DNA from: Candidatus Woesearchaeota archaeon | Lineage (GTDB): Archaea; Nanobdellota; Nanobdellia; Woesearchaeales; UBA10216 | Assembly (NCBI GenBank): GCA_016185705.1 | Contig: JACPMZ010000012.1 | Span: 1 to 46,397, forward strand | Direction of reading: 5' to 3' | DNA length: 46,397 bases | Shown: positions 1 through 46,397 of the stretch, one piece after another | How positions within the stretch are numbered: the first letter of the stretch is position 1 | Layout: the number at the start of each line of letters is the position of its first letter | The notes under the pieces: generated by a model | The model's database searches: none | What the model was told of the DNA's origin: nothing | What the model saw: only the letters and a program-made list of their open reading frames with translations | Translations under genes and position numbers: made by a program

Positions 1-104
1 CCCATCAAAGCAACTACTTCGCCTGGGTTTACGGTCAGGTTTACTCCTTTGAGTATTTCTGCTTCATTTGCGGTTACGTGCAAATTCTTTATTTCAAGCT
101 TCAT
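1..104 (-). CDS. sufC: SufC, Fe-S assembly ABC-type ATPase (N-terminal part, cut by window edge)
   Basis: Only the first 34 or so codons lie in the window. They read MKLEIKNLHVTANEAEILKG, then a strand ending GEVVALMG just before the expected Walker A motif. This is the standard opening of SufC, the cytosolic ATPase that drives the SufBCD scaffold. It is the last visible gene of the minus-strand suf operon, 71 bases after sufU, so co-transcription is likely. The identification rests on a short N-terminus plus very strong context. Confidence 0.88.
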   Translation of the reverse strand, partial: MKLEIKNLHVTANEAEILKGVNLTVNPGEVVALM

Positions 105-175
105 TTTTGTTCTTACTTGCGTTTTGCTGATTGCTGTTTATATCATCTGCGCGGTTGCGTGCAGGTAGCAAAGTG

Positions 176-592
176 TCAATCATCAGTGCGTGATATTTGC
201 TTGGTTTGCTTTGCTCCTTCGTAAATCAGCATGCCTTTCTGCACTGCTTTCAGCGCAAGCAACCCGCATTTTATCCTTAGGTTGCTTACTTTGATTGGTA
301 GCATGCTGAGCATTTCTTCGTTGCTGATTTTCTTTGCTTCTGCAAGCTTTTTTCCTTTCAGGTGCTCAGTTAAAATTGATGCTGCTGCCTGGCTTATTGC
401 GCATCCTTTGCCTGCAAATTTTATCTCGCTGATGGCGTCATTCTTTACTTTTGCAAATATTTCGATTTCATCCCCGCATACAGGGTTGAAGTCGCGGTAA
501 TTAATGTCTGCATTTCCTATTTTTCCGTGGTTTTGCGGGCGCCTGTAGTGGTCAAGCAGCTCTTCCCTGTACATGTCTTCTGCCAAATCCAT
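176..592 (-). CDS. sufU: SufU/IscU-type Fe-S cluster scaffold
   Basis: A 138-residue protein of the NifU N-terminal (IscU/SufU) family. The three ligand cysteines are present at about C39 (in NPVCGDE, with D41), C64 (GKGCAIS) and C109 (IKCGL). The family receives sulfur from the cysteine desulfurase and passes clusters or sulfur on to SufBCD. The start is fixed by the upstream gene: sufS stops at 594 and this ATG is at 592, so translation is probably coupled. The tail after residue 120 (GAKQTKQISRTDD) is short and polar. Whether it acts as a scaffold or as a zinc-dependent sulfur-transfer protein cannot be told from sequence. Confidence 0.93.
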   Translation of the reverse strand: MDLAEDMYREELLDHYRRPQNHGKIGNADINYRDFNPVCGDEIEIFAKVKNDAISEIKFAGKGCAISQAAASILTEHLKGKKLAEAKKISNEEMLSMLPIKVSNLRIKCGLLALKAVQKGMLIYEGAKQTKQISRTDD

Positions 593-593
593 T

Positions 594-1796
594 TTAATCG
601 TTCATTATTTTTCTTGCTTTTTCCAGGGCCTTGGCAAACAAGTCAATTTCTTCTTTGGTGTTGTAAAGGTAGAAGCTTGCTCTTACGCTTCCCTGAATGC
701 CGAGCAATTTCATTAGCGGCATGGCGCAGTGGTGGCCGCCGCGAACTGCTATGCCTTCGCTGTCCAGTATTGATGATACGTCGTGCGGATGGACGTTTTT
801 CAGGTTGAATGATATGACGCTGCCTTTCTTTTCTGGAGAAGGCCCGTATATTTCTATGCCTTCCATGCTTTGCAGCTTTTCTGTTGCGTACTTTGTCAGT
901 TCATAATCGTGCTGCCTTATTTTGTCCATGCCAATGGATTTCAGGTAGTCTATTGCTGCTGCCAGCCCGGCTGCGCCTGCCATGTTTGGAGTGCCTGCTT
1001 CAAATTTCCACGGCAGCTCGTTCCACGACGCAGTCTCAAATGTAACTTCCTTTATCATGTCTCCGCCAAACATCATCGGCTCCATTTGCCCAAGAATGTC
1101 TTTCTTTCCATACAATACTCCGATTCCTGTCGGCCCGAGCATTTTGTGCGCTGAGAACGCCAGGAAGTCGCAGTCCAGCTCCTTTACATCCACAGGCATG
1201 TGCGGGACTGACTGGGCTGCATCCACCAATACTGTTGCGCCCTTTTCGTGCGCTATTCTACATATTTTTTTGATGGGGTTTATTGTTCCCAGAACGTTGG
1301 AAACGTGCGTTACCGCCACTATTTTTGTTTTGTCTGTTATTGTTTTTCGCAGCTGCTGCAGTTTCAATTCCCCCTTTTCATCTATTTCTATGTATTTTAT
1401 TCTTGCGCCTGTTTTTTTTGCAGCCTGCTGCCACGGCACTATGTTGCTGTGGTGCTCCATCTGGGTTAATACTATTTCATCTCCCGGCTTTAATTTGCTC
1501 AGGAAGCTGTTTGCAACTATGTTTATTGATTCTGTCGTGTTTTTTGTGAAAATGATTTCTTCAAACTCTGCGTTTATGAACTCTGCTGCTTTTTCATGCG
1601 CTTTGTCGTATGCTTCAGTGGCTTCTGCGCTTAGCTGGTGCACTGCCCTGTGGACGTTTGAGTTGTATTCCTCGTAGTATTTTTTTATGGCTTCTATAAC
1701 CTGCCGGGGCTTCTGCGTTGTTGCGGCGTTGTCAAAATACACCAGATCTTTTCCGTGCACTTTCCTTTTTAGTATCGGAAAGTCATTCCTGTTCAT
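594..1796 (-). CDS. sufS: SufS group II cysteine desulfurase
   Basis: A PLP-dependent enzyme that releases sulfur from cysteine as an enzyme persulfide, feeding the SufU/SufBCD machinery. Visible hallmarks are the PLP lysine in SAHKMLGPTG (about residue 220), the active-site cysteine in RGGHHCAMP (about residue 360), and an N-terminal DNAATTQKP. At 400 residues it has normal SufS length. I prefer the ATG at 1796 (MNRNDFPILK), which matches where the family starts. An in-frame upstream codon at 1814 would add six unlikely residues. Its start overlaps the end of sufD by 14 bases, pointing to coupled translation. Confidence 0.95.
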   Translation of the reverse strand: MNRNDFPILKRKVHGKDLVYFDNAATTQKPRQVIEAIKKYYEEYNSNVHRAVHQLSAEATEAYDKAHEKAAEFINAEFEEIIFTKNTTESINIVANSFLSKLKPGDEIVLTQMEHHSNIVPWQQAAKKTGARIKYIEIDEKGELKLQQLRKTITDKTKIVAVTHVSNVLGTINPIKKICRIAHEKGATVLVDAAQSVPHMPVDVKELDCDFLAFSAHKMLGPTGIGVLYGKKDILGQMEPMMFGGDMIKEVTFETASWNELPWKFEAGTPNMAGAAGLAAAIDYLKSIGMDKIRQHDYELTKYATEKLQSMEGIEIYGPSPEKKGSVISFNLKNVHPHDVSSILDSEGIAVRGGHHCAMPLMKLLGIQGSVRASFYLYNTKEEIDLFAKALEKARKIMND

Positions 1797-2949
1797 TTTG
1801 CATCCTCTCGGCAACCGCTGCCTGCACTTCTTCTCTTAGCTCCTGCACGGGTATTTTGCTTGCATACTGCTCAAAGAACCCCTCCACGAACACTTTTTTC
1901 GCTTCCTTTTCGCTTATGCCGCGGCTCATCAGGTAGAATATTTTGTCGTAGTCAATCTGGCCTACGGCTGCCTGGTGCGTTGCTGCCACTTCGTTGTTGT
2001 CAATTTCCAGCTTTGGGGTTGGCACTGCTTTTGCGTCTTCGCTTAGCAGCAGGATTTTGGATTTTTGGTGTGCAGCAGCATTGTACGCTTTTTCCTCAAT
2101 TTTGGCGAATCCCTGCTGGACTGCCTTTGATTTGTCTTTCAGCGCTCCGCTTGTGTGCATTTCAGAAGACGTGTTTCTGCCAATGTGCGTGCATTTGCTG
2201 TAAAGGTCGTATTGCTGCTGTTTGTTTCCGAAGAATACGCTGAACATTGATGTTTTGCTTCCGTCTCCTTTTAGCTCAGAGTAAACCTCTGCTTTTGTTG
2301 CTGAGCTGCCTGTTGTTATGTCCAGCCATTCCACGTTTGCGTTTTCTTCCAGCACTGCTTTTTTGTAGGAGAAGTTTTTGCATTCAGGCAGTTTCTGCAC
2401 CGCTGCATACATGATTTCTGAGTTTGCTTTCGCTATTATTTCAACAACTCCGCTTCTGTAACTGGTTGTTCCTGATATTTCTTCAATTATCGTTGCCTTG
2501 CTGCCTTCCTCTGCGATTACAAGTATGTGGGAGAAGTCAGTGTGCGCAGCTTTCAGTTTGATGTGTATTGTGCTGCTGTCAGCATTTTTCGGCAGCTGAA
2601 CTAAAATGCCGCTGTTCAGGAAAGCTGTATGCATGGCAATCATTCTGCTGCTGATTTCATACGTTGTTCCGATGCTGTCCGCGATTATTTTCCGCTGCTG
2701 CTCGTCTGCTTCTGCAAAATTGGTTGCAATTGCTTTCCCGCTGCTTATTATTTCAAAATCGTTTTGGCTGAACAGCTGCAGTTCATCAGCATCAATTTCA
2801 AAGCTGGTTATTATGCCGAGCCCGTGTTTGAACATTGCTGGAGGCATTTGCTCAAGCTTTTCCATTGCATTGAGTCTTTTGTTTAGCAAAACGCCCGTCT
2901 CTCCGAGCTTTTTGGAGTGCATCTCCACGTCGTGCTTTGTTGCCCCCAT
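1783..2949 (-). CDS. sufD: SufD-like subunit of the SufBCD scaffold
   Basis: A 388-residue SufB/SufD-family beta-helix protein. The C-terminal core is diagnostic: SEMHTSGALKDKSKAVQQG, the conserved ATHQAAVGQIDYDKIFYLMS stretch, then SRGISEKEAKKVFVEGFFEQ. The N-terminus is less conserved, as usual for SufD. It pairs with SufB and SufC as the cluster assembly platform in the cytosol. The gene follows sufB after 15 bases and overlaps sufS at its 3' end. The assignment to SufD rather than a second SufB rests on the shorter length and the divergent N-terminal half. Confidence 0.9.
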   Translation of the reverse strand: MGATKHDVEMHSKKLGETGVLLNKRLNAMEKLEQMPPAMFKHGLGIITSFEIDADELQLFSQNDFEIISSGKAIATNFAEADEQQRKIIADSIGTTYEISSRMIAMHTAFLNSGILVQLPKNADSSTIHIKLKAAHTDFSHILVIAEEGSKATIIEEISGTTSYRSGVVEIIAKANSEIMYAAVQKLPECKNFSYKKAVLEENANVEWLDITTGSSATKAEVYSELKGDGSKTSMFSVFFGNKQQQYDLYSKCTHIGRNTSSEMHTSGALKDKSKAVQQGFAKIEEKAYNAAAHQKSKILLLSEDAKAVPTPKLEIDNNEVAATHQAAVGQIDYDKIFYLMSRGISEKEAKKVFVEGFFEQYASKIPVQELREEVQAAVAERMQNEQE

Positions 2950-2964
2950 TTTCTCCTCAGAAGC

Positions 2965-5580
2965 TTATCCTACTGCGCCTACCATTTCAAGCTGTATGAG
3001 CTTGTTAAGCTCAACCGCATACTCTAATGGCAATTCCTTTATTACTGGTTCAATAAATCCGGATACTATCATCTGCATTGCTTCCTCTTCCTTGAGGCCG
3101 CGGCTCATCAGGTAGAATATTTTTTCTGCGCTTAGCTTGCCTACTTTTGCTTCGTGCGCTATCTGCACGCTTTCCTCTCCGATGTCCATGTTCGGGATGG
3201 TGTTTGATACAGATTCCCTGTCCAGTATTAGTGCGTCGCATACTGCAGCAACCTTGGAATTTTTGGCGCCTTTGGCAACTTTAACTAATCCACGGTAAGT
3301 GCATATGCCTCCGTCCTTGCTGATGCTTTTCATCTTTATTGTGGAGGATGTGTTTGGCGCTAAGTGATACACCTTGCTTCCTGTGTCCTGGTTCTGCCCT
3401 CGGCCGGCATACGCTATGCCTAAGCTGTCTGACCTTGCGCCTGCGCCTTTCAGGATGCTGCAGGGGTAAAGCATGGTAGTGCAGCTGTTATGGACAAGTA
3501 CTCCATTAGCTATGAAATTGTGCGCATCTTCCACCTCTATGTCGTAAACAGGCTCTTTTCCCGCAGGCTTTATTGAACGAACCTTGGCAAAGCCAAACTC
3601 ATCATTTGTTTTTGAGGAAAAGTTAAGCCCATCGCTGCTTGAATAGCTTACGTAAGATTTGACTTTTGCCAGTTTTTCCTTTTTCAATGTGTCTTTTAGA
3701 TTTAGATTTTTTATGTTTTTTCCATTCATAAGTATTCTGTAGGAATTCGAAGCATGCGATTCGTATCCTAGGATGGTCACGTCCCTCTCTTTTCCATGAT
3801 CGAAGATTGTGGAAGTTCCTATCCCGCAGGATATTGCCAGCAGCTGGAGGTCTTCCAAAAGGTTCTTGTTGCAGCTAGTTACATAAGCCCCGTTACCAAT
3901 ATGTCCGTCAGAATCAACTAAACCGGCTATCAGAGAAAGTCGTTGGCTTAAAGGCAATCCAAATACCCAGGCAGGGATTCTTTTTTCTTTGGCAGTCCCG
4001 CCAAAACCTGCTCTTTTTATCAACTCTCCAATAACATAGGAATTTATTGATATGGCGTAATCTCTCTCATAGTTTATGTCGCATCCAAAGACGGTTTTGG
4101 CGGTTTCTTTGACAACTCCTCTCATTTCGCTCCATTTTGGTATTGCAAATGTTATTTTCGCGCTGTTATTGTGCGTCCAAAGGTTTCCGTCGCCAAGATA
4201 GAAACCCATCAACCACATAAAATCTTCATTAGGCTGTTCAGGAATCGTTACCTGCTTGTACTTATAAGAACTGCTCATAAGGTAAGTAGCTCCGTACTGG
4301 TTGCTGTTTTGTATTGTTCTTGTGCTGACGTCTATTGTTGGCAGTTTGTAATCAGCTCCTTCAATTGGTATGCTTTTTGGAATAGCTATTAAGTCACCTT
4401 TTTTAAGGATTTTAAGAGGTTTCCAATTGTAAACAAATGCGCCTTTTCGCCTGTTCTCCGCAACTTCTTTCCTGTTTATTACAAGGAAGGGGTGTTCTGC
4501 TGTTGCTTTGACAGTTCTCCCAGCCACACTAAGCGCGTACAACTCTTTAATGCCAGTGCAAACCTTTGCTAATACTTTCCTCTTTACAAGCTTTCTCGTT
4601 TTTGTATCTAGAGAATATGCAAACTCGCTTCCATTTATATCTCCCATTTTCTTGATGCCTTTATCCGTATAAATTGTAGCATCTTCTGGAAGGCAGCCCA
4701 TGTTTCCGTTTATCCATTCCATCACGCCGTTCTTTTCAACTATGGCACGTTTTGTGTTGAGGTTGAACGTTGAGGTGCTCCAGTTTTCAACGCTTGAGTA
4801 TCTTGCCCTCGCGCCTTCCCCGACGTAAATCTCAACGCCGCCTGCGTGCAGCGCCTTTTCCTCCCCGAACTGGGGTGCTGAGCAACCTTCAATGTAGTTT
4901 ACTTCACTTCCCGGCTCTGCGATTATGAGCGTATGCTCAAACTGGCCGCCTAATTTTGCATTCATTCTGAAGTATGCTTGCAGTGGCATGCTTACCTTTA
5001 CGCCTTTTGGAATGTAGATGAACGTTCCTCCGCTCCATACTGCTGCATGCAGCATGATGAATTTGTGGTCGCTTATCGGTATGCATTTTGTCATGAAATA
5101 CTTCTTAACAAGTTCAGGATATTTTTGCACTGCAACGTCCATGTCCTCAAAGATTACTCCTTTTGATTCAAATTCTTCCTTCAATTTATGATAAACAACA
5201 TTGGAGTCCCACTGCGCTCCTGCTCCGCCCAGCGCTTTCTGCTCTGCTTCAGGTATTCCGAGCGCGTCAAAGGTTTTTTTCATTTCCGGAGGGACTTCTT
5301 CCCAGCTTTTTGTTTGCTTTGCGTTTGGCTTTCTGTAGAAGTATATCCTGCTCATGTCCAGCTTGCTCAAGTCAGGTCCCCAGCTTGGCATCGGAGTTTT
5401 GTTGAACAGCTCCAATGCTTTCAGCCGTTTCTGCAGCATCCATTCCGGCTCGTTTTTGTCTTTTGAAATAAATCTGACTAGTTCTTCGTCCAGCTTTCCT
5501 GCTTCTGCTACGAAAGCGTCCTTGCTTTCAACAGCAGAGTCCATTGCCTGCCTGATTCTCTGTATTTGTATTTGTCTCAT
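2965..5580 (-). CDS. sufB: SufB, Fe-S scaffold subunit, interrupted by an intein
   Basis: Extein parts are clear SufB: WGPDLSKLDMSRIYFYRKP, GVIFEDMDVAVQKYPELVKK, GCSAPQFGEEKALHAGGVEI, then after the intein YPCSILKGAGARSDSLGIAY and KVGKLSAEKIFYLMSRGL. The 871-residue product is roughly twice the family length because a 403-residue intein sits after INGNMG; removing it leaves 468 residues, a normal SufB. I choose the ATG at 5580, which overlaps the upstream regulator stop as ATGA. A GTG at 5592 is the alternative. Splicing should be essential, since the insertion lies in the conserved core of a subunit needed for cluster assembly. Confidence 0.95.
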   Translation of the reverse strand: MRQIQIQRIRQAMDSAVESKDAFVAEAGKLDEELVRFISKDKNEPEWMLQKRLKALELFNKTPMPSWGPDLSKLDMSRIYFYRKPNAKQTKSWEEVPPEMKKTFDALGIPEAEQKALGGAGAQWDSNVVYHKLKEEFESKGVIFEDMDVAVQKYPELVKKYFMTKCIPISDHKFIMLHAAVWSGGTFIYIPKGVKVSMPLQAYFRMNAKLGGQFEHTLIIAEPGSEVNYIEGCSAPQFGEEKALHAGGVEIYVGEGARARYSSVENWSTSTFNLNTKRAIVEKNGVMEWINGNMGCLPEDATIYTDKGIKKMGDINGSEFAYSLDTKTRKLVKRKVLAKVCTGIKELYALSVAGRTVKATAEHPFLVINRKEVAENRRKGAFVYNWKPLKILKKGDLIAIPKSIPIEGADYKLPTIDVSTRTIQNSNQYGATYLMSSSYKYKQVTIPEQPNEDFMWLMGFYLGDGNLWTHNNSAKITFAIPKWSEMRGVVKETAKTVFGCDINYERDYAISINSYVIGELIKRAGFGGTAKEKRIPAWVFGLPLSQRLSLIAGLVDSDGHIGNGAYVTSCNKNLLEDLQLLAISCGIGTSTIFDHGKERDVTILGYESHASNSYRILMNGKNIKNLNLKDTLKKEKLAKVKSYVSYSSSDGLNFSSKTNDEFGFAKVRSIKPAGKEPVYDIEVEDAHNFIANGVLVHNSCTTMLYPCSILKGAGARSDSLGIAYAGRGQNQDTGSKVYHLAPNTSSTIKMKSISKDGGICTYRGLVKVAKGAKNSKVAAVCDALILDRESVSNTIPNMDIGEESVQIAHEAKVGKLSAEKIFYLMSRGLKEEEAMQMIVSGFIEPVIKELPLEYAVELNKLIQLEMVGAVG
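3487..4695 (-). mobile_element. Intein in SufB with LAGLIDADG homing endonuclease domain
   Basis: Coding region for 403 residues from Cys1 (CLPEDATIYTDKGIKKM, splicing block A) to the terminal His-Asn (ANGVLVHN, block G), followed by Ser as the +1 nucleophile. Block B is seen in TVKATAEHPFLV, with the TxxH pattern. Block F is VYDIEVEDAHNFIANG. Two dodecapeptide endonuclease motifs are visible, WLMGFYLGDGNLW and SLIAGLVDSDGHIG, both with the acidic catalytic position intact. The element therefore looks capable of both splicing and homing. The reading frame is uninterrupted from flank to flank. Whether the endonuclease is still active cannot be read from sequence. Confidence 0.96.
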
Positions 5581-5942
5581 TTTAGGAAGCACACATCACA
5601 GCTTTTTGGAATGTTTGCGATTGACCTGTGGATTTCGCACAAGGTTTTTCCTTCTTTTATCAGTCCGAGAAGTTTTTGCGTTTCTGCTATAAGCGTTACC
5701 TTGTCCTTTACTCTGGCGGCAGCAGCAGTTGCTGCGCTTTTCAGCTGTTCGTTCAGTTTTACCTCTGTTGCCCGTTTGTCATTGAGATACTGGCTGATTG
5801 TGCTTTCCTTGACGCACAGCAGTTCAGCTATTTCCTTTTGCTTTTTTCCGGCAGCTTTCATCGCAAAGGCAAGCTCCCTTCTTATGGTTGGTATGACGTA
5901 GAATACTTCAACTTCCTGCGGCATGATTAGCTGCGTTTTCAT
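5577..5942 (-). CDS. XRE-type HTH regulator with C-terminal Cys motif, likely suf operon regulator
   Basis: 121 residues. An N-terminal helix-turn-helix is seen at about residues 33-58 (KQKEIAELLCVKESTISQYL), like the archaeal XRE group COG2522. The C-terminus holds LCEIHR and SCDVCFLK, giving C102, H105, C115 and C118. Relatives as I recall them carry an additional CxxC before this, which is missing here (the region reads TLIAETQKLLGLI). The cysteines suggest an Fe-S or zinc ligand set. Being first gene of the suf operon and overlapping sufB by ATGA, it is a good candidate for an Fe-S-sensing autorepressor. That role is inference. The start lies about 28 bases after a TATA box. Confidence 0.82.
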   Translation of the reverse strand: MKTQLIMPQEVEVFYVIPTIRRELAFAMKAAGKKQKEIAELLCVKESTISQYLNDKRATEVKLNEQLKSAATAAAARVKDKVTLIAETQKLLGLIKEGKTLCEIHRSIANIPKSCDVCFLK

Positions 5943-5948
5943 AAGAAA

Positions 5949-5975
5949 TTCACTATGGTGAACTTCTATTTAAAG
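5949..5975 (-). promoter_or_regulatory. suf operon promoter with palindrome at the start site
   Basis: Read on the minus strand, a TATA box CTTTAAATAG (5966-5975) lies 24-33 bases before the regulator ATG at 5942. Between them is an inverted repeat TTCAC-TATG-GTGAA (5949-5962) that would cover the transcription start. A 5-bp-arm palindrome can arise by chance, but its position over the start site of a leaderless regulator gene fits an autoregulatory operator. Confidence 0.55.
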
Positions 5976-6004
5976 TTTTGGGCTGGTTCTTTCAGCAATC
6001 ACCA

Positions 6005-6056
6005 GCACCCTATTTCCTACTCCCTGCGAAGGTTAAGAGATGAGGAAATAGGGCGC
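6005..6056. repeat. Intergenic palindromic element, copy A
   Basis: Arms 6005-6018 and 6043-6056 (GCACCCTATTTCCT against AGGAAATAGGGCGC) pair over 14 bp with one G:T, around a loop containing GGTTAAGAGA. The bases outside the core keep a weaker match (ttctttcagcaatcacc against the complement of the right side), so the whole unit may reach from about 5990 to 6090. It fills the gap between the end of the 6131-6469 gene and the suf promoter. The pyrimidine-left, purine-right build matches the other copies in the window, but this is one of the most divergent. Confidence 0.6.
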
Positions 6057-6130
6057 GGTTGTGAGCTAGGAAGGGAGCAAATGAACATCCGCGGAAAGAA
6101 TCAACAGCGTAGTCAAATACAACTGCTTTT

Positions 6131-6469
6131 TTACTTGTCCAGAATAAATATTCCTCTCCTCATGGCAACAAACGCATACGCCCACAAAAGCGGAAGCCAC
6201 AGCGGCATTACTCCGAACAGGCTGTTTCTGGCAAAAGTCTCAACACCTGTTGAAATGAAGAAATATTCTGAAAAAAGCATTATTATGAATCCAGCTGCGA
6301 AAAACAGGCCATCTTTTCTCTCGTATTTTACTGCAAAAGCTGCTGCAATTATAAGCAAATACGCTGCTGTAAGCGCATAATCGTTTGCGATTGCCGGTAT
6401 CAGCGCAACCATGGCAATTACCGGAACTGAACTCAGGAAAATCTGCAGAATTTTGTCTTTAATCAGCAT
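6131..6469 (-). CDS. Small membrane protein, four predicted TM segments
   Basis: 112 residues, not recognised. Hydrophobic segments are visible at about residues 9-27, 32-48, 53-72 and 86-104, with positively charged KYERKDG and AMRRG turns. No catalytic motif is seen. It sits 61 bases downstream of a 41-aa gene on the same strand and could be co-transcribed with it. Codon use and hydrophobic periodicity look like a real gene. The opposite-strand frame here has no recognisable protein character. Confidence 0.7.
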   Translation of the reverse strand: MLIKDKILQIFLSSVPVIAMVALIPAIANDYALTAAYLLIIAAAFAVKYERKDGLFFAAGFIIMLFSEYFFISTGVETFARNSLFGVMPLWLPLLWAYAFVAMRRGIFILDK

Positions 6470-6530
6470 TTATTTGCCTTGAACATAATAATCTTTCGCT
6501 GCATAGAATGTATTTTCAAATTCCGTGCTG

Positions 6531-6656
6531 TCATCGCATCCCGAACAATATCTGCTTCAAAAATGTGTCCTGCTCAAATTTCGTGGCTTTCTTCCGCATA
6601 AACTCGGCAACTTCTTCCATGCTGCTTTCCTCCATGCCAACCGGCGTATTTTCCAT
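6531..6656 (-). CDS. Small acidic protein, 41 aa
   Basis: Reads MENTPVGMEESSMEEVAEFM, then a basic and hydrophobic tail ending KQILFGMR. I do not recognise it. The start is chosen because a good Shine-Dalgarno GAGGTG sits six bases upstream of ATG 6656. An in-frame ATG at 6683 lies about 31 bases after an AT-rich TATA-like stretch (6707-6723) and would give a 50-residue leaderless product with the extra residues MINNNEVVK. The dual arrangement may be real or simply historical. It probably heads a two-gene unit with the membrane protein ending at 6131. Confidence 0.55.
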   Translation of the reverse strand: MENTPVGMEESSMEEVAEFMRKKATKFEQDTFLKQILFGMR

Positions 6657-6793
6657 TTTCACCACCTCGTTGTTATTTATCATACTTTATCATATAATGT
6701 GTGATGATATATTTAAATATTTAGAGTGTGGGGCATATATGTTGCAGCAGCTATGCAAAACCTTTATAATTATGCTGGCAATCTTTCTGCTTT

Positions 6794-7453
6794 ATGGACG
6801 GCTGCCTTGAGACCGGCTCTGATAAGCTTAATGAGTTCTTAGCCGGTGGCTACGAGCAATCTGTGATTACTACGATTTTCGGCCCTTCCGGCGCCGGGAA
6901 GACCACTGCCTGCCTGCTTTCGGTTATCGCTGCTGCTAAGAACGGCAAGATTTTGTTTATTGACACTGAAGGCGGCTTTTCCACTGAACGTTTGAAGCAG
7001 CTTTCGCCGGATTACAAAGCTGTTCTTGACAAGATTGTTTTTTTTAAGCCCACTAATTTTGCCGAGCAGAGAAGATGCATTGACTCTTTGCAGGATAAGC
7101 TGCCTAAGGGCATTGGGCTGATTGTGTGCGATACGATTTCTTCGCTTTACCGCTTGGAGCGCGGCGACAATAACCAGGCAGTTAATGCTGAGCTTGGCAG
7201 GCAGATGGGCAAGCTTCTGGAAATTGCAAGGAAAAACTCAATTCCGATTATCCTCACGAATCAGGTGTACGCTGATTTTGATGATAGCACAAAGGTCAGA
7301 ATGGTTGGCGGCGATATTATTACATACAACAGCAAGTGCCTGATTGAGTTGTCTGTTCTGCATAAGAACAAAAGGAAAGCTACGCTAAAGAAGCACCGCA
7401 GCCTGCCTGAGCAGGAGATAGAATTTGAGATTAGGCAGGAAGGGATTGTTTAG
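6794..7453 (+). CDS. radB: RadB, archaeal RecA/Rad51 paralog
   Basis: 219 residues. Walker A GPSGAGKTT lies at residues 30-38 and Walker B as GLIVCDT near residue 114. The protein has only the RecA core, without the N-terminal helix-hairpin-helix domain of RadA, which is the RadB signature. RadB is a recombination mediator or regulator that binds DNA and RadA with weak ATPase activity. A TATA box TTTATAATT (6762-6770) lies about 28 bases before ATG 6794, so the mRNA is probably leaderless. The last 23 bases overlap a convergent gene. Confidence 0.92.
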   Translation: MDGCLETGSDKLNEFLAGGYEQSVITTIFGPSGAGKTTACLLSVIAAAKNGKILFIDTEGGFSTERLKQLSPDYKAVLDKIVFFKPTNFAEQRRCIDSLQDKLPKGIGLIVCDTISSLYRLERGDNNQAVNAELGRQMGKLLEIARKNSIPIILTNQVYADFDDSTKVRMVGGDIITYNSKCLIELSVLHKNKRKATLKKHRSLPEQEIEFEIRQEGIV

Positions 7454-7778
7454 CAAGCGCTTCTTCCAGTGCGGCTGTTATTTCTTCAAGCGCCAGGTGC
7501 GGTGGAAGCTCTTCCTCGTTGCGTGAACGGATTTCTTGAATTGTTCTCGCTAAATTCTCGGCAGTAAAACATTGGCTTTCCCGCTCTGAAGGCAGTTCCG
7601 CACCTTCAGGCAGGTCGCTGAAGCGCGAATAGCTCCTGTCAGGGAATAGCCACAGCTCATCCCGGTATTCTCTGCCCATATAAACAAACGTGTTTCGGTA
7701 GAAGCAGAAAGGGTTCCCGCCTGCTGCTCTCCCCACAGCTCTTTCCTTTAATGCTTCAAACAGTTCATCACGATGCAT
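7431..7778 (-). CDS. Uncharacterised 115-aa protein
   Basis: Not recognised. Residues 22-60 (NPFCFYRNTFVYMGREYRDE, then LWLFPDRSYSRFSDLPEGAE) look like a compact, aromatic-rich fold with alternating strands, followed by a helical acidic C-terminus (LALEEITAALEEALAK). No membrane segment or signal peptide. It starts 17 bases after the AbrB-PhoU gene on the same strand and so is probably its operon partner. It overlaps the end of convergent radB by 23 bases. Protein character is convincing, but there is no functional clue beyond the neighbour. Confidence 0.62.
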   Translation of the reverse strand: MHRDELFEALKERAVGRAAGGNPFCFYRNTFVYMGREYRDELWLFPDRSYSRFSDLPEGAELPSERESQCFTAENLARTIQEIRSRNEEELPPHLALEEITAALEEALAKQSLPA

Positions 7779-7795
7779 TGTTTTTCTCAGCTCAG

Positions 7796-8731
7796 CTATT
7801 CATACTCCATCACATTCCTCAGTATTCCTTTCATTGAGCCGACTGTGTGCTGGAAGTATTCTATGATGCGCACGATGGGCACTTCCGGGTATTTCCTTAG
7901 TATTGCGTCGCACTCTTTCAGCAGCGCTCTTGTTGTTGTCTCTGCCTTGAAGGCTGCCTGCCTGTTTTTTTCGTAGTGTATTTTCATTACCTGAATGTAG
8001 TTTTCCTGAACAGACAACAGTAGTTTTAGTATGTCGCTCCTCGCTTTGCCGTCCAGCTTGTTTTCCTTGGCTGTTCTTATTATTCTTTTTATTTGGTCTG
8101 CAAAACGCTCTAAGTAGGTGATTATCTGTTTGGCAAGCATGACGTTCCAATAGTTTGTGTTGAACAGTTTCAGCAGTCTTGGATTGTCGGTTGCTGCTTT
8201 TGCTGTTCTGAAGCCCAGTAAGCTCAGCCGGTTTACTTCTGTGTCCCTGTTTATTACGCTGTCTGCATTTTTTACGTCAAGCTCTCTGGCATCTGTCAGC
8301 ATAGACCTGATTATTATGTCAATTCTTCTTACGATGTTGTCAAGCGAGACTTCCTGTATGTCAAGGAGGTCTTTGGCTACTATTTTTGTTGCAGTTTCCT
8401 CCACGATTTCCATTCCCACTAAGCTGCGGAATATGCTTTTTGTAGCTTCATGGTCCTTTACGCCAACTACGGTTATGATGTCGTAATTGTTCACGTAAAG
8501 CGAGATGATTTCTGTTTTGAATTCCTCAGGCGTCTTGCCCTCGGGATTGATTGTTACTTCGTTTATTTTGCGCCTCTCGCTCGAATCCTTTGCGCTCAGA
8601 ATCAGTTCATTTGGCTTCTGCTCTACGAGCAATACATCCCCTTTCTTCAGCCTGTTTTTTTCTACCCACGCCTTGGGCACAGAAACAATGAATGAACTGT
8701 TTCCAAACGCCATTAGTTTTCTGAATTCCAT
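7796..8731 (-). CDS. AbrB-PhoU domain regulator
   Basis: 311 residues. The N-terminal SpoVT/AbrB swapped-hairpin DNA-binding domain is residues 1-45 (KLMAFGNSSFIVSVPKAWVE, then NRLKKGDVLLVEQ). A middle segment to about residue 115 is followed by a helical PhoU-like domain to the C-terminus (RSMLTDARELDVKNA, LAKQIITYLERFADQIKRI). This fusion is widespread in archaea and is usually annotated as a phosphate uptake regulator. No pst transporter is in the window, so the target is unknown. The start is preceded by GAGGGG as a possible ribosome site. Confidence 0.9.
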   Translation of the reverse strand: MEFRKLMAFGNSSFIVSVPKAWVEKNRLKKGDVLLVEQKPNELILSAKDSSERRKINEVTINPEGKTPEEFKTEIISLYVNNYDIITVVGVKDHEATKSIFRSLVGMEIVEETATKIVAKDLLDIQEVSLDNIVRRIDIIIRSMLTDARELDVKNADSVINRDTEVNRLSLLGFRTAKAATDNPRLLKLFNTNYWNVMLAKQIITYLERFADQIKRIIRTAKENKLDGKARSDILKLLLSVQENYIQVMKIHYEKNRQAAFKAETTTRALLKECDAILRKYPEVPIVRIIEYFQHTVGSMKGILRNVMEYE

Positions 8732-8800
8732 ATTGCCCCTCTATATTTTATCCCAAATTATATGGTATATAGGGTATATCCCCAACACATATATAAAGGT
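8732..8800. promoter_or_regulatory. Divergent promoter region with repeated GGTATAT motif
   Basis: AT-rich spacer between the AbrB-PhoU gene and the small plus-strand gene at 8817. It contains two close copies of GGTATAT (GGTATATAGGGTATATCC, 8764-8781) and a plus-strand TATA box ATATATAAAGG near 8789-8799. AbrB-type regulators bind AT-rich, weakly symmetric DNA, so the tandem motif is a plausible autoregulatory site. That binding is inference only. Confidence 0.45.
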
Positions 8801-8816
8801 TATTGTGATGGGATGG

Positions 8817-8927
8817 ATGGAGGCGATGCCAATGGCTGAAGAGTGGGCGGATATTATCGGGGATATGCTTGAAGACGACGAGATTTCAGCTGCTGAGGAG
8901 GGCTTTATGAGGGGATTTGAGGAATAG
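8817..8927 (+). CDS. Small acidic protein with EISxxExGFxxGFE motif
   Basis: 36 residues if started at ATG 8817. In-frame ATGs at 8808, 8826 and 8832 are alternatives. TATA spacing favours 8817, while a GGAGG at 8819-8823 favours 8832. The C-terminus EDDEISAAEEGFMRGFEE matches EDAEISPREGGFVEGFEK in the 65-aa protein at 30861-31058 at most positions, so two unrelated loci encode the same short motif. That makes this a real gene despite its size. Function unknown; the motif could be a docking peptide. Confidence 0.6.
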   Translation: MEAMPMAEEWADIIGDMLEDDEISAAEEGFMRGFEE

Positions 8928-8996
8928 CAGACTTTTCCTCACGCCTGTGCTGTTTTCTCATCGCATAAGAAAAGATGCGCAGAATTCCAGGGCAGT

Positions 8997-9596
8997 TCAC
9001 TCTTCTGTAAAATCCTCAACTTTTTCCTTGAAGTCAGAATCTGTCTTTATTAAGCCGCGCGCTTTCATGTATTCTTTTGTTACAATCCAGAACAGCAGTC
9101 CCAGGCTTTTCTTGCCCTTATTGTTGCAGGGCAGCACAAAGTCAATGTTGTTTGCCTGGTTGTTCGTATCGCACAGCGCAATTACCGGTATGCCCACCCT
9201 GACTGCATCAGCTATTGCATTCCTGTCAGGCCACGCATCTGTCGCAAAAAGTATCTTTACTTCTGTGTAGTTGTCAAGTGAAGGATTTGTAAGAATTCCG
9301 GGAAGGTATCTGCCTGCAAACACCTTGATTCCGGTGAGTTTGCTCATTGCCCTGAGCGCTTTCCAGCCGTTTTCTCTCCTGCTTACCACCAGTATGTCCT
9401 GCGGCTCGTACTTTGCCAGTAAATTAACAGCCAGTTTGATGCGTTCATCTATCTTCTTCAGGTTAAGCACGCTAAGCCCGTCAGGCCGGGTTTTGTATAT
9501 GAATGCGCCCATATACTTGGTTCGGAATTTTGTCCCTATGTGTATGCCTGCTTTGAGATACTGGTCCTGGGCTACAAGTAACTGTTCTTCTTCCAT
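8997..9596 (-). CDS. rps2: Small ribosomal subunit protein uS2
   Basis: 199 residues of the archaeal/eukaryotic uS2 (RPSA-like) type: LKAGIHIGTKFRTKYMGAFI, then RPDGLSVLNLKKIDERIKLA, GRYLPGILTNPSLDNYTE, DAWPDRNAIADAVRVGIPVI and ALCDTNNQANNIDFVLPCNN. All are typical of the archaeal form. uS2 binds the 30S body-head junction. The gene stands alone here rather than in a ribosomal operon. A TATA box (9696-9705) lies about 100 bases upstream of the ATG, so unlike most genes here it has a leader of roughly 75 nt. Confidence 0.96.
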   Translation of the reverse strand: MEEEQLLVAQDQYLKAGIHIGTKFRTKYMGAFIYKTRPDGLSVLNLKKIDERIKLAVNLLAKYEPQDILVVSRRENGWKALRAMSKLTGIKVFAGRYLPGILTNPSLDNYTEVKILFATDAWPDRNAIADAVRVGIPVIALCDTNNQANNIDFVLPCNNKGKKSLGLLFWIVTKEYMKARGLIKTDSDFKEKVEDFTEE

Positions 9597-9672
9597 TTTT
9601 GAACCGATTCAAGAAGTCTTGAACCGCAACTTATTATCGCCCGCTGCGACGACACACAATCGGTGTCTGGGC
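9597..9672 (-). promoter_or_regulatory. Structured 5' leader of rps2
   Basis: Downstream of TATA box TTTATAAACC (9696-9705, minus strand) the inferred transcript starts near 9672. It can form two hairpins. One lies at 9639-9672, closed by GCCC/GGGC with an inner GACAC/GTGTC. The other lies at 9605-9626, with CGGTTCAAGA pairing with TCTTGAATCG (10 bp with one G:U), ending about 8 bases before the start codon. A structured leader ahead of a ribosomal protein suggests autogenous control. The pairing is seen in the sequence; the control is inferred. Confidence 0.5.
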
Positions 9673-9707
9673 AATGCTCTTAGGAGTTTTTGGGTGGTTT
9701 ATAAATT

Positions 9708-10238
9708 TTACTTAAACGCCGCCAGCTCATCATGCACCGGACCTTCTGCGGTTAATGTGCTTCTCATCAGCTTAAACCCGCTGATTTCAAATTTTATCTT
9801 TTTTATTTTAATTTTCCGCAGCTGTTGCAGGAAATTTTTTTTGTCAGCAGCATATTTAACTCTCGCCAGCGTTAAATGCGCCTTGAACTGTTTTTCCTTT
9901 GGAAAATCCTGTTGCAGTGCCTCATCTATCTCCTTCTGCAGCTCAGCAATTTCATTTTCAGGCGTTACTCCAACCCACAGCACTCTTACACGGCTTTCGT
10001 TCGGGAAAACGCCGAAGCTGTCAAGTTCCACTGCAAATTTTTTTACCCCGCAGATTCTCAGCTTGTTTTTTACAATATCAGCCTTTTCAGGAGTTATTTC
10101 TCCAAGAAATTTTAGCGTCAGGTGATGGCTTTTGTTAAAAGAAGCTTTTACGCTGCCGGTACCATTTATTTCAAGCTGCAGCCTGTTCAGCTCTTCCCTT
10201 ACTTCTTCCGGCAGCTCAATTGCTATGAAGCAGCGCAT
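9708..10238 (-). CDS. thpR: RNA 2',3'-cyclic phosphodiesterase (ThpR/LigT family)
   Basis: 176 residues of the 2H phosphoesterase superfamily. Both HxTx motifs are present: HHLTLKFLGE near residue 42 and AHLTLARVK near residue 125. The opening MRCFIAIELPEEVREEL is also family-typical. The enzyme opens 2',3'-cyclic phosphates at RNA ends and may act in tRNA processing. It is interesting in a genome with an intron-rich tRNA, though the family is general in archaea. Length is normal. Confidence 0.93.
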   Translation of the reverse strand: MRCFIAIELPEEVREELNRLQLEINGTGSVKASFNKSHHLTLKFLGEITPEKADIVKNKLRICGVKKFAVELDSFGVFPNESRVRVLWVGVTPENEIAELQKEIDEALQQDFPKEKQFKAHLTLARVKYAADKKNFLQQLRKIKIKKIKFEISGFKLMRSTLTAEGPVHDELAAFK

Positions 10239-10307
10239 ACGGTGTTCTTATAGCTGCCGCTATTTATAATTTTTAAGAATTCTAAAAAAAGTGTGTGAAG
10301 AGAATTA

Positions 10308-10628
10308 TTACTTCTCTTCATCTCCGAAGTCTTCGCTGTCCTCGGAACTGCCTTCTGATTCGGAGCTTTCTTCTGCAGGCGCTCCTTCAGCAGCCGGCTG
10401 TTCGCTTGAGCCAACCACTTCAGCAAAGCCTACTTTTCGGAGAACCTTCGTGATTCTGATTCTCACGTTATCTCCTTTTTGTACTCCTGGCACGAAAAGC
10501 ACGAAACCTTCCTTCTTTGCAATTCCGTCTCCCTTTGCGCCAACTGCCTCTATGGTTACTTCAAATTCGTCTCCAACGTTCACTGGAACGTTGTCTCTGC
10601 TCTGATATCCTCCCCTGTCTCCATACAT
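10308..10628 (-). CDS. TRAM domain RNA-binding protein with acidic tail
   Basis: 106 residues. Residues 14-72 form a TRAM domain (VNVGDEFEVTIEAVGAKGDG, then IAKKEGFVLFVPGVQKGDNV and RIRITKVLRKVGFAEVV), the same fold as in TRAM0076-like archaeal proteins, which act as RNA chaperones. The remaining 34 residues are Ser/Glu/Asp-rich and probably disordered, which is longer than usual for stand-alone TRAM proteins. GGAGGG lies 8 bases before the ATG. A TATA box at 10719-10729 implies a leader of about 65-70 nt. Confidence 0.92.
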   Translation of the reverse strand: MYGDRGGYQSRDNVPVNVGDEFEVTIEAVGAKGDGIAKKEGFVLFVPGVQKGDNVRIRITKVLRKVGFAEVVGSSEQPAAEGAPAEESSESEGSSEDSEDFGDEEK

Positions 10629-10742
10629 TTTCTTTACCCTCCATATTTTATTTTTTATTTACAATCTTAGAAAGTGTACCTTCCATAAGACCGTATTGCA
10701 TTTTGGTAGATTTCTTCAGTATTTAAATGTTTGCGTGACTCG

Positions 10743-10883
10743 GTAATGTCAAGTTGTGTGTCCTGCAATCCTGAGCTTGCCGATGCCTGCTTGGCTGATT
10801 TTTTTCCCCCCCTTAAAAAATAAGGGGGGGAGAAAAAAATCAGAGCAGTGTGCGACGGTTTTGCAACTTAACTTGACTTCACC
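10743..10883. repeat. Intergenic palindromic element, copy B
   Basis: The core hairpin 10795-10843 has arms CTGATTTTTTT plus CCCCCCCTTA against TAAGGGGGGG, AG and AAAAAAATCAG. The outer ends also pair: GTCAAGTT at 10748-10755 with AACTTGAC at 10870-10877. The middle of the two arms has diverged. A 10-bp direct repeat GCGTGACTCG (10733-10742 and 10884-10893) brackets the unit exactly, like a target-site duplication. It ends about 14 bp upstream of the TATA box of the TRAM gene. Confidence 0.72.
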
Positions 10884-11022
10884 GCGTGACTCGCAGTATC
10901 TCCGATTGCAGCTGTGGCACTGCGTGCTGCGGCGCTCTATTTCCTCCTCCCTTCGAAATTTAAGGGAGGATGAAATAGAGCGCAGTGGATGGAACTAAGG
11001 CAGTTTCGGAGATACTGGACTC
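10884..11022. repeat. Intergenic palindromic element, copy C
   Basis: Core arms at 10932-10983: GCGCTCTATTTCCTCCTCCC against its near-perfect complement ending TGAAATAGAGCGC, with loop TTCGAAATTTAA. Outer ends pair perfectly over 11 bp, CAGTATCTCCG (10894-10904) with CGGAGATACTG (11007-11017). Total length is about 139 bp, nearly the same as copies B and G. It abuts copy B, and together they fill the 437-bp gap between the TRAM gene and the GT2 gene, where I see no gene. Confidence 0.72.
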
Positions 11023-11065
11023 AGCACTTTGCAGCGGGAAAACGAGCTGGGCGATTTCGGAGCGG

Positions 11066-11788
11066 TTAAAAATTATACTTCCCTATCATATTCTTGAATA
11101 TTATTTTCAAAACATCCATTCCGTAAGTGATAGGATTCAGATAGCTTTTTTCGTAGCCGTAGTGGGTTGGTATGGGGATTTCCCTTATTTTCAGCTTTTT
11201 CTTGCTTGCCATCAGTATCATTTCGCCGTCAAAGTGGAACGTGTCGCTCAGCTTCAGCAGCGGGATTGAATTAAGCGCTTTTTTTGAGTATGCTATGTAT
11301 CCTGTGTGGTATTCTGAGATGTTCAGGCCGTAAGCCATGTTTTCTATGATTGTCAGGAATCTGTTGCCCAGGTATCTGTGCAGGGGCATTCCGCCCTGCA
11401 GCGCTTTTCCGCCCAGTATGCGGGATCCTAATACCATGTCTGCTTCTCCGGAAATTATCGGGATTATGATTGTTGGCAGCAGCTCAGGCGGATATTGCCC
11501 GTCAGAGTGCAGCAGAATCGCGATGTCAGCGTTTGCTTTAATTGCTTCCGTGAATCCTGTTTTTTGCGCTCCGCCGTAGCCCCGGTTTTGCTCGTGCACG
11601 AGCTTTTTTATTTTGTATTTCCTGCTGAGCTGCGCAATCTTGTTGGCAGTGTCGTCTTTGCTGCCGTCATCCACTACTATGAATTCAGATATTTGCTTGA
11701 GAAACGGCTTGGGGATTCGTTCAAAAACGCCTGTTACTGTTTTTCCTGCATTGTATGCAGGCATGACTATGATTATTTTTTCTCCCAT
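11066..11788 (-). CDS. Family 2 glycosyltransferase (dolichol-phosphate hexose synthase-like)
   Basis: 240 residues with a GT-A fold. VMPAYNAGKT opens the protein, EFIVVDDGSKDDT binds the nucleotide sugar, and HSDGQYPPELLP carries the metal-binding D-x-D-like element. FHFDGEMILMASKKKLKI and EIPIPTHYG close the catalytic domain as in polyprenyl/dolichol-phosphate mannosyl- or glucosyltransferases. No C-terminal membrane domain is present. It probably charges a lipid carrier for surface glycan assembly. It is divergent from the YfhO-like gene at 11862, sharing a 73-bp promoter gap. Confidence 0.9.
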   Translation of the reverse strand: MGEKIIIVMPAYNAGKTVTGVFERIPKPFLKQISEFIVVDDGSKDDTANKIAQLSRKYKIKKLVHEQNRGYGGAQKTGFTEAIKANADIAILLHSDGQYPPELLPTIIIPIISGEADMVLGSRILGGKALQGGMPLHRYLGNRFLTIIENMAYGLNISEYHTGYIAYSKKALNSIPLLKLSDTFHFDGEMILMASKKKLKIREIPIPTHYGYEKSYLNPITYGMDVLKIIFKNMIGKYNF

Positions 11789-11807
11789 CCGCTTTTGAAT
11801 TTTCTGC

Positions 11808-11842
11808 GTATTTATAATAATTACGATAACCTTTATAATAAC
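11808..11842. promoter_or_regulatory. Divergent TATA boxes for the GT2 and YfhO-like genes
   Basis: Plus strand: CCTTTATAATAAC at 11830-11842, about 27 bases before ATG 11862. Minus strand: ATTATAAATACGC at about 11806-11818, 20-30 bases before the GT2 ATG at 11788. Both genes would be leaderless, and the two boxes are only about 12 bases apart. Confidence 0.65.
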
Positions 11843-11861
11843 TCAGCAGTTCCGCAGATTA

Positions 11862-14081
11862 ATGGGGTTTTCAGAGCACAAATACCTTGCAGTTGTGTTA
11901 GTTGCTGCGCTGGCATTCTATTTTCTCTTTGTCCACGGCCGGCTTTATGGCGAGATTAACGGCAGCTTTATCAGTTACGGAACTGTTTGGAAAGGCTCGT
12001 TTATTCCTTTCTGGACGCCGCTGCTTTCTGGCGGGCATCCGCTGTATTCGCAGCCTGAGATTCCGCTGTTTGGGATTTTGAATTTTTTGATGCTGATTGT
12101 TCCTGACATTGTTTTGGCGTTTTCTTTGTCTGTGCTTGCCCATCTTGTCATAGCCGGGGTTGGCGCTGCGCTGCTCGCCAAAGAATTCTCAGGCAGCAGA
12201 CATGCTGCGGTTGTTTCAGGGATTGCTTACATGTTCATCGGCACCTTTGCTTACGCCACTTTTTCAGGCATCCTGCCGCATCTTTATCCGCTTGCGTTCT
12301 TTCCGTGGATAATGTTGTTTGCTTTCAAAGCAACCAAAGCCAATCTGCTGAGAAATTCCTTGATTGCCGCTGCTTTTTCCGCTTTCCAGTTAATCAGCGG
12401 AGGCACGATTTATTTTCTGTGGTCGTTTCTGGGGATAGGCGTTTTTCTTGGCATGTATTTTTTATTTTCCCTGCTGCGATTGCAGAGAAAAGAGATGGCT
12501 AAGATTGCGGCAATTGGCGTTGTTTTAATCATTTTCACTCTTGGTTTTTCTGCTGTCAAATTAATGCCTTCTATGGATTTCAATAAGCTGTCCAACCGCG
12601 CAGACAGCGTTGGCTACGAGGAATACATTTGGCGCTTCACCCATATTACTGCTTCCCAGATTCCTTCCAAAATGTTTGGGGCTGGCGTTTCTTCCATGAG
12701 GGTTGGCGTTGTTGTGACGCTGCTTGCAGCTGCTTCGCTGTTAACGTGGCGCAGGAAGTATGTTTTGGCGCTGGGGGTTATGGCTGCGGTATCGCTTCTT
12801 GTGGAGATTGAAACTCCGCTGACAAAGCTTATTCACCATTTGCCCGGCTTTGACAAGACCCGCCAGATTTATCATGCGCTTGCTCCTTTTTCGCTGGGCA
12901 TTGCTGTTTTGGCTGGCGTCGGCTCTGCAAATATTGTAAGGAAATTTAAGACTCAGAATATCGTAACCGCAGTGGTAATCCTGCTCATTCTCGCAGAATT
13001 GTTTGCCATCGGCTATGATATTACTAAGCAGCCGTTTGAGAAAAATTACGGGCAGCAGATTGAGGATAATCAGCTGCTGCAGCACATCAGCAGGGATGAG
13101 GATTATTTTAGGATGCACGTTTACGGCGAGGATTTTGTCGGCCTTTCCCTGGCTAAGTATGCTGTGCCGCTGGACATTCGGCTGCTTGACTGGACTACAA
13201 GCAACATATGGTTTAATGACTACGTTCAGTTCACTGCAATCGCCGGGCAGCAGAATTCTGCAAAGATGTGGGGCATGGCTAATGTTAAGTATGTTGCTTC
13301 CCGTGAAAACATCAGTGTTCCGGGACTGGCTTTTGTTAAAAAGTTTGAGGAGTGCAGTTTGTGCGATTTGAAGGGTTCTTATCTTTACCAGAACGAGCTG
13401 TTCCTGCCTGAAGCTTACGTTGTGAGAAACGCGACTTTGGTCATTGGAGATGAGGCAGGCAGCTTTGGCAATACTTATGCCGTGATTCTTGACCCTTTTT
13501 TTGATTCTTCAAGGAACGCTGTTGTAAATCTGCCGGAAGTTCCGGATGATGTAAATGATTACGACATGGTTCTTTTAACCTCAGGTGCGCTCAGCCAGGA
13601 AGACGTTCAGATGTTGTTTAGTTTTGCTTCTGCCGGAAAAATTATTCAGCCAAACATTGCAAACGGCTCTAATCAGGTTGACCTTGCTCTTATGAGGCAG
13701 TTCTTTGGCAGCGCTGAAACTGTTTCTGAAGCCCGCATTGTGGAGTATCAGCCAACCAGAGTTGAGGTTGAAGCCGCTGCTTCAGGCCTGCTTGTTCTGA
13801 GCGAGAAATTCTACAAGTTCAGGGAGTGGGAAGTTAAGGTAAATGGCGAAAAAGCTGAGAAGTTGAAGGCCAACCTTATTTCCACAGGATTGTTAGTTGA
13901 GAAAGGGGATATAGTAACATTTGAATACGTTCCTAAGGCGTTTTACCGGGGGCTTGCGGTTACAGCGCTGTCAATAATTGCGGCAGCCGCGTTAATCTTT
14001 CACCGCTTCTTTTTTTCTCTCATAAAATTAAGGGGAGGGAAAAAAAGAGGCGGCATTGACAAGGTCGGAGGTCAGCTTTAA
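11862..14081 (+). CDS. YfhO-like polytopic membrane protein (putative GT-C glycosyltransferase)
   Basis: 739 residues. About a dozen hydrophobic segments fill residues 1-375, and a last one lies near 690-712; the loop from about 385 to 680 is soluble. The N-terminal layout resembles YfhO (a first TM, then GSFISYGTVWKGSFIPFWTP and LLSGGHPLYSQPEIPLFG). Such proteins are thought to transfer sugars from lipid carriers onto extracellular acceptors. It lies in the glycan locus downstream of a leaderless promoter. The exact donor and acceptor are unknown. Confidence 0.78.
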   Translation: MGFSEHKYLAVVLVAALAFYFLFVHGRLYGEINGSFISYGTVWKGSFIPFWTPLLSGGHPLYSQPEIPLFGILNFLMLIVPDIVLAFSLSVLAHLVIAGVGAALLAKEFSGSRHAAVVSGIAYMFIGTFAYATFSGILPHLYPLAFFPWIMLFAFKATKANLLRNSLIAAAFSAFQLISGGTIYFLWSFLGIGVFLGMYFLFSLLRLQRKEMAKIAAIGVVLIIFTLGFSAVKLMPSMDFNKLSNRADSVGYEEYIWRFTHITASQIPSKMFGAGVSSMRVGVVVTLLAAASLLTWRRKYVLALGVMAAVSLLVEIETPLTKLIHHLPGFDKTRQIYHALAPFSLGIAVLAGVGSANIVRKFKTQNIVTAVVILLILAELFAIGYDITKQPFEKNYGQQIEDNQLLQHISRDEDYFRMHVYGEDFVGLSLAKYAVPLDIRLLDWTTSNIWFNDYVQFTAIAGQQNSAKMWGMANVKYVASRENISVPGLAFVKKFEECSLCDLKGSYLYQNELFLPEAYVVRNATLVIGDEAGSFGNTYAVILDPFFDSSRNAVVNLPEVPDDVNDYDMVLLTSGALSQEDVQMLFSFASAGKIIQPNIANGSNQVDLALMRQFFGSAETVSEARIVEYQPTRVEVEAAASGLLVLSEKFYKFREWEVKVNGEKAEKLKANLISTGLLVEKGDIVTFEYVPKAFYRGLAVTALSIIAAAALIFHRFFFSLIKLRGGKKRGGIDKVGGQL

Positions 14082-14082
14082 A

Positions 14083-14193
14083 ATGAAAATTTTTGTTACA
14101 GGCGCTGCGGGCTCTATCGGAAAGAATCTTGCTAAATCCTCCGGCGGGAAGCGGCTGGACTTTCGTGATGCGCTGGAGAAAACTGTTGAGTAG
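14083..14193 (+). pseudogene. Truncated SDR nucleotide-sugar epimerase/dehydratase fragment
   Basis: 36 codons: MKIFVTGAAGSIGKNLAKSS, then GGKRLDFRDALEKTVE and a stop. The first 18 residues are the beta1-alphaA Rossmann motif (TGxxGxxG) of extended SDR enzymes such as epimerases and dehydratases, which are normally around 300 residues. The rest of the fold is gone. It follows the YfhO-like gene by one base and keeps a GGAGGT ribosome site 11 bases upstream. It reads as the remnant of a fourth SDR gene lost by deletion, with the convergent GT4 gene ending eight bases away. Confidence 0.72.
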
Positions 14194-14200
14194 TGCAGCA

Positions 14201-15244
14201 TTAAGCGGCTGTTATTATTCTGTCCAGCTTTTTCCCAAGCATTTCCCACGTCAGCCCTTTTTCTATAAGCGTTTTGCGGTGGTTTACATCCGGATGTTTT
14301 ATCGCTTTGAGTATTGTTTTTTTCAGCGCTTCCCTGTTGCTCGGCGGGCATACAAATTCTTTTGGCAGAAGCTTTTTCATCTCGCCGACGTCTGTGCAGA
14401 CTATTTTTTTGTTGCACGCCATGAAGTCCATTAGCTTGTAGGGTGTGTACATTGCTTCTGTGAAGGGCGTTACTTTGTATGGTATTACCATTACATCCAG
14501 CGCATTTATTATGTATGGCAGTTCCTCGTATGGAATGGGCTTATGCGTTATTATGTTTTTGCCTCTGACATCCGAGAAATTTCCCATTAGAAACAGCTTG
14601 ACTCCTTTCATCTCACCGAACAGTTCAATGAAGTCCTCAACCCCTCTCTTGTCTTTTCCTCCCATGTATGAGATTATTGTTCCTTTGGGCAGCCCGAATT
14701 TTTTCCTGCACATTTCTTTGTTCAACGGCCTGAACAGCTTGATATTAACTCCGTTGCCGAGCACATGAACGTTTTCTCTTTTTATTCTGGATGCAAGGAT
14801 GCTGCTGACTGCCGTTACTGCTTTCGCTTTTCTGAGGGCTTTTCTGTGCAGAAATCTTACTCCAAATTTCTTTATGCTTTCGTACGCTTCATAATTGTCC
14901 CGCAAATCATACACAAGCTTTTTTGACGTAATCACTGATAGAATATATCCTGCTGCCCCAAGTATCGGGTCTCCCATCGCGAGAATGATGTCTGCTTTTG
15001 CTGCCAGCCGCGCTGTATCAAGCAGGAAAAGCGGCAGTCTCAGGATGCTGAATGGCAGCACTCTTGCGTCAATGCCATGCATTATTAAATTTAGCCGTTC
15101 TTTTTTGTGGTAGTCAGCAGCTATCAGCGTTACTTTGTGCCCGTTTTTCACCAGCTCTTCTGACAGCCGTATTTCCCTGCCAAAATCATCCAGTACATAG
15201 TCCTTTCCTGACGAAAAGCGCTTGGTTAATGCCAGTATGTTCAT
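14201..15244 (-). CDS. Family 4-type glycosyltransferase
   Basis: 347 residues with GT-B architecture. The N-terminal acceptor domain includes REIRLSEELVKNGHKVTLIA and VYDLRDNYEAYES. The donor domain has VHVLGNGVNIKLFRP, SYMGGKDKRGVEDFIELF, and near the end TPFTEAMYTPYKLMDFMACN, which takes the place of the E-x7-E nucleotide-sugar motif. It probably adds a sugar to a lipid-linked glycan on the cytoplasmic face. A TATA box CTTTAAAAATC lies about 27 bases upstream, so it is likely leaderless and separately transcribed. Confidence 0.88.
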   Translation of the reverse strand: MNILALTKRFSSGKDYVLDDFGREIRLSEELVKNGHKVTLIAADYHKKERLNLIMHGIDARVLPFSILRLPLFLLDTARLAAKADIILAMGDPILGAAGYILSVITSKKLVYDLRDNYEAYESIKKFGVRFLHRKALRKAKAVTAVSSILASRIKRENVHVLGNGVNIKLFRPLNKEMCRKKFGLPKGTIISYMGGKDKRGVEDFIELFGEMKGVKLFLMGNFSDVRGKNIITHKPIPYEELPYIINALDVMVIPYKVTPFTEAMYTPYKLMDFMACNKKIVCTDVGEMKKLLPKEFVCPPSNREALKKTILKAIKHPDVNHRKTLIEKGLTWEMLGKKLDRIITAA

Positions 15245-15421
15245 GCTTTGGCAAATTCAGGGTGATTTTTAAAGTTACTTGATGTGCTCCTCTGCGCTCT
15301 TTTTGGGGCATATGTAGAAGACCGGGGATAACTCCAAAATGAGTCACAAAAGTGCTTCACAGGAGTAAATAATTAATAAAAAACCCCAACAATTAAAAAC
15401 CCGCATTATTTCTTTGTTGTA

Positions 15422-16840
15422 ATGTCCACGGCAAGAAACTCAGTTTATGTCATAGCAGCTCAGGTTTCATTGCTTTTCTCCGGCGCTGTTATTAACTTTT
15501 TTCTTGGCAGGCATCTTGGCCCTGAGCTGTACGGCCAGTTTGGGCTGGTGTACGCAGTAGCCACTATAATTAATCTGCTGCTCACTCCCGGCTTGCTGCA
15601 GTCTGTTTCAAAGTTTGTTGCTGAGTCTCCTTCAGACGCTGCTTCTGTCGCCAAAAGCATGCTGAAAAAGCAGTTGCTTGCAGGAATGGTTTTGGGATTT
15701 GCTTATTTCATTGTTGCAGTTCCTTTGGCTGCTGCGCTTAAGGACAGTTCCCTTGCAGTCCTGCTTATGGTTCAGTCTCCTTTGGTTTTGATTTATGCTT
15801 TAAGCAGCGTTTATGCCGGCTATCTTGCCGGGCTTGGCCGCTTTGGCAGGAATGCTGCTGAGCTGCTGATTTATTCTTCAAGCCGCTTGGCTTTTACTGT
15901 AATATTGGCTTACTTTTTTTCGCTTACAGGCGCTGTTATTGCTCTGCCTTTAGCTGCTTTTGTTGGCTTGATTTATTTTTATTTTGCCGCCAGATTTTCC
16001 AGCTCCAGCCCAGCCAGCACAAGGCGCATTTATGCGTTTGCTGTTCCGACTACTGCGTTTATCGGCTTAGTTGCCTTGTTCATTAACGCTGATTTGTTTC
16101 TTGTCAAGGTGCTGCTGCAGGATAACGTGCTTGTTGGCTATTACACTGCTGCAGGCGTCATTGCGAGGATTCCTTATTTTGTTCTTTCTGCTTTGGGAGT
16201 GGTTATGCTTCCTATTGTTTCTGGAAAACTTTCTTCAGGGCAGTCCACAAATAAGTTTGTGCAGGATGCGTTCAGGTATGTTCTGATTGTTTTGCTGCCT
16301 TCAGCAGCAGTCATGGTTGCTACCGCCAAGCCATTGGTTATGCTGCTTTACCGCTCTGAGTATGCTGCCGCAGCTATTCCGCTGGCAATCCTGGCTGTTG
16401 GCGCAGCTGCTTTGACTTTGAGCTACTTGTTTGGCATTGTAATAAATGCTGCCGGCCGCCCGGCACTGAGCGCTGCGGTTGCAGCAGGCGTGCTTGCTTT
16501 GGGCATCGCCCTTAACACGGCTTTGATTCCGAAGTACGGCTTGGCTGGGGCTGCGTTTGCAACAGCGCTTTCCTCTTTTGTCGGGCTGGCTGTTACTTAC
16601 GCAGCTGTTTATGCAAAGGTTGGCAATCCGGTTAATTATGCGAGCTTTGTGCGGGTGGTTTTGGCTTCCATCATAGTTTTTGCAATCGCCGTTCAGTTTG
16701 AGCTGCAGAACAAGTTTTTGCTTCCCTTATTGTATTTGGGATTGGGAATAGTTTACATGGCAGCTTTATTTGTGCTTGGTGAGCTTAAAAAAGAGGATTT
16801 CAGAAGGATTGCTGGCCTTGCTCCCGGCCGGTTTTTCTGA
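15422..16840 (+). CDS. Wzx-like polysaccharide/oligosaccharide flippase (MOP superfamily)
   Basis: 472 residues with about 12-14 hydrophobic segments over the whole length. MSTARNSVYVIAAQVSLLFS then GAVINFFLGRHLGPELYGQF is the typical MOP/PST opening, with FGLVYAVATIINLLLTPGLL following. The family flips lipid-linked oligosaccharides across the membrane, which fits a locus with glycosyltransferases and sugar-nucleotide enzymes on both sides. A TATA-like AATTAAAAAC at 15391-15400 sits 27 bases before the start. The 3' end overlaps the convergent GT4 gene by 41 bases. Confidence 0.9.
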   Translation: MSTARNSVYVIAAQVSLLFSGAVINFFLGRHLGPELYGQFGLVYAVATIINLLLTPGLLQSVSKFVAESPSDAASVAKSMLKKQLLAGMVLGFAYFIVAVPLAAALKDSSLAVLLMVQSPLVLIYALSSVYAGYLAGLGRFGRNAAELLIYSSSRLAFTVILAYFFSLTGAVIALPLAAFVGLIYFYFAARFSSSSPASTRRIYAFAVPTTAFIGLVALFINADLFLVKVLLQDNVLVGYYTAAGVIARIPYFVLSALGVVMLPIVSGKLSSGQSTNKFVQDAFRYVLIVLLPSAAVMVATAKPLVMLLYRSEYAAAAIPLAILAVGAAALTLSYLFGIVINAAGRPALSAAVAAGVLALGIALNTALIPKYGLAGAAFATALSSFVGLAVTYAAVYAKVGNPVNYASFVRVVLASIIVFAIAVQFELQNKFLLPLLYLGLGIVYMAALFVLGELKKEDFRRIAGLAPGRFF

Positions 16841-18032
16841 ACAATCCTGCAAATCTGTCCGCTACCAGATTCCACGTGAATCTTTCTTTGACAAAAGCAA
16901 ATGCGTTTTCTGTCAGCTTTTTGTTCAGCTTCTTGTCGCTCAGCACCCTTACAATAGCATCTGCTAATTCATCCGGGGCTTTCTCAGGCACCAGCAGCCC
17001 GGTTTTTTCGTGCATTATGATGTCCGGTATTCCGCCGACGTTGCTGCCTATGACTGGAGTTCCAGAAGCTATTGCTTCCAAAAATACTACGCCGAGCCCT
17101 TCTGTGTCCCCTTCTTTTGTCACAATGCTCGGCAGCACGAACACGTCTGCTGTCGGATACCAGTTCTCCAATTCTTTGTGGGTTACTTTGCCTGCAAACA
17201 AAACATTATTTTCAAGCTTCAGCTCTTTTGTCAGCTGCTCAAGCCCAGGCCTTTCCGGGCCGTCTCCGATTAATACAAGCTTTGCTTTCGGCAGCTTTTT
17301 AAGAATTTTCGGCATTGCAGCTATCAGATACTTAAAGCCCTTTTTCTCAGCCATCCTGCCTACTGTGAAAATAAATTCCCCGCTAACCCCGTATTTTTCC
17401 CTGATTCCCTTTTTCCTTTTGTCTGGAGAAAACGCAGCAAGGTCAACCCCCATTGGTATTATCTCTACAGGAACTTTGGCTACTTCAAGCACTGCCTGTT
17501 TGGTTGCGTTGCTGTTTACAGTTGTGTAGGCTGCATTTTTCAGCGCAATTTTCCCGAACCATTTCAGGAATTTGTTTTTCAGCGGGAACACGTCTCCTGC
17601 GTGCGCTGTTACAATGTAGGGCGTTCCTGTCAGTTTCTTGATGATTGCTGCCACAAACCCCTGCGGAACAATCCAGTGGGCGTGCATGGCGTCTATTTTT
17701 GCTTTCCTGACAATTCTCAGCGCGTAAAAAAATTCTGATATTATGAGCAGCGGCATCAGAAACTTTGCATACCAGTATTTTTTCATGTTCGGCAGCATCC
17801 CGCCGTCGTAGCACAGCTTCTCGTACTTTGCAAAGAAGTATGGAAAGCGCCTTATCTTCACGCTGCCCATGATTTCTCTTGAAGCAGCGCCTTTATGGTG
17901 CGGCGTTAATGCTATTACGTCAAATCCCCGCTTTGCAAGAAGCCCGCTTAACTCGTACACAAAGCTCGGCTCTGTATCGCCTTCCCAGCGGGGAAATGTG
18001 GTTCCTGTTACAAGGATGTTTTTGACCGTCAT
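16800..18032 (-). CDS. Family 4 glycosyltransferase
   Basis: 410 residues, GT-B fold. The N-terminal domain includes TTFPRWEGDTEPSFVYELSG and YIVTAHAGDVFPLKN. The donor site includes VEIIPMGVDLAAFSP, FTVGRMAEKKGFKYLIAAMP and KLVLIGDGPERPGLEQL. EGLGVVFLEAIASGTPVIGS is the classic E-x7-E motif. It very probably adds a hexose to the growing lipid-linked glycan. It overlaps rfbB by four bases at its start (ATG inside the rfbB stop region), so the two form an operon. The C-terminus ends in a polar GREQGQQSF tail. Confidence 0.92.
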   Translation of the reverse strand: MTVKNILVTGTTFPRWEGDTEPSFVYELSGLLAKRGFDVIALTPHHKGAASREIMGSVKIRRFPYFFAKYEKLCYDGGMLPNMKKYWYAKFLMPLLIISEFFYALRIVRKAKIDAMHAHWIVPQGFVAAIIKKLTGTPYIVTAHAGDVFPLKNKFLKWFGKIALKNAAYTTVNSNATKQAVLEVAKVPVEIIPMGVDLAAFSPDKRKKGIREKYGVSGEFIFTVGRMAEKKGFKYLIAAMPKILKKLPKAKLVLIGDGPERPGLEQLTKELKLENNVLFAGKVTHKELENWYPTADVFVLPSIVTKEGDTEGLGVVFLEAIASGTPVIGSNVGGIPDIIMHEKTGLLVPEKAPDELADAIVRVLSDKKLNKKLTENAFAFVKERFTWNLVADRFAGLFRKTGREQGQQSF

Positions 18033-18976
18033 TTAAGCTTCTTCCACCATTCAGCATTGTCCTTATACCACTGAATCGTTTTATTCAATCCGATTTCAAA
18101 ATTATGCTTCGGCTTCCATCCCAGTTCAGAAATTTTTTTGGTGTCAAGCGAGTATCTGCGGTCATGCCCGGGCCTGTCTGCTACCGGCTTAATCAGGCTT
18201 TCCGGCTTTTCAAGAAAACGCAATATCATTTTTGCCATTTCAATGTTTGCTGTTTCATTTCCGCTGCCGATGTTGTAAATCTGCCCTGCTGCTCCTTTTT
18301 CCATTGCCAGGGCAATCGCTTCGCAGTTGTCTTCCACGTAAAGCCAGTCCCTTACGTTCATTCCATCTCCGTACAATGGAACGGGTTTGTTTTCAATTGC
18401 ATTGGTGATAAAAAGCGGAATTACCTTTTCCGGGTGCTGGTACGGCCCGTAGTTGTTGCTGCTCCTGCAGATAATCACCGGCAATTTATATGTCGCAAAA
18501 TAAGACAGAGCAAGCAGGTCTGCGCCTGCCTTGGATGCTGAGTAAGGGCTTGAGGGCTCAAGCAAGTCAGTTTCCCTGAACGAGCCGCTTTCAGTGCTGC
18601 CGTACACCTCGTCTGTGCTGATGTGCACAACTTTTTTTTTGTGTTTTCTTGCTGCTTCTAATATTACATAGGTTCCATAGAAGTTGGTTTTCACAAACGG
18701 CGCAGCATCTGAAATTGAGCGGTCAACAAAGCTTTCTGCTGCAAAATTTACTGCAATGTCTGCGTCTTTCATTAATTCGTTCACAATTTTCTCGTCGCAA
18801 ATGTCGCCTTTGACAAACCTGTATCTTTCATTGCTTTCCACGCCTTTCAGGTTGTCAGGGTTGCCTGCATAAGTCAGTTTGTCAAGGTTTATTATTTCAA
18901 CATCAGGATTCCGCAGCATGTGCCTGACAAAACTGCTGCCTATGAATCCGCAGCCTCCGGTTACCAGTATTTTCAT
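18029..18976 (-). CDS. rfbB: dTDP-glucose 4,6-dehydratase
   Basis: 315 residues, an extended SDR. The NAD site TGGCGFIGSSFVRHML starts at residue 6. The catalytic elements STDEVYGSTESGSF and YSASKAGADLL are present, and YGPYQHPEKVIPLFITNAI follows, as in RfbB/RmlB. The product would be dTDP-4-keto-6-deoxyglucose, an entry to rhamnose and other deoxysugars. rfbA, rfbC and rfbD are not in the window, so the final sugar is unknown. It is slightly shorter than bacterial RmlB. A TATA-like TTTATTTAAAG lies about 25 bases upstream. Confidence 0.9.
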   Translation of the reverse strand: MKILVTGGCGFIGSSFVRHMLRNPDVEIINLDKLTYAGNPDNLKGVESNERYRFVKGDICDEKIVNELMKDADIAVNFAAESFVDRSISDAAPFVKTNFYGTYVILEAARKHKKKVVHISTDEVYGSTESGSFRETDLLEPSSPYSASKAGADLLALSYFATYKLPVIICRSSNNYGPYQHPEKVIPLFITNAIENKPVPLYGDGMNVRDWLYVEDNCEAIALAMEKGAAGQIYNIGSGNETANIEMAKMILRFLEKPESLIKPVADRPGHDRRYSLDTKKISELGWKPKHNFEIGLNKTIQWYKDNAEWWKKLK

Positions 18977-18998
18977 AAGAAAAAGGAACAGCAGAGTT

Positions 18999-19078
18999 TA
19001 TTTAAAGTTAATTATGGGGTGGCAGTTGGTGAAACAGGAAATAGAGCGGGCTGCGGAACATGCTAAACCAGCTGGGTG
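18999..19078. repeat. Possible degenerate half of an intergenic palindromic element
   Basis: The spacer between rfbB and rmd contains CAGGAAATAGAGCGGGCTGCGG (about 19034-19055, quoted in two parts: CAGGAAATAGAGCG and GGCTGCGG). It resembles the right arms of copies A and C (GGAAATAGGGCGC and TGAAATAGAGCGC). I see no left arm. It could be a decayed copy or chance similarity. Confidence 0.25.
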
Positions 19079-19984
19079 TCAGACCATTTCCCTCCAATAC
19101 TCAAGAACATCTTTGAGCGTCTGCTCAAATTCTATTTCCGGCTTCCATCCTGTCGCTTTTAAGAATTTTTCGTTGCTTCCGTACAGTTTCGGCACGTCTA
19201 TTTTTCTCAGTCTTCTTTTGTCCACCGCGATTTTTATTTCCGCAGTGGAGAAAGAAATCAGTTTGTCCAGCATTTTTCCGATGCTGTATGCCTGTCCGCT
19301 GCAGATGTTGTAAATTCCCGGCGGGCATTTTTCAACTGCAAGCGCATATGCCCTTACTATGTCTCTTACGTCGCTGAAGTCCCTTTCCACGTCAAGATTG
19401 CCTACTTTTATTTCGCTGCGCTTTCCTTTTTCTATTTCTGCTATCTGCTTGGCAAAGCTTGGCCATACAAATTCAGGGCTTTGCCCTGGCCCTGTGTGGT
19501 TGAAGCTTCTGCTGATTACAATTTTCAAATCATATTTGCTGCACAGCTTTTCCTGCGCGACTTTTGTTTCTGCGTAAGGGCTTGCCGGCCTTAGCTCAGC
19601 GTTTTCAGTTACCGGCAGCTCATCCGGTGTTCCGTATACCTGCAGCGAGGAAACAACCAGAACTACTGGGCTTATTCTGGCTGCCACAACAGCATTTAAT
19701 AAATTTCTTGTTCCTTCAACGCCAACCCTTCTTGTGTCTGCAGCGGTCTGGAAGCTTTTGCTTACAGAAGAAAGCGCTGCTAAGTGGAATATTGCGTCAG
19801 GCTTGATTTTTTCTACTATCGCCGCTACTTTTTCTGCATCTAAAATGTCGCAAACTTCAGCTTCGCAACCTTTTATTTCTGCGCCGCTTCTGTCGATGCC
19901 ATAAACTTCGTAATTTTTTTCCAGCAGATGCGCAGCAAGGTATTTTCCTGCAAATCCGCTGATGCCTGTTACGAATGCTTTCAT
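19079..19984 (-). CDS. rmd: GDP-4-keto-6-deoxy-D-mannose reductase (Rmd-like)
   Basis: 301 residues, an extended SDR. FVTGISGFAGKYLAAHLL binds the nucleotide; VVSSLQVYG and SPYAETKVAQEKL form the Ser-Tyr-Lys site. SRSFNHTGPGQSPEFVWPSF, KQIAEIEKGK and VGNLDVERDFSDVRDIVRAY are close to the Rmd subgroup. With the neighbouring Gmd it would convert GDP-mannose to GDP-D-rhamnose. Related 4-reductases such as GDP-talose or GDP-fucose enzymes cannot be excluded by eye. The two genes are separated by palindromic copy D, so they may have separate promoters. Confidence 0.82.
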   Translation of the reverse strand: MKAFVTGISGFAGKYLAAHLLEKNYEVYGIDRSGAEIKGCEAEVCDILDAEKVAAIVEKIKPDAIFHLAALSSVSKSFQTAADTRRVGVEGTRNLLNAVVAARISPVVLVVSSLQVYGTPDELPVTENAELRPASPYAETKVAQEKLCSKYDLKIVISRSFNHTGPGQSPEFVWPSFAKQIAEIEKGKRSEIKVGNLDVERDFSDVRDIVRAYALAVEKCPPGIYNICSGQAYSIGKMLDKLISFSTAEIKIAVDKRRLRKIDVPKLYGSNEKFLKATGWKPEIEFEQTLKDVLEYWREMV

Positions 19985-20031
19985 TTTTTGGCTACTCTGT
20001 TTCTACTATATCGTTCTCATCAGCTTTCTGC

Positions 20032-20079
20032 GCTTATTTTTCTCCCTCCTTTAATTTTAAGGGAGGGAGAAAAATAAGC
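20032..20079. repeat. Intergenic palindromic element, copy D
   Basis: Perfect 18-bp arms, GCTTATTTTTCTCCCTCC (20032-20049) with its complement at 20062-20079, extended by a G:T and four more A:T pairs, around loop TTTAATTTTAA. It lies between rmd and gmd. Flanking sequence outside the core pairs only weakly. The right side of the loop reads TTTTAAGGGAGGG, as in copies C, E and H. Confidence 0.75.
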
Positions 20080-20116
20080 AGCGGAACAAGCGCGTAAACA
20101 AAGAATTTACCCTATC

Positions 20117-21109
<993 letters not shown>

Positions 21110-21151
21110 TTATTTAAAGGTTGTTTAACCAACTCATACTCGCCCATATGC

Positions 21152-21204
21152 CCGCTGCTTTTTTCCCTCCCTCTAAACTTTTAAGGGAGGGAAAAAAGCA
21201 GCGG
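21152..21204. repeat. Intergenic palindromic element, copy E
   Basis: Perfect 21-bp arms, CCGCTGCTTTTTTCCCTCCCT at 21152-21172 (given here in full as CCGCTGCTTTTTT plus CCCTCCCT) and its exact complement at 21184-21204, with loop CTAAACTTTTA. It sits between the divergent gmd promoter and the promoter of a 35-aa gene. Of all copies this has the longest uninterrupted stem. Confidence 0.8.
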
Positions 21205-21262
21205 ATTGAGAGATAAGCGCGACTGCAAAATATATTTAAAACAATACAATAAACTGATTTGC

Positions 21263-21370
21263 ATGTCCAAAATAACACAAATGTGGGAAAAAATCTGCAA
21301 CTTTCCACGAAGAAAAGTAAGTCCTAAAAAATTAGCCAAAGAGTTAGATGATTTGGAGAATGAAGATTGA
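21263..21370 (+). CDS. Small basic protein, 35 aa
   Basis: Reads MSKITQMWEKICNFPRRKVS, then PKKLAKELDDLENED and a stop. Not recognised. A TATA box ATATATTTAAAA (about 21229-21240) lies 25-30 bases before the ATG, the same leaderless layout as many genes here, and the composition (basic N-terminus, acidic C-terminus) is protein-like. The size leaves room for a chance frame, so confidence is moderate. It is followed within six bases by the convergent Cys-rich gene. Confidence 0.48.
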   Translation: MSKITQMWEKICNFPRRKVSPKKLAKELDDLENED

Positions 21371-21375
21371 CTTCT

Positions 21376-21681
21376 CTAATTACATGCCCCGGCATAGCAT
21401 CCCTTTGCGCACTTGACTGCCCTGACATCCGGCCCTTTTCCGGAACAGTAGAATTCCAGCAAATCATCTCCAACGCAGGTGTCTGCTGCAAAGCCATTGG
21501 AATAAATGCTTGACTCTGTAAACCCAGCTATGTTCGGATTGCCGCCATCTGCATCGTTGCAGTCAACTCCTGCAACAGCATACCCCGTAGCTCCTCCAGC
21601 TTCATAGTAGGTGTCAAAAGCATGGATGCCTGCTATCAGCATCATGGCTATCACTCCGAACTTCAGCGAATTTTCAACCAT
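21376..21681 (-). CDS. Exported or membrane-anchored Cys-rich protein, 101 aa
   Basis: An N-terminal hydrophobic segment (LKFGVIAMMLIAGIHAF) works as signal or anchor. The outer domain carries six cysteines in VDCNDADGG, DTCVGDDLLEFYC, VKCAKGCYAGAC. The even number and spacing suggest disulfides in the extracellular part. No family recognised. It is next to other exported proteins (21737-23802) and to the end of the glycan locus, consistent with a cell-surface role. A stand-alone transcription unit is likely. Confidence 0.72.
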   Translation of the reverse strand: MVENSLKFGVIAMMLIAGIHAFDTYYEAGGATGYAVAGVDCNDADGGNPNIAGFTESSIYSNGFAADTCVGDDLLEFYCSGKGPDVRAVKCAKGCYAGACN

Positions 21682-21736
21682 TTTTGCTGTTGTGGGTTAT
21701 TGTATATATAAAAGTAATGTTTGGCTTCTGAAGAAT

Positions 21737-22747
21737 TTATCCGCCTGTTATCAGCCTAACAGAACCTTCCTCATCCACGCATACGCCGTTTAAGCATACA
21801 TAGTGCTGGCATTGGTAATGCTTATTGCATAGTTTGCCGCCTGCCACACGTTCTTTCCATGTGTCATCAATGTCGCAGTACTTGTCACCATAAATATCTC
21901 CTTTCCTGTAATCAGAACAGCTATCTTCTGAAGGCGCAGTATAAGTTTCAAGTATGGAAATTTCTTTCTCAAGAAAATTGTTTTCTTCGTTTGCTTCACT
22001 GATATAATTTAATGAGTCCAGCTGGACTGTTACGGTGTATTTGCCTCCGCTTCTGAACTCGCACGCGGGTTTTTTCTCTTCAAAGTATGCTCCTCCTCCG
22101 AACGACGCTGCTGCAGTTGGGAACCTGTTGTTAGGGCCTATCATCGGCTGATGTGTGTTTTCGCAGTAAAAATCGCCGCCATTTGATACTCTGGCGATTA
22201 TGTACCATGCTGCCCTTCTGTCTCTTAACTCATCTACGTCTCCGCCTGCATTCTGAACATTTGCTATTATTGATTTCAGCTTATCCCCCAATCTTATTTC
22301 TTCGGCAGTAAACCTGCCCTCGCGGTTGTACAGGCGGAAGCTTACACCATCACCGCTAAATGTTAAGTCGGGTTGGGCATCACTATCAGCAATTGCTGCA
22401 CTGCCGCATGCTTCATCTGCATATACCCAGATGCTTGCGCTGCCTTCAACACCTGACGGAACAGTATCTTCATATTTGGTAAATTCTTGCCCTCCAGCAA
22501 CTCCGGATTCAACTCCCACCAGAACTTTGCTGATTGGGCACCCAAATTCTTCTGACAATTGCTCCATTGTTTTTCCTTCAACTTGGCTTACACTTGTTAA
22601 TTGATTCCACCCTATTTTGTATTGTGCAGTCTGATACCCTGTAACATAACTGGACTGATCGGCTGCAAGGTCCAAAACAAACAACCCTCCAATTAAAATT
22701 CCCAGAACAATCAAAACGCTGACAACGTTGTCATGGCCGCCTTCCAT
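21737..22747 (-). CDS. Membrane-anchored extracellular protein with CARDB-like domain
   Basis: 336 residues. An N-terminal anchor at residues 9-27 (VSVLIVLGILIGGLFVLDLA) is followed by an outside region. The middle (SFGGGAYFEEKKPACEFRSG, GKYTVTVQLDSLNYISEANE, ENNFLEKEI) resembles a CARDB/APHP beta-sandwich, which usually ends in a N-E-x-N-N pattern. The C-terminus is Cys-rich (CSDYRKGDIYGDKYCDIDD, CNKHYQCQHYVCLNGVCVDE), likely disulfide-bonded. A TATA box ACTATTTAAAAC lies about 25 bases upstream. Probably a surface or pilus-associated protein. Confidence 0.72.
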   Translation of the reverse strand: MEGGHDNVVSVLIVLGILIGGLFVLDLAADQSSYVTGYQTAQYKIGWNQLTSVSQVEGKTMEQLSEEFGCPISKVLVGVESGVAGGQEFTKYEDTVPSGVEGSASIWVYADEACGSAAIADSDAQPDLTFSGDGVSFRLYNREGRFTAEEIRLGDKLKSIIANVQNAGGDVDELRDRRAAWYIIARVSNGGDFYCENTHQPMIGPNNRFPTAAASFGGGAYFEEKKPACEFRSGGKYTVTVQLDSLNYISEANEENNFLEKEISILETYTAPSEDSCSDYRKGDIYGDKYCDIDDTWKERVAGGKLCNKHYQCQHYVCLNGVCVDEEGSVRLITGG

Positions 22748-22833
22748 ATGCTCTTTTTTTACTCCACACTATTTAAAACTTACTATATTTTGGCGATTTC
22801 AATTTAAGTGGGAAAGTATCAGCGGCGGGAATA

Positions 22834-22892
22834 GTTGCAATAGTTTTGTATTCGTAGCAGTAGCCGCTACTGCCACAGCTAATTATCGCAAC
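22834..22892. repeat. Imperfect hairpin in the divergent gap 22748-22954
   Basis: The centre GCAGTAG-CCG-CTACTGC (22857-22873) is a perfect palindrome and the ends GTTGC/GCAAC (22834-22838 and 22888-22892) pair, while the bases between match only partly. Conserved tip and ends with a diverged middle is the same design as copies B, C and G, although the core sequence is unrelated. It lies upstream of both the 22747 gene and the pilin at 22955. Confidence 0.4.
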
Positions 22893-22954
22893 ACACATTA
22901 CTTGACATTACCCTATAGAAACGTTTAAATACTACTAATCCAATTTTTGCTACT

Positions 22955-23362
22955 ATGGATAAAAAGGCGCAGGCGCTTTCTTTGAACACTATTGTTGTAG
23001 CTATTGTTGTCCTTATTGTTTTGGTTGTTTTGATTATGGTGTTTACCGGTTATTTTGGCACTCGCTTTACGCCTGAAGTTACGAGTTGTGCGAATGCTGG
23101 CGGGACTTGTGAGGACGCCTGCGGTACGGATGCATTTGGTGAGCCTTTGAGGAAGCTCAGTGCCTCCTGCACAGGTCTGTATGAAGGCAAGGTTTGCTGC
23201 GCCAAAGGCTTGGGTGGAAGCGCTCCCAGCGATGACGGAAACCTTTTCGTAGCAGAACCGCCCGAGTGCAGCTCAGACGACTGTTATGATGAATGCCCGT
23301 CAGGTACATCGCCGGTTCCTAACATTGTGTGTGCAAATTCTGCAAAAACATGCTGTGCATAA
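22955..23362 (+). CDS. Type IV pilin-like / class III signal Cys-rich surface protein
   Basis: 135 residues. The N-terminus KKAQALSLNTIVVAIVVLIV followed by LVVLIMVFTGYFG is a short charged leader plus a long hydrophobic helix, as in archaeal type IV pilin-like proteins. A clear FlaK/PibD cleavage site is not obvious. The outer domain has about a dozen cysteines (SCANAGGTCEDACG, GKVCCAKG, ECSSDDCYDECPS, KTCCA), so it is likely a disulfide-rich knot. A TATA box GTTTAAATAC lies 29 bases upstream. It is the first of two tandem paralogs. Confidence 0.78.
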   Translation: MDKKAQALSLNTIVVAIVVLIVLVVLIMVFTGYFGTRFTPEVTSCANAGGTCEDACGTDAFGEPLRKLSASCTGLYEGKVCCAKGLGGSAPSDDGNLFVAEPPECSSDDCYDECPSGTSPVPNIVCANSAKTCCA

Positions 23363-23415
23363 TTCCCTGCCGGTTTTAGCAAATTTTAAATACCCGCGTT
23401 GCAATTGTGACTGGT

Positions 23416-23802
23416 ATGTTCAAGAAAGCCCAGGGCTTGCCGTTAAGCACCATGGTCATTGCAGCCGTTGTGCTGATTGTTCTGATAATCTTGGTAGGCA
23501 TCTTCACAGGGTATTTTGGCAAGTTTGTTCCGGGGCTTGAGGCGGCGACTGAGAGAACTTGCCTTGGAGCGGGTATTAGCAGTGATAAAGCTGAATGCGA
23601 CCCTGAAACTGAGCGGCAGATTTTTGGAAACTTTGGGAGCAGCGTTCCTCCGGGAAATGTTTGCTGCAAGTCATTGATTTGCGGTGATTTGGGCGGTGCA
23701 TGCGTTGTTCCCGGGTCAGGCAAATGCGCTATTGAGGAAATCAAGGATGGCACTGCTTACTGCCAAAGGAGTGTGAGTGCCGATACCTTATGCTGCGGTT
23801 GA
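23416..23802 (+). CDS. Pilin-like Cys-rich paralog of the preceding gene
   Basis: 128 residues from ATG 23416. The N-terminus FKKAQGLPLSTMVIAAVVLI, VLIILVGIFTGYFGKF, is clearly homologous to that of the 22955 gene, while the Cys-rich domain differs (TCLGAGISSDKAEC, GNVCCKSLICGDLGGAC, TLCCG). The upstream GTG at 23407 is less likely, because TTTTAAATAC at 23384-23393 lies about 28 bases before ATG 23416. A conserved stem with a variable head is what one expects of pilus or adhesin subunits arising by duplication. Confidence 0.78.
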   Translation: MFKKAQGLPLSTMVIAAVVLIVLIILVGIFTGYFGKFVPGLEAATERTCLGAGISSDKAECDPETERQIFGNFGSSVPPGNVCCKSLICGDLGGACVVPGSGKCAIEEIKDGTAYCQRSVSADTLCCG

Positions 23803-23865
23803 TTTCTCTGACTTTTAAGGCGGGAAAAAATAACCTTAAATAGTAAACCCCGCATCCCCTCTGCA

Positions 23866-24180
23866 ATGCCCAGCACAGACGCAGCCAGAAAAAATGCTTT
23901 GGAGTTAATCCGCGATTTGTTCTCTCAGGCAGCTGAAGCTGAAAGCCCGGCAGATGCCAGCCGCTTTGTGCAGAAAGCCAGAAGGGCTGCCCAGCGCCAG
24001 CGCATGCGGCTTCCGAAGGAGTACAGCAAACGCTTTTGCAGGCACTGCGGCGCTTACTGGAAGCAGGGCTCGTCAGTAAGGGTTCGGTTGCAGAAGCAGA
24101 AAGTGGTCTATTACTGCCTTGGCTGCAGGCATTACACAAGGCATCCGTATGTGAGGGAGAAGAAGGGCAAGCCATTTTAA
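23866..24180 (+). CDS. rnp4: RNase P protein subunit Rpr2/Rnp4 (Rpp21 family)
   Basis: 104 residues. An N-terminal helical region (RKNALELIRDLFSQAAEAES, RFVQKARRAAQRQRMRLP) precedes a zinc ribbon with FCRHCGAYW and YYCLGCRHYTRHPYV, the four-cysteine set of archaeal Rpr2. With Rpp29 it supports the specificity domain of RNase P RNA in tRNA 5'-end maturation. Its presence shows that this organism makes tRNA ends with ordinary RNase P, unlike Nanoarchaeum, which lacks it. A TATA-like CCTTAAATAG lies about 27 bases upstream. Confidence 0.92.
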   Translation: MPSTDAARKNALELIRDLFSQAAEAESPADASRFVQKARRAAQRQRMRLPKEYSKRFCRHCGAYWKQGSSVRVRLQKQKVVYYCLGCRHYTRHPYVREKKGKPF

Positions 24181-24221
24181 CCTAAATTATTAATCTGGGT
24201 TAAGTATAATTAACTTACTTT

Positions 24222-24329
24222 ATGAAGTTTTCCTGGTGTGGCCATGAATTCATGCTCAGCTCAGCGCCATTGGACACTGGACATGCCATGACAGGATATT
24301 TAAGGGAGTTCTTTGAATATGGTGGTTAA
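24222..24329 (+). CDS. Possible small protein, 35 aa
   Basis: Frame MKFSWCGHEFMLSSAPLDTG, then HAMTGYLREFFEYGG and a stop, preceded by AT-rich TATA-like sequence (AAATTATTAATC near 24184-24195) at leaderless spacing. The gap 24181-24531 otherwise holds only palindromic copy F. No similarity recognised. Chance cannot be excluded. Confidence 0.28.
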   Translation: MKFSWCGHEFMLSSAPLDTGHAMTGYLREFFEYGG

Positions 24330-24355
24330 TTAAGCGCGGCTGCTTGCTGCCCCTG

Positions 24356-24403
24356 AACCGCTTATTTTCCCCTTTAACTTTTAGGGGAGGAAATTAATCG
24401 GTT
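24356..24403. repeat. Intergenic palindromic element, copy F (imperfect)
   Basis: AACCGCTTATTTTCCCCT (24356-24373) pairs imperfectly with AGGGGAGGAAATTAATCGGTT (right side ends at 24403), loop TTAACTTTT. A second purine run GAGGGGAAATAAAG (24414-24427) can pair with the same left arm, so two alternative stems are possible. It lies between rnp4 and the 57-aa gene, about 70 bp before the latter's TATA box. Confidence 0.6.
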
Positions 24404-24531
24404 GTTGAGTGTAGAGGGGAAATAAAGCCAAACAGGAAGCTGCTCCGACGGCAAAATTCCCAAACCGAAACATTTATAAAGAGTTACACTACCCGAAAGT
24501 AACAAAAAAAGAGATAAATCAAGAGGTTAAA

Positions 24532-24705
24532 ATGGAAGAAGATTTGCTGGATTCAATCCAGAGCGACGAGCAGGACGAGGAAATACTTGAGCAGATTGAA
24601 GTCAGGAAGAAGGCTGCTAAGCGCAGTTTTTCCTCTGTTGTTAACAAGCGTAAGCTCAGCCGGTATGAGCTTGATGAAGTCATGAGCGAGGATGCGGTTG
24701 TTTGA
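24532..24705 (+). CDS. Small charged protein, 57 aa
   Basis: Reads MEEDLLDSIQSDEQDEEILE, then QIEVRKKAAKRSFSSVVNKR, KLSRYELDEVMSEDAVV. An acidic N-terminal helix and a basic middle are visible; no membrane segment. A Shine-Dalgarno GAGGTT lies four bases before the ATG and a TATA box CATTTATAAAG at about 24470-24480, so it has a short leader. Not recognised. The clear promoter and ribosome site make it a likely real gene, perhaps a nucleic-acid or ribosome-associated factor, which is only a guess from charge. Confidence 0.62.
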   Translation: MEEDLLDSIQSDEQDEEILEQIEVRKKAAKRSFSSVVNKRKLSRYELDEVMSEDAVV

Positions 24706-24765
24706 TTCTGTGGTTTGTGCGGTGGGCGATAGACTTAAATAATAACCCGAATTCAAATTCTTATT

Positions 24766-25017
24766 ATGCAATACGATTTGGAGCTTGACAATGTTGTGAA
24801 GAAAATCAGGGCTGAGGGCGCCAAGCTTGTGTGCATTCAGCTTCCTGACGGGCTTAAGCCCAAGGCAGCGGTTATTCAGGATGCTATTGAAAAAAACACG
24901 GCAGCCAGGGTTGTTATCTGGGCTGGTTCCTGTTACGGCGCTTGCGATGTGCCGCTGCAGGTTCAGCGCCTGGGCGTTGATTTGCTGATTCAGTGGGGGC
25001 ATTCGGAGTGGAGGTAG
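24766..25017 (+). pseudogene. Truncated Dph2 (diphthamide synthesis) N-terminal domain
   Basis: 83 residues: LVCIQLPDGLKPKAAVIQDA, then VVIWAGSCYGACDVPLQVQR and LGVDLLIQWGHSEW. These are the hallmark motifs of domain 1 of archaeal Dph2, the radical [4Fe-4S] enzyme that adds the aminocarboxypropyl group to EF-2 histidine. Full-length archaeal Dph2 is about 330-350 residues with one cluster cysteine in each of three domains; only the first cysteine region is left here. The frame ends after GHSEWR and the next gene starts two bases later. The leaderless promoter (CTTAAATAAT 24733-24742) is intact. It is a deletion remnant or an unusual single-domain protein. Confidence 0.78.
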
Positions 25018-25018
25018 C

Positions 25019-25921
25019 ATGGCGTGGCTTCTGTTCGCGGTTTTGGCTAATTTTCTGCTCGGTGTAGAGAGCATTCTTGACCAGATTCTGAGAAAAAAGC
25101 ATATAAGGCATGACGCATCCATCACTGTTATTTGGATTTTTTTCTATTTCATCCTTTGGCTTGCTGTGGTGCCTTTCATTGACATTTCCATTCCTGCAGC
25201 TCCGCAGCTTTTGGCTGTTCTTGCAAGCGGCTTTATCATTGTGTTTGTTGCGCTGCCTTACTTCTGGTCAATTTCCAGCGAGGAAATCTCAAGGATTATG
25301 CCTGTGTGGCAGTTTTCGTCAGTGTATGTGCTGCTGATGGCTTTTTTCTTTCTTGGAGAAACTTTGAGCAGGGCTGATTTGTATGCTTTTGCATTGCTGT
25401 TCGCTGCAGGAATGACTCTTGCATTTGAGAAGGCAGGGGCGCGCTTCGTTTTGAACAGGCGGGTGTTGGGTGTCTTTGCAGCTTCTGCTGCCTGGGCTGT
25501 CTCGCTTGTTCTGATGAAGTTCTTCTACCTGACTGAGCCTTTCTGGAACGGGTTCTTCTGGAGCATGGCAGGCCAGTTGATTGGGGTTGCTGTGCTTGTG
25601 CTGCTTCCCGGAAATGCTGCGCATCTGGTGGCAGGCTTGAAATCAGTCAGGCGCAGCACGGCACTTATTTTCTTTGCAGCAACTCTGGCAGCTCTTTTGG
25701 CGGAATTGGCATACCTTTTTGCCATCAAGTCAGGCCCTGTTTCGCTTGTGTCTGCTGTTGGCAGCACGGGGATGGTTTTTCTGTTCCTGATAGCTGTTCT
25801 GCTGTCAAAGTTTGTGCCAAATGTGCTTAAGGAGAGGCTGGACAGGAAAACTTTATTAACAAAAGGCATCGCTATTGTGCTCATGGTTGCCGGACTGGTT
25901 TTGCTTGGAGGCGGCTTGTGA
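25019..25921 (+). CDS. EamA/DMT-family transporter
   Basis: 300 residues with ten hydrophobic helices in two repeats (1-140 and 150-300), the EamA layout. GLGGG-like tight turns and the end-of-repeat pattern VWQFSSVYVLLMAFFFLGET and VSAVGSTGMVFLFLIAVLLS support this. The substrate of such drug/metabolite exporters is not predictable. Coupled on both sides: it starts two bases after the Dph2 fragment, and its stop overlaps the rpiB start as GTGA. Confidence 0.85.
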   Translation: MAWLLFAVLANFLLGVESILDQILRKKHIRHDASITVIWIFFYFILWLAVVPFIDISIPAAPQLLAVLASGFIIVFVALPYFWSISSEEISRIMPVWQFSSVYVLLMAFFFLGETLSRADLYAFALLFAAGMTLAFEKAGARFVLNRRVLGVFAASAAWAVSLVLMKFFYLTEPFWNGFFWSMAGQLIGVAVLVLLPGNAAHLVAGLKSVRRSTALIFFAATLAALLAELAYLFAIKSGPVSLVSAVGSTGMVFLFLIAVLLSKFVPNVLKERLDRKTLLTKGIAIVLMVAGLVLLGGGL

Positions 25922-26379
25922 AAATCGTCATCGCCGCAGACCACGGCGGCTTTGAATTGAAGAATAAAATCGCTGCTTTTCTTGAGGCACAGGGCTATGA
26001 CGTTGATGACCAAGGCCCTTCCACTCTTGACCCTGACGATGATTATCCTGATTTTGGAAAAAAAGTTGCCGAGGTTGTTGGAAGGGAGGGCAGCAGCATC
26101 GGCCAGCAAAAAGTTATGGGCATACTGATTTGCAGGTCTGCAGCAGGCATTGTTATAGCTGCCAACAAGTTTAAGGGTGTCCGTGCTGTCGCTGCTTACG
26201 ACGAGAAGGGCGCAAGGCACAGCCGTGAGCATAATGACGCCAATGTTCTTGGTCTCAGCGGGGACTGGACTTCCGAGTCAGATGCCAGGAAAATTGTTTC
26301 AGTTTGGCTGAAAACTGGTTACAGCAACGAGGAGCGCCACACCCGCAGGCTGAAAAAGATTGCCGGCATGGAGCGATGA
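25918..26379 (+). CDS. rpiB: RpiB/LacA-family sugar phosphate isomerase
   Basis: 153 residues. The opening MKIVIAADHGGFELKNKIAA and YDVDDQGPSTLDPDDDYPDF are RpiB signatures. The active-site loop reads CRSAAGIVIAANKFKGVRA, where most RpiB proteins have C-G-T-G-I-G; the cysteine general base and the NK of the anion hole are kept. EHNDANVLGLSGDWT closes the site. It should interconvert ribose 5-phosphate and ribulose 5-phosphate. Most archaea use RpiA, so the RpiB type is notable. The start is GTG at 25918, overlapping the previous stop. Confidence 0.88.
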   Translation: MKIVIAADHGGFELKNKIAAFLEAQGYDVDDQGPSTLDPDDDYPDFGKKVAEVVGREGSSIGQQKVMGILICRSAAGIVIAANKFKGVRAVAAYDEKGARHSREHNDANVLGLSGDWTSESDARKIVSVWLKTGYSNEERHTRRLKKIAGMER

Positions 26380-26864
26380 CGCTTCTTGCTTATTCACTGG
26401 CAGCGCTGATAGCTTTTTCTGGAGTTATAGCAGGGATTGTTCTCGCTTTTCGCACTAAAGAGGAAATGAGTGCAGGCAGAAAGTATTTTCCCTGGCTGCA
26501 GAAAATTTTGTTCATGGCTGCTGTTGCTGTTCTTCTGAATCATTTTAATCTCGGGATGGCTGTCAGGGCAGTGGTTTACGGAGTCGTTATTGTTGCCGTT
26601 TTGAAAAAGCAGGTGCTGAACTTTTATCCGCTTCTTGCAGCCATGTTTTTCCTGCTTGGCCAGTCAGCTGAAAGCCTTTTCATGATTTCAGCTATTGTCT
26701 TTATTTACGGTTTCCCCACCGGCAGCTTGTTTGTAATCAGCTCCGGCAGGATTAAGCTGTTTGCGGCTGTTAAGGCAGCGGTTTTTAGGCATGGAAGCTT
26801 TCTGGCAATTGCCCTTGTTTTGCAGCTGCTGTACTCTGTGTTTGTGCTGAAAACTTTTATCTGA
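26376..26864 (+). CDS. Membrane protein, 162 aa
   Basis: The start ATG at 26376 overlaps the rpiB stop as ATGA; an upstream in-frame ATG at 26304 would lie inside rpiB and give a non-hydrophobic extension. Five hydrophobic segments (LAYSLAALIAFSGVIAGIVL, ILFMAAVAVLLN, AVVYGVVIVAVL, LLAAMFFLLGQSAESLFMI, FLAIALVLQLLYSVFVL). Resembles other small archaeal membrane proteins of unknown function. Third gene of a DMT-rpiB-membrane unit. Overlaps the convergent transglutaminase gene by eight bases. Confidence 0.75.
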   Translation: MTLLAYSLAALIAFSGVIAGIVLAFRTKEEMSAGRKYFPWLQKILFMAAVAVLLNHFNLGMAVRAVVYGVVIVAVLKKQVLNFYPLLAAMFFLLGQSAESLFMISAIVFIYGFPTGSLFVISSGRIKLFAAVKAAVFRHGSFLAIALVLQLLYSVFVLKTFI

Positions 26865-28824
26865 ACAGCTTCAGCAGGAATTTCCGGATTTTTTGGAGGA
26901 AATTAAGCTCTTCAACTGTTATCGCAAACTGCTCCTGTTCAGTGTACTTTCTTCCTTTCTCGTCGTAAAATGTGGCTGTAATCGTCATTGCGTTTTCCCC
27001 CTCTTTCAATTCCAGTGCGCTGAGCTCTGCTGTCAGTTTCCTGCCGTTGTCCAGCGCATCTATGTGAAACTTTGCTGCTGCCGGCCTGACAGACACTTCG
27101 GCGTTTATCGGCAGGGTTTCTGAGGTTTTTTTGACCAGGAATGATACCTCAAATGCCTCGTTGAATTTCACGCTTTCAGGATGCATTATGTCCTGAATGC
27201 TTAGCGATGGCTTGTCAAGCACGTATATTTCAACTGTTTCTGTTTTTGCCACTGTGTCGCTGTCCACGCTCACTTTTATCCTGTTTGTTCCCGGTGACGT
27301 GAAGTTTGCAGTAAAGTCAAACTGTTTGCTCCTCGTAAGCCCCAGCGTAAATCGTTCGCACTCCCCATTGTGGCAGAAGCGCAGGTTGTTCAGCGCAACG
27401 TTCCCTGTGTTTTTTGCTGTGCAGCTTACCTCTGCATTTTCGTATATGTATATTTTTTCCTGGGCAGTGCAGCTTATGCCCACGTTCCTGCTGTACGCTT
27501 TTTCCTCTTCCTGCTCTATTCGCAGCGCGTTTACCTCATCCAGGCTGAATGCAGGCGCTGCAGAGTTGGATTTGAATTCTGTACTGGTTTCTGCAAGGTG
27601 CGCAATCACTGTCAGTGGAAATGTGTAAACATAGTCTTCGTTCAGCTCTCCACTTACCCTGAACACAAAGTATTCCAGCTTTGTTTCTCCGGGTTTCAGA
27701 AGTATGTCGCGTTTGTTTGGCCCGATTAATTCCAGTTCCTGGGTGTTTGCATGCACCAATTCCGCAACAGTGTAGTAATTTCTGAAGTTGGTTACTTCAA
27801 CTTCCTCAATGTTGTATGAGCCGAATCCTACGCTGTCTTTCAGTATTTTGCTTCTAAGGGCAATTTCGCCCTGTATGCTTCCGGACGCGTCCTTCAGCGT
27901 GATTCTTGGCGTAAGCTGGCTCGTAACTACGTCAATGTTGCGGCCTTTCCACTGGTAGCCTGTTGTGGTTTCAGCCACATCCGCTGTTGAAATCATCTGT
28001 ATGTGCCCCGGGTCTACAAATCCGAACTCTCCGTAGGTTACGTCAAACGGCACCCATCCATAGCCCGGAAAGTAAACCTCTGCCCATCCGTGGAACCCCC
28101 ATCTCTGCTGGAACAGCTCAGAGTCTGTGTACGATATTCCTGATACAAATCTTGCCGGTATGCCCAGTGCCCTGTTAAGGGCAATGAACAGGTTGGTGAA
28201 TTCGTCGCATACGCCCTGCCTCGTCTGCAGCACCCAGCTTGCATTTTTTGTTACGTCTGCCGTCAGGGTGCTGAGGTTGTAGTTGATGTTGGTGTTGCTC
28301 CACTCTGCCAGCTTGAAAACAACAACAAACAAATCATCCTCTCCTGCTGCCAGCGAAGATGCAAGCAGCTCAATGCCCTGGTTGTCTGAGTCTATGTTCT
28401 CGGTCGGCAGCGTGTATTGCGCTATGTCTGAAGGCAGCTCAGCGATTGGAAACGCAACTTTATGCGTTACCGGAACCAGCGACCTTGTGGTTACAACATC
28501 AGCCACTGCGCTGTAGCTCAGCTTTCCCGGCTTCGGCTTATCCCAGATGAACAGCAGGCTTTTGTCCGTAACAACTGCCGTGGGCTGCAGCTGGGTAAAC
28601 TGAACCTGCTGCAGCGCTGTTTCTTTTGGAAAAAGCGTGAGGTTTACGTGCACGTACTCTGCGCTGAAATCAGATGACTTGGCAACCAGGTCAAATCTGG
28701 AAGATAAGTCCACTTCTATCAGCAGTTCCTCGCTGCCAAAAATCGTCTGCCTGTTTTCTTCAAGCGCTGACGCTGAGAACTGAAAAAGGAGCAGGGCTGC
28801 TGTTAGTGCTATTAGCCGCTTCAT
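26857..28824 (-). CDS. Secreted transglutaminase-like protein with Ig-like domains
   Basis: 655 residues from ATG 28824, which opens a classical signal peptide (MKRLIALTAALLLFQFSASA). TRQGVCDEFTNLFIALNRAL then GFHGWAEVYFPGYGWVPFDV carry the Cys-His-Asp triad of the transglutaminase/protease-like fold at about residues 205-275. The rest is beta-sandwich repeats with a conserved SCTAQEKIYIYENAEVSCTA disulfide. The last 16 residues (LQKIRKFLLKLFR) are amphipathic and cationic, not a standard membrane anchor. It may crosslink or cleave surface proteins; no substrate is evident. A TATA box (about 28845-28856) fits a leaderless start. Confidence 0.85.
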   Translation of the reverse strand: MKRLIALTAALLLFQFSASALEENRQTIFGSEELLIEVDLSSRFDLVAKSSDFSAEYVHVNLTLFPKETALQQVQFTQLQPTAVVTDKSLLFIWDKPKPGKLSYSAVADVVTTRSLVPVTHKVAFPIAELPSDIAQYTLPTENIDSDNQGIELLASSLAAGEDDLFVVVFKLAEWSNTNINYNLSTLTADVTKNASWVLQTRQGVCDEFTNLFIALNRALGIPARFVSGISYTDSELFQQRWGFHGWAEVYFPGYGWVPFDVTYGEFGFVDPGHIQMISTADVAETTTGYQWKGRNIDVVTSQLTPRITLKDASGSIQGEIALRSKILKDSVGFGSYNIEEVEVTNFRNYYTVAELVHANTQELELIGPNKRDILLKPGETKLEYFVFRVSGELNEDYVYTFPLTVIAHLAETSTEFKSNSAAPAFSLDEVNALRIEQEEEKAYSRNVGISCTAQEKIYIYENAEVSCTAKNTGNVALNNLRFCHNGECERFTLGLTRSKQFDFTANFTSPGTNRIKVSVDSDTVAKTETVEIYVLDKPSLSIQDIMHPESVKFNEAFEVSFLVKKTSETLPINAEVSVRPAAAKFHIDALDNGRKLTAELSALELKEGENAMTITATFYDEKGRKYTEQEQFAITVEELNFLQKIRKFLLKLFR

Positions 28825-28890
28825 TGTGGCTGATAAATTATCTTCATATATAAATAATGCTTGAGTATTAAAATAATAGCGGAGACTGGA

Positions 28891-28921
28891 GAATCCCAGT
28901 AAATGCGAAAACATTTACTGT
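28891..28921 (-). other. tRNA intron 3, position 59/60 in the T loop
   Basis: 31 nt with a 9-bp hairpin CAGTAAATG/CATTTACTG. Between it and the T stem (ACTGG/CCAGT) each side has seven nucleotides, TTCAAAA and GGATTCT, i.e. the 4+3 geometry of a bulge-helix-bulge, but only two of the four central pairs form. A relaxed motif. Confidence 0.88.
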
Positions 28922-28943
28922 TTTGAACCAGTGACCTATGGGT

Positions 28944-28961
28944 CTCTCAACCAGAAGTGAT
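28944..28961 (-). other. tRNA intron 2, canonical position 37/38, perfect BHB motif
   Basis: 18 nt. Central helix CTCA/TGAG with 3-nt bulges TAA and AGA. The outer helix is the mature anticodon stem GGG/CCC, which exists only after intron 1 is removed. So the order of splicing probably matters. Confidence 0.92.
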
Positions 28962-28969
28962 TATGAGCC

Positions 28970-28992
28970 TTCCGAAACCAAGGTCTTGGTTG
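28970..28992 (-). other. tRNA intron 1, position 29/30, perfect BHB motif
   Basis: 23 nt. The precursor forms the central helix CCGA/TCGG flanked by 3-nt bulges TGC and AAG, with inner helix AACCAA/TTGGTT. Cutting after the second nucleotide of each bulge removes exactly the 23 nt that restore the ATGGG anticodon strand. Confidence 0.92.
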
Positions 28993-29049
28993 CATCGGGC
29001 ACTCCTAGCTGCCCTACTCCGCTATTACCAAGAAAGAACTTAGGAGTGC

Positions 29050-29080
29050 TTTATAAATCTTTATGCCAAAACTTTAAAAA
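29050..29080. promoter_or_regulatory. TATA boxes of the tRNA and of the nucleotidyltransferase gene
   Basis: TTTATAAAT (29050-29058) fits the minus-strand tRNA at 27-35 bases. ACTTTAAAAAC (about 29070-29080) lies 25-35 bases before the plus-strand ATG at 29105 and fits a leaderless mRNA. Confidence 0.6.
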
Positions 29081-29104
29081 CAGCTTGGCTTTCAGCTTTT
29101 TGCT

Positions 29105-29698
29105 ATGGAAAAAGGTTACGCTGTAGAGGGTGATGTGATAGTGTTAAACCGCGAGTTAACCGAGCTTGATAGATTCGTTAAAGAATTTCTTGAAGTGCTT
29201 AAAAAGCATTCTGACTACCTGATTGTAAGCGGTTTTGTGAGCATTTCTACCGGCAGGCCTAGGGGAACGGAAGACGTTGACATCCTCGTTCCTGTCACGG
29301 AGGAAAATAAATTTAAAGCTTTGTTTGAGGATTTGATGCAAAACAGCTTCTGGTGCTATCAGGGCGACAGCTGGCAGGAAGCATACGCTTATGTAGCGGA
29401 TATGTCAAACATAAGGTTTGCAAAAGTTGACAACACATTTCCAAACATTGAATTTATTCCAATTAATGAGTCGAGAAAGGCCAAATTTTTTGAGTTTTCC
29501 CACCCGCAAAAAATGAGGGTTGAGGACTTTGATTTTAAAGTCCCCAAAATCGAATTTGAAATATTGTATAAAGAACTGATTTTAGGCAGCGGTAAGGATA
29601 TTCATGACGCCAGGCACTTGAGGTATGTTTTCTCAGACCTGATTAAAGAAGAAAATTTTAAAAAGTTTGAGCCCATAGTAAAACTGGAGTTAAAATGA
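29105..29698 (+). CDS. Nucleotidyltransferase-fold protein, possible toxin
   Basis: 197 residues. The core YLIVSGFVSISTGRPRGTED then VDILVPVTEENKF is the G-[SF]-x-R-x-T-x-D-[VI]-D-[IL] pattern of minimal/AbiEii-like nucleotidyltransferases, with D-x-D at about residues 59-61. A third acidic residue probably lies in NIEFIPINE. The C-terminal half is helical. Many such proteins act as toxins that add nucleotides to tRNA or as antitoxins modifying a HEPN partner. The overlapping 65-aa gene downstream supports a paired system, and the neighbour on the other side is a tRNA gene. Confidence 0.72.
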   Translation: MEKGYAVEGDVIVLNRELTELDRFVKEFLEVLKKHSDYLIVSGFVSISTGRPRGTEDVDILVPVTEENKFKALFEDLMQNSFWCYQGDSWQEAYAYVADMSNIRFAKVDNTFPNIEFIPINESRKAKFFEFSHPQKMRVEDFDFKVPKIEFEILYKELILGSGKDIHDARHLRYVFSDLIKEENFKKFEPIVKLELK

Positions 29699-29892
29699 AG
29701 CAAATAAGCGACTTGGATTATGTAACTCTGTATGCTGAAAAACTTAAGCATAACAACCGCTTATTTGCCCAGCAAAAAGTGTTGATAGAGTCACAAATGA
29801 GGGCCAGCTCTTCATTCTTCGCGAGCATGTTTGGCAGCAAGAATTATAAAGAAAACGCAAGAAAATATTTGAGAAGCGTAGGACTTCTGTAG
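29695..29892 (+). CDS. Small partner protein of the nucleotidyltransferase, 65 aa
   Basis: Reads MKQISDLDYVTLYAEKLKHN, then NRLFAQQKVLIESQMRASSS and FFASMFGSKNYKENARKYLR. Helical and basic, with no HEPN R-x4-6-H motif (the only histidine is in KHNNR). It starts inside the stop of the nucleotidyltransferase gene (ATGA), which indicates coupled synthesis. Not recognised as a known antitoxin family. Its role as partner rests on the overlap alone. Confidence 0.65.
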   Translation: MKQISDLDYVTLYAEKLKHNNRLFAQQKVLIESQMRASSSFFASMFGSKNYKENARKYLRSVGLL

Positions 29893-29913
29893 ATTTTCGG
29901 CCTTATTGAAATG

Positions 29914-29974
29914 TCAGAAACGCTGATGCGTAATCTACCCACTTCAGTGAGTAGTAAGCATACAGCGTTTCTGA
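29914..29974. repeat. Long hairpin after the nucleotidyltransferase pair
   Basis: TCAGAAACGCTG (29914-29925) pairs with CAGCGTTTCTGA (29963-29974); an inner ATGC/GCAT and a near-tip CTACCCAC/GTGAGTAG continue the stem with small bulges. A possible terminator or structured RNA for the toxin-antitoxin-like pair. Confidence 0.6.
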
Positions 29975-29982
29975 GCATGCTC

Positions 29983-30020
29983 AAAAGCACGCCACGGGCT
30001 AAAGCCCGTGGCGTGCTTTT
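29983..30020. repeat. Perfect 18-bp palindrome
   Basis: AAAAGCACGCCACGGGCT (29983-30000), two-base loop AA, then its exact complement (30003-30020). The GGGCTAAAGCCC centre resembles hairpins at IS200/IS605-type ends, but no transposase is nearby. Its right arm (GTGCTTTT) is also the left end of element copy G. Confidence 0.75.
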
Positions 30021-30154
30021 GACAAGTTCGCGCAGCCTCGCTCTGTTGCTGGCTTCCCTTCCTGCTTTTTCCCTCCCTTAAATATTCAGGGGAGGGAAAA
30101 AGCAGGAAGAACAGCGGGATAAACGCAGCGGTAAAGTGAACTTTTCAATAGCAC
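30013..30154. repeat. Intergenic palindromic element, copy G (142 bp)
   Basis: Outer ends GTGCTTTTGACAAGTTC (30013-30029) and the complement of GAACTTTTCAATAGCAC (ends 30154) pair well. The centre has perfect 17-bp arms CCTGCTTTTTCCCTCCC (30061-30077) and 30090-30106; the middle of the arms is diverged. From 30090 to 30143 it is identical to copy H over 54 bp. It ends 15 bp before the TATA box of RNase HII (30169-30178). Confidence 0.85.
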
Positions 30155-30199
30155 CAGATTTTCTAAAACTTTAAAAACACATTCCCTTAGTGTTGCTTT

Positions 30200-30874
30200 A
30201 TGCTCATTTGCGGCATTGACGAGGCTGGAAGAGGCCCGATAATCGGAAACATGGTCATGGCAGGCGTATTGGTGGACGAAGAGGGCGCTGAGAGCCTGAA
30301 AAGCGTTGGCGTCAGGGATTCCAAGCTGCTTTCCCAGAAAAAACGGGTTCAGCTGTTCAGCAAAATCACTGCCATTGCCAAAAAATACAAAATAATTTCA
30401 ATAGCCCCTGAAGAAATTGACGCAGCAGTGCAGTCAGACACCCTTAACCTGAACTGGCTTGAAGCGCATGTTTCTGCAAAGATTATCAATGAATTAAAGC
30501 CGGACAAGGTGATTATTGACAGCCCAAGCAACAACGTTGTGGCATACAAGCGCTACTTGATGAAGCTCCTTGACCGCAGGGATATTGACGCAGCAGTTGA
30601 GCATAAAGCTGATTTAAACCATGTTGAGTGCGCTGCCGCTTCCATTCTTGCAAAGGTTGTCAGGGAGCAGGAAATAGAAACCATTAAAAAAAGGGTTGGC
30701 GACTTTGGCTCCGGCTACCTTACAGACCCTAAAACCCTGAAGTTTTTGGAGGAAAATTACGAGAAGCACCAGGAGCTTTTCAGGAAAAGCTGGAAGCCGT
30801 ACAAGAGGCAGGCAGCAGGCAGGGGCCAGGCAAAACTGGGCAGTTACGGAGGCGATAATTATGGAAAAGGATGA
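30200..30874 (+). CDS. rnhB: Ribonuclease HII
   Basis: 224 residues. GIDEAGRGPIIG opens the protein with the catalytic D7 and E8; D107 (KVIIDSPS) and D138 (HKADLNHVECAAASILAKV) complete the four-acid metal site. GSGYLTDPKTLKFLEE is the conserved substrate-strand region. It removes RNA from RNA/DNA hybrids, including single ribonucleotides and Okazaki primers. Leaderless: TATA ACTTTAAAAAC at 30168-30178. The 3' end overlaps the small acidic gene by 14 bases. Confidence 0.95.
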   Translation: MLICGIDEAGRGPIIGNMVMAGVLVDEEGAESLKSVGVRDSKLLSQKKRVQLFSKITAIAKKYKIISIAPEEIDAAVQSDTLNLNWLEAHVSAKIINELKPDKVIIDSPSNNVVAYKRYLMKLLDRRDIDAAVEHKADLNHVECAAASILAKVVREQEIETIKKRVGDFGSGYLTDPKTLKFLEENYEKHQELFRKSWKPYKRQAAGRGQAKLGSYGGDNYGKG

Positions 30875-31058
30875 TGAGGGCGTTGACAAATCTGAATCAG
30901 AAAAAGACCCTGAGCAGGAGGAAGACATTTACGAAGCTGACGAGCGCGACCAGATGGAGGAGGATGCTGAAATCTCGCCGAGGGAGGGCGGCTTCGTTGA
31001 GGGCTTTGAGAAGGACGAGGCAAAGTCCATGAGGAAAAAGAAGGGAAAGCGCAGATAA
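30861..31058 (+). CDS. Acidic 65-aa protein with EISxxExGFxxGFE motif
   Basis: Reads MEKDDEGVDKSESEKDPEQE, then EDIYEADERDQMEEDAEISP, REGGFVEGFEKDEAK and a basic KKKGKRR end. The N-terminal 40 residues are almost all charged and probably disordered. The EDAEISPREGGFVEGFE segment matches the C-terminus of the small protein at 8817-8927. It starts inside rnhB and is therefore translated with it. The function is unknown; the shared motif suggests a common binding partner. Confidence 0.75.
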   Translation: MEKDDEGVDKSESEKDPEQEEDIYEADERDQMEEDAEISPREGGFVEGFEKDEAKSMRKKKGKRR

Positions 31059-31076
31059 TTTTCCATGTTGCAGCTA

Positions 31077-31137
31077 TTTATAGTTACTTCTATGTTTATA
31101 GTTACTTCTAAGTAGTGCTTTTAGAAAGTTATTTAAA
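31077..31137 (+). promoter_or_regulatory. Promoter with two tandem 16-bp repeats
   Basis: TTTATAGTTACTTCTA occurs at 31077-31092 and again at 31095-31110, an exact repeat at 18-bp period, followed by a TATA box GTTATTTAAAC (about 31126-31136) 28 bases before ATG 31160. Direct repeats in this position look like a paired binding site for a regulator acting upstream of TBP/TFB. Confidence 0.6.
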
Positions 31138-31159
31138 CTGCCGATTGTTTCTTTTTTGT

Positions 31160-32785
31160 ATGGGTAAGAACGGAGATAACGGCGGTCTTGAACAGGTGGT
31201 AGATACACTGCGTGGTAAGCTAAGAGACGCTAATAGAACTATTGATGAGCAGACTGCGATGCTTAACGAGTTAAGGTCAGACGCTGTTTCCCGCTCGCAG
31301 TATGAAGCTGATGTTACACGGCTTCAGGCACAGCATGATATTGAAATTGCTCGCTTGCAAGGGCAGATTGCGGCTTATGAACATATGGCTTCAGGGCTTT
31401 CTGCCACGACTGATTTTTACACGCAATTGCTTGGCTATTTTAATGCTGTTTCCGCAGCAGTTCCCGAAGCGCTGAGGCTCTTTGCAAATCTTCTTAAAGC
31501 ACACGCTCAAGCTGCGCCTCCTGCAGAAGCATCACCAGAAGGTATCTCAGAAACTGTTGCTGCGGCTGCTCAGACTCCCCCTTCCAGGGAAACTTTGGAG
31601 GAATCTGAAGCCGCACCGCATGTTAAGGAAGCATTTGTGCCTCCCCCAGCTGAGCCGGAACTGGAGGAATCTGTTACGGAAGTGCCGCGGGAACCTGAGC
31701 CCAGCGTGTATGAGGCTGAAAAGCATCTTGTGCTGTCCAGTGATCCATATGTCATAAAAAGACGTTATTTGGAGCTGGCGCTGGTTAAGGCAGCAGGCCC
31801 TGATGGCATGACTTCCAGGAAATTCTACGATGCAGTCAATTCGCTCTTGAAAAGCAACCTCAGTGAGTCGGTATTAAAAGCTGATGCGAGGGCTCTTGAA
31901 GAAGCAGGACTCGTCTCTCGCACGTTTAGGGCTAGACGCTCAACAGTAACAGCCACTGCGGAATCGGGAAATTATGAGTTTCATGCTGGCGAAGCGTTCC
32001 AATCCACAAAAATGTCAGAACGACCTGAAAGATACCTGCTGGAAGAGAAAATTGTTACGTTGTTTGGCTCTGCTATAGTTCCGAGGGTCAGGGAAATAGT
32101 GCAGGTTGTGTTTGGCCACAAGTTATCCAAAGAAATTATTCGCCGGGACCTTGAAGGTATGGTTACTGAAGGCAGACTGGCTGTACGCCAAGAAAAGGTT
32201 AGGGGAGTGGAGAAGTTTTATTCTCCTGCCGGGAAGAGTGTTTCTCCGCAACTTTCTTCACCAGTTGAAGAAAGGAAAATTTTGCAAGCCGAAGAGCAGA
32301 AATTCAGATACGGAACTCTCCCTCCTGAAGTAAGAGCAACTTTTGAGACTGCCCTTGCTGACTATGGCAGCGCTGGCAACGTTCCTGACCTGGCTGAGAA
32401 GCTCGGGCTTGCCGTTAGAGACATGATTGACAATGTTCGGTTGGCAATAAGTTGGGGCCCTAATACCAATCCTTTGTTCAGGGGCGGCATGAAGGATGCT
32501 TATGATGAGAGCAGTCCTGCCTTTACTCCTGACCCTAACTATGATGCAGGTAAGGGGCGCCCATTAAACAGTAAAGAATTTAGTGCTTTCTATACTCTCG
32601 CAGCTGCGGAGCTGGAAAAGCGGCGCAAAGACTTGCTTGAAAACACAGGGAGGGGCATTGGAGATGCAAGTACGCTCCATCATTATCTAAATGGAATGTT
32701 TTACAACGAAGTTCTTTTGGATGCAATTGAGACCGCCAATCCTGATAATGCAGGGTTGCGTGCTGCTGCTCTCAGAAGGGCTTGA
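31160..32785 (+). CDS. Coiled-coil and winged-helix protein, 541 aa, unknown
   Basis: The start is ATG 31160 (MGKNGDNGGLEQVVDTLRGK), given the TATA box 28 bases upstream. Residues 8-70 are a coiled coil. A Pro/Glu/Ala-rich linker covers about 115-190. Two winged-helix-like regions follow, about 195-260 (RYLELALVKAAGPDGMTSRK, VLKADARALEEAGLVSRTFR) and 280-350 (LLEEKIVTLFGSAIVPRVRE, IRRDLEGMVTEGRLAVRQE). The remainder is helical. It looks like a DNA-binding structural or segregation-type protein, with ScpB/kleisin-like architecture as one idea. I do not recognise the family. Confidence 0.68.
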   Translation: MGKNGDNGGLEQVVDTLRGKLRDANRTIDEQTAMLNELRSDAVSRSQYEADVTRLQAQHDIEIARLQGQIAAYEHMASGLSATTDFYTQLLGYFNAVSAAVPEALRLFANLLKAHAQAAPPAEASPEGISETVAAAAQTPPSRETLEESEAAPHVKEAFVPPPAEPELEESVTEVPREPEPSVYEAEKHLVLSSDPYVIKRRYLELALVKAAGPDGMTSRKFYDAVNSLLKSNLSESVLKADARALEEAGLVSRTFRARRSTVTATAESGNYEFHAGEAFQSTKMSERPERYLLEEKIVTLFGSAIVPRVREIVQVVFGHKLSKEIIRRDLEGMVTEGRLAVRQEKVRGVEKFYSPAGKSVSPQLSSPVEERKILQAEEQKFRYGTLPPEVRATFETALADYGSAGNVPDLAEKLGLAVRDMIDNVRLAISWGPNTNPLFRGGMKDAYDESSPAFTPDPNYDAGKGRPLNSKEFSAFYTLAAAELEKRRKDLLENTGRGIGDASTLHHYLNGMFYNEVLLDAIETANPDNAGLRAAALRRA

Positions 32786-32814
32786 GTATCCGCGAATGTG
32801 CCGTTTAGCTGCTT

Positions 32815-32855
32815 GCCTGTTTTAAATTTAACTTTCAGTTAAATTTAAAACTGGC
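32815..32855 (+). promoter_or_regulatory. 19-bp palindrome overlapping the vWA operon promoter
   Basis: GCCTGTTTTAAATTTAACT (32815-32833), loop TTC, and a right arm at 32837-32855 complementary except at one position. The right arm contains TTTAAAAC (32845-32852 region), which is the TATA box about 27 bases before ATG 32873. So it could be an operator over the promoter, or a terminator of the upstream gene fused with the next promoter. Confidence 0.6.
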
Positions 32856-32872
32856 AACATTATTGTTTGGTT

Positions 32873-34654
32873 ATGCCTTTTGAGCGTTTGCTTGGTGCGT
32901 TGGCTTTTGCCAGTCTGGTTCCGTTTATTATATTGTATCTCCGCCGCCCCAGGCCTTCTGACCAGACGATTCCTTCGCTGATGTTTTTTGTTTCTGAGCG
33001 CGGCAGCACCAGGTTCCATTCTTTTCTGCGGCATCTTCTCAGGAATCTGTTGTTCCTGCTTCAGCTGCTTATCCTGTCCATGCTCGCTTTTTCTGTCATG
33101 GGATTCTTTCTGGAAGTGCCTGCTCATAAAAGCGGCAATGTTGTAATAGTTTTGGATGTTTCTGCGAGCATGCAGACTGTGCAGGACGGCGTTTCGCGTT
33201 TTGACCGCGCTTTGGATAAGGCGGATGAGTTTCTTCGCGGCAGGGTGAGCATTGTTTTTGCTTCCAATGTGCCAAGGGTTGTTTTGGAAGGAGGAAGCCC
33301 TGATGCTGCGCGCAAAATCCTTGCAGCTGCTGAGCCGCTTGATACTACTACTAATCTTGGCGATGCCATTCTTGTTGCGAGGGATTTGCTTTCGGGAAAG
33401 GGCGAAATCGTTGTTCTGAGCGATTTTATCGCGACTGAGGGCTTGGATCCTTTGGTTGCCAAGCGCGCTGTTTCAAAGGACGCTGTCGTTGCTTTTCACG
33501 ATTTCGGCGGGCATGCGAGCAATGTTGGCATTGTTTCAATGGATGTTTCAAAGTCTTCTGCGCAGCTGGCTGTCAAGAATTTTAATGATGCTCCTGAAAA
33601 AGTTGTGATTCAGACGATTTCCAACGGCGCTGTGCAGGACGAGGCTGCCATTGAGATTCCAGCCGGTTCGCTTGAGGATTTCACTCTTGAGGCTTCTCCC
33701 GGAATGACTGAGGTTAAGCTTGTGGTTGATGATGACTTTGCTGCTGACAACTCTGCTTTTGTGAGCATTCCCCGCGCTGCCCAGACGGCAGCTCTGCTCA
33801 TTACCAACGCTGAGGACTCAAATGTTGAGGCTGCCCTTAAGGCAGCTCCTGACATAACGCTGACTGTTGCAAGGCCTCCTGTTGTGCGCAGCTTTGATTA
33901 CGATGTCATTGTTTTGCACGAATTCAGCTCTGAGCTGATGCTTCCCGGCTATTACCGCGAGGTGGAGCGCGCTGCCAGTAACGGCAGCTCTGTTATTGTA
34001 ACAGCGCAGCAGGATTTGAAGGGCGTTGGCTTTTTGCCTGTTGAGATTCTCGGAGTGGGGAATGTGTCCAGGAATGTTGTCAACATTACGAATTATTTTA
34101 CTGACGGCATTGATTTTGGCGTTAATGAGATGTTTCTTGCGTCAAAGCTCAAAAGCGGCTCTGTGGTTGTAACAGCCCAGGATTATCCTGTTCTTGTGCT
34201 TTCCCAGCTGGGTTCGGGAACAGTTGTTTATTACGGCATTCTGGATAAGTACAGCAGCTTCAAGAGCTCTCCCGGCTATCCTCAGTTCTGGAGCCGGCTT
34301 GTCCGCTTCCTTCAGAAAACCGAGGATTTGGGCAGCTTTAATGTTCCTGCAGGCAGAATTGATGTTGTTCCGAAGCAGGAAGTTTCCACTCCTGCCGGAA
34401 AGCTTAAGACAGACCGCATCCTGTATGACAGGGCAGGATTTTATTCTGTCGGCGGCAGGACTGTCGCAGCCAATCTTCTCAGCGTGAGGGAGTCGGATGT
34501 GCGTTCAGAGGCTGTTTTCTCTCCTGAGAAGGCGCCTTTGCTGGAGGGCGCTGGGCTTAGGGAAACCCGCAGTTTTGATGTTTTGCTGGCTGTCCTCGCT
34601 GCTGTTCTGATAGGTTTGGAGCTGCTTTACATTAAGTTCCGGGGTGATTTGTGA
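32873..34654 (+). CDS. BatA/vWA-domain membrane protein
   Basis: 593 residues from ATG 32873. TM segments lie at about 5-23 and 58-80, flanking the BatA (aerotolerance regulator N-terminal) region with LYLRRPRPSDQTIPSLMFF. A vWA domain follows, with MIDAS DVSASM at D95-S97-S99 and DFIATEGLD as a later loop. A long beta-rich region and a C-terminal TM (LLAVLAAVLIGLELLYIKF) complete it. Bat-type proteins work with MoxR ATPases and DUF58 proteins, both found at 39088-40868. It is the first gene of the operon. Confidence 0.88.
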   Translation: MPFERLLGALAFASLVPFIILYLRRPRPSDQTIPSLMFFVSERGSTRFHSFLRHLLRNLLFLLQLLILSMLAFSVMGFFLEVPAHKSGNVVIVLDVSASMQTVQDGVSRFDRALDKADEFLRGRVSIVFASNVPRVVLEGGSPDAARKILAAAEPLDTTTNLGDAILVARDLLSGKGEIVVLSDFIATEGLDPLVAKRAVSKDAVVAFHDFGGHASNVGIVSMDVSKSSAQLAVKNFNDAPEKVVIQTISNGAVQDEAAIEIPAGSLEDFTLEASPGMTEVKLVVDDDFAADNSAFVSIPRAAQTAALLITNAEDSNVEAALKAAPDITLTVARPPVVRSFDYDVIVLHEFSSELMLPGYYREVERAASNGSSVIVTAQQDLKGVGFLPVEILGVGNVSRNVVNITNYFTDGIDFGVNEMFLASKLKSGSVVVTAQDYPVLVLSQLGSGTVVYYGILDKYSSFKSSPGYPQFWSRLVRFLQKTEDLGSFNVPAGRIDVVPKQEVSTPAGKLKTDRILYDRAGFYSVGGRTVAANLLSVRESDVRSEAVFSPEKAPLLEGAGLRETRSFDVLLAVLAAVLIGLELLYIKFRGDL

Positions 34655-37032
34655 TGGTGCAGTTCCAGCATCCTTATCTGCTGCTGCTTGTCTTCCCTGT
34701 TCTTCTTGCGCTGGTGTTTGTCATCCGCAGGGATTTTGCTCATTTGAAGGGCATTCAGCAGCGCAGCTCTTTCAGGGCTAAGGTCAGGCAGCGCACTTTT
34801 CTGCTGGTTTCGCGCTCCCTGATTTTTTCGCTTCTTATTGTTGCCATTGCTTCCCCGTTTACTTTGCAGACCTTTGTTAAGTCTGGCGACCCCACCCTGA
34901 AAATACTTATAGACAACTCATCCTCCATGGCTGTGTTTGACACCTCAGGCATTCCTGAGCTTGAAGCTGCCCTTAAGAAGAGGATTCCTGTTGTTACGCG
35001 CACATTTTCATCTGAAGACATTTCAGCTGTCGGCGATGCGCTTATTACTGCGATGGACGGGGATGACAATGTGCTTCTTGTAAGCGACGGGAATTCAAAT
35101 TACGGCCGTTCCCTTGGCGATATGCTTGTTTTGGCTTCCAGCCTTAATTCCACTGTCAATGCGCTGCAGCTTTCTTCTGTGCGCGATGACACCGCAGTAA
35201 GCGTCTCAGGGCCCCGCATAACCACCAATGCTGAGGAGAATGAGTTTAATGTTGTGGCGCATCAGGTCGGCAAAACTGCTGATTACCGCCTTATTGTTTC
35301 AATTGACGGGGAGGAAGTTCTTAATAATGTGTATTCAGGCAGCAACATTGCTTCTGTCTCGAAAAAGTTTGCTGAGGGCTATCATGTTATTAAGGCGCAG
35401 GTTGTTGTCAGCGATTATTTCCCCCAGAACAATGTTTACTTCAAGAGCGTGAAGGTTGAGCCCAGTCCGAGGATTTTGCATGTCCGCAGGCAAGCCACTC
35501 CCATCAGCAGCATCTTAAGCTCCCTGTACCATGCAGATGCTTCTGATGCTGTTCCTGCTGACTTGTCTGCGTATTCTGCTTTGGTTATTGACAACATTCC
35601 TGCTCCGGAGATTGACGCAGCTCAGCTGAGCAGCTATGTTGTTGACGGCAACGGGCTTGTTGTGTTTGGCGGCAAGAATTCGTATGACCGCGGCGGCTAT
35701 AAGGATTCGCTGCTTGAGGGCATGCTTCCTGTCAGGGTCGGCAAGGGCTCGGAAGGAAAGCGGACTGACGTGAATATTGCGCTGGTTATTGACATTTCCG
35801 GCTCTACCGGCGCAGGATTCAGCAGGGGCTCAGGCTCAAGTGTTGAGGAGGTTGAGAAGGCATTGGCTATCGGCATTATTGATGAGCTGCGCAAGGATGA
35901 CAAGGTTGCAGTGGTTGCCTTTAATACCGAGCCTTACATTGTTGCTGAGCTGGTGCCTTTGCTTGGCAATGAAAATTACATCAAGAACAGGATTGAGCGC
36001 CTGGTTTACAAGGGCGGTACAAGAATTGATGAAGGGCTGAAGGCAGCAGCTAAAATTCTTGGCCCTCTGGAGGGCAGCCGCAACATCATTGTTTTCTCTG
36101 ACGGCAGGTCTGCCAGCCAGTCTGAGGATGTGCGCTGGGCTCAGATTGCTTCCAACGCCGGAATCAAGGTGTATGCAGTTGGCGTTGGCGAGGGCACTAA
36201 CAGCGCCCACATGCAGGACATTGCGAAAGCAGGCTCTGGCTATTATTTTGAGCCTGATGAGACCCAGCGGCTGGCTGTTTTGTTTGGAGAGTCTGAGGAC
36301 GTTCCAGGCACAGGCAATTATCCTTTGGAGATTGTTAATTCCCACCATTTTGTTACCTCTGGCTTAAAGCTTTCTGCCAGCGTGAACGGCTTCAATCAGG
36401 TTGTTCCGAAGCCCAATGCTGATTTGCTTGTTGCCACGCAGGGCAATAACCCTGTAATCACTGCTTCACGCCTTGGTCTTGGCAGGGTTGTTGCTGTTTC
36501 CACAGATTCAGGCTCAGGATGGGCTCCGGAACTTGTCAGCGCAAAAAGTTCTGTGCTTTTGAGCCGCTCAATCAACTGGGCTGTCGGCGATTTGAGCAGG
36601 AACAAGGAGTTTGACGTTGACGCCAGGGACGTTTTTTTGGGCGACAGGATGGAGGTTAACGTCATTTCAGGAAGCGCGCCTTCCCATGATGAGCTGAAGT
36701 TTGCCAAGATTGGCAAGCGCCTGTATTCTGCCTCTTTTGTTCCTGAGCAAAGCGGCTTGTACAGGTTTTTCGATGCCACGGCAGCTGTCAATTATGAGAG
36801 GGAATACCTTGCTTTGGGCGTTAATCCTGAGCTTGAGGAGGCACTGGGCCATACCGGCGGAAGCTTTTTTACTGAGGATGACGTTGATGCAATCGTTGAA
36901 AAGGTCAAGGCAGATTCCAGGCGCATTATCACGACCCCTGCCTCGTATTCGTGGCTTTTCATGCTTTTTGCCCTGATCATCTTCCTTGCGGAAATTGCGG
37001 TTCGCCGCCTTCAGGAAGAAAAAAATAAATAA
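34654..37032 (+). CDS. Large membrane protein with two vWA domains and a GATase-like domain
   Basis: 792 residues from ATG 34654, which overlaps the previous stop (TGATG). N-terminal TM pair (YLLLLVFPVLLALVFVI and LVSRSLIFSLLIVAIASPF). A first vWA has LIDNSSSM. A GATase1-like domain follows (YSALVIDNIPAPEIDAAQLS, GLVVFGGKNSYDRGGYKDSL). A second vWA has VIDISGSTGAG and IIVFSDGRSASQ. A C-terminal TM covers WLFMLFALIIFLAEIAV. The plan matches the large Bat-associated proteins of bacteria and archaea. Both MIDAS motifs keep DxSxS. Confidence 0.86.
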   Translation: MVQFQHPYLLLLVFPVLLALVFVIRRDFAHLKGIQQRSSFRAKVRQRTFLLVSRSLIFSLLIVAIASPFTLQTFVKSGDPTLKILIDNSSSMAVFDTSGIPELEAALKKRIPVVTRTFSSEDISAVGDALITAMDGDDNVLLVSDGNSNYGRSLGDMLVLASSLNSTVNALQLSSVRDDTAVSVSGPRITTNAEENEFNVVAHQVGKTADYRLIVSIDGEEVLNNVYSGSNIASVSKKFAEGYHVIKAQVVVSDYFPQNNVYFKSVKVEPSPRILHVRRQATPISSILSSLYHADASDAVPADLSAYSALVIDNIPAPEIDAAQLSSYVVDGNGLVVFGGKNSYDRGGYKDSLLEGMLPVRVGKGSEGKRTDVNIALVIDISGSTGAGFSRGSGSSVEEVEKALAIGIIDELRKDDKVAVVAFNTEPYIVAELVPLLGNENYIKNRIERLVYKGGTRIDEGLKAAAKILGPLEGSRNIIVFSDGRSASQSEDVRWAQIASNAGIKVYAVGVGEGTNSAHMQDIAKAGSGYYFEPDETQRLAVLFGESEDVPGTGNYPLEIVNSHHFVTSGLKLSASVNGFNQVVPKPNADLLVATQGNNPVITASRLGLGRVVAVSTDSGSGWAPELVSAKSSVLLSRSINWAVGDLSRNKEFDVDARDVFLGDRMEVNVISGSAPSHDELKFAKIGKRLYSASFVPEQSGLYRFFDATAAVNYEREYLALGVNPELEEALGHTGGSFFTEDDVDAIVEKVKADSRRIITTPASYSWLFMLFALIIFLAEIAVRRLQEEKNK

Positions 37033-37055
37033 GGAGCCAGCCACAGGTGGTTAAA

Positions 37056-37556
37056 ATGAGCTATATGCGAAAGAATATCAACATGGTGCTTATGGTTCTG
37101 GTGCTCACAGTGCTCCTCTCGCTCGTTGCCCTGACTGTCTTCTACCAGTCAAATTACCGCGACCTCTCCCAGACGTATGCTGCGACTTCCGAGGAGCTTG
37201 GCAAGATAAGCCAGAACTTCACAACCAAGCTCAGCGAGCTTAACCGCACCACCACCCAGCTTACGATTAAGAGCACTGACAAGGAAAAGCTTGAGACGCT
37301 CTACACCGATGTTGAAGCCGAGCGGAACAAGCTCAGGGTTGAGCTTGACGCCACAAAGGAGCAGCTTTCGTCCACTGCTGTTTTGCTTGAGCAGACTGAG
37401 TCTGAGCTTTCAGACGCGAAGTACCAGCTGATTAAGAACGCTGAGGAAATCGCTGATTTGGACAGCGCTGTCACCAGCCAGAAGAAGAAGATTAACGGGC
37501 TGAATGATGAGATTTGCAGTCTTAAAAAGCAGATTGATGCGAATCACCAGTGCTAA
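37056..37556 (+). CDS. Single-TM coiled-coil protein, 166 aa
   Basis: Start ATG 37056, preceded by AGGTGG. A TM helix covers residues 9-30 (MVLMVLVLTVLLSLVALTVF), then a long heptad-rich coiled coil to the end (GKISQNFTTKLSELNRT, LETLYTDVEAERNKLRVEL, LNDEICSLKKQIDANHQC). It presumably tethers or spaces the vWA proteins at the membrane. It is the third gene of the operon, 23 bases after the second. A final Cys is the third-last type residue (HQC end). No known family. Confidence 0.78.
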   Translation: MSYMRKNINMVLMVLVLTVLLSLVALTVFYQSNYRDLSQTYAATSEELGKISQNFTTKLSELNRTTTQLTIKSTDKEKLETLYTDVEAERNKLRVELDATKEQLSSTAVLLEQTESELSDAKYQLIKNAEEIADLDSAVTSQKKKINGLNDEICSLKKQIDANHQC

Positions 37557-37649
37557 ATCAGCTTTCCAGGCAAACGCTATTCCATTTGCAGCGCAGATGG
37601 ATTAAAGGGCAGGCAAGTGCATGATGATGCAGAACTTAAGGAGCAAAAA

Positions 37650-38447
37650 ATGAAGAGTTTCGTGAATGCCATTGCAGAAGTGCGCAATACGCTTAACCGC
37701 CTTATTTTTTTTGACACCGCAATAAATGCCATTCTCTTTTTTGTGCTGGCTCTTTTCGTGCTGTCGCTCTTCGGCCTTCATTTTATTTTTCCGGCCGCTG
37801 CTAGCTTGGCGTATTTTGGCTGGATGCTGAGGAAGCGGCTTAAGGTCAGCAAGGTTCGCGTTGTTGAGCAGAAGTACCAGCAGCTTAACGAGAAGCTGAG
37901 GACTGCTGCCGAGAACCAGTCTGAGGACAACCCTGTTGTTAAGGAGCTGCATGATGAGGTGCTGCACGACCTAAAGGGCGTTGAGGAGGCAGCTTTTGTT
38001 GACCAGCGCAAAATATATGTCAAGTCAATAGCCATTGTTTTCCTTTCCTTTCTCGTGCTTTTCCTGTCCCCCCACACAGTGGGTTTGCTTGATTTCGCCG
38101 CAGACGCTCCGGAAGAGCCCGAGCTGGGCGACTCTCCTTTGTCCACTGACAGCGGCGCTTCAAGGTTGAAGTTTGCTGGCAAGGAGGAAACCGGCCTGCT
38201 GAAAGCAGGAGGAGAGATTTTTGGCACGCCTGCAGTCGCAATGCTTGGCGATGAGGAGTTGAAGATTAAAATCAGGCCAGCAGGTTCAGAGCTTAATATA
38301 CGCGAAATCCAGGAAGCTGATTTGCCTGATTTCTATGAGTCTTATCCTGCAGATGTGCAGGCAGTTGCTGCAGCAAGCTTTGAGGAGGAAATCCCGAAGG
38401 AGGACCTTGAGCTTGTCAGGAATTACTTTAATGAGCTGGCAAAGTAG
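37650..38447 (+). CDS. Membrane protein of the MoxR/vWA locus, 265 aa
   Basis: ATG 37650 has a good AAGGAG six bases upstream; the in-frame GTG at 37617 has none. Two adjacent N-terminal helices (TAINAILFFVLALFVLSLFG, LHFIFPAAASLAYFGWML), a cytoplasmic helical stretch (RVVEQKYQQLNEKLRTAAEN), another TM near residues 130-150 (SIAIVFLSFLVLFLSPHTVG), and an outer acidic domain. I recognise the arrangement from archaeal MoxR loci but no named family. Overlaps the convergent 38428 gene by 20 bases. Confidence 0.75.
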   Translation: MKSFVNAIAEVRNTLNRLIFFDTAINAILFFVLALFVLSLFGLHFIFPAAASLAYFGWMLRKRLKVSKVRVVEQKYQQLNEKLRTAAENQSEDNPVVKELHDEVLHDLKGVEEAAFVDQRKIYVKSIAIVFLSFLVLFLSPHTVGLLDFAADAPEEPELGDSPLSTDSGASRLKFAGKEETGLLKAGGEIFGTPAVAMLGDEELKIKIRPAGSELNIREIQEADLPDFYESYPADVQAVAAASFEEEIPKEDLELVRNYFNELAK

Positions 38448-38994
38448 CTGTCTCATATCCGGCGTTTTCAGCTTGTTTTCTGGCACATTCAAATTGTGCC
38501 GGGAAGCAGCTTTTTAATGTTGAATGCACAAAGTGGGTTATTTCGCTGCGGCCATTTCCAAACATTGCTTCCCTGAGCACATCCAATGCTGCTGTTCCTT
38601 CTGCCAGAGGATTGCTGCTCGTCATGTCGTCTATGCTGGAAAATCCGTTTCCCTTAGCCGCTTCCGCAGCGCGTGCCCATGCATTCTGGCCGTTCTGGAA
38701 TGATTGCCCGTTCAGTGGGTAGTCGCTTTGGTAAGCAATCCACACTGCTGTGGCGTTTTCTTTTATTTTGGCAACAACTGCAATTGCTGCGTAACTGTTT
38801 TCTCCTAACTTGTAGACAATTGTAACGCACCCTTCAGTCGCCCTCATTCTTTTCAGCCAGTCATCTTTGTCGGAAACAGCATGCAGCAGGCTGCCGAGAA
38901 GCTTCTCACCTTCCTGGCCCGGTCTTCTTTTCTTGCTGTATAGGCGGAATAGCTCAGTTAAAATTTCTTTTTGGCTGACCACGTTGATATGCAA
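38428..38994 (-). CDS. Uncharacterised 188-aa protein
   Basis: Not recognised. Alpha-beta look, with strands TEGCVTIVYKLGENSYAAIA and VVAKIKENATAVWIAYQSDY and helices around QNAWARAAEAAKGNG. No signal or TM. It interrupts the plus-strand MoxR/vWA locus on the opposite strand. A TATA-like ATATTTAAAAATC near 39009-39021 lies about 20-27 bases upstream, so it is separately transcribed. Presence of a proper promoter and a well-mixed composition support a real gene. Confidence 0.65.
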   Translation of the reverse strand: MHINVVSQKEILTELFRLYSKKRRPGQEGEKLLGSLLHAVSDKDDWLKRMRATEGCVTIVYKLGENSYAAIAVVAKIKENATAVWIAYQSDYPLNGQSFQNGQNAWARAAEAAKGNGFSSIDDMTSSNPLAEGTAALDVLREAMFGNGRSEITHFVHSTLKSCFPAQFECARKQAENAGYETATLPAH

Positions 38995-39087
38995 CGGCTA
39001 TAGCTGATTTTTAAATATTTCTGTGTGTTGCTTCCAAAAGGCGCAAAAGCAAACATTTATATTTCTGTAGTCCAGAATTCTTTTAGG

Positions 39088-40026
39088 ATGTTAGCTTACA
39101 AGAAGGTTTTTTCCGACCTTTTTTCTGAGGTTCGGAAGGTTGTTGTCGGCCAGGATGAGGTTGTTGAGCAGATAATGGTTTCCATTCTTGGCGGGGGGAA
39201 TGCGCTGCTTGAGGGCTACCCGGGGCTTGCCAAGACGCTTACTGTTCGCACTCTCGCAAGGGTTATGGATTTGCGTTTCAGCAGGATTCAGCACACCCCT
39301 GACCTTATGCCTTCTGACATTACAGGAACGTACGTTATTGAGGACCACGGCGGCCAGCGCGAGTTCAAGTTCCACCCCGGCCCTATCTTTGCCAATATTG
39401 TGCTTGCTGATGAGATTAACCGCGCAACTCCGAAGACGCAGTCTGCTTTGCTTGAGGCAATGCAGGAGAAGCAGGTTACAGTGGGAAATACCACTTACAA
39501 GCTTGACAGGCCTTTTTTTGTCCTTGCAACGCAAAACCCAATTGAGCAGGAAGGCGTTTATCCGCTGCCTGAAGCCCAGTCTGACCGCTTCCTTCTTAAG
39601 ATTCGGGCAACATACCCGAGTTATGATGATGAGCTGGAGGTAGTGAACAAGTATGCTTACGCTGATTCTGAAAAGCACCTCAGCGTGGTTATGACGAAGA
39701 AGCATCTTCTCTCGCTGCAGGAGCTTACCAGGCAGGTTCCGATTGCCACTGACCTGAAGCAGGAAGTTGTAAAAATGGTTACGTCCACCAGGAACAAGAA
39801 GGATATTATTGAGTATGGCGCCAGTCCGCGCGCATCCATCGGCCTTGTTGTTGCTGCGAAGGCAAGGGCGTTGGTTAACGGCCGGAACCACGTCAGCACA
39901 GAGGACATAGTGGCAATGGCTTACCCTGTGCTGCGCCACCGCATTATTCTTAATTTTGAGGCGGAGAGGAAGGGCATGACTACTGATGACGCTGTTAAGC
40001 TGCTTGTTGAAAAAATGAAAAAATGA
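39088..40026 (+). CDS. MoxR-family AAA+ ATPase
   Basis: 312 residues from ATG 39088. Walker A GYPGLAKT lies at residues 43-50, Walker B LADEINR at 106-112, sensor 1 as FVLATQNPIEQEGVYPLPEAQ, and GASPRASIGLVVAAKA as sensor 2. The MoxR signature HTPDLMPSDITGTYV is intact. MoxR ATPases act as chaperones that activate or remodel vWA partners. An upstream in-frame ATG at 39025 would precede the TATA box (AACATTTATATTTC, about 39052-39065) and is rejected. It overlaps the DUF58 gene as ATGA. Confidence 0.95.
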   Translation: MLAYKKVFSDLFSEVRKVVVGQDEVVEQIMVSILGGGNALLEGYPGLAKTLTVRTLARVMDLRFSRIQHTPDLMPSDITGTYVIEDHGGQREFKFHPGPIFANIVLADEINRATPKTQSALLEAMQEKQVTVGNTTYKLDRPFFVLATQNPIEQEGVYPLPEAQSDRFLLKIRATYPSYDDELEVVNKYAYADSEKHLSVVMTKKHLLSLQELTRQVPIATDLKQEVVKMVTSTRNKKDIIEYGASPRASIGLVVAAKARALVNGRNHVSTEDIVAMAYPVLRHRIILNFEAERKGMTTDDAVKLLVEKMKK

Positions 40027-40868
40027 TTACCGCGGATTTCCTGACTGAGCTGGACAAGTTTCATCTGATTCTGAACAAGCGCGTTACTTCAAAGTATTTT
40101 GGCAGCCGCTCTTCCCTGGCTAAGGGCCGCGGAGCTGCAATCAAGGATTACCGCATCTATTCTGAGGGCGATGATTTCAGGGCTATTGACTGGAAGATTT
40201 ATGCCCGCACCGACCACCTTTACATTCGCCAGTATGAGGAGGAGCGCAACATGACTGTGCACGTTCTCATTGATGACAGCGCGAGCATGAATTACGGCAG
40301 CCCCAAGAAGTTTGAGTATGCTGCCATGCTTGGTGTCGGGATAGCTTACCTTGCCCTTAAGGACCATGAGCGCTTCAGGTTTGCGACTTTTTCAGATGAG
40401 CTTGATGTTTTCCAGAGCAGGAAGGGGCTGAAGCACATTGCAGAAATGATTGACCACATGAACATGGTTAAGGTAAGGGGAAAATCCAAGTTCATGGAAG
40501 CAATGGCCAAGTACAAAAAAATACTTGGCACCAAATCGCTGATTGTCATTATTTCTGATTTTCTTATGGCTCCTGAGGAAATCAAGGAAGGGCTGCTGCG
40601 TCTTGGCAGGCACGACCTTAAGCTGATTCAGGTGCTTGATTCAAGCGAGCGGAAGCTGGAGATAGCAGGGGATGTCAAGCTGCATGATGCGGAAACAGAC
40701 GAGGTTCTTCGCACTTACGTAAGCCCGCGGCTTATCTCGCAGTATGAGTTCAAGCTGAATGACCATATTGCCAGTCTTAACAAGACCTGCCTTGACTTCC
40801 GCGCAGAATTCTTCCCTACCACAACCGCTACGCCGCTGTTTGACGTTTTTTATCAGATGTTTTCTTAG
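40023..40868 (+). CDS. DUF58/vWA-domain protein, MoxR partner
   Basis: 281 residues. The DUF58 signature YSEGDDFRAIDWKIYARTDH, LYIRQYEEERNMTVHVLID then DSASMNYGSPKKFEYAAMLG carries the MIDAS DxSxS at about residue 85. Translation is coupled to moxR by the ATGA overlap. It is the canonical second gene of bat operons and probably loads onto the vWA membrane proteins encoded upstream. After it comes a 213-bp gap (40869-41081) with GC-rich GCTG/CAGC runs and a TTTTTTTAATATT tract, in which I see no gene. Confidence 0.93.
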   Translation: MITADFLTELDKFHLILNKRVTSKYFGSRSSLAKGRGAAIKDYRIYSEGDDFRAIDWKIYARTDHLYIRQYEEERNMTVHVLIDDSASMNYGSPKKFEYAAMLGVGIAYLALKDHERFRFATFSDELDVFQSRKGLKHIAEMIDHMNMVKVRGKSKFMEAMAKYKKILGTKSLIVIISDFLMAPEEIKEGLLRLGRHDLKLIQVLDSSERKLEIAGDVKLHDAETDEVLRTYVSPRLISQYEFKLNDHIASLNKTCLDFRAEFFPTTTATPLFDVFYQMFS

Positions 40869-41081
40869 CCCATTGGACATGCCACTGCGTGTTGTTAAGT
40901 TTTCAGGTGCTGCTGAAACGTTTAAGCAGCGCATATTTGGCGGCAGCAGCAGCGGCTGTAACGGCGCTAAGCTGCTGCATCTGCGCTGCTGACAGTGCCG
41001 CTATTGTCAAAAGCCAAAAAGCTGCCAGCCGCAGATTGAACAATACGCTGCTCCGGCGCTTTTTTTAATATTGCAAACGCA

Positions 41082-42344
41082 TCAGGTTCCTTCATCATAG
41101 CTTTCCAGGTATTTTTTTTGCTCAGATGTTAAGCTGTCGTGCTCAATGCCCATGGCTTCAAGCTGCAGCCGCGCAACTTCGTCATCTTTCTCAGGGGGCA
41201 GGACGTGGACTCCGGGCTTTAGTTTTCCTTTGTTCCTGGCGAGGTGTTCGCATGCAAATGCCTGGTTGCAGAATGACATTGCCATTATTGCGGAAGGATG
41301 GCCTTCTGCTGCTGCAAGATTTATCAGCCTTGCTTCTCCAAGCACAAATATTTTTTTTCCGTTTAAGATGAATTCGTCCATGAACGGCCGTATTTTTCTC
41401 CGGCTCCCGGCAGTTTTTTTAAGTTCGTTGATGTTTATTTCAGCGTCAAAGTGCCCTGAGTTTGCGAGGATTGCGCCGTCTTTCATCAGCTTCATGTGCT
41501 CAACATCAATCACGTTCTTGTTTCCGGTTACTGTTACAAATATGTCTCCTGTTTCTGCTGCTTTTTTTATCGGCATTACCCTGTATCCGTCCATGGCTGC
41601 CTGAAGTGCCCGGAACGCATCCACTTCTGTTACAGTCACGTTTGCGTCCATGCCCTGCGCCCTTTTTGCCAGCCCTTTGCCGCATTCCCCGTAGCCGCAG
41701 ACTACAAAATTTTTGCCTGCTATCAGCGTATTGGTGGCTCTCAAAATTCCGTCAATTGTTGACTGCCCTGTCCCCTTGTAATTGTCCATTAAGTGCTTTG
41801 TTTTTGAGTCATTGACTGCGATTACAGGATACTTTAATGCGCCGGCTTTCTGCATTGCCCTGAGTCTCAGAACTCCTGTGCTTGTTTCCTCAGCTCCGCC
41901 TATAATGTCTTTTATCAGCTCTGCGTGCTTGCTGTGTATCTCCGTAACCAAATCGCAGCCGTCGTCAATGGTTATCTGCGGCCTGAATTCAATCACTTTG
42001 GTTAGGAACTTGTAGTAGTCCTGCTTTGATTCGCCTTTGTAGGCAAAAACTTTTATTCCTGACTTTGCCAGTGCAGCAGCCACGTCATCCTGGGTGCTCA
42101 GCGGGTTGCATGACGCTATGGCAACTTCTGCGCCGCCTGCCATCAGTGTTTTTACCAATGCTGCTGTTTCCTTCGTCACATGAAGCGCAAGTCCTATCCT
42201 TATCCCGTCCAGCGGCTTTTCTTTCTCAAACCTTTCCCTTACCTTCAGCAAAGCTCCCATCTGGCTTTCTGCATATTCTATGTTCAGGAGCCCCTGCTGC
42301 GCTAATTTTAGGTCTTTTACCGAATAATTTTCTGTTTCGTCCAT
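41082..42344 (-). CDS. ahcY: S-adenosylhomocysteine hydrolase
   Basis: 420 residues, the archaeal length. ALHVTKETAALVKTLMAGGA, CNPLSTQDDVAAAL and DDGCDLVTEIHSKH form the substrate site. NAD binds at VCGYGECGKGLAKRAQG. Later HFDAEININELKKTAGSRRK and EGHPSAIMAMSFCNQAFACE are typical. It splits S-adenosylhomocysteine into adenosine and homocysteine to keep methylation running. The 3' end beyond it contains no gene; a +1 reading continues open for about 40 codons without a start. A TATA box TTTTATAAAAC lies about 27 bases upstream. Confidence 0.96.
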   Translation of the reverse strand: MDETENYSVKDLKLAQQGLLNIEYAESQMGALLKVRERFEKEKPLDGIRIGLALHVTKETAALVKTLMAGGAEVAIASCNPLSTQDDVAAALAKSGIKVFAYKGESKQDYYKFLTKVIEFRPQITIDDGCDLVTEIHSKHAELIKDIIGGAEETSTGVLRLRAMQKAGALKYPVIAVNDSKTKHLMDNYKGTGQSTIDGILRATNTLIAGKNFVVCGYGECGKGLAKRAQGMDANVTVTEVDAFRALQAAMDGYRVMPIKKAAETGDIFVTVTGNKNVIDVEHMKLMKDGAILANSGHFDAEININELKKTAGSRRKIRPFMDEFILNGKKIFVLGEARLINLAAAEGHPSAIMAMSFCNQAFACEHLARNKGKLKPGVHVLPPEKDDEVARLQLEAMGIEHDSLTSEQKKYLESYDEGT

Positions 42345-42378
42345 GGCAAAGAAAAACAGGGGCTGTTTTATAAAATTT

Positions 42379-42547
42379 GTGGAAGTGTTAAGTCCGCTTT
42401 CCAGGTATATGCTGCGCCCTGCTCCATTTTAACCGCTGAACTGCTTCCCTGCGCTGCTTTTTTCCCTCCCCTGAATATTTAAGGGAGGGAAAAAGCAGGA
42501 AGAACAGCGGGATAAACGCAGCGGTAAAGTGAACTTGTCAAAAGCAC
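42379..42547. repeat. Intergenic palindromic element, copy H
   Basis: The core arms are CTGCTTTTTTCCCTCCC (42454-42470) and GGGAGGGAAAAAGCAG (42483-42498) with loop CTGAATATTTAA. The right flank to 42536 is identical to copy G over 54 bp. The loop is the reverse complement of the G loop. The left flank is poorly conserved, with only a trace of the outer end (GTGTTAAGTCC near 42385). It ends about 15 bp before TATA TTTATAAAT (42563-42571) of the 42592 gene. Confidence 0.8.
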
Positions 42548-42591
42548 AACACCATCAAAAGCTTTATAAATATCGGTGTTTAAAATAGCTT

Positions 42592-43119
42592 ATGCCAAAG
42601 AGGAAAAGGGGGGTTGATTTTGGGAAGTTGAGTCCTGAGCTTAAGCTGCTGGGTTCTGTTATTCTTATAATCGGCGTTTTGCTTGCCTACGACTATTTGA
42701 GGAGCCCTGACGGCACTTCAGCATTGGTTGCTAATACTGCCGGCAATGTTGTTGCTGATGTGCAGAATGCTGCCGGTGAAGTCAGGGATGTTGTTAAGGA
42801 AAAGCCTGCTGAGCAGCCGCAGCCGGTTGTGCATGGCGACGTGAAAATATTGAGTCCTGCCAAGGGCTCAGCCCAGTCAGGCGATTTTGTTGTCAAGGTG
42901 CAGGTTCCGAGCGGCAGCGGAATGTGCTATTATCAGATTAAGGATTCCGGCTCCACTACCTTTGACCGCCGCACCAAGGCGTGCGGCTCTGACATTGCTG
43001 TGAAGGAGGTTTACTGCCAGACCAAAGGAGTTAATACGTGCTATGTTTATTATTCTGCATCGTCTGCAGGCGATGATGTTCTTTATGGCTTTGACGAGGC
43101 GTATTATAGCATACAATAA
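42592..43119 (+). CDS. Membrane-anchored protein with extracellular Cys-containing domain
   Basis: 175 residues. A basic N-terminus (MPKRKRGVDFGKL), a TM at about 19-35 (LLGSVILIIGVLLAYDYL), a low-complexity Ala/Val/Glu/Pro linker, then an outer domain from about residue 80 with HGDVKILSPAKGSAQSGDF and cysteines CYYQIKDSG, ACGSD, YCQTKGVNTCYVYY. Four cysteines could form two disulfides. The fold looks like a small beta-sandwich. Unknown function. A TATA box 25 bases upstream makes it leaderless. Confidence 0.72.
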   Translation: MPKRKRGVDFGKLSPELKLLGSVILIIGVLLAYDYLRSPDGTSALVANTAGNVVADVQNAAGEVRDVVKEKPAEQPQPVVHGDVKILSPAKGSAQSGDFVVKVQVPSGSGMCYYQIKDSGSTTFDRRTKACGSDIAVKEVYCQTKGVNTCYVYYSASSAGDDVLYGFDEAYYSIQ

Positions 43120-43135
43120 GCTGTGAATCTTTCAT

Positions 43136-43426
43136 TCAGCTTCGGATTCTTTTACCAGCTTTTCCTGCAGCAATGACTGCCATGAAAGAAAATATCAGCG
43201 CAATTCCGGCCAGCTCAACCGCTGTCCCCAATGGCGCGTAGTATCCGCTTCTAAGGTGCGCAATTAGCGTAACAATTTCTTTGGCTGTTATAAAGGTGAA
43301 TCCCAGCGTCAGGAGCAGCCATGCGTTGGTGGCTTTTTTGGTGTCCAGAAAGCTTTTGAATGAGAATGCTGCAGCAGTTAAGAAGCCAAGTATGCTCACA
43401 GTCGCCAACACTTCTTCTATTGCCAT
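43136..43426 (-). CDS. Small three-TM membrane protein, 96 aa
   Basis: Hydrophobic segments at about 4-21, 36-56 and 66-86 (VLATVSILGFLTAAAFS, WLLLTLGFTFITAKEIVTLI, AVELAGIALIFSFMAVIAAG). It overlaps the preceding gene by 10 bases and both resemble each other in size and layout, so they may be related. They would form one membrane unit with the exported proteins upstream in the operon. No family recognised. Confidence 0.7.
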   Translation of the reverse strand: MAIEEVLATVSILGFLTAAAFSFKSFLDTKKATNAWLLLTLGFTFITAKEIVTLIAHLRSGYYAPLGTAVELAGIALIFSFMAVIAAGKAGKRIRS

Positions 43427-43734
43427 TTTTTGCCGCTCGCAGTTGCTGGGTACAGCATCCTTGTCTTTAATGCGTATGCTGTAAACGCAAATAATAGCGC
43501 GCTTAATGCAGTAGCTCCTTGGGCTATTAAGGCGATGCCATCAAATGGGTAGGCCAGTAAAAGCAGCCGCAGCGTAATGCTTATTCCAAGCAGGCCTGCT
43601 GCGGTCATGAAAAAGTTCCAGTGAATTGCCGCAGATTTTTTAATCAGGGAGTAGTTTAAATACATCATTCCCAGCAATAAGAAAACCGATGGGATTAACG
43701 CGGGACCTTTGACTATTATTGTGTCAAGGACCAT
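43417..43734 (-). CDS. Small three-TM membrane protein, 105 aa
   Basis: Hydrophobic segments at about 10-31, 38-62 and 68-90 (LIPSVFLLLGMMYLNYSLI, WNFFMTAAGLLGISITLRLL, IALIAQGATALSALLFAFTA). Starts two bases after the stop of the large exported protein and overlaps the next gene by 10 bases. Probably membrane partner of the two exported proteins in the operon. Function unknown. Confidence 0.7.
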   Translation of the reverse strand: MVLDTIIVKGPALIPSVFLLLGMMYLNYSLIKKSAAIHWNFFMTAAGLLGISITLRLLLLAYPFDGIALIAQGATALSALLFAFTAYALKTRMLYPATASGKKWQ

Positions 43735-43736
43735 TT

Positions 43737-45545
43737 TTATCTCACTGTGTTTTTGCCTTTTATATTTTTTATTGTTTTTTTCGCTTTTTTGGGCTTAACC
43801 CTTTTAGCTTCAAAATGCTGTTCAAGCGCCCGTAAGTGCTTTCTGGCCGCTTTCCAGCTCAGTTCCTTGGGCCTTCTTGTTCTGCTTTCAGCTTGCATGA
43901 TTTTTCTGTGGTGGTAGACTTCGTAAATGGACAAGCTGATGGCAGCGGAAAATATGGCTGTCAATGCCGCTATTATGATGAAAAACAGGATTGATACTGC
44001 AAAAAATCCTTTGTCATCTTTGGAGGCTGTGGTAATTTCAAAAACATCGCTTCCTATGCCTGATGTTCCGTCAAATTTTGCTTCAACAACGAATATGTAT
44101 TGCCCCGGCTCTGCATCAAGGGGAAGTTTCAGGCTTCTTATGGTGCTTGTCTGCGTTTCAACTGCGACAGTTGTTGAGCCCTGCTTTATGTGTATGCCTT
44201 TGAGATCTTTTATGGTGTATGTTATGGTTACGTCAACTTTTCCGGCACTCTGCAGATTGAACAGCTTTATTTCTGCCAGCACTTCATCTCCCGGAAATAC
44301 TTTGGAATATCCCTCCGGAATGTTTACTTCAACGTCAAACAGCGGCGTTTCGCTTTCGTATTCCAGAACTACAATAATCCTTTTTTCTATCCCGCTTCCT
44401 CTTATGATTATGTTGCCGCCGTAAGCATCGGGCTTCAGGCCTGAGCCAATCAGAAGGATGTCAAAGCTTTTTTGCTCGCCTGGCTCAAGCTCTAATTCAA
44501 ACTGGCTTGAAGCGCCGGTTCTTAGTATGAAGTGCTGTATTTCTCTTAAGTCAGCTGTTAAAGTGAGCTTTTCGCCGCCGGTATTTTTGACAGTAATGCT
44601 CTTTTTTAATACGCTGTTCCCCCTCAGCTCTTCAACGATTAGTGTATCGCTGAGCATGAAATCAGGGCCGGATTTCCCGCCAATGATGCTGCTGATTGCG
44701 CTGCCTCCGCCTCCTCCGCCTCCTCCTCCGCCTCCCCCTCCGCCTGATGACGATGAAGGGCATGATGCTGATTCTGCCGGCTTGCTGTTCTCTGTTCCGC
44801 AGCTGTTTGAGTCTGTGCATGTTCGTGTTCCGCAGCTGCTTCCGGCGTTGCTCCATGCTGTGCAGCTCCAGCTTTCAGTGCATGATGAAGTGTTTGTTCC
44901 TACAAGGGAAAAATCTATTTCCGAGGTGTTGAATCCGTAGAAGGTAGCGGTGTTGTTGGCTACCTGAAGGTTGTATTCGGCTGTTTTGTCTTCAAAAACT
45001 CCGTCCAGCAGGAAATAGAGCGTCCAGCTGTCATAGGTGTCATTTACCTCCACTGTGACTGAGACGTTGGTGAAGTGTTCTAATGAAGATAATGTGAAGT
45101 TTTTTTCAAAGTGGCTGAGGTTTATGCGTGATATGTTTTCAAAGGATAAGGAAGGCGGCTTAAGGTCAAACATTATTGTTGCAGCGCCTGCTGACAGGTT
45201 GGCTTCCCATGTGAAGAATTCTCCGTCAAATGTTATGGTTTTCAGCTGCCCGCTTTCGTTTACTGTTATGTTTGACGGAAGCATGAAGCCAAATGTGTTT
45301 CTCCTTATTGTAATGTTTTTAAAGCTGCTTCCAAAATAGGACAGCGGCATTTCCATTGTTATGTTCGGAACGTTTCCGGCTGCAAAATCAAATTTTGGAA
45401 GATCTGTGTAAATTTTTTGGGTGTGGTTGAACTGCACGCTTGTTATTCCCACTCCGAGCCCGAATTGCTGCGCTGCTGCGTATGAAACTAAGAGCAGGAG
45501 CATGCCTGCAATCAGGCTTGCCTTATTTTTTGCGTTTTCTCTCAT
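43737..45545 (-). CDS. Large exported protein with poly-Gly linker and C-terminal TM
   Basis: 602 residues from ATG 45545, with a signal sequence (LIAGMLLLLVSYAAAQQ). An N-terminal beta-rich domain is followed by a Cys-rich segment (CTESWSCTAWSNAGSSCGTR then TCTDSNSCGTENSK) like those of DPANN surface proteins. Next comes a run of 14 glycines, then beta-sandwich domains (LTLTADLREIQHF, FDILLIGSGLKPDAYGGNII), a TM at about 530-555 (AVSILFFIIIAALTAIFSAA), and a basic KKAKKTIKNIKGKN end. It is probably anchored with its bulk outside the cell. The start overlaps the upstream gene by 23 bases; 45563 is an alternative. Confidence 0.78.
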   Translation of the reverse strand: MRENAKNKASLIAGMLLLLVSYAAAQQFGLGVGITSVQFNHTQKIYTDLPKFDFAAGNVPNITMEMPLSYFGSSFKNITIRRNTFGFMLPSNITVNESGQLKTITFDGEFFTWEANLSAGAATIMFDLKPPSLSFENISRINLSHFEKNFTLSSLEHFTNVSVTVEVNDTYDSWTLYFLLDGVFEDKTAEYNLQVANNTATFYGFNTSEIDFSLVGTNTSSCTESWSCTAWSNAGSSCGTRTCTDSNSCGTENSKPAESASCPSSSSGGGGGGGGGGGGGGSAISSIIGGKSGPDFMLSDTLIVEELRGNSVLKKSITVKNTGGEKLTLTADLREIQHFILRTGASSQFELELEPGEQKSFDILLIGSGLKPDAYGGNIIIRGSGIEKRIIVVLEYESETPLFDVEVNIPEGYSKVFPGDEVLAEIKLFNLQSAGKVDVTITYTIKDLKGIHIKQGSTTVAVETQTSTIRSLKLPLDAEPGQYIFVVEAKFDGTSGIGSDVFEITTASKDDKGFFAVSILFFIIIAALTAIFSAAISLSIYEVYHHRKIMQAESRTRRPKELSWKAARKHLRALEQHFEAKRVKPKKAKKTIKNIKGKNTVR

Positions 45546-46041
45546 TTCGTTTATACCACGCATACCCTGCCACTGTTATAAGCAGCGCCATCCACAGAAA
45601 TCCTTTTTCCCTAAGGTATGTTCCGAAGTAGAACTTGTCCGGGTTTTTTGTTATCTCAACATTGAATTTTCTGTTCAGAGTCAGCCCTACCGGCAAACTT
45701 CCGGCTTTACCGCCCCTTACGCTGTAGGATACTTCATACACATCTCCTAATTCAGCGTCTTCCGGAGGGGTGATTTTGAAGGCGATTGGAAAGTCGGTAA
45801 CACCTGCAGGCACTATGTAGGATTCTTTTTCATCAATTATCTCTGCTATTCCGGCAGCGCTGACGATTGCCTGCGCGTCGCTGTCTTCTATGTTCTGCAG
45901 CGTTATTGTGTATGTTGCTGTCTGGCCTTCAGGAATCTTCAGCGTGTTTTCTTCAAGGTAGGGTGAGCCGACTGCTATGGCGTGCGCATTTGCAGCCAGA
46001 GCCAAGATAACTATGGCTGCTACGATTAACCTCATGAGCAT
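45523..46041 (-). CDS. Exported beta-sandwich protein with C-terminal TM, 172 aa
   Basis: The signal peptide MLMRLIVAAIVILALAANAH ends at AIAVG. The mature part (GQTATYTITLQNIEDSDAQA, YIVPAGVTDFPIAFKITPPE, DAELGDVYEVSYSVRGG) is an NEW3/CARDB-like Ig fold. A C-terminal TM (FLWMALLITVAGYAWYK) and a basic tail NERKRKK follow. First gene of a four-gene operon with the large exported protein and two three-TM proteins. A TATA-like GTTTAAAAAC lies about 23 bases before the ATG. Confidence 0.76.
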   Translation of the reverse strand: MLMRLIVAAIVILALAANAHAIAVGSPYLEENTLKIPEGQTATYTITLQNIEDSDAQAIVSAAGIAEIIDEKESYIVPAGVTDFPIAFKITPPEDAELGDVYEVSYSVRGGKAGSLPVGLTLNRKFNVEITKNPDKFYFGTYLREKGFLWMALLITVAGYAWYKRNERKRKK

Positions 46042-46133
46042 TACATTCCCTGCGCTGTTTTTAAACTTTACTCAAACGCTCGGTTACTCAGGCTGATGCC
46101 ATTTTTTACAATAGGCAGCTCAGAAAGCGTTGC

Positions 46134-46397
46134 TTACTCTGCCAGTATTATCCATCTGTGGTCTGGCGATGTGGATGAGTTGTAGGTTACGTCGCTTGTC
46201 AGCCCTTTGCCTGCTGGTATGTCCACGTAGATGTACATTGTTTTGTTTGCCTGTCCTATGTCTGTTGCTGTCTGCCCTGGCGCTGCCGGCAGGCTTATTG
46301 ACAGTCCTTCATTGCTGGTGAATTCGTAGTTGTCTGAGATGTTTATCCAGGTGTTGTTGCTCAGCCCTACTCCGAAGCCGCTGCCGGTTGATGCTGA
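46134..46397 (-). CDS. Exported protein, C-terminal 87 residues only (cut by window edge)
   Basis: An open frame from the window end to a TAA at 46134-46136. It reads SASTGSGFGVGLSNNTWINI, then LSISLPAAPGQTATDIGQAN and KTMYIYVDIPAGKGLTSDV, YNSSTSPDHRWIILAE. Beta-rich, Ser/Thr/Asn-rich, with the flavour of an extracellular Ig-like domain ending without a membrane anchor. The start is outside the window. It is close to the exported-protein operon at 43136-46041 and on the same strand. Confidence 0.7.
   Translation of the reverse strand, partial: SASTGSGFGVGLSNNTWINISDNYEFTSNEGLSISLPAAPGQTATDIGQANKTMYIYVDIPAGKGLTSDVTYNSSTSPDHRWIILAE

Follow-up and report, generated by a model that had tools for sequence, protein, structure and literature searches.

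The window analysed here, a stretch of 46,397 nucleotides from a Candidatus Woesearchaeota archaeon, carries on its minus strand (29023-28877) an initiator tRNA-Met gene made of four exons and three introns of 23, 18 and 31 nt. It is probably a working gene, the only initiator found in its genome, which EndA and RtcB would splice in an obligate, cooperative order. The sequence itself shows four exons that join into a flawless initiator tRNA, BHB-type splice motifs at all three introns, and genes for EndA and RtcB in the genome; splicing and its order we infer.

The introns lie at 29/30, 37/38 and 59/60, so that the gene reads tRNA 1-29, a 23-nt intron, 30-37, an 18-nt intron, 38-59, a 31-nt intron and 60-73. 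All four exons are on the minus strand. Exon 1 (28993..29023) holds the acceptor 5' strand, the D-arm and the start of the anticodon stem, exon 2 (28962..28969) contains the anticodon CAU, exon 3 (28922..28943) covers tRNA 38-59, and exon 4 (28877..28890) supplies the rest of the T arm, the acceptor 3' strand and the discriminator A. Exons 1 and 2 are placed by the parse, and residues 1-31, 40-61 and 62-75 of the mature query match exons 1, 3 and 4 at 100%. Joined, the exons give the 75-nt tRNA AGCGGAGTAGGGCAGCTAGGAGTGCCCGATGGGCTCATAACCCATAGGTCACTGGTTCAAATCCAGTCTCCGCTA, with 21/21 stem pairs, A1:U72, a GGG:CCC anticodon stem and anticodon CAU. These are the features of an archaeal initiator tRNA-Met (CAU, A1:U72, three G:C pairs in the anticodon stem, an intact cloverleaf), and they bear out the identity proposed in an earlier sequence-only reading of this DNA.

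In the strict BHB motif, a 4-bp helix lies between two 3-nt bulges that hold the splice sites. Introns 1 and 2 have this motif in full. Intron 1 (site 29/30; 28970..28992, minus strand) forms the central helix CCGA/UCGG (4/4) with bulges UG^C and AA^G and contains an inner 6-bp hairpin; intron 2 (28944..28961, minus strand), at the canonical site 37/38, forms CUCA/UGAG (4/4) with bulges UA^A and AG^A. Intron 3 (site 59/60 in the T loop; 28891..28921, minus strand) contains a 9-bp hairpin and has 2/4 central pairs in the canonical register, which would make it a relaxed motif. All three had been described as BHB-type introns of these lengths, two with complete central helices and the last with two central pairs, and each of these points holds. 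The cut at 59/60 leaves the T-loop UUCAAAU; a cut one base further on would leave UUCAAAA, but with 0/4 central pairs against 2/4, counted by hand, and 59/60 was kept. A group I or II self-splicing intron was also considered and set aside, as such introns have a catalytic core of at least 200 nt and those here are just 18-31 nt, without an Rfam match in the window.

The host genome spans 1.23 Mb in 14 contigs at 95.6% completeness and falls in an order made up mostly of woesearchaeal genomes, and a contig of the same genus, JAGVYT010000030.1, comes from 'Candidatus Woesearchaeota archaeon RIFCSPHIGHO2_02_FULL_45_15', in agreement with the DPANN-type origin suggested from the sequence. A further initiator was looked for in this genome in three ways. 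The mature sequence used as a blastn query returned just the three exon pieces of the window gene, Rfam model RF00005 taken to E=10 gave none, and so did the exact initiator pattern with the intron-less form allowed; these searches cover the assembled 95.6%. The sequence-only reading had left room for a second initiator, and none was found. Upstream of the gene, a TATA-box-like element, TTTATAAA (29050..29057, minus strand), starts 34 nt from the tRNA. Among homologues with enough upstream DNA, 132/160 have TTTAWA at -45 to -25, with a peak at -32.

To place the gene among its relatives, we surveyed named genomes together with 353 genomes of the order by pattern scan followed by parsing, which yielded 163 distinct initiator genes. 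Introns are absent from 59 of these and number one in 44, two in 23, three in 21, four in 12, five in 3 and six in 1, so that at least three occur in 37/163 and at least four in 16. With introns at 29/30, 37/38 and 59/60, the window gene is a multi-intron tRNA gene of the Thermoproteales type (two or three introns, some at non-canonical sites). Its three introns had been called unusual; they are real, but they are not the extreme of the group, since the same gene has four, five or six in relatives. The six-intron gene (L176) is interrupted at 13/14, 29/30, 37/38, 43/44, 53/54 and 59/60, with 4, 4, 3, 3, 4 and 4 central pairs in that order, and retains all 21 stem pairs. The five-intron genes are L073 (JACPTF010000016.1), L097 (DUGG01000073.1) and L068 (JAFGRH010000043.1), and the 29/30 intron is found in 45/163 distinct genes.

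Across 222 homologous introns, the central helix has a mean of 3.57 of 4 pairs compared to 1.45 with shuffled introns, a comparison that is somewhat favourable because central pairing was part of the score by which boundaries and registers were set. The value is 3.59 in register and falls to 1.1-1.7 when the register is slid. Comparison of the window's species with two congeners shows that turnover is fast. One congener (G001) has introns at 29/30, 37/38 and 59/60 plus 46/47; the other (G002) has them at 15/16, 53/54 and 59/60, and its 59/60 intron is identical to window intron 3 at 23/31 positions with a 4/4 central helix. The weak motif of intron 3 is, on this comparison of sequences, a variant of a canonical one. 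Such scattered occurrence inside a single genus suggests that introns were gained and lost recently, and it allows intron turnover to be followed directly.

We propose the following course for splicing. The window gene would be transcribed as a 147-nt core precursor, and cleavage by EndA and joining by RtcB would follow an obligate order. While the precursor is still complete, intron 2 would pair with the D-arm and hold it open, and the open D-arm would free C24-C25-G26-N27 to pair with intron 1 and form its motif, BHB1. The GACCU loop of intron 1 could also pair with the V-loop, which would keep the precursor from folding into the cloverleaf. Intron 1 would be cut first, allowing the D-arm and the anticodon stem to form; once the anticodon stem-loop is back in place, intron 2 would be excised from it. 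The 59/60 intron would sit in its own hairpin and could leave at any time.

The order comes from the bases that each motif uses. BHB1 is built with C24-C25-G26-N27, and C24 and C25 are also part of the mature D-stem, so intron 1 can be cut only while the D-arm is open. The motif of intron 2 (BHB2) is framed by the anticodon stem, which intron 1 itself splits. Given these two constraints, removal of intron 1 and then intron 2 is the simplest order. Among homologous 29/30 introns, N27 covaries with its intron partner in 34/43 cases (18.8 expected). In the window gene, the predicted probability of the D-stem rises from 0.15 to 0.99 when intron 2 is left out, and that of the BHB1 helix falls from 0.42 to 0.01. 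Over 43 genes, the effect of intron 2 on predicted BHB1 is modest (mean 0.25 vs 0.16, P=0.012), with P=9e-4 against swapped introns and P=0.06 against shuffled intron 2. BHB2 was not predicted more often in the 43 genes once intron 1 had been removed, a result that is uninformative about BHB2 because the folding model does not favour BHB bulges. As a thermodynamic proof of ordered splicing the calculations were therefore set aside: with a modest effect on BHB1 and uninformative BHB2 probabilities, they lend the order partial support. That one intron must leave before the motif of another can form has been noted for some tRNAs by the authors of tRNAscan-SE 2.0 (PMC8450103). We found no report of one intron aiding the splicing of another in the open-access text searched.

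Two complementarities, one between intron 1 and the V-loop and one between intron 2 and the D-arm, emerged in this follow-up and were not part of the earlier reading. In the first, the hairpin stems of 29/30 introns diverge freely while the loop often stays GACCU. This motif is present in 19/43 distinct 29/30 introns, or 22 when GAUCU, GACUU and GGCCU are included, compared to 0.75 expected by shuffling. GACCU is perfectly complementary to the V-loop sequence AGGUC (44-48), and all three variants are wobble-compatible with it. In the window gene, the loop lies at 28981..28985 and its predicted partner at 28933..28937, both on the minus strand. The next loop base, X, covaries with base 43: A occurs with U43, G with C43 and C with G43. 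The X:N43 pair is Watson-Crick in 18/22 cases (permutation mean 6.5, P<1e-5) and in 12/16 with one row per family combination (P=4e-5), and X tracks N43 inside each of the families f1 and f10 as well as between other families. The base flanking GACCU on the other side has no such relation. X:N43 is an unpaired U:U in the window gene, which leaves five base pairs. Where a gene also has an intron at 43/44 or 45/46, the V-loop side is interrupted until that intron leaves.

The second complementarity joins the intron 2 segment CACUUCUGGUUG (28948..28959, minus strand) to the D-arm segment CAGCUAGGAGUG (tRNA 13-22; 29000..29011, minus strand) through 12 contiguous Watson-Crick or G:U pairs with 29011-29000 (shuffle z -3.49, p 0.003). 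A fold program predicts the same 12 pairs in the window precursor. Among relatives, antisense matching of the 37/38 intron to the D-arm has a mean z of -2.01 when a 29/30 intron is present (n=37) and -0.17 when it is absent (n=34; P=3e-8). The signal is specific to this region when other regions and reversed sequence serve as controls, and it persists with the splice motif removed. The pairs are concentrated around 17-21 and leave free 24-26, which the intron 1 motif needs. Collapsing similar 37/38 introns weakens the contrast (P=0.023), from which we conclude that shared ancestry explains part of it, and 37/38 introns without a 29/30 partner also have a smaller D-arm excess.

These observations could also come from a real three-intron tRNA whose introns are removed independently, with both complementarities reflecting shared ancestry and composition in place of a working fold. 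We find this account doubtful, though it has the most to recommend it among the alternatives we weighed. In its favour, the introns are short, with many related to one another, the D-arm test reaches just P=0.023 after clustering, and intron 2 has a modest folding effect over the 43 genes. Against it, X changes together with N43 within f1, within f10 and across other families, the GACCU loop stayed while the stems around it diverged, and the D-arm signal is specific to its region. Independent removal is also sterically hard to picture, because BHB1 and the D-stem share C24-C25.

It is far less probable that the gene is a dying copy, in which the first two introns still function but the 59/60 insertion no longer has a cleavable motif, so that the gene is becoming a pseudogene. 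The 2/4 central helix of intron 3 would fit such decay, the homologous intron of the congener having 4/4, but intron 3 has kept its flanking 5-bp and 9-bp helices, and the A.G and U.U mismatches at its centre might stack. The tRNA retains every one of its 21 stem pairs, the TATA box is intact, and the genome searches gave no other initiator. Finally, the parse might be a coincidence or an assembly error, as could be supposed from the fact that neither ARAGORN nor Rfam at gathering thresholds calls the window gene. This explanation is practically refuted. Homologous genes with the same introns are present in a dozen members of the family and in dozens of assemblies made independently, and the parser score of 141 is far above that of 25 Markov-resampled versions (mean 62, maximum 79); clearly bacterial chance matches of the pattern scan score 32-94.

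Searches of the genome for the splicing enzymes found a single EndA gene, of alpha type, and a single RtcB gene. The EndA has 176 aa, its closest PDB entry is the N. equitans alpha subunit (3iey_A), and almost all of it aligns to M. jannaschii EndA (1a79), without an insertion of the size of a CSL or ASL. An EndA beta subunit was not detected in the genome, where PF01974 and PF02778 have one match each, both in the same ORF. On these grounds (alpha type, no loop insertion, no beta subunit detected), the woesearchaeal EndA is predicted to be a homotetramer. It lacks the hallmarks of the broad-specificity enzymes, which are (alpha-beta)2 or epsilon2 and usually have a CSL or ASL loop.

According to reviews, intron-rich archaea have an (alpha-beta)2 or epsilon2 EndA, and alpha4 and alpha2 enzymes cut canonical motifs only (PMC4033280; PMC6379350; PMC4090602). 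Given up to six introns per gene and a lone alpha-type EndA, the rule that relates intron load to enzyme type would therefore be broken. In one way the woesearchaeal introns fit the canonical-motif limit: they are many and at unusual sites, yet 93% have 3-4 central pairs. We give roughly even odds to the broader proposal that introns within a single tRNA gene evolve together as a folding machine, in which the 37/38 antisense would open the D-arm, the 29/30 loop would bind 43-48 and the order would be built in, with the lone alpha-type EndA breaking the enzyme rule.

Multi-intron tRNAs are already known from Thermoproteales, ARMAN and Asgard archaea, and 29/30, 45/46, 53/54 and 59/60 are known intron sites (PMC4090602). 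As relayed by later papers, Thermoproteales tRNAs (Sugahara 2008, via PMC4033280 and PMC8450103) likewise have several BHB introns, including some at non-canonical sites, but their enzyme is (alpha-beta)2 and their maximum three introns, whereas the woesearchaeal initiator has up to six and one alpha-type EndA was found. In Atabeyarchaeia and Freyarchaeia, 92-95% of tRNA genes have introns and over half have multiple introns, often at non-canonical sites; these are Asgard archaea and not DPANN, and the main text gives no per-gene maximum (PMC11291895). The sequence-only reading had assigned multi-intron tRNAs mainly to Thermoproteales and noncanonical introns to Micrarchaeota. Thermoproteales do have the former, but with the Asgard archaea they are no longer found mainly there (PMC11291895), and the lineage here is Woesearchaeota, not Micrarchaeota. 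ARMAN (Micrarchaeota; PMC4033280; PMC12397907) resemble the present case as DPANN-type archaea with introns at non-canonical positions, and differ in having an epsilon2 EndA with a specificity loop (ASL), in contrast to the alpha type without such an insertion. The permuted initiator tRNA of Thermofilum pendens (PMC4090602) is another disrupted archaeal initiator gene; woesearchaeal exons are instead in normal order on one strand.

In the open-access text searched, we found neither a study of tRNA introns in Woesearchaeota nor a tRNA described with more than three introns, although higher counts may exist among the Asgard archaea. Relative to this literature, both contacts and the presence of more than three introns in a tRNA gene look new. 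The four-, five- and six-intron relatives exceed the maximum of three stated in reviews and software papers (PMC4033280; PMC8450103). The covarying contacts, of introns with exons and with one another, bring the long-standing question of the role of tRNA introns and the order of their removal within reach of a small biochemical test. Such genes can escape automatic annotation, and an apparent lack of initiator tRNAs in DPANN genomes may therefore be an artefact. An initiator tRNA is required for essentially every protein, and here the only copy found would depend on three cuts and three ligations.

Several minor observations concern other genes. In L087 (JAHJQH010000071.1), parsed by hand, an initiator gene has an acceptor-stem intron at 4/5. 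The central helix of this intron (AUAG/CUAU) includes two bases of the 5' leader, and the intron would therefore need to be cut before 5' end processing. A genome of the same family (G003) has a degenerate initiator-like tRNA (L041) with CUCGUA where CUCAUA is expected, and the pattern scan gave no proper initiator there. In family f10, L080 and L178 have 38/39 introns of 14-15 nt ending in GUGAUA, one base off the canonical site, and relatives have versions of 11-12 nt. The window's own genome has just 16 tRNAs above the Rfam cut-off at its 95.6% completeness. By eye, four of its other tRNAs, L018 (contig C14), L048 (contig C5), L017 (contig C5) and L049 (contig C2), have apparent T-loop introns at 59/60, and one of the four has an apparent second intron after the anticodon. 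Directly downstream of the initiator tRNA in the window, 26857-28821 (minus strand) encodes a transglutaminase-like protein (PF01841) with a signal-like N-terminus. The window also encodes, at 2965-5592 (minus strand), a SufB with an intein that contains a LAGLIDADG-type domain and is inserted in the SufBD core (Pfam PF14890, PF14528).
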